This document shows positions 1-29,040 of a stretch of DNA of 29,040 nucleotides, piece by piece. Position numbers and translations under genes: made by a program. Position 1 is the first letter of the stretch. Every line of letters begins with the position of its first letter. The DNA is from a virus. Location of the stretch: the IMG/VR virus record IMGVR_UViG_3300027851_000098, positions 1 to 29,040 of that record. One strand, given 5' to 3'. A model generated the notes under the pieces. That model was not told the DNA's origin. It searched no databases and saw only the letters and a list, made by a program, of their open reading frames with translations.

Positions 1-656
1 GTATCCTGTCGGCGTCTACAAATCCTGGTGATGTCGTATTCGATCCCTTCTGCGGATGCGGAACTACTATTTACGCGGCCGAAAAGACCGGCCGCAAATG
101 GATCGGATGTGATATTGCCATCCTCTCTATAAAGCTGGTGCGTGAGGTCCTGGCAGAGCGCTATCGACTAGTGGAAGGTCATCACTTCGAGGTGGATGGC
201 ATACCCGTTAGTGTTGAACAGGCGCATGAACTATTTAAACGCGACCCATTTCAATTCCAGCACTGGTTTGTTGAACGTGTTGGTGGCTTTCCCATGCAAA
301 AGAAAGTGGCTGATCGCGGCATTGACGGCCGAATTTACTTTGAGATGCAGAACGGGCTTTGCGAAATGATCCTTTCAGTCAAGGGGGGCAGGTTGGGGCC
401 GACCGACGTGCGCGACCTGCGCGGCGTTATTGAGCGCGAAGATGCTGCTATGGGGGGATTCTTGTCGCTGAACGAGCCGACCAAAGCCATGCGTGCGGAA
501 GCGGCCGCCGCAGGTATGTATACCTGCGGGGACCTTCGGTACCCGCGCCTGCAGCTCTTGACGGCTAAGGATATTTTTGAGGGTAAGCGGGAGTTCCAAA
601 TGCCGACACGCATCAATACCAAGATCACCACGGGGCAGCAGTCATTACCACTGTGA
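1..656 (+). CDS. DNA methyltransferase with C-terminal Mrr-like nuclease domain, 5'-truncated
   Basis: The reading frame is open from base 3 at the window edge, so the N-terminus is missing. The visible start carries the motif DPFCGCGTT (bases 42-68), the SAM-binding motif I of N4-cytosine/N6-adenine methyltransferases of the order in which motif I lies near the C-terminal end of the catalytic domain. After it comes a domain with RGIDGRIYF and, further on, SVKGG, resembling the D...xxK core of PD-(D/E)xK restriction-like domains, then VRDLRGVIERE and EPTKAMRAEA. This pairing is known in annotated site-specific DNA methyltransferases. GC is clearly lower than in the phage genes that follow. 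It ends 5 bases from the stop of the convergent repressor gene. It may be host DNA at a prophage boundary, or phage cargo. Family confidence is high; nuclease activity is not shown by the sequence. Confidence 0.85.
   Translation, partial: ILSASTNPGDVVFDPFCGCGTTIYAAEKTGRKWIGCDIAILSIKLVREVLAERYRLVEGHHFEVDGIPVSVEQAHELFKRDPFQFQHWFVERVGGFPMQKKVADRGIDGRIYFEMQNGLCEMILSVKGGRLGPTDVRDLRGVIEREDAAMGGFLSLNEPTKAMRAEAAAAGMYTCGDLRYPRLQLLTAKDIFEGKREFQMPTRINTKITTGQQSLPL
508..529. repeat. Perfect 10-bp inverted repeat inside the methyltransferase gene
   Basis: CCGCAGGTAT and ATACCTGCGG form a perfect inverted repeat with a 2-base spacer. It lies in the nuclease-like domain of the methyltransferase and is translated through, so it may simply be a coincidence of codons. 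A protein-binding site is the alternative. Confidence 0.5.
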
Positions 657-661
657 ACTTT

Positions 662-1408
662 TTAGCCCCATGTGAGATGCGACACGACGCCCGCCACGAT
701 TTCGACCTGCCCAGGGCTGGCGAGGGTGGATGCAGGCTCTTCGCCGAAATCCAACTTTCGGACGTTCTCGCGGAACGCATCACCCGCAACACTCTGTGGC
801 GGAGCGGCGATCTGGATCGGCATCTGGTGTTCGGGTCGCGAGGATCTGGGCCATAGCCAGACCGACCCGTCCGTCTCCTGCCGGAACTCTTTGCACGTCA
901 TTTCGACGTCCCCGGCGTCATTCCAGCGGCGGATAATGACGGCATCACCCGACTGTCGGTCCGGGAGATCGTGCACCGATGCGCAGATCAATAGCGTGCC
1001 GGGCGGATAGACCAGGTTCATGCTTTCCCCGCGAACCTCCAGCGCGAATAGGTCGACGCCTGCAAATTTCGACGGGCGGGGGATTACCACCTCCTGCCAT
1101 GCATCGGCTTCCCCTTCCCATTCCCAATTTGGCTGCCATAGCCCGGCCTGGACATAGCCCCGCAGATAGATCGGTTTAACAGGGCGTTTCGCGGGCTGCG
1201 GATCGCCCTTGCCATACAGTATCCATTCGGGCGGAACGCCATAGGCCCGGCCGTACTTGGCCGCCGCATCGGCCCGGATGCCCCGCGTGCCGTTCTCATG
1301 GGACAGGTAGGTGGGTTCTTTCCAGCCAAAGGCCCGCGCGGCATCGCTGCCGCTGTCATAGCCTGCAGCCTCGCGTGCGGCCTTCAGCCGGTCCCTTGGC
1401 TCATCCAT
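662..1408 (-). CDS. CI/LexA-like phage repressor (XRE HTH + S24 peptidase)
   Basis: Lysogeny repressor of about 248 residues. Residues 1-65 form an XRE-type helix-turn-helix domain (RDRLKAAREAAGY, then a recognition region ending ENGTRG). The C-terminal half is an S24 self-cleavage domain: a candidate Ala-Gly cleavage site in GYVQAGLW (about 88-89), the catalytic serine in RGESMN (about 129) and the lysine in EMTCKEF (about 173). It would bind the operators at 1440-1492, shut off the rightward early promoter, and be inactivated by RecA-stimulated autocleavage. The frame extends three codons further to an ATG at 1417, but the AGGGG ribosome site touches that codon and is 9 bases from the ATG at 1408, so 1408 is preferred. 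It is divergent from the Cro-like gene and convergent with the methyltransferase. Confidence 0.9.
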   Translation of the reverse strand: MDEPRDRLKAAREAAGYDSGSDAARAFGWKEPTYLSHENGTRGIRADAAAKYGRAYGVPPEWILYGKGDPQPAKRPVKPIYLRGYVQAGLWQPNWEWEGEADAWQEVVIPRPSKFAGVDLFALEVRGESMNLVYPPGTLLICASVHDLPDRQSGDAVIIRRWNDAGDVEMTCKEFRQETDGSVWLWPRSSRPEHQMPIQIAAPPQSVAGDAFRENVRKLDFGEEPASTLASPGQVEIVAGVVSHLTWG

Positions 1409-1439
1409 CTGCATCATCCCCTATGATGGGCGACGTATC

Positions 1440-1455
1440 GCATAACGCGCTATGC
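1440..1455. promoter_or_regulatory. Operator O1 in the repressor/Cro intergenic region
   Basis: GCATAACGCGCTATGC is a near-perfect 16-bp palindrome: arms GCATA/TATGC around a CGCG centre, with one imperfect pair. The same half-site words recur in O2 about 30 bp away. It is the expected target of the CI-like and Cro-like proteins; binding is inferred. Confidence 0.7.
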
Positions 1456-1463
1456 ATTTGGCA

Positions 1464-1492
1464 TTGACAGCACGCTATGCGTTATGCATAAC
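1464..1492 (+). promoter_or_regulatory. Rightward early promoter (PR-like)
   Basis: A consensus -35 TTGACA (1464-1469) is followed, after 17 bp, by CATAAC (1487-1492; 4 of 6 matches to TATAAT). The predicted transcription start is about 1499-1500, only 2-3 bases before the Cro-like ATG at 1502, so the transcript would be essentially leaderless. Operator O2 overlaps the -10, so a bound repressor would block it. Confidence 0.65.
1474..1492. promoter_or_regulatory. Operator O2 overlapping the PR -10
   Basis: GCTATGC is followed directly by the perfect 12-bp palindrome GTTATGCATAAC (1481-1492). The half-sites GCTATGC and GTTATGC match those of O1. It covers the spacer and -10 of the rightward promoter. 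Confidence 0.65.
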
Positions 1493-1501
1493 CTGTTGCC
1501 C

Positions 1502-1684
1502 ATGACCGATACCGATTCTGAAATCCTGCGTATCCGCAACCGCCTTGGCTGGTCTCAGGCCGAAATGGCAGAGGCTTTGGGGCTGTCTCAAGCGACCGTC
1601 AGCCGGATGGAGCGCGGGGTTCTGCCGGAGCGGAAAGCGGTCCTGCACTTAGCCCGTAGCCTGGAAGAGGGGCGCGCGGCATGA
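1502..1684 (+). CDS. Cro-like XRE DNA-binding protein
   Basis: A 60-residue protein that is almost entirely one helix-turn-helix domain: LRIRNRLGWSQAEMAEALG, then LSQATVSRMERG as the recognition helix region. As first gene rightward of the immunity operators and divergent from the repressor, it is placed to act as Cro. The frame also opens at ATG 1484, but that codon lies inside operator O2 and upstream of the predicted transcription start, so 1502 is chosen. No Shine-Dalgarno sequence precedes 1502, which fits leaderless translation. Confidence 0.8.
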   Translation: MTDTDSEILRIRNRLGWSQAEMAEALGLSQATVSRMERGVLPERKAVLHLARSLEEGRAA

Positions 1685-1692
1685 GCCCCCCC

Positions 1693-1884
1693 TCAATCCG
1701 GTTTCGGCAGGGTCAGCCGCGTCTGCTGGGCTATCGCCTCGGCCGCGCGGGCGACGGTTTTCCAGAGTTCCCGTTTCGGGCCGTCTTCCCCCAGGGATCG
1801 CATACGCGCCGCGTAGGCGAGGTCCCCGGCGGCCCGGATCAGCATCAGTTTCCCGCTGATGCTGCTGATGATGCGGTGTTCCAT
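1693..1884 (-). CDS. Small hypothetical protein, minus strand
   Basis: A 63-residue protein starting MEHRIISSISGKLML and rich in Ala/Arg helices (IRAAGDLAYAARM). Start chosen because a strong GGAGGGG ribosome site lies about 5 bases upstream of the ATG at 1884; the frame is open further upstream but without such a site. No family recognised. It runs against the surrounding rightward early genes, between Cro and the early operon, so it needs its own promoter in 1885-2075; none is obvious. It might be expressed in the lysogen, or a regulator in the position of lambda CII/N; that is only positional. Confidence 0.55.
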   Translation of the reverse strand: MEHRIISSISGKLMLIRAAGDLAYAARMRSLGEDGPKRELWKTVARAAEAIAQQTRLTLPKPD

Positions 1885-1923
1885 CTGTCCCCTCCCTCGG
1901 GTCGGGGCATCGCATCGCGCCCC

Positions 1924-1982
1924 GGCGCCCGGTCCTATGGCCCTGCCCCTCTCGGCCATTGTGACCGGGCGCCGCTTTTTTT
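1924..1982 (+). terminator. Rho-independent terminator with long two-part stem
   Basis: GGCGCCCGGTC (1924-1934) pairs perfectly with GACCGGGCGCC (1963-1973), and inside it ATGGCC pairs with GGCCAT; seven T residues follow (1976-1982). It would stop rightward transcription from PR after the Cro-like gene and before the early operon at 2076, in the position of lambda tR1. Confidence 0.8.
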
Positions 1983-2075
1983 GCCAGCGCGCGGGGGGCG
2001 AAAGGTCCCGGGTCTCGGTTCACGGATGTTCGCCCGGGATGACGTGGAAAACATTAGCGGATCGGGGGCGGCATT

Positions 2076-2654
2076 ATGAGGGGGGCGATTGCGCAGGGCC
2101 TGCACATCGCGCCCGACGCCATGGAGCTGGTCGGCGCGCGCATCGCGATGTGGTGCGGGCGGGAGCCCGCCAAGGTTTTGGCGCGGCGCCTGGGGGCCAA
2201 TGACCGCACGGTGCAGGGCTGGCGCGACGGGCGCCCCCCTGCGCTGAAGCACTTGCACCGGATGGTGGAGTATTGGGGATCGGCCTTCATCGAGGATGTT
2301 TTCGGCGATGTGCTGCAGGCCCGGCCGGGTGATTTCGCGGCCCGGATGCGGCGCATGCGCGCTGAGCTGGATGTGATGGAGGCGGAATATGCAGGGATTA
2401 CAGCGCGCATGGGCCATGGCGCGGCTGCACTGGCACCGGTGGCGCGCGCGGCATCACCTGGACAGGGTCAACGATCTGTTGGCGCGGCTGGGGCTGTAGC
2501 GACCCGTGCGGCCGCAATGCTGATGCTGGGGCTGGCCTGTTTCGGGGCGGGCGCCGCCCTGCTGGGGGATGACGATCACGGGCTGATCCGGGCACGCGCC
2601 CCGCGCCCATCGGTGGTGCGTGCCATACGGTTACCGGGGAGGGTGGATGTATGA
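2076..2654 (+). CDS. HTH protein with C-terminal membrane segment (possibly two genes read as one)
   Basis: A 192-residue frame. Residues about 30-75 (AKVLARRLGANDRTVQGWRDG, then HRMVEYWGSAFIEDVFG) look like a helix-turn-helix of the YdaS/XRE kind, followed by a short helical segment to about residue 105. Residues about 105-145 have poor codon usage for this genome where a different frame (2389-2499) looks better. After that comes a hydrophobic stretch, AAAMLMLGLACFGAGAALLG, and a basic tail. The end overlaps the next gene by ATGA. It may be a true membrane-tethered regulator, or an HTH gene run together with a small membrane-protein gene starting near 2517 through loss of a stop. Ribosome site weak (GGGGGCGG). 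Confidence 0.55.
   Translation: MRGAIAQGLHIAPDAMELVGARIAMWCGREPAKVLARRLGANDRTVQGWRDGRPPALKHLHRMVEYWGSAFIEDVFGDVLQARPGDFAARMRRMRAELDVMEAEYAGITARMGHGAAALAPVARAASPGQGQRSVGAAGAVATRAAAMLMLGLACFGAGAALLGDDDHGLIRARAPRPSVVRAIRLPGRVDV
2389..2499 (+). CDS. Small basic protein overlapping the HTH frame
   Basis: A 36-residue frame starting MQGLQRAWAMARLHWHRW, rich in Trp, Arg and His and ending in the amphipathic DRVNDLLARLGL. A GGAGG ribosome site sits 7 bases before the ATG, and codon third positions are GC-rich in this frame but not in the overlapping one. No family recognised. It competes with the 2076-2654 reading for the same bases. Confidence 0.4.
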   Translation: MQGLQRAWAMARLHWHRWRARHHLDRVNDLLARLGL

Positions 2655-2992
2655 GTGATACCGCCCCCAGCCCGTCCATTCCCCTGCGCCCCGATGCCAT
2701 CATCGCCAAGCTGCCGCATTTCGCACTGACCGAGTTGGAGCGGCTGCGCCGTTACCTGCTGGATGCGATGCGCGATGCGGCTGATCTGGTCAATGCGGGC
2801 CATCACGGCGCGTTGTCGGCACAGCTGGGCTTCGGGGTGGATGATTGCCCGTTCCCGGGCGATACGCGGCCGCGCCAGCGCGCCCGCTGGGTGGAGCTGC
2901 ATCGGGCGGCATTGCTGGAGGGGCAACCCAAGCCCCCGCGCGGCCCGGCCCGGCCCTGGCCCATCGATCCACAAGAGGAGGTTTGGTCATGA
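2651..2992 (+). CDS. Hypothetical early protein, faintly Rmf/CrpP-like
   Basis: 113 residues. The start overlaps the previous stop by ATGA. The N-terminal half is helical (LTELERLRRYLLDAMRDAADLV). The middle, GFGVDDCPFPGD followed by RARWVELHRAALLE, recalls the G..VDxCPY...R..W..GW pattern of small Rmf/CrpP-fold proteins common in phages and plasmids, but the match is weak. The C-terminus is proline-rich. Member of the tight early operon. Function unknown. Confidence 0.6.
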   Translation: MSDTAPSPSIPLRPDAIIAKLPHFALTELERLRRYLLDAMRDAADLVNAGHHGALSAQLGFGVDDCPFPGDTRPRQRARWVELHRAALLEGQPKPPRGPARPWPIDPQEEVWS

Positions 2993-3090
2993 TCCGCACG
3001 GCGCTGATCGTGGTGGTCGCGTCCTGGCTGGTATCGGCCGTGCTGCTGTATTCGGCGGCGGTCGGGCTGAGCCGTGTGGGGGTGCTGTGA
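2989..3090 (+). CDS. 33-residue single-pass membrane protein
   Basis: MIRTALIVVVASWLVSAVLL and the residues after it form one hydrophobic segment in a 33-residue peptide. A strong GAGGAGG ribosome site precedes the ATG, which overlaps the previous stop by ATGA. No family can be named. Another small membrane protein lies just downstream at 3158. Confidence 0.6.
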   Translation: MIRTALIVVVASWLVSAVLLYSAAVGLSRVGVL

Positions 3091-3161
3091 TGCCCGGCCA
3101 AGCAAGGCCCGAAGCGCAGCGCATGGGGCCGCCGGATTTGCCGGGCGGTGTACAGCCATGA
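3090..3161 (+). CDS. Possible 23-residue micro-ORF
   Basis: ATG 3090 shares its A with the TGA of the upstream gene, and its TGA (3159-3161) overlaps the ATG of the next gene at 3158. The product is MPGQARPEAQRMGPPDLPGG plus three residues. It would translationally couple its neighbours. It has no own ribosome site beyond the coupling, so it may be only a re-initiation bridge. Confidence 0.3.
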   Translation: MPGQARPEAQRMGPPDLPGGVQP

Positions 3162-3358
3162 CTACCGCGCTGACATTGTCGATCTGGGCCGGGGTGCTGA
3201 TCGCGCTGGCCTGTGCCTGTGCGGTCAGTGCGCGGCGGGCTTTGGCCTCGGGCCGCGAGGATGATGCCGATATCTGGATTGTCGCCGCATGGCTATGCGG
3301 TGGCATGGGCGGCCTGCTGGCCGTTCTGTTGGCCCTGTCCGTCAGGATGGGGATGTGA
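3158..3358 (+). CDS. Small two-pass membrane protein
   Basis: 66 residues with two hydrophobic segments, LSIWAGVLIALACACAVSA near residues 6-24 and WIVAAWLCGGMGGLLAVLLAL near 40-60, separated by a short charged loop (RRALASGREDDAD). Sits in the early operon with overlapping starts on both sides. No family recognised. Confidence 0.55.
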   Translation: MTTALTLSIWAGVLIALACACAVSARRALASGREDDADIWIVAAWLCGGMGGLLAVLLALSVRMGM

Positions 3359-4038
3359 GCGTGTCTGTTTCCTTCCCGTTCGATGACTGCGCCGGGGCCG
3401 ACCAGCCCCGGCGGCTTTTCCCCGGCGCGCATGATCGCCGCGCGATCTGGGGCGGGGTGTATGAGCCGGCACCCCAGGAATGGTATCGGGAGGAGGATTG
3501 GGCGGCCGCCGCCCTGCTGATCACGCTGCGTCGTCGCGGGCTGGTGCAGGCGGAAACGCGGTTCTGGGACCCCTGGGCCGGGTCCGGCTCCACGGTCGGG
3601 GCGGTACGCGCGGCCGGACATGTCTGCCATGCCAGCGATATCGTTGACCGGGGCTGTGCGCGGCCCTGGCACCAAGCCGATTTCCTGGGGCTGGCGGAAG
3701 GGGCGGGGGGGAGTATCATCGGTAACCCGCCCTATGCGGGTATCCGCGAGCATATCGACCAGGCGCTTGCCCTGACCGATCGGCTGGTCTGTGTGCTGGT
3801 CGCGTCCAACCTGCCCTATGGGCACCGGGAATGGTTTTCGGCCCGGCCGCTGGTGCTGGAATGCCGGACCAGCCCCCGCCTGAATTGCCCGCCGGGGCAT
3901 AAGCGCCTGCCCAATAACGGCGGCGGACGCATGATGTATTCCTGGCTGGTGTTTGACCGAGCCGCCCGGCCCTGCGGCGGGGCCTGGATGCATGATTACG
4001 CCATTCGTCCCGACCTGGTGGAGGATAACCCGAAATGA
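3355..4038 (+). CDS. Small N6-adenine-type DNA methyltransferase
   Basis: 227 residues. DPWAGSGS is the SAM-binding motif I, and about 45 residues later IIGNPPYAG is the catalytic NPPY motif IV, the order found in gamma-class adenine methyltransferases. The C-terminal part (GGGRMMYSWLVFDRAA) is the usual late beta-strand of this fold. It probably modifies adenines in phage DNA, for protection or regulation. Start taken as GTG 3355, overlapping the previous TGA; the frame extends upstream to 3289 but that part lies inside the preceding gene. GTG 3361 is an alternative. Target unknown. Confidence 0.75.
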   Translation: MSVSVSFPFDDCAGADQPRRLFPGAHDRRAIWGGVYEPAPQEWYREEDWAAAALLITLRRRGLVQAETRFWDPWAGSGSTVGAVRAAGHVCHASDIVDRGCARPWHQADFLGLAEGAGGSIIGNPPYAGIREHIDQALALTDRLVCVLVASNLPYGHREWFSARPLVLECRTSPRLNCPPGHKRLPNNGGGRMMYSWLVFDRAARPCGGAWMHDYAIRPDLVEDNPK

Positions 4039-4262
4039 GCAATGCACGCGGATTCGCGCCCGATCCGGATGGCCGCACGCGCGATGCCTATGTCGCCGTG
4101 ACGCTGGTGGTGCCGCAATCGGCAACCCCGTTCGAGGTGGTGGATTACGTCAGCCGCGCCCTGGCCGATTACGCCGCGCGGATCACGGATGGCGGCACCG
4201 GGGTTATCCCCGCGCATTTCCGCACGCATAGCATTACCGCCCCGCATGGGGTGCGGGGGTGA
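4035..4262 (+). CDS. Hypothetical early protein
   Basis: 75 residues, no recognised family. A beta strand-like AYVAVTLVVPQ is followed by an amphipathic helix FEVVDYVSRALADYAARI. The start overlaps the methyltransferase stop (ATGA) and its own stop overlaps the next GTG (GTGA), so it is coupled to both neighbours. Confidence 0.55.
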   Translation: MSNARGFAPDPDGRTRDAYVAVTLVVPQSATPFEVVDYVSRALADYAARITDGGTGVIPAHFRTHSITAPHGVRG

Positions 4263-4459
4263 TCAGTCGTCTCAACCGGTCGGGCATGACCACGCCCGAT
4301 CTGATGCGCGAAGCGGCGCGGATCGGCGCGGCGGAGGAGTTGGGGAGGATATGGGGCGATGATCTGGACGAAACCGCGATGCGGCTGCCCAGGCTGCAAC
4401 CAGCCCGCGCGCTATGTGTTCAGCAGGCCAAGCCGGACCCGTCTGCGACGGGTGTTTGA
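4259..4459 (+). CDS. Hypothetical early protein
   Basis: 66 residues from a GTG overlapping the previous TGA. The N-terminal half (TTPDLMREAARIGAAEELGRIWGDD) is helical and plausible. The last 100 bases overlap the next gene in another frame, where the alternative reading looks more protein-like, so the true C-terminus may be shorter than shown if a frameshift is present. No family recognised. Confidence 0.4.
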   Translation: MISRLNRSGMTTPDLMREAARIGAAEELGRIWGDDLDETAMRLPRLQPARALCVQQAKPDPSATGV

Positions 4460-4610
4460 GGTGGTGGCCCGCACCTGTGCCCGGCATCGCCAGCGCGGCC
4501 ACGCGCTGTGTGCCGCTGTGTCCGGCCCCTGGTCGCGGGATTATGGCGATGCGGCGCGGGTGACCCTGCCGCCCCGCCGATCCCCGCCGATGCAGCCGGG
4601 GGCGTTCTGA
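4359..4610 (+). CDS. Small Cys-rich putative zinc-binding protein
   Basis: 83 residues. CGCPGC near residues 8-13 and CARH near 40-43 give a CxxC...CxxH pattern that suggests one zinc site; between them is a basic stretch RTRLRRVFEVVA. It precedes and overlaps the primase gene by TGATG, so a nucleic-acid role in replication is possible. A GGGAGG ribosome site lies about 10 bases upstream. Its first 100 bases overlap the preceding frame. Confidence 0.5.
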   Translation: MIWTKPRCGCPGCNQPARYVFSRPSRTRLRRVFEVVARTCARHRQRGHALCAAVSGPWSRDYGDAARVTLPPRRSPPMQPGAF

Positions 4611-5719
4611 TGGGCAAAAAGCGGTTCAGCCCGGATGTGATCGACGCGGCCAATGGGGCGGTCAGCATGGCCGATCTGCTGTCGCGCGCCGGGGTGCGGT
4701 TGACCGCGCGCGGCGGGAAAATGGTCGGGCTGTGCCCCTTCCATCGGGAGAAATCCCCCAGCTTTACCGTCTATGGCGATCATGCCCAATGCTATGGCTG
4801 CAACTGGTGGGGCCGCCCGATTGGTTTCGTGATGGCGCATGACGGGGTTGGTTTCGTGGACGCCGTCAAGCGGTTGCTGGACGAAGGTGGGTTGGGCGAC
4901 CTCGACCCTGCGCGCATCGCCGCACGGGCGGAAGAAACGCGCGCGGCCCAAGCGGCGGCCGAGGCGGAATATGCCCGCCTTGTGGAGCGGGACCGGCTGC
5001 GCGATCTGGACTGGTGGGCACGTGCCGCGCCCTGGCAGGGCAGCCCGGTCGAAACCTATCTGGTTGCCGCGCGCGGGCTGGATGCGGGCGCGCTACGGGC
5101 ACTTGGCCTGCCCCGGCTGCGCTGTGCCAGCCTGTATTACCAGGATGGGCTGGACGGGGCACGGCTGGGGCCGTTTTCGGTGATGCTGGGGCTGATCCGC
5201 GACCGGGGGCGCATGCTGGGCGTGCATCGCACCTATCTTCGCCCCGACGGGTTAGGCAAGGCCGATGTGCCGGTGCAGAAAAAAACGCCCAAGGGGCTGA
5301 AAGGCGGGTCCATCGCCCTCTACAGCCCGCGCAACCCGCGCCGTGTGGTGATGGGGGAGGGGATAGAGACGGTGTTATCGGCGGCCTGTGCGGCCATGCT
5401 GGCGGGGCGGCTGGCGCCCGATACCGCCTATCTGTCGAGTGTCAGTTTCCCCAATTTCTATGGCGCGGCCAAGCATGGCTCGCGCGGGGTGGCGCTGCCG
5501 GGGGGCGGGTATCTGCCCAGCGATATCCCCGATGATCACCCGGGCATCTGGCTGCCCGACAGCGTGCAGGATCTGACCTGGCTGCGCGATATTCCGAAAT
5601 CGGATGCGGAGGGGATGGCGCTGCTGCGCCGGGGCATGGCGCGGGCGCGTGCGCACGGCGTTCGCAGCACGCGCTATGCCGACCCGCCATCACTGTCAGT
5701 TGAGGGGGAGTGTGTTTGA
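4610..5719 (+). CDS. Phage primase (CHC2 zinc finger + Toprim-like domain)
   Basis: 369 residues. Near residues 40-75, CPFHREKSPSF...CYGCNWWG is the CHC2 zinc-binding domain of DnaG-type primases (C-x2-H...C-x2-C). Near residues 240-260, RRVVMGEGIETVLSA matches the glutamate motif of Toprim domains. The downstream acidic Toprim motif is unclear: where related phage primases have a DGDSD-like string, this protein reads LRDIPKSDAEG. It would make primers for phage replication together with the ATPase at 8149. Start chosen at 4610, overlapping the upstream TGA; the frame continues upstream inside the previous gene. It is convergent with the antitoxin gene, 8 bases apart. Confidence 0.85.
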   Translation: MGKKRFSPDVIDAANGAVSMADLLSRAGVRLTARGGKMVGLCPFHREKSPSFTVYGDHAQCYGCNWWGRPIGFVMAHDGVGFVDAVKRLLDEGGLGDLDPARIAARAEETRAAQAAAEAEYARLVERDRLRDLDWWARAAPWQGSPVETYLVAARGLDAGALRALGLPRLRCASLYYQDGLDGARLGPFSVMLGLIRDRGRMLGVHRTYLRPDGLGKADVPVQKKTPKGLKGGSIALYSPRNPRRVVMGEGIETVLSAACAAMLAGRLAPDTAYLSSVSFPNFYGAAKHGSRGVALPGGGYLPSDIPDDHPGIWLPDSVQDLTWLRDIPKSDAEGMALLRRGMARARAHGVRSTRYADPPSLSVEGECV

Positions 5720-5727
5720 TGCCCCAC

Positions 5728-6093
5728 TCAAACCAAATCATCCAGATCGACCCGCAGGGCCTGCGCCAGGCGCGCCAGAACCTTTGCGCTACCGGTCCGC
5801 TTGCCGCTTTCGATCTGGGACAGATAGGCTTGCGCGATGCCCGCAGCTTCCGCCAGGGCCTCCTGCGACATGCCCCGGTGCTCGCGGAACACGCGGACGG
5901 GGCTTTCCCCATCCAGCATGCGCTTGACCTCCTCATAGGGGATGCGGTCGCCGTCGTCGGACGCCTGTGCTTCCTGGAACAATTCCTCATCCGTCTTGTG
6001 CGCATCGCCCGTCAGGCGGTTGTACTCATCCCAGGGGATCACGGCATAGGCCGGGCGCCCATCCGGCCCGGTAATGATCTGCGGCTTGTTCAT
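5728..6093 (-). CDS. Antitoxin: Phd-like N-terminus with XRE helix-turn-helix
   Basis: 121 residues. The N-terminal third (PAYAVIPWDEYNRLT) resembles the Phd/YefM-type antitoxin strand and helix. The C-terminal 55 residues are an XRE helix-turn-helix (FREHRGMSQEALAEAAGI, AQAYLSQIESGKRTG). Expected to neutralise the RelE-like toxin encoded 12 bases upstream and to repress their promoter through the operators at 6391-6459. Ribosome site GGAGG lies 8 bases before the ATG. The toxin-first order is that of higBA-type modules. It runs opposite to the replication genes on both sides. Confidence 0.85.
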   Translation of the reverse strand: MNKPQIITGPDGRPAYAVIPWDEYNRLTGDAHKTDEELFQEAQASDDGDRIPYEEVKRMLDGESPVRVFREHRGMSQEALAEAAGIAQAYLSQIESGKRTGSAKVLARLAQALRVDLDDLV

Positions 6094-6105
6094 GGCCTTA
6101 CCCTC

Positions 6106-6363
6106 CTATCTGTAGACATCGCCGCGCGGGGCGATGCGCTGAACCTCAATGATGCGGATCACATCTTCCCGGACGTAAATCACCCGCCAGTCACCGACCC
6201 GCAGGCGGAACGCCGCAACACCCTGCAACCGCTTGGCGTCGATATCCTGGCGATCCGGGTCCGCCGCCAGCTTCTGCAGGGCTGCATCGATGCGCGTCTG
6301 CATCTGCTTCGGGGCCTTGCGAAGGTCTTTGGCGGCGTTGCGGGTCAGGGTGATCTTGTACAT
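6106..6363 (-). CDS. RelE/ParE/HigB-family toxin
   Basis: 85 residues. MYKITLTRNAAKDLRKAPKQ, then ALQKLAADP, RLQGVAAFRLRVGDWRVIYV and a final IEVQRIAPRGDVYR strand are typical of the RelE superfamily, whose members are mostly ribosome-dependent mRNA nucleases (ParE members act on gyrase). The Arg-rich R...RVGDWRVIY block is the conserved core. The start at 6363 is set by an AAGGAGC ribosome site 9 bases upstream; the frame extends to 6438 without support. First gene of the toxin-antitoxin operon. Confidence 0.88.
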   Translation of the reverse strand: MYKITLTRNAAKDLRKAPKQMQTRIDAALQKLAADPDRQDIDAKRLQGVAAFRLRVGDWRVIYVREDVIRIIEVQRIAPRGDVYR

Positions 6364-6387
6364 CGGTCTTTGCTCCTTACAAAGACA

Positions 6388-6416
6388 TTTATAGCGAATT
6401 GCTATGGACCATGCAA
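6388..6416 (-). promoter_or_regulatory. Promoter of the toxin-antitoxin operon
   Basis: On the minus strand TTGCAT (6416-6411) and TATAAA (6393-6388) are separated by exactly 17 bp, a good sigma-70-type promoter. Predicted start near 6381, about 18 bases before the toxin ATG. Operator OA overlaps the spacer and the -10, as expected for autorepression. Confidence 0.7.
6391..6405. promoter_or_regulatory. Antitoxin operator OA
   Basis: ATAGC-GAATT-GCTAT is a perfect inverted repeat with a 5-base spacer. The same arms recur at 6445-6459, and a single half-site ATAGC occurs at 6424-6428. Lies over the toxin-antitoxin promoter. Confidence 0.7.
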
Positions 6417-6444
6417 GCGAAATATAGCGCATTTCCAAGAAAAA

Positions 6445-6459
6445 ATAGCAATTAGCTAT
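6445..6459. promoter_or_regulatory. Antitoxin operator OB
   Basis: ATAGC-AATTA-GCTAT has the same arms and spacing as OA, 54 bp away. It lies 34 bases upstream of the cytosine methyltransferase start, so binding here could also affect that gene. Confidence 0.65.
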
Positions 6460-6493
6460 GTATCAATCCAGTCCGTATATGGGGGAATTGTCC

Positions 6494-8152
6494 ATGCCGT
6501 TTGACGCGACCCGGCCGGAATTGATCATTGACCTGTTCGCGGGTGGTGGTGGCGTATCCACGGGGTTTGAAATGGGGCTGGGGCGATCCCCCGATTATGC
6601 CGTCAACCACCGGGCCGAAGCCCTGGCGATGCATCGCGCCAACCACCCCAACACCCGGCATGTGACGGAAGATGTCTGGCATTTCGACCCGCGCGCGGTG
6701 ATCGGGGATTGGCCGGTCGGTATCCTCTGGGCCAGCCCCGATTGCAAGCATTTCAGCCGGGCCAAGGGGGCGATTCCGGTCGATAAAAACATCCGGGATC
6801 TGGCCTGGGTCGTGGTCAAGCTGGCGCGGGAAATCAGCCCGCGCATCATCATGGTGGAAAATGTACCGGAATTCCTGGATTGGGGGCCGCTGATCGAAGA
6901 TGACCAGGGCCGGTGCTATCCCGATCCCGCGCGCAAGGGCGATGAATTCCTGCGATGGCAATCCGCGCTCAAGGCGCTCGGCTATCGGGTGGAATGGCGC
7001 AAGTTGCGGGCCTATCAGCACGGAATACCGACCCTGCGCACCCGGCTGTTCGTGATCGCCAGGCGCGACGGTCGGCCCATCGTCTGGCCGGAAATCACGC
7101 ATGACCGGCCGGGCGCCCCTGCCGTGATGGCGGGTCGCGCCAAGCCCTGGCGAACAGCGGCGGAAATCATCGACTGGAATATCCCCTGCTATTCGATTTT
7201 CGACAGCTCCGCCGAAATCTGGGATCGCTATGGCGTGCGGATCAGGCGCCCCCTGGCAGAGGCGACCATGGCGCGGATTGCCCATGGGGTCTGGCGCTGG
7301 GTGTTGACCGATCCAGACCCGTTCATCCTGACCTTGACCCATGGCGGGCGGCTGGAACCGATCCGGGAGCCCCTGCGGACCCTGACCAGCGCCCATCGGG
7401 GGGAACGGGCGCTTGTCATGCCCTCCCTCGCGGCATCCATGATCGATACCGGTAATGGTGAACGGTCGGGGCAGGGGCCGCGCGCCTATGGGGTTGATCG
7501 CCCGCTGCGCACCATCACGGCATCGGGTGCGAAATCGGCGCTGATCGCAGCCCATCTCTCCCCGCAATATGGCACCTCGCGCGGGGCATCCGCCCGCGCA
7601 CCCGTCGGGGCGATAACCTCCGATGGGATGGGCAAACAGGCCGTGATTGCCGCTTTCCTGGCGCAGCACAATGCGGGGGGATATTCGGGGCCTGGACGGT
7701 CGGCCCGCGCGCCACTGTCCACCCTGACGGCGGCAGGGTCACAACAGGGCGTGGTGACCACATCGATGTCGGAAGGCAGGGCGGGGCATGCCGAACATGT
7801 TCGCGCCTTTCTGACCAAATATTACTCCGCCGGGCAGATCGCCCAATCCCTGCGCGACCCGTTGCATACGGTTACGGAAAAGGCGCGGATGGGGCTGGTT
7901 ACCGTGCATGGCGTCGATCTGCAGATCACCGATATCTGCATGCGCATGCTGGTGCCGTGCGAATGCTATCGCGCCCATGCCTTCCCGGCTGATTACATCG
8001 TCGATCACGGCATTGATGAGGATGGGCGAAAAATCCCGCTTAGCAAAACGCTGCAATATGATTTTGTCGGTAACAGCGTGCCGCCCGAATTCGTGGCGCA
8101 ACTCTCCCGCCTCAATGCCCCCGAACTCGCACGCGGGGGGATGGCGGCATGA
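6494..8152 (+). CDS. C5-cytosine DNA methyltransferase, phage type with repeated region
   Basis: 552 residues. Motif I DLFAGGGGVSTGFE (13-26), catalytic cysteine in SPDCKHFS (Cys 84; SPDC in place of the usual PPC), ENVPEF of motif VI (122-127), TLRTRLFVIA of motif VIII, and motif X VGNSVPPEF near the C-terminus. Between VIII and X, in the target-recognition region, lie five related units (PLRTLTS, PLRTITA, PVGAITS, PLSTLTA, PLHTVTE, each followed by a hydrophobic strand), a known trait of this phage subgroup. It would methylate phage DNA, probably against restriction. Start chosen at 6494 for its GGGGGA site; upstream ATGs at 6458 and 6479 lack one, and 6458 overlaps an operator. Overlaps the next gene by ATGA. 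Confidence 0.9.
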   Translation: MPFDATRPELIIDLFAGGGGVSTGFEMGLGRSPDYAVNHRAEALAMHRANHPNTRHVTEDVWHFDPRAVIGDWPVGILWASPDCKHFSRAKGAIPVDKNIRDLAWVVVKLAREISPRIIMVENVPEFLDWGPLIEDDQGRCYPDPARKGDEFLRWQSALKALGYRVEWRKLRAYQHGIPTLRTRLFVIARRDGRPIVWPEITHDRPGAPAVMAGRAKPWRTAAEIIDWNIPCYSIFDSSAEIWDRYGVRIRRPLAEATMARIAHGVWRWVLTDPDPFILTLTHGGRLEPIREPLRTLTSAHRGERALVMPSLAASMIDTGNGERSGQGPRAYGVDRPLRTITASGAKSALIAAHLSPQYGTSRGASARAPVGAITSDGMGKQAVIAAFLAQHNAGGYSGPGRSARAPLSTLTAAGSQQGVVTTSMSEGRAGHAEHVRAFLTKYYSAGQIAQSLRDPLHTVTEKARMGLVTVHGVDLQITDICMRMLVPCECYRAHAFPADYIVDHGIDEDGRKIPLSKTLQYDFVGNSVPPEFVAQLSRLNAPELARGGMAA

Positions 8153-10155
8153 GTGCAAAACGCCAGGCCAAGCCCGCCCGCCCGAATGCCGGGCGGGACA
8201 TGAACGACGCGGCGCGCGACGGTGTGTCGCCCGAAGCCATTGCCGATGCGGTCGATCAGGCCCGCGAGGTGATGGGCGATGCCGCGCCCCCCGCACCCCC
8301 TGATGATGATGGGGGCTATGCGGGCCGTCCCGGCGAAATCGATATGGAGCGCTGCCCGATCCAGTTCCTGGGCAAGGATCGGCGCAATTTCTATATTGCC
8401 GATGTGGAGGGGGGATTGCAGGCTGTCTCGCGTTTCAGCCCGGTGGAGATTGAGCGGCTGTTCTATGGCGATCTGACTTGGCTGATGGACAGTTTCGGCT
8501 ATTTCGACAGCCCCGCGCCCAAGGGCCGCGAACCCTATCGCGCCCCGCATTTCCGCGCCTTTGCCATGGCGCAATGCGCGCAGGCGGGCTGGTTCGATCC
8601 GGGGCAGCATATAAGGGGGCCGGGCTGTTGGCCGGATGGGGCAGAGCCCGACCTTGCCGGTAATCTGGTGCTGCATCGCGGGCGGGAGGTCTGGCACATC
8701 ACCCATGCGGATGACGGGTCGGGCATGCGCTGGCAGCGCCACCGCCCCGGCGTGCGCATTGGTCAATTCGTCTATCCCCGCACCGATGGGGTAGGCGTCT
8801 CGCTGGGTGATGCGCCGCTGCGTGATGATCAGTATGAGGATCTGCTGCGCCTGATCGGCCGCATCCCCTGGGCCGATCCGAAACGCGACGGGGTGATCTA
8901 TCTGGGCGGGATAGCCCTGTCGTTTCTGACCGGCGCCGTTCCGCACCGGCCGGGGTTTTTCGTCACCTCCGCATTCGGCGGGGGCAAATCCACCATCAGC
9001 CGGTTGGCGGCGGTGCTGGCCGATGGTCGATACCTGCGCAATTACAGCGAGGCTGCTATCCGCGATGATGCGGTGGAGCGGCGCGGTGCCAGCCTGATCG
9101 TGATCGATGAGGCCGAGAAAAAATCCGGCCCGGATCAACAGGAAAAAATCCTGCCCATCGTGGAAATCGCGCGGCATGCATTTGACTGGGCCGGGGGGAC
9201 ATTCGGCCGCGCGGGCGGGGGCAGCACAGGCATTATCCATGCCAATTTCATGTTTTTCGGCATCGATCCGCCACCGATGGGCAATCAGGATATCAGCCGA
9301 TTTCCGACCCTGCGCCTGAAACCGTTGGAGGCGGGACCGGAAGAGATATTGGATTTCGAAGGGCATAAGCAGCGGGTCAGCGCCTATGGCGGGGCGATGC
9401 GACGGCGCATGCTGGATGGCTGGCACCGCATGGCTGATCTGCATGGCCGGTTCCGCCGCGCCCTGATGCTGACGGGGCATGACCCGCGCGGGGCCGATGT
9501 GTTCGCCGCTTTCCTGTCCTGTGGCGCGCTGCTGAAATTCGGGGGTGCTGCGATGCCCGACGAATTCGTGGCGCGCATGGTGGCGCGCTTCGCCCCCGAC
9601 AACATGACCAATGCCCAGGAATTCCGCGACCCGGCCGAAAGCTGCCTTAACCGGTTGCTGACCAGCCATAACCCCGAATGGCATTCCGGCACGCAGGAGT
9701 TGATAGGCGAGATCGTATCGGCTGCCCTGCAGGCAAGCCACGTTCCAACCGACCCGTCCCACACCAAACTCCGCCGGTTGGGTCTTGCCTGGCGGGAGGT
9801 GGATTGTGGGGATGCGGGGCGGTTCCAACATCTGGCGGTTGCCTATGAATGGGAATCGCTGCGCAAACTGTTCCAGGGCTCAACCTGGGACCATGGCGGG
9901 TGGAAGGCCGCCCTCTTGAAACTGCCGCCGCATGTGATGCTGAGCGGCGCTGCCCTGGCCCCGCGCCGCAGTAGCGAGCCGATACGGTTCGGGCGGGGCG
10001 CATCCAGTGCCGCAACCTGCCGGGCGGTGCTGATCCCCGTGCACATCGTCAACCGGTATCTGTCGACGGAGGATATGGACGCTCCCCCCGCACCCCCCTT
10101 CCAGGGCGGGGATGGTGCCGGTTCGGGCGACCCGCTGGATGGGGATGGGGCATGA
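8149..10155 (+). CDS. P-loop ATPase, probable replicative helicase partner of the primase
   Basis: 668 residues. After a low-complexity N-terminus (residues 1-60, Ala/Pro/Asp-rich) and a domain of unknown fold, AFGGGKST near residue 282 is a variant Walker A and SLIVIDEAEK near 320 a Walker B. The following FMFFGIDPPPMGNQDISRF region fits sensor/arginine-finger positions of DUF927/VirE-like phage ATPases, a guess from overall pattern. The C-terminal third is helical and ends in an acidic Gly/Asp tail. Located after the primase and methyltransferase and just before the repeat cluster, so a role in origin unwinding is likely. Start overlaps the previous stop. Confidence 0.7.
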   Translation: MSAKRQAKPARPNAGRDMNDAARDGVSPEAIADAVDQAREVMGDAAPPAPPDDDGGYAGRPGEIDMERCPIQFLGKDRRNFYIADVEGGLQAVSRFSPVEIERLFYGDLTWLMDSFGYFDSPAPKGREPYRAPHFRAFAMAQCAQAGWFDPGQHIRGPGCWPDGAEPDLAGNLVLHRGREVWHITHADDGSGMRWQRHRPGVRIGQFVYPRTDGVGVSLGDAPLRDDQYEDLLRLIGRIPWADPKRDGVIYLGGIALSFLTGAVPHRPGFFVTSAFGGGKSTISRLAAVLADGRYLRNYSEAAIRDDAVERRGASLIVIDEAEKKSGPDQQEKILPIVEIARHAFDWAGGTFGRAGGGSTGIIHANFMFFGIDPPPMGNQDISRFPTLRLKPLEAGPEEILDFEGHKQRVSAYGGAMRRRMLDGWHRMADLHGRFRRALMLTGHDPRGADVFAAFLSCGALLKFGGAAMPDEFVARMVARFAPDNMTNAQEFRDPAESCLNRLLTSHNPEWHSGTQELIGEIVSAALQASHVPTDPSHTKLRRLGLAWREVDCGDAGRFQHLAVAYEWESLRKLFQGSTWDHGGWKAALLKLPPHVMLSGAALAPRRSSEPIRFGRGASSAATCRAVLIPVHIVNRYLSTEDMDAPPAPPFQGGDGAGSGDPLDGDGA

Positions 10156-10198
10156 TGGCGCCCTGCCTGACCCGGATTCGGGGTATCGGTCCCGGCTC

Positions 10199-10423
10199 TG
10201 TCCCGGTCACTGGGACAGGGCGAAAGCCAGGGATTTCCTGGGCTTGTGGCCCCCCTGTCCCGGTTGTCCCGGTTTTTCCGGATTTGCGGCATCGCATAGG
10301 CCCATGCACGCGCGCACGCGCCACGCATCTTCTTCTTATTCTTAATATCGGGACAGGATTAATATAATGGCTCAACCCCGCAGCATCGCTGGTGTCCCGG
10401 TCCTGTCCCGGTCCTGTCCCGTT
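10199..10423. repeat. Cluster of eight TGTCCCGGT-type repeats
   Basis: Direct copies of TGTCCCGGT start at 10199, 10256, 10265 (the last two abut, period 9), 10393 and 10404 (period 11), with a variant TGTCCCGTT at 10415. Inverted copies lie at 10211-10218 (one mismatch) and 10349-10356. CTGTCCC (10198-10204) and GGGACAG (10212-10218) form a perfect hairpin with a 7-base loop. The cluster follows the replication ATPase and reaches into the 5' end of the next frame. It could be iterons of a replication origin or operators for the downstream regulator. Confidence 0.75.
10363..10368 (+). promoter_or_regulatory. Possible -10 element (TATAAT) at the regulator gene
   Basis: A consensus TATAAT lies at the end of an AT-rich stretch (10330-10368). 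The best -35 candidate, TTCTTA at 10339-10344 with an 18-bp spacer, is poor. If used, transcription starts near 10375, after ATG 10367, and the gene would start at ATG 10475. One inverted repeat copy (10349-10356) would lie between -35 and -10. Confidence 0.35.
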
Positions 10424-11065
10424 TTGCCCGGCACCGGGTCGGAGATTGTCCGCGCCAAGGTGGAGGCGGAATTCATGCGTCGTGCCGATCCGGATTGCAT
10501 CGCGCTGGTCTCGACCGGGGTTGCACGGGTCGAAGACGGGAAGGTGCTGCGCCTGCGCGTTGATGGCGACGGAAGGGAATACTGGATCATTGATCCCGAG
10601 CTGACGCTGGGCTGGCGCGCGGGGCAGGGGCTGGATGATGCCCCCGCCATCATCGCCGGGGTGCGCGTGTTGCTGGCCGATCATGGCCTGCGCTATCTGC
10701 GCATGCCGCGTGCCATGGTGGATCGGTTCGAAGGGCAGATGCGCAGTTGGGCCGGGGTGCGCATCCCCGATGATGACCGTGCCGACATGGCGGCGGCGCG
10801 CGAAGCGCTGGGCCTGACCGACACGGCGCGCCGCTGGTCGGATGCCGATGAACGGTCGTTCCTGCGCATGGAAGGCTGGATTGGTGCGCTCCCCGCCGAT
10901 CAGCGCCGCGCCGTGCTGGCTATCGGGGTGCGCGGCATGTCGTTGCGCAAGGCCGCCGCCGCCTTCGATCTGGGTGGGAAAACCTGGGCCGCGCGCCTGT
11001 TTGATCGGGGCTGCGATGCCCTGGAACTGGCCATTCGCGACTATGCCGAAAAAAATCTGAAATAG
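10367..11065 (+). CDS. Putative late regulator with C-terminal sigma-like HTH
   Basis: 232 residues. The C-terminal 60 residues (LPADQRRAVLAIGVRGMSLRK, AAAAFDLGGKTWAARLFDRG) resemble a sigma region 4/HTH fold used in phage late regulators; I recall DUF6362-type proteins but cannot confirm. The middle is unassigned. It is the last gene before a terminator and the late genes, the position of an antiterminator or activator such as lambda Q. Start uncertain: ATG 10367 has AGGA 8 bases upstream, but the first 36 codons run through three TGTCCCGGT repeats, and ATG 10475 has a better GGAGG site 8 bases upstream. Confidence 0.6.
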   Translation: MAQPRSIAGVPVLSRSCPVLPGTGSEIVRAKVEAEFMRRADPDCIALVSTGVARVEDGKVLRLRVDGDGREYWIIDPELTLGWRAGQGLDDAPAIIAGVRVLLADHGLRYLRMPRAMVDRFEGQMRSWAGVRIPDDDRADMAAAREALGLTDTARRWSDADERSFLRMEGWIGALPADQRRAVLAIGVRGMSLRKAAAAFDLGGKTWAARLFDRGCDALELAIRDYAEKNLK

Positions 11066-11120
11066 GGGGTGGACAGTTTGGCCGGAATCGCGGCCCGAAT
11101 ATGGGACTGTTGGATAACTG

Positions 11121-11156
11121 GGCCTCGGGGGCGTCACCCCCGGGGCCTTTCGCTTT
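11121..11156 (+). terminator. Rho-independent terminator before the late genes
   Basis: GGCCTCGGGGG (11121-11131) pairs with CCCCCGGGGCC (11137-11147), 11 pairs including one G-U, loop of 5, followed by TTTCGCTTTT. It stands between the putative regulator and the first late gene, whose ATG is only 15 bases after it. Confidence 0.8.
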
Positions 11157-11170
11157 TCGGGGGGCCGTGG

Positions 11171-11908
11171 ATGTTCGATCTGCAGATCACGCCAACCGGG
11201 GATTGGGCCAAGAAACTGGATCAGCTGGAAGACCGGTTGTTCCGTCAGGCTGTGGCGGCGGGCTTGACCAAAACCGCCAACCGGGTTCGCTGGGAACTGC
11301 GCGACCAGATGCGCGCCCGCTTTGACCGGCCCGTGCCCTTCACCCTCAACTCGGTCACGGTGCTGGATGCCAAGCCGGACAATCCGGTGGCGCGCGTCTT
11401 CTTCCGCGAATTCGCGAATAAGGGCACGCCTGCATCGAAATATCTGGCGCCGCAAATGAGGGGCGGTGCACGCCGTTTCACGAAATTTGAAGCTGCTCTC
11501 TGGCATCGCGGTATGCTGCCATCGGGGATGTACGCGATCCCGGCGAAGTACGCCAAGCTGAATGCCTATGGCAACATCAGCCCCGGCCAAGTGGTCAAAA
11601 TCCTGTCGAACCTTCGGGCATTTGGCGAACAGGGCTACATGGCCAACCAGCGTAGAGACGGAAAATCTAAAGGCGTTCGTCGCCGGGATCAGTACGTTGT
11701 CGGCGGCGCTCATGCGGGACGGCCCGACCTCAAGCCCGGCATCTATGAGCGCCGGGGCGACAACCTGCTTCCCGTGATGATCTTCGTTCGGGGCGTGCAT
11801 TACAAAATTCGTTTTCCTCATGTCGTCATCGCTCAAAACGTGATCAAGCACCGATTGCCACGCGATCTAGCCAGCGCAATCCGCACAGTGCAGCGTGAAG
11901 CCCGTTAA
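11171..11908 (+). CDS. Putative phage structural/morphogenesis protein upstream of terminase
   Basis: 245 residues, mixed helix and strand. AAGLTKTANRVRWELRDQM, then PFTLNSVTVL, then KGTPASKYLAPQMRGGARR and a C-terminal PVMIFVRGVHYKIRFP strand block. The pattern of an N-terminal amphipathic helix followed by strands recalls minor head-tail (HK97 gp10-like) proteins, but this is not certain. Its position as first late gene, before the small terminase, fits a virion or assembly role. Start at 11171; the frame is open from 11069, but that part covers the terminator. Ribosome site weak. Confidence 0.55.
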   Translation: MFDLQITPTGDWAKKLDQLEDRLFRQAVAAGLTKTANRVRWELRDQMRARFDRPVPFTLNSVTVLDAKPDNPVARVFFREFANKGTPASKYLAPQMRGGARRFTKFEAALWHRGMLPSGMYAIPAKYAKLNAYGNISPGQVVKILSNLRAFGEQGYMANQRRDGKSKGVRRRDQYVVGGAHAGRPDLKPGIYERRGDNLLPVMIFVRGVHYKIRFPHVVIAQNVIKHRLPRDLASAIRTVQREAR

Positions 11909-11977
11909 TGGGTCCCTCCTGGCCCAGGGGGCCACGCCGGGAATTCAAGCGCCGACTTAGGTCGAGAGATTAATAAA

Positions 11978-11990
11978 AATCAACGAGTTA
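11978..11990 (+). promoter_or_regulatory. Consensus IHF binding site
   Basis: The 13 bases AATCAACGAGTTA match WATCAANNNNTTR at every defined position and are preceded by an A/T-rich tract (ATTAATAAAA). IHF bends DNA and assists terminase binding at lambda cosB. Confidence 0.6.
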
Positions 11991-12024
11991 AGCCTATTAA
12001 GGATCGAGTTAAGGCGGGGTTAAG
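11987..12024 (+). repeat. GTTAAG repeats, candidate small-terminase sites
   Basis: GTTAAG occurs at 11987-11992, 12008-12013 and 12019-12024, spaced 21 and 11 bp, close to whole helical turns. The first two are part of the longer CGAGTTAAG. A variant ATTAAG is at 11996-12001. The repeats would face one side of the DNA and lie directly before the gene for the Nu1-like protein. Confidence 0.6.
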
Positions 12025-12027
12025 CCG

Positions 12028-12654
12028 ATGCAAACCATCGTCAGCAAAGCGGATTTCGCGCGGCATCGTGGTGTGAGTGCGCCGCGCGTGTCGCAGTGGA
12101 TCGGCAAAGGCCAGCTTCGCCCCCCGGCGCTTACGGCAGAGGGGCGGGTCTGGCTGGAGGAGGCGGAGCGTCAGTTGGGCGCGACGCTGGATGTCGGCGG
12201 GCAGATGGGCAAGGCCCTGCGCGAGCCTGGGGCGAACGCCGTGCGCGTGTCATCCACGCCCCGCGCGGTTGACGAAAACGACCCCGCACGTCGTCAGGCC
12301 ATCGCGAAAGCGCAGATGGCGGAGATGGATGCGGAACGCGCGCTTCGCCGATCCATGGAGGAGCGTGGAACCTATGTCCTGACGGCGGGTGTGAAACCGT
12401 CCTGGGCCAAAACGCTGGGGACGGTGCTGGCGTCGATTGAAGGCGCGCTGATCGACAGGGTCACCCTGGCAATGCAGGCGGATTTCGGGGCTGACCCCCG
12501 CGCCGTCAAAGCCCGGCTGCGGGCCGTGGTTCGGGAATGGCGGGAAGATTTGGCGGAACACGCGGTGAAGGAAGTGGGCGCCGCGCCGGAATTCGTGGCG
12601 GACCCTGCGCGGGTGGATGGGGCGAATGATGGAGGCATATCTAGCCAATCCTGA
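12028..12654 (+). CDS. Terminase small subunit, Nu1-like
   Basis: 208 residues. The N-terminal 45 residues (VSKADFARHRGVSAPRVSQW, then IGKGQLRP) are a winged helix-turn-helix of the Nu1/MerR-like type used to bind cos. The middle (RRQAIAKAQMAEMDAERALRR) is a helical, probably coiled segment. The C-terminal part would contact the large subunit. In lambda the product marks cosB and recruits GpA. The gene lies right after the GTTAAG repeats and overlaps the large terminase gene by 38 bases. Confidence 0.82.
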   Translation: MQTIVSKADFARHRGVSAPRVSQWIGKGQLRPPALTAEGRVWLEEAERQLGATLDVGGQMGKALREPGANAVRVSSTPRAVDENDPARRQAIAKAQMAEMDAERALRRSMEERGTYVLTAGVKPSWAKTLGTVLASIEGALIDRVTLAMQADFGADPRAVKARLRAVVREWREDLAEHAVKEVGAAPEFVADPARVDGANDGGISSQS

Positions 12655-14668
12655 GCGCATGGCATGGGAGGTGGTAGCCAGCGTCGCACCGCCCGACCCG
12701 CCGGTTGACTACATGGCCTGGGCCGGAGGAAACGTAGTCTATCCTCCCAGCAGTCCGTTTCGCGGTCCGTTCGACCCGCGCAAATGGCCGTTGTTGGGTC
12801 GGATATTTGGTGCACTGGCCCCGGACCATCCATGCAAATACGTTACCCTTCTCGGCTCCGCGCAAACCGGGAAAACCAATATCGCCTTGATATTTCTGGG
12901 CGGCACCATCGATCAGCGTCCCTGCCCCATGCTGTATGTGCAGGCGAGCGACGGCAACGCGGTAAAATTCAGCCGCACGAAGTGGGGGCCGTTTGCCCGT
13001 TCCGTTCCGTCGTTGTCCGGTGCGTTTCCGTCGGGTGGCGCGAAAGAGGGCGGCAACAGCACCCTGTACAAAGAGCGGACCGACGGGCGCGGCTGGCTGC
13101 TGATTGCCGGTGCGAATTCGGAGGTCTCGCTGTCCCAGATCAGTTGCGCCGTTGTCGTCGAGGATGATCTGTCCAAATGGACGGACAACGCTGCGGGCGA
13201 TCCCGAGCCCCAAGCCGACAGTCGCGCCAAGGGCTATCTCGAGGCCAAGATACTCAAAATCGGCACGCCGCTGCTGAAAGACAATTGCCGCACCACGCGC
13301 GCCTATCAGGGCAGCACGATGGAGCGGCCCTGGACGCCATGCCCGCATTGCAACGAGCTGTTCGTGCTGGACTGGGAAAATATGCGCAGGTCCCTGGAGG
13401 GGGACGACGCGGACCCGACCCAGGTCCACGCGACCTGCCCCGCTTGTGACCGCGCGATTGAGGAGTATCACCGCGATTGGATGATGGAGCGCGCGGTCTG
13501 GCGTGCCGAGCATCCGGAGCGGGAAAGCTACAGCGTCGGGTTTTGGACCTGGACGGCGCATTGGCCGTTTACCCCCTGGGTCGATATCGCGCGGGAATGG
13601 CTTGCCGCACGCGGCAACCCCGCCCGCGAACAGGTGTTTCTGAACGATTGGGCGGGGGAGGTGTTCGACGCCCCGTCCGACGCCCCGCCTTGGGAGGAGT
13701 TGCAGAAGCGCGCGGATGCGAATGAGCGGCGTCGCGGGATTGTTCCCGTCCCGGCCCTGCGGCTGGTGTTTGGGATCGACTGTCAGGGCGACCGCGTCGA
13801 ATGGGCGCTGTGGGGTTTCGGTCGCGGCCGTCATCGCTGGCTGATCGATGCGGGCGTGGTACCCGGTCACATCCGCGAGACGGAAACCCGCAAGGGGCTG
13901 AGTGAGGTCATCGCGCGGGAATGGCTGGTGGAGGGGGCTGCCGGTCGCGTCGTCGCCGATCTGGCGGTGATCGACGCGGGCTACAGCCTGCCGGATGTGC
14001 AGGGTTGGGCCAAGGTCCATCCCGGCATGCGCGGCGTGCACCCTGCCACGGGAAAGCCGCGCCCCGGTGTGATCATGATCCGTGGCGCCCCGGGCGATGC
14101 AGCCCCTGTCCTGAAACTGGTCAAACAGGTTCGCGAGGATGGCCGGCTGATCAAGACATCGCGCCGGTTTTTCAACATCGGCGCAAGCCCGCTGAAGATG
14201 GGGCTGTACTACGATTTGAAACGGCCCGACCCGTTGCAGGATGGCTATGTCGATCTGCCCTATGGGATCGAGGGGGCCGAACTGCAGCAGCTGACGGCGG
14301 AGCGCAGGCGCGAAGTCAAGCGGCGGGACGGGTCGAAAAAATACGACTGGGTCAAGCCGGAGGGCCAGGCCAACGAACAGTTGGACATGGCCGTCTATGC
14401 CGCCGGCGGCGCCTATCGTCTGCGGTGGGAGGTGATGTCCGATCAGCAATGGGCGGAACTGGAGGCGGAACGCGCGGCATTACTGGACACATCCCCCATC
14501 GTGGATCTGGAGGAGATGTTGTTGCGTGCCGCATCAAAGCCGCCACGCGGCCTGCCAACGGCGGCATCGGCCAACACGGCGGGTGAAGCGTCCGCCCCTG
14601 CGAACGGCGTGCGCACGCCGGATGCGGGCACGTTGGTGCAACCACAAAAACCGGGGAGGCGATGGTGA
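12617..14668 (+). CDS. Terminase large subunit, GpA family
   Basis: 683 residues, the usual length for lambda GpA-type terminases. Walker A GSAQTGKT at residues 80-87, Walker B CAVVVEDDLSKW, a zinc-binding CPHC...CPAC pair in the middle of the protein, then the nuclease domain beginning LVFGIDCQGDRVEWALWG, where the aspartates should hold metal. The enzyme cuts concatemeric DNA at cos and pumps it into the prohead. The start is uncertain: ATG 12617, 12626 and 12629 lie close together and all overlap the small subunit gene. The last residues overlap the gpW-like gene by 7 bases. Confidence 0.93.
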   Translation: MGRMMEAYLANPERMAWEVVASVAPPDPPVDYMAWAGGNVVYPPSSPFRGPFDPRKWPLLGRIFGALAPDHPCKYVTLLGSAQTGKTNIALIFLGGTIDQRPCPMLYVQASDGNAVKFSRTKWGPFARSVPSLSGAFPSGGAKEGGNSTLYKERTDGRGWLLIAGANSEVSLSQISCAVVVEDDLSKWTDNAAGDPEPQADSRAKGYLEAKILKIGTPLLKDNCRTTRAYQGSTMERPWTPCPHCNELFVLDWENMRRSLEGDDADPTQVHATCPACDRAIEEYHRDWMMERAVWRAEHPERESYSVGFWTWTAHWPFTPWVDIAREWLAARGNPAREQVFLNDWAGEVFDAPSDAPPWEELQKRADANERRRGIVPVPALRLVFGIDCQGDRVEWALWGFGRGRHRWLIDAGVVPGHIRETETRKGLSEVIAREWLVEGAAGRVVADLAVIDAGYSLPDVQGWAKVHPGMRGVHPATGKPRPGVIMIRGAPGDAAPVLKLVKQVREDGRLIKTSRRFFNIGASPLKMGLYYDLKRPDPLQDGYVDLPYGIEGAELQQLTAERRREVKRRDGSKKYDWVKPEGQANEQLDMAVYAAGGAYRLRWEVMSDQQWAELEAERAALLDTSPIVDLEEMLLRAASKPPRGLPTAASANTAGEASAPANGVRTPDAGTLVQPQKPGRRW

Positions 14669-14865
14669 CGACACTGACACAACGTATCGCCGATCTGAAT
14701 GCCGCCCTGGATGGCCTGATCATGGGCCGAACCGAGGTGTCAGTATCGCATAACGGTAAATCGGTGTCGTTCAAACCGGGGGACGAACCGGCGATCCGCC
14801 GCCGCATTGCCGAACTGAACCGAGAGCAGGGGATACGGGTCCGCCCCCTGAAGCCATATTTCTAG
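14662..14865 (+). CDS. Head-tail joining protein, gpW-like
   Basis: 67 residues. LTQRIADLNAALDGLIMG, a short strand VSVSHNGKSVSFKPGD, and a helix IRRRIAELNREQG reproduce the helix-strand-helix layout of lambda gpW, which sits in the connector after packaging. GGGGAGG ribosome site. Lies between terminase and portal, exactly as in lambda. Confidence 0.82.
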   Translation: MVTTLTQRIADLNAALDGLIMGRTEVSVSHNGKSVSFKPGDEPAIRRRIAELNREQGIRVRPLKPYF

Positions 14866-14875
14866 GGGGCGGGTC

Positions 14876-16453
14876 ATGACGCTGGTCAATCTGGACGGCA
14901 CGCCCATGCGGGCTGCGCCGAAGGCGGAAACGCGCACCACATCCTATGTTGGGGCGGATTGGGCGCGGGCGGAAACACGGGGCTGGAATGTCCGCCTCAC
15001 CTCCCCCGACCGGGAGATTTTGCCGGAGCGGGCCGATCTGGTCGCGCGGCAACGGGATCTGGCCCGCAATGACGCGTTTGTGCGCGGGGCGATCCAGACC
15101 AGTGTTGACCGCACCATCGGGGCTACCTGGTCCGTCCAGTCCATGCCGGATTATCGGGCTCTCGGACTGTCCCCCGACTGGGGTTATGAGTTCGGCCGTG
15201 CGGCGGAACGGGTATTTCGCAACTGGCACGGCGACCCGCGAAAATTTCATGACGCGGCGGAACACCAGACATGGCCGGAGATGTGCGGCATGGCCTGGTC
15301 CGGCATCATGCTGGACGGGGAAGCGGTGGCCGTTCTGAGGTCGCTGGATCGCGGCGCGCCCCTGACCACGGCGGTACAGATGGTCGATCCGGATCGGCTG
15401 GGTAATCCTGACGGACGCCCGGATGAGGATCTGTTACGCGGCGGCGTGTCCTTGAATGATGCAGGCGCGGCCATCGGCTATCATTTTCGCGATGCGCATC
15501 CGGGCGATATCGGCGCGTCCTGGCGGTCGGTCAACTATACCTATATTCCGCGCCGCACCAATTGGGGCCGGGCGATGGTAGTGCACTGGTTCCGCAAGTT
15601 GCGGCCTGACCAGCATCGCGGTGTGTCGCCAATTTCCGCCTTGGTCGAACTGGCGGCGATGACCGGCAAATACAAACGGTCAGAGGTGCAGTCGGCCGTG
15701 CTGTCCGCCAGCCTTCCGTTCTTTTTGCGCGGCGCGATGCCGGATCAGTTGGGGGAGTTGTTTGGGGACGCCAGCGACGAAGGAATCGGCGGGTTCGGAA
15801 AACTGCTGGATACGCGCGGGGAATTCTACCGCGACCATGAAATCTCCGTCGATGGCGCGTCCATCCCCCGGCTGTTTTCGGGTGACGAGGTCGTGGTGCC
15901 GGAAACGACCCGCCCGCATGCCGGGCTGTGGTCGTTCTATCAGGTTTTTTTGCGGCATCTGGCGATTGCCACGGGCGGGACCTATGAACAGATCAGCCGG
16001 GATTGGAGCCAGGTCAACTACTCCTCCGCCCGGGCTGCGTTGAACGAGGCGTTTCTGTATATCCAGAATCGACGGGCGGAGTTCGGGGCGGGTTTCTGCC
16101 GCCCGATCTATGCGGCGGTGTTGGAGGAGGCGATTGATACCGGGCTGCTGCGCCTGCCGCCCGGCGCGCCTGATTTCTGGGATGGCTTCGCGGCCTATAC
16201 CCGCTGCTACTGGCTGGGGCCTGGACGGTTGTCGGTCGATGAGACCAAGGAAGCCGACGCGTCGGGCAAAAAGGTCGAACAGTTCCTGTCGTCGCCGCAG
16301 GATGAAGCGGCGGCAATGGGCCGGGATTTCGAAGAAATCCTGGATGACCACGCGCGCGCCGCCCGGATGATGCAGGAACGCGGGCTGACCCGGGTCAGCA
16401 CCACGGGCTATGCCGCGCCCCAGCCGGGGAATGCGGCGGTCAGTGCCGCCTAG
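14876..16453 (+). CDS. Portal protein, lambda family
   Basis: 525 residues. Recognisable portal features: SYVGADWARAETRGWNV, then LVARQRDLARNDAFVRGAIQ, TSVDRTIGATW, the MVDPDRLGNPDGRPDE segment and RKLRPDQHRGVSPISALVEL, all typical of lambda gpB-type portals (PF05136). It forms the dodecameric channel for DNA entry. The C-terminal region is Ala-rich, with a helix around MGRDFEEILDDHARAARMM. Ribosome site AGGGGGCGG. Order gpW-portal-protease is lambda-like. Confidence 0.92.
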   Translation: MTLVNLDGTPMRAAPKAETRTTSYVGADWARAETRGWNVRLTSPDREILPERADLVARQRDLARNDAFVRGAIQTSVDRTIGATWSVQSMPDYRALGLSPDWGYEFGRAAERVFRNWHGDPRKFHDAAEHQTWPEMCGMAWSGIMLDGEAVAVLRSLDRGAPLTTAVQMVDPDRLGNPDGRPDEDLLRGGVSLNDAGAAIGYHFRDAHPGDIGASWRSVNYTYIPRRTNWGRAMVVHWFRKLRPDQHRGVSPISALVELAAMTGKYKRSEVQSAVLSASLPFFLRGAMPDQLGELFGDASDEGIGGFGKLLDTRGEFYRDHEISVDGASIPRLFSGDEVVVPETTRPHAGLWSFYQVFLRHLAIATGGTYEQISRDWSQVNYSSARAALNEAFLYIQNRRAEFGAGFCRPIYAAVLEEAIDTGLLRLPPGAPDFWDGFAAYTRCYWLGPGRLSVDETKEADASGKKVEQFLSSPQDEAAAMGRDFEEILDDHARAARMMQERGLTRVSTTGYAAPQPGNAAVSAA

Positions 16454-16467
16454 GGGAGATCGTGACA

Positions 16468-17388
16468 ATGGATCTGGTATCGATCCGGGCGCGCATGACG
16501 CGCCCGCTGGTGGCCGATCTGCGCACCATCGATGCGGTGCTGTCGGCCATTGGCCCCCGCATGGGGCTGGGGCCGGCCCGGCTGGCATCCGACCCGATGC
16601 GCGTGATCGGCGGCCGCAATCTGGCGATGGAGGATGATGAGGCGGGGGAGCGTCGTCGCATCTCCGCTTTCCCGCCGCTGGATATGGAATCTCCGCGTCC
16701 GGGGGAATGGCGACCCTATGACGTGTATGGGCCGCTGGCCCTGATCTGCGTGCATGGGGTGCTGGTGTCGCGCGGGGCCTGGATCGGCGCCGATTGCGGC
16801 ATGACCAGCTATGAGGGGCTGCGTATCCAGATTGATACGGCCCTGGCCGACCCCGACATTCGGGGCATCGTGTTTGATGTCAACTCGGGGGGTGGGGAGG
16901 CGGCGGGGTGTTTCGATCTGGCGGACCGGATTTATGCCGCCCGCCAGATCAAGCCCAGCCTCGCCATCGTCGGCGACTGGGCCTGTAGTGCGGCCTATGC
17001 GGTCGCCTCCTCCGCGGCAGGGATGGCTGCCCCGCGCGTCTGCGATGTGGGTTCCATCGGTGTCTGGTCGCTGCATTGGGACATGTCCAAACAGTTGGAG
17101 GCGGAGGGGCTGGCCCCGACCCTGGTTTTCGCGGGCGACCACAAAATCGACGGGCATCCCTTCGCGGCCCTGCCCGACACGGTGCGCGACCGCATGCAGC
17201 GGGATGCCGACGATATCCGCACCCTGTTTGCCGAGTGTGTTGCCCGCAATCGCGGGCTGTCCGTCGATGCCGTGTTGGCGACGGAGGCGGATGTCTATGC
17301 CGGAGCCCAGGCCCTGGAAACGGGCCTGATTGATGAGGTGGCGGACCGTCACGCGGCGGTGGCCGAATTTCTGGAGGTGATCGGATGA
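16468..17388 (+). CDS. Prohead protease, S49/SppA family (lambda gpC-like)
   Basis: 306 residues. VFDVNSGGGEAAG (about 136-147) is the SppA oxyanion region, the serine nucleophile is in WACSAAYAVAS (Ser about 174), and the general-base lysine in FAGDHKIDGHPF (Lys about 226). Expected to process scaffold and portal during head maturation. Start: GTG 16462 is only 3 bases from the GGGGAG ribosome site, whereas ATG 16468 has a 9-base spacing and is preferred. Overlaps the acidic scaffold candidate by ATGA. Confidence 0.9.
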   Translation: MDLVSIRARMTRPLVADLRTIDAVLSAIGPRMGLGPARLASDPMRVIGGRNLAMEDDEAGERRRISAFPPLDMESPRPGEWRPYDVYGPLALICVHGVLVSRGAWIGADCGMTSYEGLRIQIDTALADPDIRGIVFDVNSGGGEAAGCFDLADRIYAARQIKPSLAIVGDWACSAAYAVASSAAGMAAPRVCDVGSIGVWSLHWDMSKQLEAEGLAPTLVFAGDHKIDGHPFAALPDTVRDRMQRDADDIRTLFAECVARNRGLSVDAVLATEADVYAGAQALETGLIDEVADRHAAVAEFLEVIG

Positions 17389-17906
17389 GTGCCAAAGCTG
17401 GTGGCGGCCTGCGCGCCGCGCTGAGTGGTGTGTTCAAACGCGGCGCGGGGCGGGTCGAAGACATGCCCCCGAAGGAGGAGGAGGAAGAAAAGGCTGCCCC
17501 CGCCACGACGGAAGGCGAGGAGGAGGAAAAGGCCGCGCAGGAGGGCGAGGAAGAAAAGGCCAATCCCGCCAAGGCGGAAGGCGACGAGAACGAGGAGGAG
17601 GACGCGCCGGTTGCCGGCGACAATGCCCAGGCCGCCCGCGACCGCGAGCGCCTGCGCACCGCGCGCGTGCTGGCCGATCCGCGCGCGGAAGGCCGCATGC
17701 GCCAGGCGGCCCGCCTGCTGGCGCAGACCGACATGTCTTCGACCGACATTCTGGGCCTGTTGGGCGATAGCCCGCGCGCCATCCGCGCGGGGGGGTATCC
17801 CGATCCGAAAATCGGTGCATCAGCCCCGCCTGCCCCGCAGGGCGGCGCGGCGCTGATCGCCGATGCTCAGCGTCGGCGCGATGCCGCAACGCAGAAGGGG
17901 AATTGA
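17385..17906 (+). CDS. Acidic scaffold-like protein
   Basis: 173 residues. A basic start (VFKRGAGRVED), then a very acidic Glu/Lys/Ala tract at about residues 28-75 with runs such as EEEEEKAA, then a helical segment RDRERLRTARVLADPRAEGR and a Pro/Ala linker. Composition and the site between protease and decoration protein match the lambda Nu3 scaffold. In lambda Nu3 shares the frame and C-terminus of gpC; here the gene is in a different frame and starts by its own ATGA overlap, so it is an independent product. Confidence 0.65.
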   Translation: MSAKAGGGLRAALSGVFKRGAGRVEDMPPKEEEEEKAAPATTEGEEEEKAAQEGEEEKANPAKAEGDENEEEDAPVAGDNAQAARDRERLRTARVLADPRAEGRMRQAARLLAQTDMSSTDILGLLGDSPRAIRAGGYPDPKIGASAPPAPQGGAALIADAQRRRDAATQKGN

Positions 17907-17907
17907 C

Positions 17908-18591
17908 ATGGGTGAACTCGCAACCTGGTCTGGCACTGCGCCGAAAGTCTTGGGCTCTCTGGTCGTCAAGGAATTGGACCCGGATTTCAGCCGGTCCAAC
18001 CGCACGCTCCTGGGCGGCGCTGGTTCCTCCCGCTCCATCGTGCTGGGCACCGTGCTGGGCGCCATTCTGTTTGCGGCCCCGGTCGCCGCCGCTGCCGGTG
18101 GCAATGTGGGTAATGGCGTGATCGGGGGGGTGTCCCTTGGGCGCGATACGCAGATCGGCGTCTACCGCATCACATGCGTTGCGGAAGCGGCCAACGGCGG
18201 CACCTTCTCGGTCGTCGCGCCGAACGGCGTTCGCCTTGCCGACGCGACGGTCGGTGTCGAATATGTCGCCGCCCATCTGGAATTCGAAATCCAGGATGGC
18301 GCGACGGATTTCGTTATCGGCGATGTATTCACCATCACGGTCGCGGCGGGGTCCAGGAAGCTGGTCGCCCTTGATCCCGATGCGACGGATGGATCGCAGA
18401 TCGCCTCCGATGTCGCGTTCCGGGAGACGGTCGCGCCGGATGGCGTCGATGTCGGGATCGTTACGCTCTCGGGGCATGCGATCCTGAAATCGGGCGGGCT
18501 CGTCTGGCCTGATGGCATCACCGACAACCAGCGGAACGCCGCGCTTGCCGATCTGGCGGCGCTCGGCCTGCGCGTCATTATGGAGGGCTGA
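17908..18591 (+). CDS. Head decoration protein, lambda gpD-like
   Basis: 227 residues; longer than lambda gpD (110). The N-terminal and C-terminal parts (LVVKELDPDFSRSNRTLL, then SGHAILKSGGLVWPDGI) are typical of HDPD-family decoration proteins. Inserted between them is a beta-rich stretch (IGVYRITCVAEA, GGTFSVVAPNGVRL, FEIQDGATDFVIGDVFTITV) found in long members of the family. Trimers would stabilise the expanded capsid. Ribosome site AAGGGGA; the frame is open upstream to 17863, inside the previous gene. Confidence 0.85.
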   Translation: MGELATWSGTAPKVLGSLVVKELDPDFSRSNRTLLGGAGSSRSIVLGTVLGAILFAAPVAAAAGGNVGNGVIGGVSLGRDTQIGVYRITCVAEAANGGTFSVVAPNGVRLADATVGVEYVAAHLEFEIQDGATDFVIGDVFTITVAAGSRKLVALDPDATDGSQIASDVAFRETVAPDGVDVGIVTLSGHAILKSGGLVWPDGITDNQRNAALADLAALGLRVIMEG

Positions 18592-18593
18592 TC

Positions 18594-19613
18594 ATGAATG
18601 ACATCAACACCTGGCGTTGGCCCTTCACGAATGCGGAAACGACGGAAGCCGTCAACCTGCTGCCGAATGTTTATGGCAAGATCGGCGGCCTGGGTCTGTT
18701 CCCTGTCGATGCGATTTCCAGCACGGTTGCGCGGGTCGATATCAAGGACGGTACCGTTTCGGTTATGGGCGCGTCTGACCGCGGCGCTCCGCCCAACCAG
18801 ACTCTCTCCCGTGATGAGGAGGGCATCAAGCTTGTCCAGGTTCCGCATTTCCCGGGCCGGGATCGCCTGACCCCGGACGATATTCAGGACAAGTTTCTGT
18901 TCGGCACCAATTCGCTGCGGACGGTCCAGTCTGCCGCGAACGACTTCCTCGCGAAGCTTCGTATGCAGCACGATATCACGCTGGAATACCTGCGCATGAC
19001 TGCCTTGAAGGGGCAGCTTCGCGACGGCTTCGGCAAGCTGTTGCTTGACAGCTATTCGCTGTTCGGGGTCACCAAGAAAATCGTGTACTTCGATCTCGCC
19101 AATGATGCGGTAAATCCCCGGACAAAGACCTATGAAATCCTCCGTTACATGGAGGATAATCTCCGGGGTGAAACCATGACGGGCGCCCGTGTCGAGGTTG
19201 CGCCGGATTTCATGGATACGCTGATCGACCATCCCATGGTCCGCGAGGCGTTCTACTATGCCTCTGCGGGGCGTAACGTGGATGATGTCCGAAAAAACTT
19301 CAGCTATGGCGGCGTGACCTTCAGCGAATACAATGCGAGCGTGTCATTGCGTGATGGCACCTCTGCTCGTCTGATCGAACCGGGCTTCGGCCATGCTTTC
19401 CCCGTGGGCATGACGCAGGGTACGGACAAAACCTATGCGGCCCCAGCACATCGCATGGGCGCGGTCAATCGCCCTGGGTCGTTGATCGACGTCTCGGTAC
19501 TCGATCTCGATCACGGGTCCGGGATCGAATTCGATCATCAGATGAATGGTCTGCCGATCTTCCGCCGCCCTGCTTTGTTGGTGGAATGCCGGAAGGGCGC
19601 CGATCCGGGCTGA
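18594..19613 (+). CDS. Major capsid protein, lambda gpE family
   Basis: 339 residues, matching the lambda gpE type (about 341). INTWRWPFTNAETTEAVNLL, the VARVDIKDGTVSVM strand, VPHFPGRDRLTPDDIQ, the helix LRTVQSAANDFLAKLRMQ and the C-terminal GLPIFRRPALLVECRKG are all gpE-like (PF03864). Assembles the icosahedral shell. GGAGGG ribosome site 6 bases upstream. The last gene before the terminator at 19645, suggesting that capsid and decoration proteins end a transcript. Confidence 0.92.
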   Translation: MNDINTWRWPFTNAETTEAVNLLPNVYGKIGGLGLFPVDAISSTVARVDIKDGTVSVMGASDRGAPPNQTLSRDEEGIKLVQVPHFPGRDRLTPDDIQDKFLFGTNSLRTVQSAANDFLAKLRMQHDITLEYLRMTALKGQLRDGFGKLLLDSYSLFGVTKKIVYFDLANDAVNPRTKTYEILRYMEDNLRGETMTGARVEVAPDFMDTLIDHPMVREAFYYASAGRNVDDVRKNFSYGGVTFSEYNASVSLRDGTSARLIEPGFGHAFPVGMTQGTDKTYAAPAHRMGAVNRPGSLIDVSVLDLDHGSGIEFDHQMNGLPIFRRPALLVECRKGADPG

Positions 19614-19644
19614 TCGAAATCCTTGCCTACCTTGTCGGAAACTG

Positions 19645-19678
19645 CCCCCGCGCGCGCCGTGCGCGGGGGTGTCTTTTT
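19645..19678 (+). terminator. Rho-independent terminator after the capsid gene
   Basis: CCCCCGCGC (19645-19653) and GCGCGGGGG (19661-19669) form a perfect 9-bp stem with a 7-base loop, followed by TGTCTTTTT. It would lower expression of connector and tail genes relative to capsid. Nothing else is seen in 19614-19743 except a GGAGGG ribosome site for the next gene. Confidence 0.85.
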
Positions 19679-19743
19679 GCATCGGCCCGCGCCGTGTCGC
19701 GCGGCGTGGCCCCATGCAAATCGGCGAATATGGAGGGTGCATC

Positions 19744-20073
19744 ATGTCGGAATTTCTGAAATCGGGCCGGGTCTATATGGCCGGTTTCGACCCGCTGCGG
19801 TCCGCCGCGGCGCGCCGCGCGGGCCTGCCGGATCAGTCCGCCAAGGAAGCGGAATCCAAGGCCCGCGCGGAAGCGGATGCCAAGGCCCGCGCGGAAGCGG
19901 AAGCCAAGGAGGCGGAAGCCAAGGCCCGTGCGGAAGCGGAAGCCAAGGAGGCGGAAGCCAAGGCCCGTGCGGAAGCGGAGACCAAGGAGGCGGCCGCTTC
20001 GCCTGTTTCGCCGCCCGCCGATCCCGCGCCGCAGCCCCGTTCCCGTCGCCCGCCCCGCGATAACGGCGGCTGA
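19744..20073 (+). CDS. Repeat-rich helical protein after the capsid gene (gpFI-position)
   Basis: 109 residues. After a short start (MSEFLKSGRVYMAGFDPLRS) it holds a 13-residue unit, KARAEAEAKEAEA, three times (the last degenerate), preceded by a shorter KARAEADA unit; the DNA shows the same 39-base period. This gives a long charged alpha-helix. A Pro/Arg tail follows (PVSPPADPAPQPRSR). The lambda counterpart position holds gpFI, a packaging accessory, but sequence similarity cannot be claimed. Strong GGAGGG ribosome site; the frame is open upstream of the ATG over the terminator. Confidence 0.6.
   Translation: MSEFLKSGRVYMAGFDPLRSAAARRAGLPDQSAKEAESKARAEADAKARAEAEAKEAEAKARAEAEAKEAEAKARAEAETKEAAASPVSPPADPAPQPRSRRPPRDNGG
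19853..19990 (+). repeat. 39-bp in-frame tandem repeat
   Basis: Three tandem copies of a 39-base unit built on AAGGCCCGYGCGGAAGCGGA and GCCAAGGAGGCGGAA, encoding the 13-residue helix repeat, preceded by a shorter copy. Copy number could vary between strains by slippage or recombination. Confidence 0.65.
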
Positions 20074-20109
20074 TCCCGCTACCGTCGCCCGCCCTAGGGA
20101 GTGCCCGCC

Positions 20110-20415
20110 ATGCCGGTGGATTTCGGCCGTACCGGTCGCGCGATCCTGCGCGCATTCGGGGAGAGTATGACCACGCCCCGCGCCGCCATCCAGGTCGATT
20201 TTCGCGACGGGATGGCGGAGGTAACGGGGCTGGAGGGGCAGCCCATTGTCGGGCGGCTGGTGCAGGGCGGCTTTATGCATGCTGATGATCCGGCCCTGGC
20301 GCGCGGCCAAACCGTGACCGTGCGCGGCACATCGTTCCGGGTTTCGCGCGTCGACCCGCCCGACGATAGCGGCTGGTCAACCATGGTGCTGGAGGTGGCG
20401 GGCCATGCCGGATAA
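20110..20415 (+). CDS. Putative head-tail connector protein (gpFII-like position)
   Basis: 101 residues. MPVDFGRTGRAILRAFGESM is followed by strands (AAIQVDFRDGMAEV, VTVRGTSFRVSRVDPPDD, WSTMVLEVAG), a small beta fold of the size and position of lambda gpFII attachment proteins. The start at 20110 is preferred to GTG 20101 because AGGGAG lies 8 bases before it. Overlaps the next gene by 11 bases. Confidence 0.6.
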   Translation: MPVDFGRTGRAILRAFGESMTTPRAAIQVDFRDGMAEVTGLEGQPIVGRLVQGGFMHADDPALARGQTVTVRGTSFRVSRVDPPDDSGWSTMVLEVAGHAG

Positions 20416-20923
20416 CCGCGCTTTGGACGATCTGGCGGGCGATATCCTGGCCGCATTGACCCGCGCCAAAACGGCGGGCTGGTCGATCACGGTGCTGGAT
20501 ACGCCATCCGACGACATCCCCGCCGATGAGATGCCGGTGGTGGAGGTTTTTCCGGATAGCGAGGATGAGAGTTTTGCATCCTCCGCCATCTCCCCCCAGA
20601 CCACGGGGGCGGTGATGATCGTGGTCAAAACCACGGCATCCAATGGCTGGCGCGCGCGGGTCAAACCTCATGCCGATGCCGCGCGCGCCGTGTTGTTGCA
20701 GGATGCGGCGCTGTGCGATGCCTGGGGTCTGCCCGAACAGTTAAGCCGCAGCTGGCGCGCGGGGGGCGATGGGCATGCCTTCGCCGGCTGTCTGATCCGC
20801 GCCACCTATCGCTACACCACGCTGATTGAGGCCCCGGCCCGCCCCGATATCAACCGGGTGGATGGGCTGGGCGAATTCGCCGGGCATCAGCTCGGCTTTA
20901 CCATCATCCGTGAGGAGGGCTGA
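20405..20923 (+). CDS. Tail completion protein, Mu gp37/lambda gpU-like position
   Basis: 172 residues. An N-terminal helix (LDDLAGDILAALTRAK) is followed by VVEVFPDSEDESF, a strand AVMIVVKTTA and helices around VKPHADAARAVLLQ, then FAGCLIRATYRYTTLIEAP. This helix-strand arrangement and the place between connector and the gp38-like gene match tail terminator proteins such as DUF1834/gp37 of Mu. Assigned by position and shape, not a clear motif. Confidence 0.6.
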   Translation: MPDNRALDDLAGDILAALTRAKTAGWSITVLDTPSDDIPADEMPVVEVFPDSEDESFASSAISPQTTGAVMIVVKTTASNGWRARVKPHADAARAVLLQDAALCDAWGLPEQLSRSWRAGGDGHAFAGCLIRATYRYTTLIEAPARPDINRVDGLGEFAGHQLGFTIIREEG

Positions 20924-20928
20924 CCGCC

Positions 20929-21111
20929 ATGCGTATCAATCCCAGTTCGGGGGCGCGGCTGCGTCACCCGCTGTCGCAATCCGTGCTGGTGCCGGCCCCT
21001 GAGGGCCATGAGGTGCCGTCCGACTGGGGTCGCCGCCGCATCGCGGACGGGTCGGCCCTGGAGGTCAAACCCGTCAACGTCAAGGCGCAGAAAAAGGATT
21101 CCGGGAAATGA
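20929..21111 (+). CDS. DUF2635 protein (Mu gp38-like)
   Basis: 60 residues. GARLRHPLSQSVLVPAPEGH followed by EVPSDWGRRRIADGSALEV matches the small DUF2635 proteins (P..G..VP....W.RR..DGD) found before the tail sheath gene in Mu-like phages. Lys-rich end. Overlaps the sheath gene by ATGA. Confidence 0.8.
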   Translation: MRINPSSGARLRHPLSQSVLVPAPEGHEVPSDWGRRRIADGSALEVKPVNVKAQKKDSGK

Positions 21112-22580
21112 ATTTCGCCCGCATCCCGACCGATATCCGCGTCCCCGGCTTCTATGCCGAGATCGACGGCAGCCGCGCCGGCACCTTTTCCTGGACGACG
21201 CGGCGCCTGCTGATCGGCATTGCCCTGACCGAGGCGGTGACATTCAATCAGCCGATGCGCGTATCAACGGTGGAGGAGGCGCGGGCTCTGTTCGGCCCCG
21301 GCTCCCCGCTTGCCCATATGGTCGATATCTATCGCAGGAATGACACCTTCGGCGAAATCTGGTGTCTGCCGATTGCCGATGACGGCACCAAACCGGCATG
21401 GACCGTCACCTATACCGGTACGGCGACGGAGGCGGGGACCCTGCCGCTGTATATCGCCGGGGTGCGCGTGCGGGTTACCGTGCCGTCCGGCATGACGGCG
21501 GCGCAGCTGGCAACCGCCGTTGCCGCCGCGATCACGGCCGATACCTCGCTCTATGTCACGGCCACGGCCGATGCCGGGGTGGTCACCCTGACGGCGCGGT
21601 TCGGCGGGGCATTCGGCGATCAGATCGATATCGGCCATGCCTATCGCGGCCGCGCGGGTGGCGACATCATCCCCGCCGGCATCGCGGCGGCCGTCGCCAA
21701 TACGGTCGCGGGGTCGGGTGATGCGGAAATCGCGGATGCCCTGGCATCCCTGGGGGAGGAGAGCTACGACCACGTCGCCAGCATGTTTACCGACGCAACC
21801 AATCTGGATGCGGCCGATGAGAGTTGGGATGACGTGACCGGGCGCTGGTCCTGGGACCGGCAGGTCTACGGCCATGTCTATTCCGCGCGGCATGACAGCC
21901 TGTCCGACCTGGGCACGTTCGGCAATTCCCGCAACGGCCCGCATCAGTCCACCTACGGCGTGCAGCCGCGCATCAAATCGGCGCCCTGGGAAATCGCGGC
22001 GGGGGCAATCGCGCAGCTTGGCCGGTCCATCGACAACGACCCGGCCGTGCCCGCCCGCGATCTGCGGATCACGGGGATTTTCGCGGCGGCGGAAGGCATG
22101 ACGTGGACGCGCGGCGAGGCAAATTCCCTGCTGTTCGATGGGGTTTCCACCCTGCGGGTCGCCGATGACGGCTCCGTCTGGATCGAACAGACTATCACGC
22201 ATTACCAGCAAAACCCGCAGGGGCAGCCGGATAATGCGTTCCTGAAGGTCAACACCCTGGCAACGCTGGCCTATGTGCTGCGCCGGCTGCGTTTCGTGGT
22301 CGATCAGGCGACGTTCCGCAAGAAACTGGTTTCGGATGGCAGCCCCAACTATCTGGGGTCGAACGCCGTGCGGCCCCGTGATCTGACGGACGTCATCCTG
22401 GCGGAGGTGCGGGTCCTGGTTGACCGGCACATCCTGGAAAATTACGAGGCGATGGCCGCCAACACCTATGCGGAGCGGGACCCGGATAACCCTGATCGCG
22501 TCAACGTGCTGTTCTCGCCGGACCTGGTCAACCAGCTCGACATCATCGCGGTGCTGGCCCAGTTCCGCCTGCAATACTGA
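21108..22580 (+). CDS. Contractile tail sheath protein, Mu gpL-like
   Basis: 490 residues, as in Mu gpL. Start MNFARIPTDIRVPGFYAEID; domain with YIAGVRVRVTVPSGMTAAQL and TATADAGVVTLTARFGGAFG; then ASMFTDATNLDAADE, WSWDRQVYGHVYSARHDSL and the C-terminal VNVLFSPDLVNQLDIIAVLA strand that locks neighbouring subunits. Contracts to drive the tube into the host. The gene proves a myovirus-type tail. Overlaps the gp38-like gene. Confidence 0.93.
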   Translation: MNFARIPTDIRVPGFYAEIDGSRAGTFSWTTRRLLIGIALTEAVTFNQPMRVSTVEEARALFGPGSPLAHMVDIYRRNDTFGEIWCLPIADDGTKPAWTVTYTGTATEAGTLPLYIAGVRVRVTVPSGMTAAQLATAVAAAITADTSLYVTATADAGVVTLTARFGGAFGDQIDIGHAYRGRAGGDIIPAGIAAAVANTVAGSGDAEIADALASLGEESYDHVASMFTDATNLDAADESWDDVTGRWSWDRQVYGHVYSARHDSLSDLGTFGNSRNGPHQSTYGVQPRIKSAPWEIAAGAIAQLGRSIDNDPAVPARDLRITGIFAAAEGMTWTRGEANSLLFDGVSTLRVADDGSVWIEQTITHYQQNPQGQPDNAFLKVNTLATLAYVLRRLRFVVDQATFRKKLVSDGSPNYLGSNAVRPRDLTDVILAEVRVLVDRHILENYEAMAANTYAERDPDNPDRVNVLFSPDLVNQLDIIAVLAQFRLQY

Positions 22581-22592
22581 TAGGGGGTGGTC

Positions 22593-22958
22593 ATGAGCAA
22601 CAAGATCGGCGGGCCGCTGCATTTCAACATCGGCGGGTCCGCGTTTTCCTGCAACGGCGAAGGCGAGATCACCTTCGCGCGACTGAAGCGGGAAGCCCTG
22701 GTGGATGATCAGGGCCGCACCTTTTACACCGAAATGCCGCAGGCGGGCTCCATCACGGCCACCCTGCTGGTGGTGCCGGGGCTGGATGTGCATGCGGTGA
22801 CCGATGGGGTTGACGGCACCGCCGTCATCTCCGGCTATACCGGTGACGGTCGGCGCTATGTGCTGCGCAATGCGGTGCATACCGGCGACGGCAAGGTGAC
22901 GCCCAATACCGGGCAACTGCCCGTCATCTATCATGGGGATATGGAGGTATCGGCATGA
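22593..22958 (+). CDS. Tail tube protein, Mu gpM-like
   Basis: 121 residues. KIGGPLHFNIGGSAFSCNGE, KREALVDDQGRTFYTEMPQ and the C-terminal VHTGDGKVTPNTGQLPVIYH are characteristic of Mu-type tail tube proteins. Follows the sheath gene, as in Mu. ATG 22593 preferred to GTG 22587 because the GGGGG site is well spaced from it. Overlaps the next gene by ATGA. Confidence 0.88.
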   Translation: MSNKIGGPLHFNIGGSAFSCNGEGEITFARLKREALVDDQGRTFYTEMPQAGSITATLLVVPGLDVHAVTDGVDGTAVISGYTGDGRRYVLRNAVHTGDGKVTPNTGQLPVIYHGDMEVSA

Positions 22959-23356
22959 CCGGCCCATCCGTCGCGGGCACCGCACCCGGCATGGTGCGCG
23001 CCCCCGCCCCCCAGGGCGATGGTGCGCGCCAGCGCAAACGCGAAACCGTCACCATCACTCTGCGCCAGCCGATCAGCATGGATGGCGCCCCCGTTACCTC
23101 CGTCCGCATCCCGCCGATCAAGCCCAGCCTCTATGCCCGGCTGGGCGGGGTTTTCATCATGTCCGTGCCGTCCGACCCTGGGGTCGGGCTGTCATCGGAC
23201 ACTATGCGGGTGGAGCCCAACAATCAGGCCATCCATCGCTATATCAAGACCCTGACCGGCTTGACCGATGCGGCGCTGGATGAGTTGGACCCCGCCGATT
23301 ACGGCGCGATGCAGCAGGTGATCCAGGATTTTTTGTCGGCATACAGCCCGGCCTGA
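22955..23356 (+). CDS. Tail assembly chaperone, Mu gp41/P2 gpE-like (short form)
   Basis: 133 residues. A variable N-terminus, then VTITLRQPISMDGAPVTSVR and helical ADYGAMQQVIQDFLS, the layout of gpE/gp41 tail-assembly chaperones (PF10109). Such proteins guide the tape measure while the tube polymerises and are absent from virions. The end of the gene holds a slippery T TTT TTG (23329-23335) and a hairpin, giving a longer form by -1 frameshifting. Confidence 0.82.
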   Translation: MTGPSVAGTAPGMVRAPAPQGDGARQRKRETVTITLRQPISMDGAPVTSVRIPPIKPSLYARLGGVFIMSVPSDPGVGLSSDTMRVEPNNQAIHRYIKTLTGLTDAALDELDPADYGAMQQVIQDFLSAYSPA

Positions 23357-23514
23357 TCGACCATCTGTTCGAGGCGGCCCGGCTGCTGCATTGCGATGCC
23401 TGGGGGGTGCTGGATCGGGACTGGGACGCGGTCGAACTGACCATTGCCCAGGCCCGGCGCATCGCGGCGGCGGAACAGGCTGAAATCGACCGGGCGAATA
23501 GGGGGCGGGGATGA
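22955..23514 (+). CDS. Tail assembly chaperone, frameshifted long form (-1 at 23335)
   Basis: Reading 22955-23335 in frame 0 and then stepping back one base continues VGIQPGLIDHLFEAARLLHC to the TGA at 23512-23514, a product of about 186 residues. The extension (59 residues: ARLLHC, LTIAQARRIAAAEQAEIDRA) has good codon usage, no ribosome site of its own, and overlaps the tape-measure ATG by ATGA, the standard place for the T-extension of lambda gpGT. Confidence 0.72.
23329..23385 (+). promoter_or_regulatory. Programmed -1 frameshift site
   Basis: Slippery heptamer T TTT TTG (23329-23335) in frame 0 (gaT TTT TTG). Eight bases later CAGCCCGGCC (23344-23353) pairs with GGCCCGGCTG (23376-23385), 9 of 10 pairs with one C-C mismatch and a 22-base loop. 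This spacing is right for a stimulatory hairpin. Confidence 0.72.
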
Positions 23515-25307
23515 CGGAATTCGGCATTTCCATCCGCGCGGTCGATGCATTCCGCCGCACCTTCGCCTCCCTGCGCGGGCGGTTCCAGGCCCTGCGCACG
23601 GAATTCGCCGGGGTTGGGGCTGCATGGCAGCGCACCATGCGTGGCCTGGCCCCCATCGGGCGGTTGCTGGCCCCGATCACCGGGCTGCTGGGGGCAGTGT
23701 CGGCCGGTGGGCTGTGGAAACTATCCACAGATTTTGCCAATACCGCCGATGCCGCGATCAAATTCGGGCGCTCGGTCGGCCTGTCGGTGGAGAGTTACCG
23801 CGAGCTGCAATTCGCGGCGGATCGCAGCGGTGTGGGCCAGGAAAAACTGAATGTCGGGCTGCGCACCTTCGCGAAAACCCTGGGGGAGGCGAAAAACGGC
23901 CAAGGCGCGCTCTATGCCCTGCTGGAAAAAGCCAGCCCCGCGCTGCTGCGCCAGCTTCGCGCCACCAGTTCGGTGGATGAGGCGATGGATCTGATGGCCG
24001 ATGCGATGCAGCGGATCGAAGACCCGACCCGCCGGGCGATGCTGGCCCAGATCGCCTTTGGCGAAAGCGGTGTCGCCCTGACCGGTATGCTGGCGGATGG
24101 ACGCGCGGGGCTGAAGGCCCTGCGGGAGGAGGCGCGCCGCTTCGGTTTCGTGATTTCGGAGGATGCGGCGCGGGCGGCGGAGGCATTCAACGACCGTCTG
24201 ACCAATATGCGGGCCGCGTTTTCGGGCCTGCAAACCGTGATCGGCGGCCAATTGCTGCCGGTGCTGTCACCGCTGATTGATAAAATCACGGAATCGGTTG
24301 TCGCCTTCGTGCAGTCCGGCCGCGCGGTGGAGGTGTTGCAGCCGTTGCTGCAGCGTTTTTCGGCCTGGGTTGATGGCTTCGACCCGGGCGCGGTGGCGGA
24401 GGGGATGATCGGCTTTATCGACCGGGTGTTGGGGCTGGTGGAGGCGCTGGGCGGTTTTGGCAATGTGATGATCGGCATAGGCGCCATCATGGCCGGGCCG
24501 TACCTGCTGTCGTTGTTGCAGGCTGGTTGGGGTGTTGGGCTGCTGGTCAAATCGCTCGCCGGTCCGGCGATTGCCGCGATCAAGAATTTCAGCATCGCCA
24601 TTCGCGCCGGCTATGGCGTGATGGCTGCGTTCAATTTGGTGATGGCGGCCAATCCGCTGGGGCTGGTCATCATCGCGATTGCGGCGGTCGCCGCTGCCGC
24701 ATGGCTGATCTACGACAATTGGGATTGGATTGTCGGTTGGTTCCAGGGGATCTGGGACGGTATCGCGGCCATTTTCAGCGGCATCGGTGATCTGCTCAAC
24801 GCCATCATCGTTGGCGATATGACCGCGACCGTTGATGCGCTCAAGGCCATCTGGGACGGGTATTATCAAGCCTGGTCGGCCCTGTGGGGCGGCATTGGCG
24901 ATATCATCGCCGGGGCCTGGGGCATAATTTCGGACCTGCTGGGCATGATTGGGGTTGATGTGTCGGGGGTAACTAGGATGTTCACAGCCATCCCCGATGC
25001 GGTGCGCACGGCGTTCGCGGGGATGGGCGACTATATCCGGTCCCAGGTTGCGGGACTGACATCCTGGTTGCCGGACGGTATCCGCTCCAGCCTCGGCCTC
25101 GACATCAATGCCGCCGCCCCCGCCGCTTCCGGGGGGGATGGCGGCATGATCCGCGACCCGGCCCAAGCGGCGCGGGTGGAAGGCGCGGTCGGCGTCGATA
25201 TCCGCCTGACCCAGGACGGGCGGGTTGCCAGCATCGGCACGCGCGACAGCGGGGCTGCCACGGCCCATCTCGACCCCGGCGCGGGAATGGCCTACGCGAT
25301 GCCGTAA
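23511..25307 (+). CDS. Tail tape measure protein
   Basis: 598 residues. N-terminal helical region (VDAFRRTFASLRGRFQALRT), several hydrophobic segments (LLAPITGLLGAVSAGGLW; MIGIGAIMAGPYLLSLL; LVMAANPLGLVIIAIAAVAA) and Trp-Gly repeats (WDWIVGWFQGIWDGIAAIF, WSALWGGIGDIIAGAWG) typical of tape measures. Sets tail length and is probably ejected into the host envelope. If about 1.5 angstrom per residue applies, the tail would be about 85-90 nm. Start overlaps the frameshift extension stop. Confidence 0.9.
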   Translation: MTEFGISIRAVDAFRRTFASLRGRFQALRTEFAGVGAAWQRTMRGLAPIGRLLAPITGLLGAVSAGGLWKLSTDFANTADAAIKFGRSVGLSVESYRELQFAADRSGVGQEKLNVGLRTFAKTLGEAKNGQGALYALLEKASPALLRQLRATSSVDEAMDLMADAMQRIEDPTRRAMLAQIAFGESGVALTGMLADGRAGLKALREEARRFGFVISEDAARAAEAFNDRLTNMRAAFSGLQTVIGGQLLPVLSPLIDKITESVVAFVQSGRAVEVLQPLLQRFSAWVDGFDPGAVAEGMIGFIDRVLGLVEALGGFGNVMIGIGAIMAGPYLLSLLQAGWGVGLLVKSLAGPAIAAIKNFSIAIRAGYGVMAAFNLVMAANPLGLVIIAIAAVAAAAWLIYDNWDWIVGWFQGIWDGIAAIFSGIGDLLNAIIVGDMTATVDALKAIWDGYYQAWSALWGGIGDIIAGAWGIISDLLGMIGVDVSGVTRMFTAIPDAVRTAFAGMGDYIRSQVAGLTSWLPDGIRSSLGLDINAAAPAASGGDGGMIRDPAQAARVEGAVGVDIRLTQDGRVASIGTRDSGAATAHLDPGAGMAYAMP

Positions 25308-25331
25308 ACGATCAACCTGTTGGGGGCTGCT

Positions 25332-26546
25332 ATGCCATTGGCCGATGCATTGCAGCCGGGCTCGTTCCGGGGCGTGCCGTTTAACGTGCCGGATGACACG
25401 TTGGATGGCGGGCGGCGCGGGCCGGATTGGGAATTTCCGCTGCGTGAGGGGAGCTATGCGGAGGATCTGGGGGCGTCGCAGCGCCGCTGGCGTCTGTCGG
25501 TCTATGTCGTGGGGTCCGATTGGCTGGATCAGGCGGCGGAACTGCAGCGGGAGTTGGAAAAGCCGGGTCCTGGCGAACTGATCCACCCGGTGGACGGTGC
25601 GGTGATTGTGCAGGTCCGGACCTGGCAGCGTAGGCGCGCCCTCTCCACCTCCGGCCGGGTGGATTTTGATATCAGTTTTGTGGAGACGGATCGGGGCGTG
25701 GCCCCCCGCCCGATCCCCGACAGCCGGGCTACGGTGGTCGCATCGGGGGACGCGGCGATAGCCGCCATCATCGCCGATGGGGCGGGTACGCTGCGCAGCG
25801 ATGTTCCGGATTTTGCCCTGGCTGATCTGGATGGGCTGGCCGCCCTGTCGCAGGGGGATTGGGCCGGGGTGGCGGGCCGTGCGGCGGGTGCCGTGATCGC
25901 AACCGCGCCCGTATCCTGGGCTGCCCCCGTGGCAGCCCTGACCACGGTGGCAGGGGTGACGCTGGCTGCCTGGGCCGTGTTGCAGTCTGGGGCATCCGGC
26001 ATCGCCGCTGCGCAGGCAGCCCTTGCCCGCTTCCTGGGCTACCCGACCCTGGGCGCGCTTGGCATCGGTGGTTATGCGCCGGGGCTGGGGGCGGCGGTGC
26101 CCGCCTTTCGGATCACGACCCCGGATCGGCTGGTGCAGGCGCGCAATCGCAGCGTGTTTGCAGCCAGCATGTCCGGCATCAATGCCGTTGCCGCCGCGAC
26201 CTGGGCGGCCCGGGCCGATTACGCCTATCGCGACGATGCGGTTGCCGTGCAATCGCTGGTCACCGCCGCATTGCGCGGGGCAACGCGGGCGATGGCGGAT
26301 GTGGAGATGGACGGGGCCTATCAATCCCTGCGCCCGCTGACCGCCGCCGTCGTGTCCGATCTGACACAGCGCGCGGCGGGGCTGGCGACGATTGAGCGGG
26401 TCGATCTGGGCACGTCGCGCCCGTCGCTGGTGGTGGCCCATGCCCTATGGGCCGATGCAACCCGCGCGGGCGAGTTGGAGGGGCGCAACCCAGATGCGCT
26501 GCACCCGGGCATATTGCCTTGGGCTTTGGAGGCACCATCGCGATGA
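25332..26546 (+). CDS. Mu gpN-like tail/DNA circularisation protein
   Basis: 404 residues. The N-terminal 100 residues (PGSFRGVPFNVPDDTLDGGR, YAEDLGASQRRWRLSVYVVG, LIHPVDGAVIVQVRTWQ) match the N-terminal domain of the DNA circularisation protein family (Mu gpN, PF07157), part of the baseplate hub. The central region is very Ala-rich (AAVAALTTVAGVTLAAWAVL) and may lie along a membrane or form helices. The frame opens at TTG 25320; ATG 25332 with GGGGG before it is preferred. Overlaps the next gene by ATGA. Confidence 0.82.
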   Translation: MPLADALQPGSFRGVPFNVPDDTLDGGRRGPDWEFPLREGSYAEDLGASQRRWRLSVYVVGSDWLDQAAELQRELEKPGPGELIHPVDGAVIVQVRTWQRRRALSTSGRVDFDISFVETDRGVAPRPIPDSRATVVASGDAAIAAIIADGAGTLRSDVPDFALADLDGLAALSQGDWAGVAGRAAGAVIATAPVSWAAPVAALTTVAGVTLAAWAVLQSGASGIAAAQAALARFLGYPTLGALGIGGYAPGLGAAVPAFRITTPDRLVQARNRSVFAASMSGINAVAAATWAARADYAYRDDAVAVQSLVTAALRGATRAMADVEMDGAYQSLRPLTAAVVSDLTQRAAGLATIERVDLGTSRPSLVVAHALWADATRAGELEGRNPDALHPGILPWALEAPSR

Positions 26547-27616
26547 GGATCGATTTGGAGGTTGGCGGTAGCCGGTATGAGGGCTGGGTGTCGTTTTCCG
26601 TTTCCTCCTCCCTGACCGGGGTCGCTCGGACCTGTGACATGGCGGGGTCAATGCGCTGGTCATCCTTGGATGTGCCGCCGCCGATCCTGCCGCCCGCTTC
26701 GGCCCGCATCCTGGTTGATGATGCGCCGATCCTGAACGGCATGATCGAACGGGTGCGTCCGGGCCTGGGGCCGGATCGCCATCCGCTGTCCCTCTCTGGC
26801 CGGTCCCGTACCGGGCTGCTGGTCAAATGTTCGGCCATTGTGCCCGGTGGGCAGTTCGTGGGTGTGACGCTGGATCAGATCGCACGGCGGTTCGGGGCGG
26901 AACACAACATTCCCGTGATCGTGGATTGCGATTGCGGCGCGCCGTTTCCGGAGGTTGTGGTCAATGGCGGCGACAGTAAATTTGCGGTGCTGGATCGGAT
27001 GGCCGCCGCGCGGCGCGTGCTGCTGACCGATACGCCCGATGGGGCATTGCGCCTGACCCGCGCCATCGGCACGGGAGAGGTGGAGGTATTGCGGGAGGGG
27101 GACGGCCGCTTGGTGGAGGCGGACCCCGAATATACCAGCGATGCACGCTATGGCCTGTATCAGGTGCGCTCGCAGCAGCCCGCCGCCCTGGATGGCGACG
27201 TGGCTGCGGAAACCATGGTGCAGGGCACGGCAACCGATCCCGCCATGCCCGCATCCCATGTGCTGCTGCATCAATCGGCCGATCCGCTGACCCCGTCGGG
27301 CGCGCGGGAACTGGCCTCCTGGCTGGCCCGCAGACGCGCGGGGGAATCCTTGTCGGTGCCCGTCACGCTGCGCGGGTTTTACGCCCCATCGGGCCGGATC
27401 TGGCAGCCGGGAATGCTGGTGCATCTCTATGCCCCGTCGATCTGGGTTGATGCCCGGCTGGTGGTATCGGATGTGACGCTGTCGCTGGGCAATGACGGCG
27501 CGCGCGCATCGCTGACCCTGGTTCCTGCTGCTGCCCTGACCCCGGAACCCGCCGCCCCGCAGGATCGCGGGCAACGCGGCGTGCATGCCTGGTCTGAGTT
27601 GCGGGATGGTGTGTGA
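26543..27616 (+). CDS. Baseplate hub protein, Mu gpP (gp44)-like
   Basis: 357 residues. MRIDLEVGGSRYEGWVSFSV, the CDM..S..W motif near residue 31, and VTLDQIARRFGAEHNIPVIV are typical of Mu gp44/P2 gpD hub proteins, which make the trimeric hub with a T4 gp27-like fold. The end (WVDARLVVSDVTLSLGNDGA, RASLTLVPAAAL) is also conserved in the family. Start overlaps the gpN-like stop. Confidence 0.85.
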   Translation: MRIDLEVGGSRYEGWVSFSVSSSLTGVARTCDMAGSMRWSSLDVPPPILPPASARILVDDAPILNGMIERVRPGLGPDRHPLSLSGRSRTGLLVKCSAIVPGGQFVGVTLDQIARRFGAEHNIPVIVDCDCGAPFPEVVVNGGDSKFAVLDRMAAARRVLLTDTPDGALRLTRAIGTGEVEVLREGDGRLVEADPEYTSDARYGLYQVRSQQPAALDGDVAAETMVQGTATDPAMPASHVLLHQSADPLTPSGARELASWLARRRAGESLSVPVTLRGFYAPSGRIWQPGMLVHLYAPSIWVDARLVVSDVTLSLGNDGARASLTLVPAAALTPEPAAPQDRGQRGVHAWSELRDGV

Positions 27617-28236
27617 TGACGCTCTCCGATCTTTATCGCCGCATCGCCGGGCTGATCGTCAAGGGGCGGGGGCTCGCCAGCCGTCAGTCCGCGCATCTGC
27701 TGATGGATGCGACATTGCGGGAGGGGGAGGTGCGATCCGATATCCCGGTGATTGAAGGGTATGGGCTGACATCTCGCCCCCGCCCCGGCGGGCGCATCCT
27801 GGCTGCCTGCATGGGCGGCGCGCGCGAAATGCTGGAAATCTGGTGTGCCCAGGACCCCTACCGCCCCCAGGATGGGGAGGAGGGGGCGGTCATCCTGTAC
27901 GGTTACGAGGATGGGGCTGCCCCGCATCGCATCCATCTGCGCCCCGGTGCGCGGATCGAAATCATCGGCCAAACGGTCGCGGTCACTGCGCGCGGGGACG
28001 CCACGGTAACGGCGGCAGGCAATGCCACGATTACGGCGGGCGAGGTCGCGCGGTTGGGCGGCAAACATATCGAAATCCATGCCGCCGAAACCCTGCGCAT
28101 GGACGTCAACGGCTACGGCGAAACCTGGGAATGGGATGCGGATGCGGAGGTTTACCGCGTCCATACCCGCATGATCGGCCCGGTGGAAGCCGGCACAACC
28201 GGCCCGGTCGAACCGCCGGAGCATGAGGCCCCCTAA
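27616..28236 (+). CDS. Baseplate spike protein, Mu gp45-like
   Basis: 206 residues. The N-terminal part carries EVRSDIPVIEGYGLTSRPRP and EEGAVILYGYEDG, the OB-fold and nearby strands of Mu gp45/P2 gpV spikes. The C-terminal half is a repetitive beta-helix: VAVTARGDATVTAAGNATIT, AGEVARLGGKHIEIHAAETL. The spike punctures the outer membrane. ATG 27616 taken; GTG 27613 is next to it. The tail after the helix (WEWDADAEVYRVHTRM, then Gly/Pro/Glu-rich) has no obvious metal-binding HxH. Confidence 0.82.
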   Translation: MTLSDLYRRIAGLIVKGRGLASRQSAHLLMDATLREGEVRSDIPVIEGYGLTSRPRPGGRILAACMGGAREMLEIWCAQDPYRPQDGEEGAVILYGYEDGAAPHRIHLRPGARIEIIGQTVAVTARGDATVTAAGNATITAGEVARLGGKHIEIHAAETLRMDVNGYGETWEWDADAEVYRVHTRMIGPVEAGTTGPVEPPEHEAP

Positions 28237-28253
28237 CACCATGAGGTAGCATC

Positions 28254-28688
28254 ATGATTTTCCGGCATCGCTGGGACGGCACGGCGTTTCGGGCCGATTG
28301 GGGCGATGCCGATGTGCCGCGCCTGGCGTCGCTGGTCATCCGTCGCCTGTTTACCGATGCCCGCGCCGATGCGGGCGAGGTTCCGGCGGGGGAAGATCGG
28401 CGCGGGGCCTGGGCCGATGCGCTGCGTCCTGATCGCGACCCGATGGGCTCCAAACTCTGGCTCTTGCCGCGCCGAAAAGCGACGGAGGAGACCAGGGTTT
28501 GGGCGGAGCGGGAAACCCGCCGCGCCCTGGCCCAACTGATCAGCGACGGCGTCGCCTCCGCGGTTGAGGTTACCGCCTCCTGGATCGCCCCGGAACAGCT
28601 GGGGCTGCAAATCCTGCTGACCGGGCCGGATGGCCCCGCCCGCTACGCGTTTGATCTGGCCTGGAGTGACGCATATGCCGTTGGATAG
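28254..28688 (+). CDS. Baseplate protein, Mu gp46 (W-like)
   Basis: 144 residues. RHRWDGTAFRADWGDADVP, then ALRPDRDPMGSKLWLLPRRK, then WAERETRRALAQLISDG and LQILLTGPDG form the gp46 pattern (PF07409; GSKLWLL is very typical), a baseplate wedge component related to T4 gp25. AGGTAG ribosome site. Overlaps the gp47-like gene by 14 bases. Confidence 0.88.
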   Translation: MIFRHRWDGTAFRADWGDADVPRLASLVIRRLFTDARADAGEVPAGEDRRGAWADALRPDRDPMGSKLWLLPRRKATEETRVWAERETRRALAQLISDGVASAVEVTASWIAPEQLGLQILLTGPDGPARYAFDLAWSDAYAVG

Positions 28689-29040
28689 GCCCAATCTGAC
28701 GACGCTACAGCAGGATATCGAGGCCGATCTTCTGTTGTCCCTGGGGGAGGCGGGGTTGTCCCTGCCCGATGGGGATACCCAGGCCCTGGCCGATGTGCTG
28801 GCAGGCGCGATGCATGCCCAATATGGCTATGTTGCGAACGCCGTGCGTGAGATTTTCCCGCAGTCGTCGCGCCTGTTCCTGGGGCGATGGGCCGATCTGC
28901 GCAGCGTGTTGCGCAAACCTGCGACCGCTGCTGCCGGCACGGCAACCGCGACCGGCACGCCGGGCGTGGTTATCCCGTCCGGCACGTTGCTGCGCCATGG
29001 CGATCTGATTTTGACCACCACGGGCGGCACGGTGGGGGAG
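28675..29040 (+). CDS. Baseplate J-like protein, Mu gp47-like, cut by the window end
   Basis: 122 residues visible. MPLDRPNLTTLQQDIEADLL, then SRLFLGRWADLRSVLRKPAT, AATGTATATGTPGVVIPSGT and LLRHGDLILTTT match the start of the baseplate J/gp47 family (PF04865), the wedge protein that links the hub to fibres. The stop lies beyond 29040. Confidence 0.88.
   Translation, partial: MPLDRPNLTTLQQDIEADLLLSLGEAGLSLPDGDTQALADVLAGAMHAQYGYVANAVREIFPQSSRLFLGRWADLRSVLRKPATAAAGTATATGTPGVVIPSGTLLRHGDLILTTTGGTVGE

What the first reader, a model, noticed from the sequence alone, without database searches (positions are those of the whole stretch)
1440..1504. Cro-like gene predicted to be leaderless, with operator over the -10
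TTGACA-17-CATAAC places the start site at about 1499-1500, 2-3 bases before ATG 1502, and no ribosome site is present. The perfect palindrome GTTATGCATAAC overlaps the -10. A second near-palindrome with the same half-sites is at 1440-1455. Leaderless messages are known from lambda cI at PRM; here the leaderless message would be the cro side.
Basis: partly seen in the sequence, partly recalled or inferred. Interest (0 to 1): 0.5.

Follow-up and report, generated by a model that had tools for sequence, protein, structure and literature searches.

The report
Phage switch gene starting without leader
In this phage the small "go lytic" regulator gene seems to be read from the very first bases of its messenger RNA, with no ribosome-binding site and with repressor sites lying over its promoter; the same layout recurs in dozens of related, mostly unnamed phages, although direct proof still needs an RNA experiment.

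Summary
The sequence facts are correct: TTGACA (1464-1469), 17 nt, CATAAC (1487-1492), 9 nt, ATG 1502, no Shine-Dalgarno (SD). Comparison supports the leaderless reading. A protein-only search (12 repressor HTH domains) gave 46 viral loci; a cro could be placed in 43. With the window, 41 of 44 have their best promoter 5-9 nt before the cro ATG (exactly 6 in 28) and no SD stronger than -3.3; a strict rule holds for 39 of 44 cro genes and 0 of 338 control ORFs. PY54 cro, leaderless by 5' RACE, has the same CATAAT-6-ATG geometry; lambda cro does not.

The operator needs another register: 15-mers TATGC-N5-GCATA at 1476-1490 (O1, over -10) and TATGC-N5-GCATT at 1451-1465 (O2, into -35), plus a decayed O3. 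One repressor residue tracks the operator base in 38 of 38 loci scored (6 of 44 not scored, one of them an exception), from only about two changes on the tree.

The window's cI has an SD, reversing lambda; most relatives lack an SD on both sides. Leaderless cro has a precedent (PY54); its near-fixed use in this immunity class, and the operator code, were not found in my searches. New variant of a known kind.

The parts
662..1408 (-). cI-like S24 repressor (ORF runs to 1417; start at 1408, MDEPRDRL, preferred)
   Evidence: Pfam Peptidase_S24 2.2e-10, HTH_31/HTH_3 below their cut-offs; phrog_4 transcriptional repressor 2.4e-21; SD -6.4 before 1408, 0.0 before 1417
1418..1422 (-). SD-like AGGGG of cI, 9 nt before the ATG at 1408
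   Evidence: sequence; duplex -6.4
1430..1444 (.). O3, decayed third operator (GCGACgtatcGCATA, only the right half intact)
   Evidence: 6 of 10 half-site letters, centre 21 bp from O2; the same place holds 8-10 of 10 in many relatives, 2-7 in others
1451..1465 (.). O2 operator TATGC-ATTTG-GCATT; right half runs into the -35 box
   Evidence: one mismatch to TATGC-N5-GCATA, centre 25 bp from O1; conserved in relatives
1464..1469 (+). -35 box TTGACA of the cro promoter
1476..1490 (.). O1 operator TATGC-GTTAT-GCATA; right half supplies CATA of the -10
   Evidence: exact match; same position in relatives
1481..1492 (.).
   Evidence: present; last base differs in L005
1487..1492 (+). -10 box CATAAC
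   Evidence: 17-nt spacer; in the 33 of 44 loci read in this register (11 left out beforehand, most with another register) CATA is constant and position 6 is T in 20, C in 3
1498..1502 (+). Predicted transcription start; G1498 and A1502 are the purines in this stretch
   Evidence: the first base of the RpoD motif lies 34-37 bp before the start in 1,542 of 1,666 Caulobacter cases (PMC4287350, passages), which gives 1498-1501
1502..1684 (+). cro-like HTH regulator, 60 aa, predicted leaderless
   Evidence: HTH_3 1.4e-10; promoter gap 9, SD 0.0

Best explanation
A phage lysis-lysogeny switch in which the cro message starts at, or at most 4 nt before, its AUG. CI dimers bind 15-bp operators TATGC-N5-GCATA: O1 covers the spacer and -10, O2 (25 bp away) runs into the -35, so bound CI blocks RNA polymerase at the cro promoter; O3, 21 bp further, lies by the cI start and is decayed here. 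When CI falls (an S24 protein, so probably self-cleaved in the SOS response), the promoter fires and yields 5'-(GCCC)AUG..., translated without an SD as leaderless messages are. Shown by comparison: promoter, operators, near-fixed promoter-to-ATG spacing, no SD. Inferred: start site, CI and Cro binding, translation mode, induction.
For: Protein-only set, no DNA pattern used (46 loci): cro placed in 43; with the window, best promoter 5-9 nt upstream of ATG in 41 of 44, gap exactly 6 in 28, SD never stronger than -3.3 in the 41. Strict rule (at least 9/12 with -35 at least 5/6, gap 5-9): 39 of 44 cro; 0 of 338 mechanical ORFs of at least 100 aa in the same loci; 0 of 44 cro at eight other gap ranges. 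The 44 cro form 34 clusters at 70% identity. Calibration: PY54 cro (leaderless by RACE) CATAAT-6-ATG, SD 0.0; lambda cI (leaderless) TAGATT-6-ATG, read by eye; lambda cro gap 24, SD -10.2. Module control: of 20 hits with both operators, 14 are leaderless-type cro and 6 are other genes with SDs of -6.8 to -9.3, so promoter plus operator does not force leaderlessness. R after HENGx with C/G inner bases in 21 of 21, S or D with other bases in 17 of 17. Host-side precedent: 171 leaderless starts in S. meliloti (PMC3616915, passages); 7% in M. extorquens (PMC9320726, passages). That the window's host is an alphaproteobacterium is inferred from relatives, not shown.
Against: No transcript or protein data. 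The window's gap (9 nt) is at the long end; G1498 as start would leave a 4-nt leader, not a 5'-terminal AUG. -10 CATAAC matches the consensus at 4 of 6. Three of 44 loci deviate (L250 and L258 with SD -9.3 and -7.2; L269 gap 38, SD -2.8). Cro starts in the comparison were picked by me from script output; 20 of the 41 have another in-frame start upstream. Of 10 relatives' cro proteins scanned, 8 hit HTH or YdaS/P22-Cro models, L112 hit nothing and L109 only a weak terminase model. One R-type repressor (L270) has a different operator, and the residue-operator match reflects only about two changes on the tree. More distant cI relatives outside this class include clearly leadered cro genes (L006 SD -10.3, L012 SD -9.6; others by eye).
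Confidence: 0.8

Rival explanations
1. cro is translated from a longer, SD-less leader made at another promoter upstream.
For: SD-less leadered initiation exists in general (own knowledge); L269 in the same class has a 38-nt gap and SD only -2.8.
Against: Among 44 cro genes no other gap range up to 44 nt gives a promoter under the strict rule; a promoter further up would lie under O2/O3 and the cI start.
Confidence: 0.1
2. Translation starts at ATG 1484 (66-aa protein, MHNLLPMTDT...).
For: In frame, and kept in L005 as MHKLLPMTDT; L261 also has in-frame ATGs there.
Against: It lies inside O1 upstream of the predicted start, has no SD, and depends on the variable N5 of the operator; 21 of 41 loci have no in-frame start upstream.
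Confidence: 0.05
3. The short inverted repeats are chance or DNA structure, not CI operators.
For: Not significant by count in this window alone.
Against: Same 15-mers, same place, 25-bp spacing in divergent phages; the half-site base tracks a repressor residue in 38 of 38 loci scored.
Confidence: 0.05

Closest known systems
Phage PY54 (Yersinia) immB switch (PMC4488713, passages)
   Same: Divergent cI/cro; cro message starts at AUG by 5' RACE; CATAAT-6-ATG
   Different: PY54 cI is also leaderless; its Cro binds one 16-bp site; the window's cI has an SD and its operators have another sequence
Phage lambda OR region
   Same: Divergent cI/cro, three operators annotated between them, repressor site over the cro promoter (recalled)
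   Different: In lambda cI is leaderless and cro has an SD leader; here the reverse. Here 15-bp TATGC-N5-GCATA sites, centres 25 and 21 bp apart
CP-933P PaaR2/YdaS, E. coli O157 prophage (PMC8630535, passages)
   Same: Divergent repressor and Cro-type pair; some relatives' cro here match YdaS models
   Different: There RACE puts the leaderless message on the repressor side
acuR leaderless operon, Rhodobacter sphaeroides (PMC3017554, passages)
   Same: Leaderless regulator gene in an alphaproteobacterium, AUG at the 5' end
   Different: TetR-family metabolic regulator, not a phage switch

Membership tests
Leaderless mRNA | Transcript starts at or within a few nt of the start codon | not testable with these tools
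   Predicted only: promoter gap 9, start 1498-1502
Leaderless mRNA | No SD upstream of the start codon | tested here: met
   0.0 kcal/mol at 1502
Leaderless mRNA | AUG start codon | tested here: met
   ATG 1502
Lambda-type cI/cro switch | Divergent repressor and small HTH genes sharing one operator region | tested here: met
Lambda-type cI/cro switch | Operator-like sites overlapping the cro promoter | tested here: met
   O1 over -10, O2 into -35
Lambda-type cI/cro switch | Three intact operators | tested here: not met
   O3 only 6 of 10 in the window
Lambda-type cI/cro switch | CI and Cro bind and cross-repress | not testable with these tools
   needs footprints and reporters
Repressor class with PTYAxHENGx recognition region described here | (Y/E)PTY(A/L)xHENGx(R/S/D) and a matching 15-bp operator | tested here: met
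   EPTYLSHENGTRG with TATGC..GCATA

The most novel reading that the evidence does not exclude
Leaderless cro is the default in a large group of alphaproteobacterial temperate phages, often with an SD-less cI too, so that the lysis-lysogeny decision is read out by SD-independent initiation and could respond to ribosome state (for example subunit or initiation-factor balance under stress) rather than only to repressor level; the operator base is set by one residue next to the repressor's recognition helix.
Probability: 0.3. Interest if true: 0.7.

Novelty: new variant of a known kind. Interest (0 to 1): 0.5.

Why it matters
Two papers on alphaproteobacterial prophages say that operators could not be predicted in silico, or that operators like those of lambda and phage 16-3 were absent (PMC4729917, PMC12429752; passages read). 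The 15-bp code given here, with a candidate specificity residue, makes operators predictable for this repressor class; I did not test it on those phages, and phiLM21 itself does not show it. If start sites are confirmed, a whole immunity class uses leaderless translation for its lytic regulator, a natural test bed for what leaderless initiation does in a genetic switch.

Tried and rejected
Rejected: GTTATGCATAAC as the operator (broken in L005, N5 variable); 1440-1455 as second operator; start at 1484. Also rejected: that every alphaproteobacterial cro is leaderless. Of 15 named alphaproteobacterial records or genomes with a scored cro, 13 have no SD (weaker than -3) and 2 are leadered (Ancalomicrobiaceae MAG, gap 27, SD -7.2; Pleomorphomonas, gap 21, SD -6.9). 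Of the 13, RHph_N28_2 and Rhodoplanes do not have their best promoter at gap 5-8, and in some others it is weak or tied with gaps outside that range (RHph_TM3_3_3, A. salinitolerans, S. meliloti Ak57, Saccharibacter). For the two RHph phages I scored an ATG 9 nt downstream of the annotated start; five of the 15 starts (Ak57, M. aquaticum, the MAG, Pleomorphomonas, Saccharibacter) were read by me, not annotated. In Sinorhizobium K101, Bosea and Beijerinckia I saw no cro and left them out.

Led nowhere or little: PDB sequence search for the repressor (0 matches) and for cro (11 weak matches, best HipB antitoxin 1.8e-4); plasmid search with one repressor HTH (1 record). Of the 47 cI relatives I read the cI-cro region of 14. 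Dropped before the count of 44: L257 (contig end), L266 and L279 (no cro seen). Dropped before the count of 38: L246, L250, L258, L269, L270, L282; L270 is R-type with another operator. The protein-found and pattern-found sets share contigs and are not independent.

Full report
What was checked. The window is an IMG/VR virus record of 29,040 bases with terminase, portal, head and tail genes. Left of 1417 lies a minus-strand S24 repressor (662-1417), right of 1502 a 60-aa HTH gene (1502-1684). The generic promoter scan of 800-2400 lists nothing because it requires T at the last position of the -10; the box is CATAAC.

No ribosome site. The anti-SD duplex upstream of ATG 1484, TTG 1496 and ATG 1502 is 0.0 kcal/mol. 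Of 23 other ORFs of the window that I took as genes, 22 reach -4 or better at some start in their first 25 codons, 17 at their first start. The best-start rule is lenient, and by it cro reaches -4.0 at an ATG inside its HTH.

The operator in the right register. A scan of viral contigs for TTKACA-N6-TATGC-N5-GCATA, with no ATG required (68 stretches), gave 63 distinct contexts including the window. Scores for a second site TATGC-N5-GCATT 25 bp upstream are split: 20 score 9-10 of 10 and the other 43 score 6 or less. So the unit is a 15-mer: O1 1476-1490, whose right half supplies CATA of the -10, and O2 1451-1465, whose right half runs into TTGACA. Towards cI many relatives show a third 15-mer 21-22 bp from O2 (8-10 of 10 half-site letters), others do not; in the window it is decayed, 6 of 10.

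Spacing to the cro ATG. Of the 20 hits with both operators, 14 have a small gene whose ATG lies 8-11 nt after GCATA, and 6 have other genes 26-36 nt away with SD energies of -6.8 to -9.3. The module thus occurs in both forms; leaderless spacing goes with cro. Nine of these 14 genes and one further locus (L067) were scanned against Pfam: 8 of 10 match HTH or YdaS/P22-Cro models, L112 nothing and L109 only a weak terminase model; L112 and L109 are linked to L099, a YdaS match, by BLAST. Because that set was chosen by DNA pattern, I repeated the test with a protein-only query, an alignment of 12 repressor HTH domains, which gave 46 loci. L257 runs off its contig, and no cro was seen at L266 and L279. 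In the remaining 43 plus the window the best sigma70-type promoter lies 5-9 nt before the cro ATG in 41 of 44, exactly 6 in 28, and none of these 41 has an SD stronger than -3.3. The exceptions are L250 (gap 34, SD -9.3), L258 (gap 29, SD -7.2) and L269 (gap 38, SD -2.8). With a strict rule 39 of 44 pass at gap 5-9 (L270 and L282 also fail), none at eight other gap ranges, and 0 of 338 mechanical ORFs of at least 100 aa in the same loci; 46 of 5,947 ATG triplets pass, a count that includes cro starts. The cro proteins form 34 clusters at 70% identity but one group linked at E 1e-3. Cro starts were chosen by me from the frames listed; 21 of the 41 have no other in-frame start before the upstream stop.

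Calibration. PY54 cro, shown leaderless by 5' RACE (PMC4488713, passages read), scores gap 6, CATAAT, SD 0.0; lambda cI, known leaderless, reads TAGATT-6-ATG; lambda cro scores gap 24, SD -10.2; Salmonella phage S107 and Enterobacter phage CobraSix cro score gaps 27 and 23 with SD -10.8 and -8.7. In Caulobacter the first base of the RpoD motif lies 34-37 bp before the start in 1,542 of 1,666 cases (PMC4287350, passages); applied here the start is 1498-1501. The purines nearby are G1498 and A1502, so the leader is 0-4 nt. Among 33 loci read in this register, those with a gap above 6 carry a purine at the place of G1498 in 7 of 9, those with gap 6 in 10 of 24.

Who owns the operators. In 38 of the 44 loci both could be scored: the residue after HENGx in the repressor is R whenever the inner operator bases are C and G (21 of 21, window included) and S or D whenever they differ (17 of 17). 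Six loci were not scored; one of them, L270, is R-type with another operator. A tree of 42 HTH domains needs only about two changes of that residue, so this is close agreement but few independent events.

The cI side. In the window an SD (AGGGG, -6.4) stands 9 nt before the ATG at 1408, so the window is the reverse of lambda. Among the relatives, 40 of 45 cI starts have no SD of -4 or better. Whether those cI messages are leaderless, as in PY54, I did not test.

Other phages. Of 15 named alphaproteobacterial records or genomes with a scored cro, 13 lack an SD and 2 are leadered; not all of the 13 have a clear promoter at gap 5-8 (see Tried and rejected). A Rhizobium rhizoryzae plasmid carries the same promoter type and O1, and its annotated cro starts at the leaderless ATG. 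Several more distant cI relatives in viral contigs have leadered cro genes with strong SDs (L006 -10.3, L012 -9.6; L017, L027, L038, L044 by eye). The trend is real in the class but not universal.

Literature. Searches pairing leaderless with cro, phage, prophage, temperate phage, immunity region or alphaproteobacteria, and one on alphaproteobacterial prophage operators (some lists capped) returned PY54 as the only leaderless cro that I found. The library holds only open-licence PMC papers and I read passages, so absence is weak. Leaderless messages are ordinary in alphaproteobacteria: 171 in S. meliloti, all with AUG (PMC3616915), 7% in M. extorquens (PMC9320726), and the R. sphaeroides regulator acuR, translated less than its downstream genes (PMC3017554).

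Mechanism. CI on O1 and O2 blocks the cro promoter; on CI loss the promoter produces a message beginning at or next to AUG, translated without an SD. A low-yield leaderless cro, as for acuR, is a plausible reason for the design; this is inference.

Noticed in passing
1693-1884 (-): Small ORF (MEHRIISS...LPKPD) convergent to cro, with GGGAGGGG upstream of its ATG; a near-identical reading is visible in L005. cro is thus directly followed by an opposing gene.
   Followed up: partly
3-656 (+): Truncated ORF at the window edge joining the end of an N6/N4 DNA methyltransferase domain to a restriction-endonuclease-like domain (NA-iREase1).
   Followed up: no
5728-6093 (-): HTH regulator of family phrog_7241, alone on the minus strand between early genes; looks antitoxin-like.
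   Followed up: no
L050, L080, L089, L093, L064, L071: Same two-operator promoter in front of other genes with SD leaders; by eye the stretch between -10 and SD holds inverted repeats that include the SD, partly upstream of the predicted start.
   Followed up: partly
L111, L084; contig pairs L094/L102 and L088/L103: Several copies of the operator-promoter in one phage contig, suggesting repressor regulons beyond the cI/cro region; the window shows only O1 and O2 at up to one mismatch.
   Followed up: no
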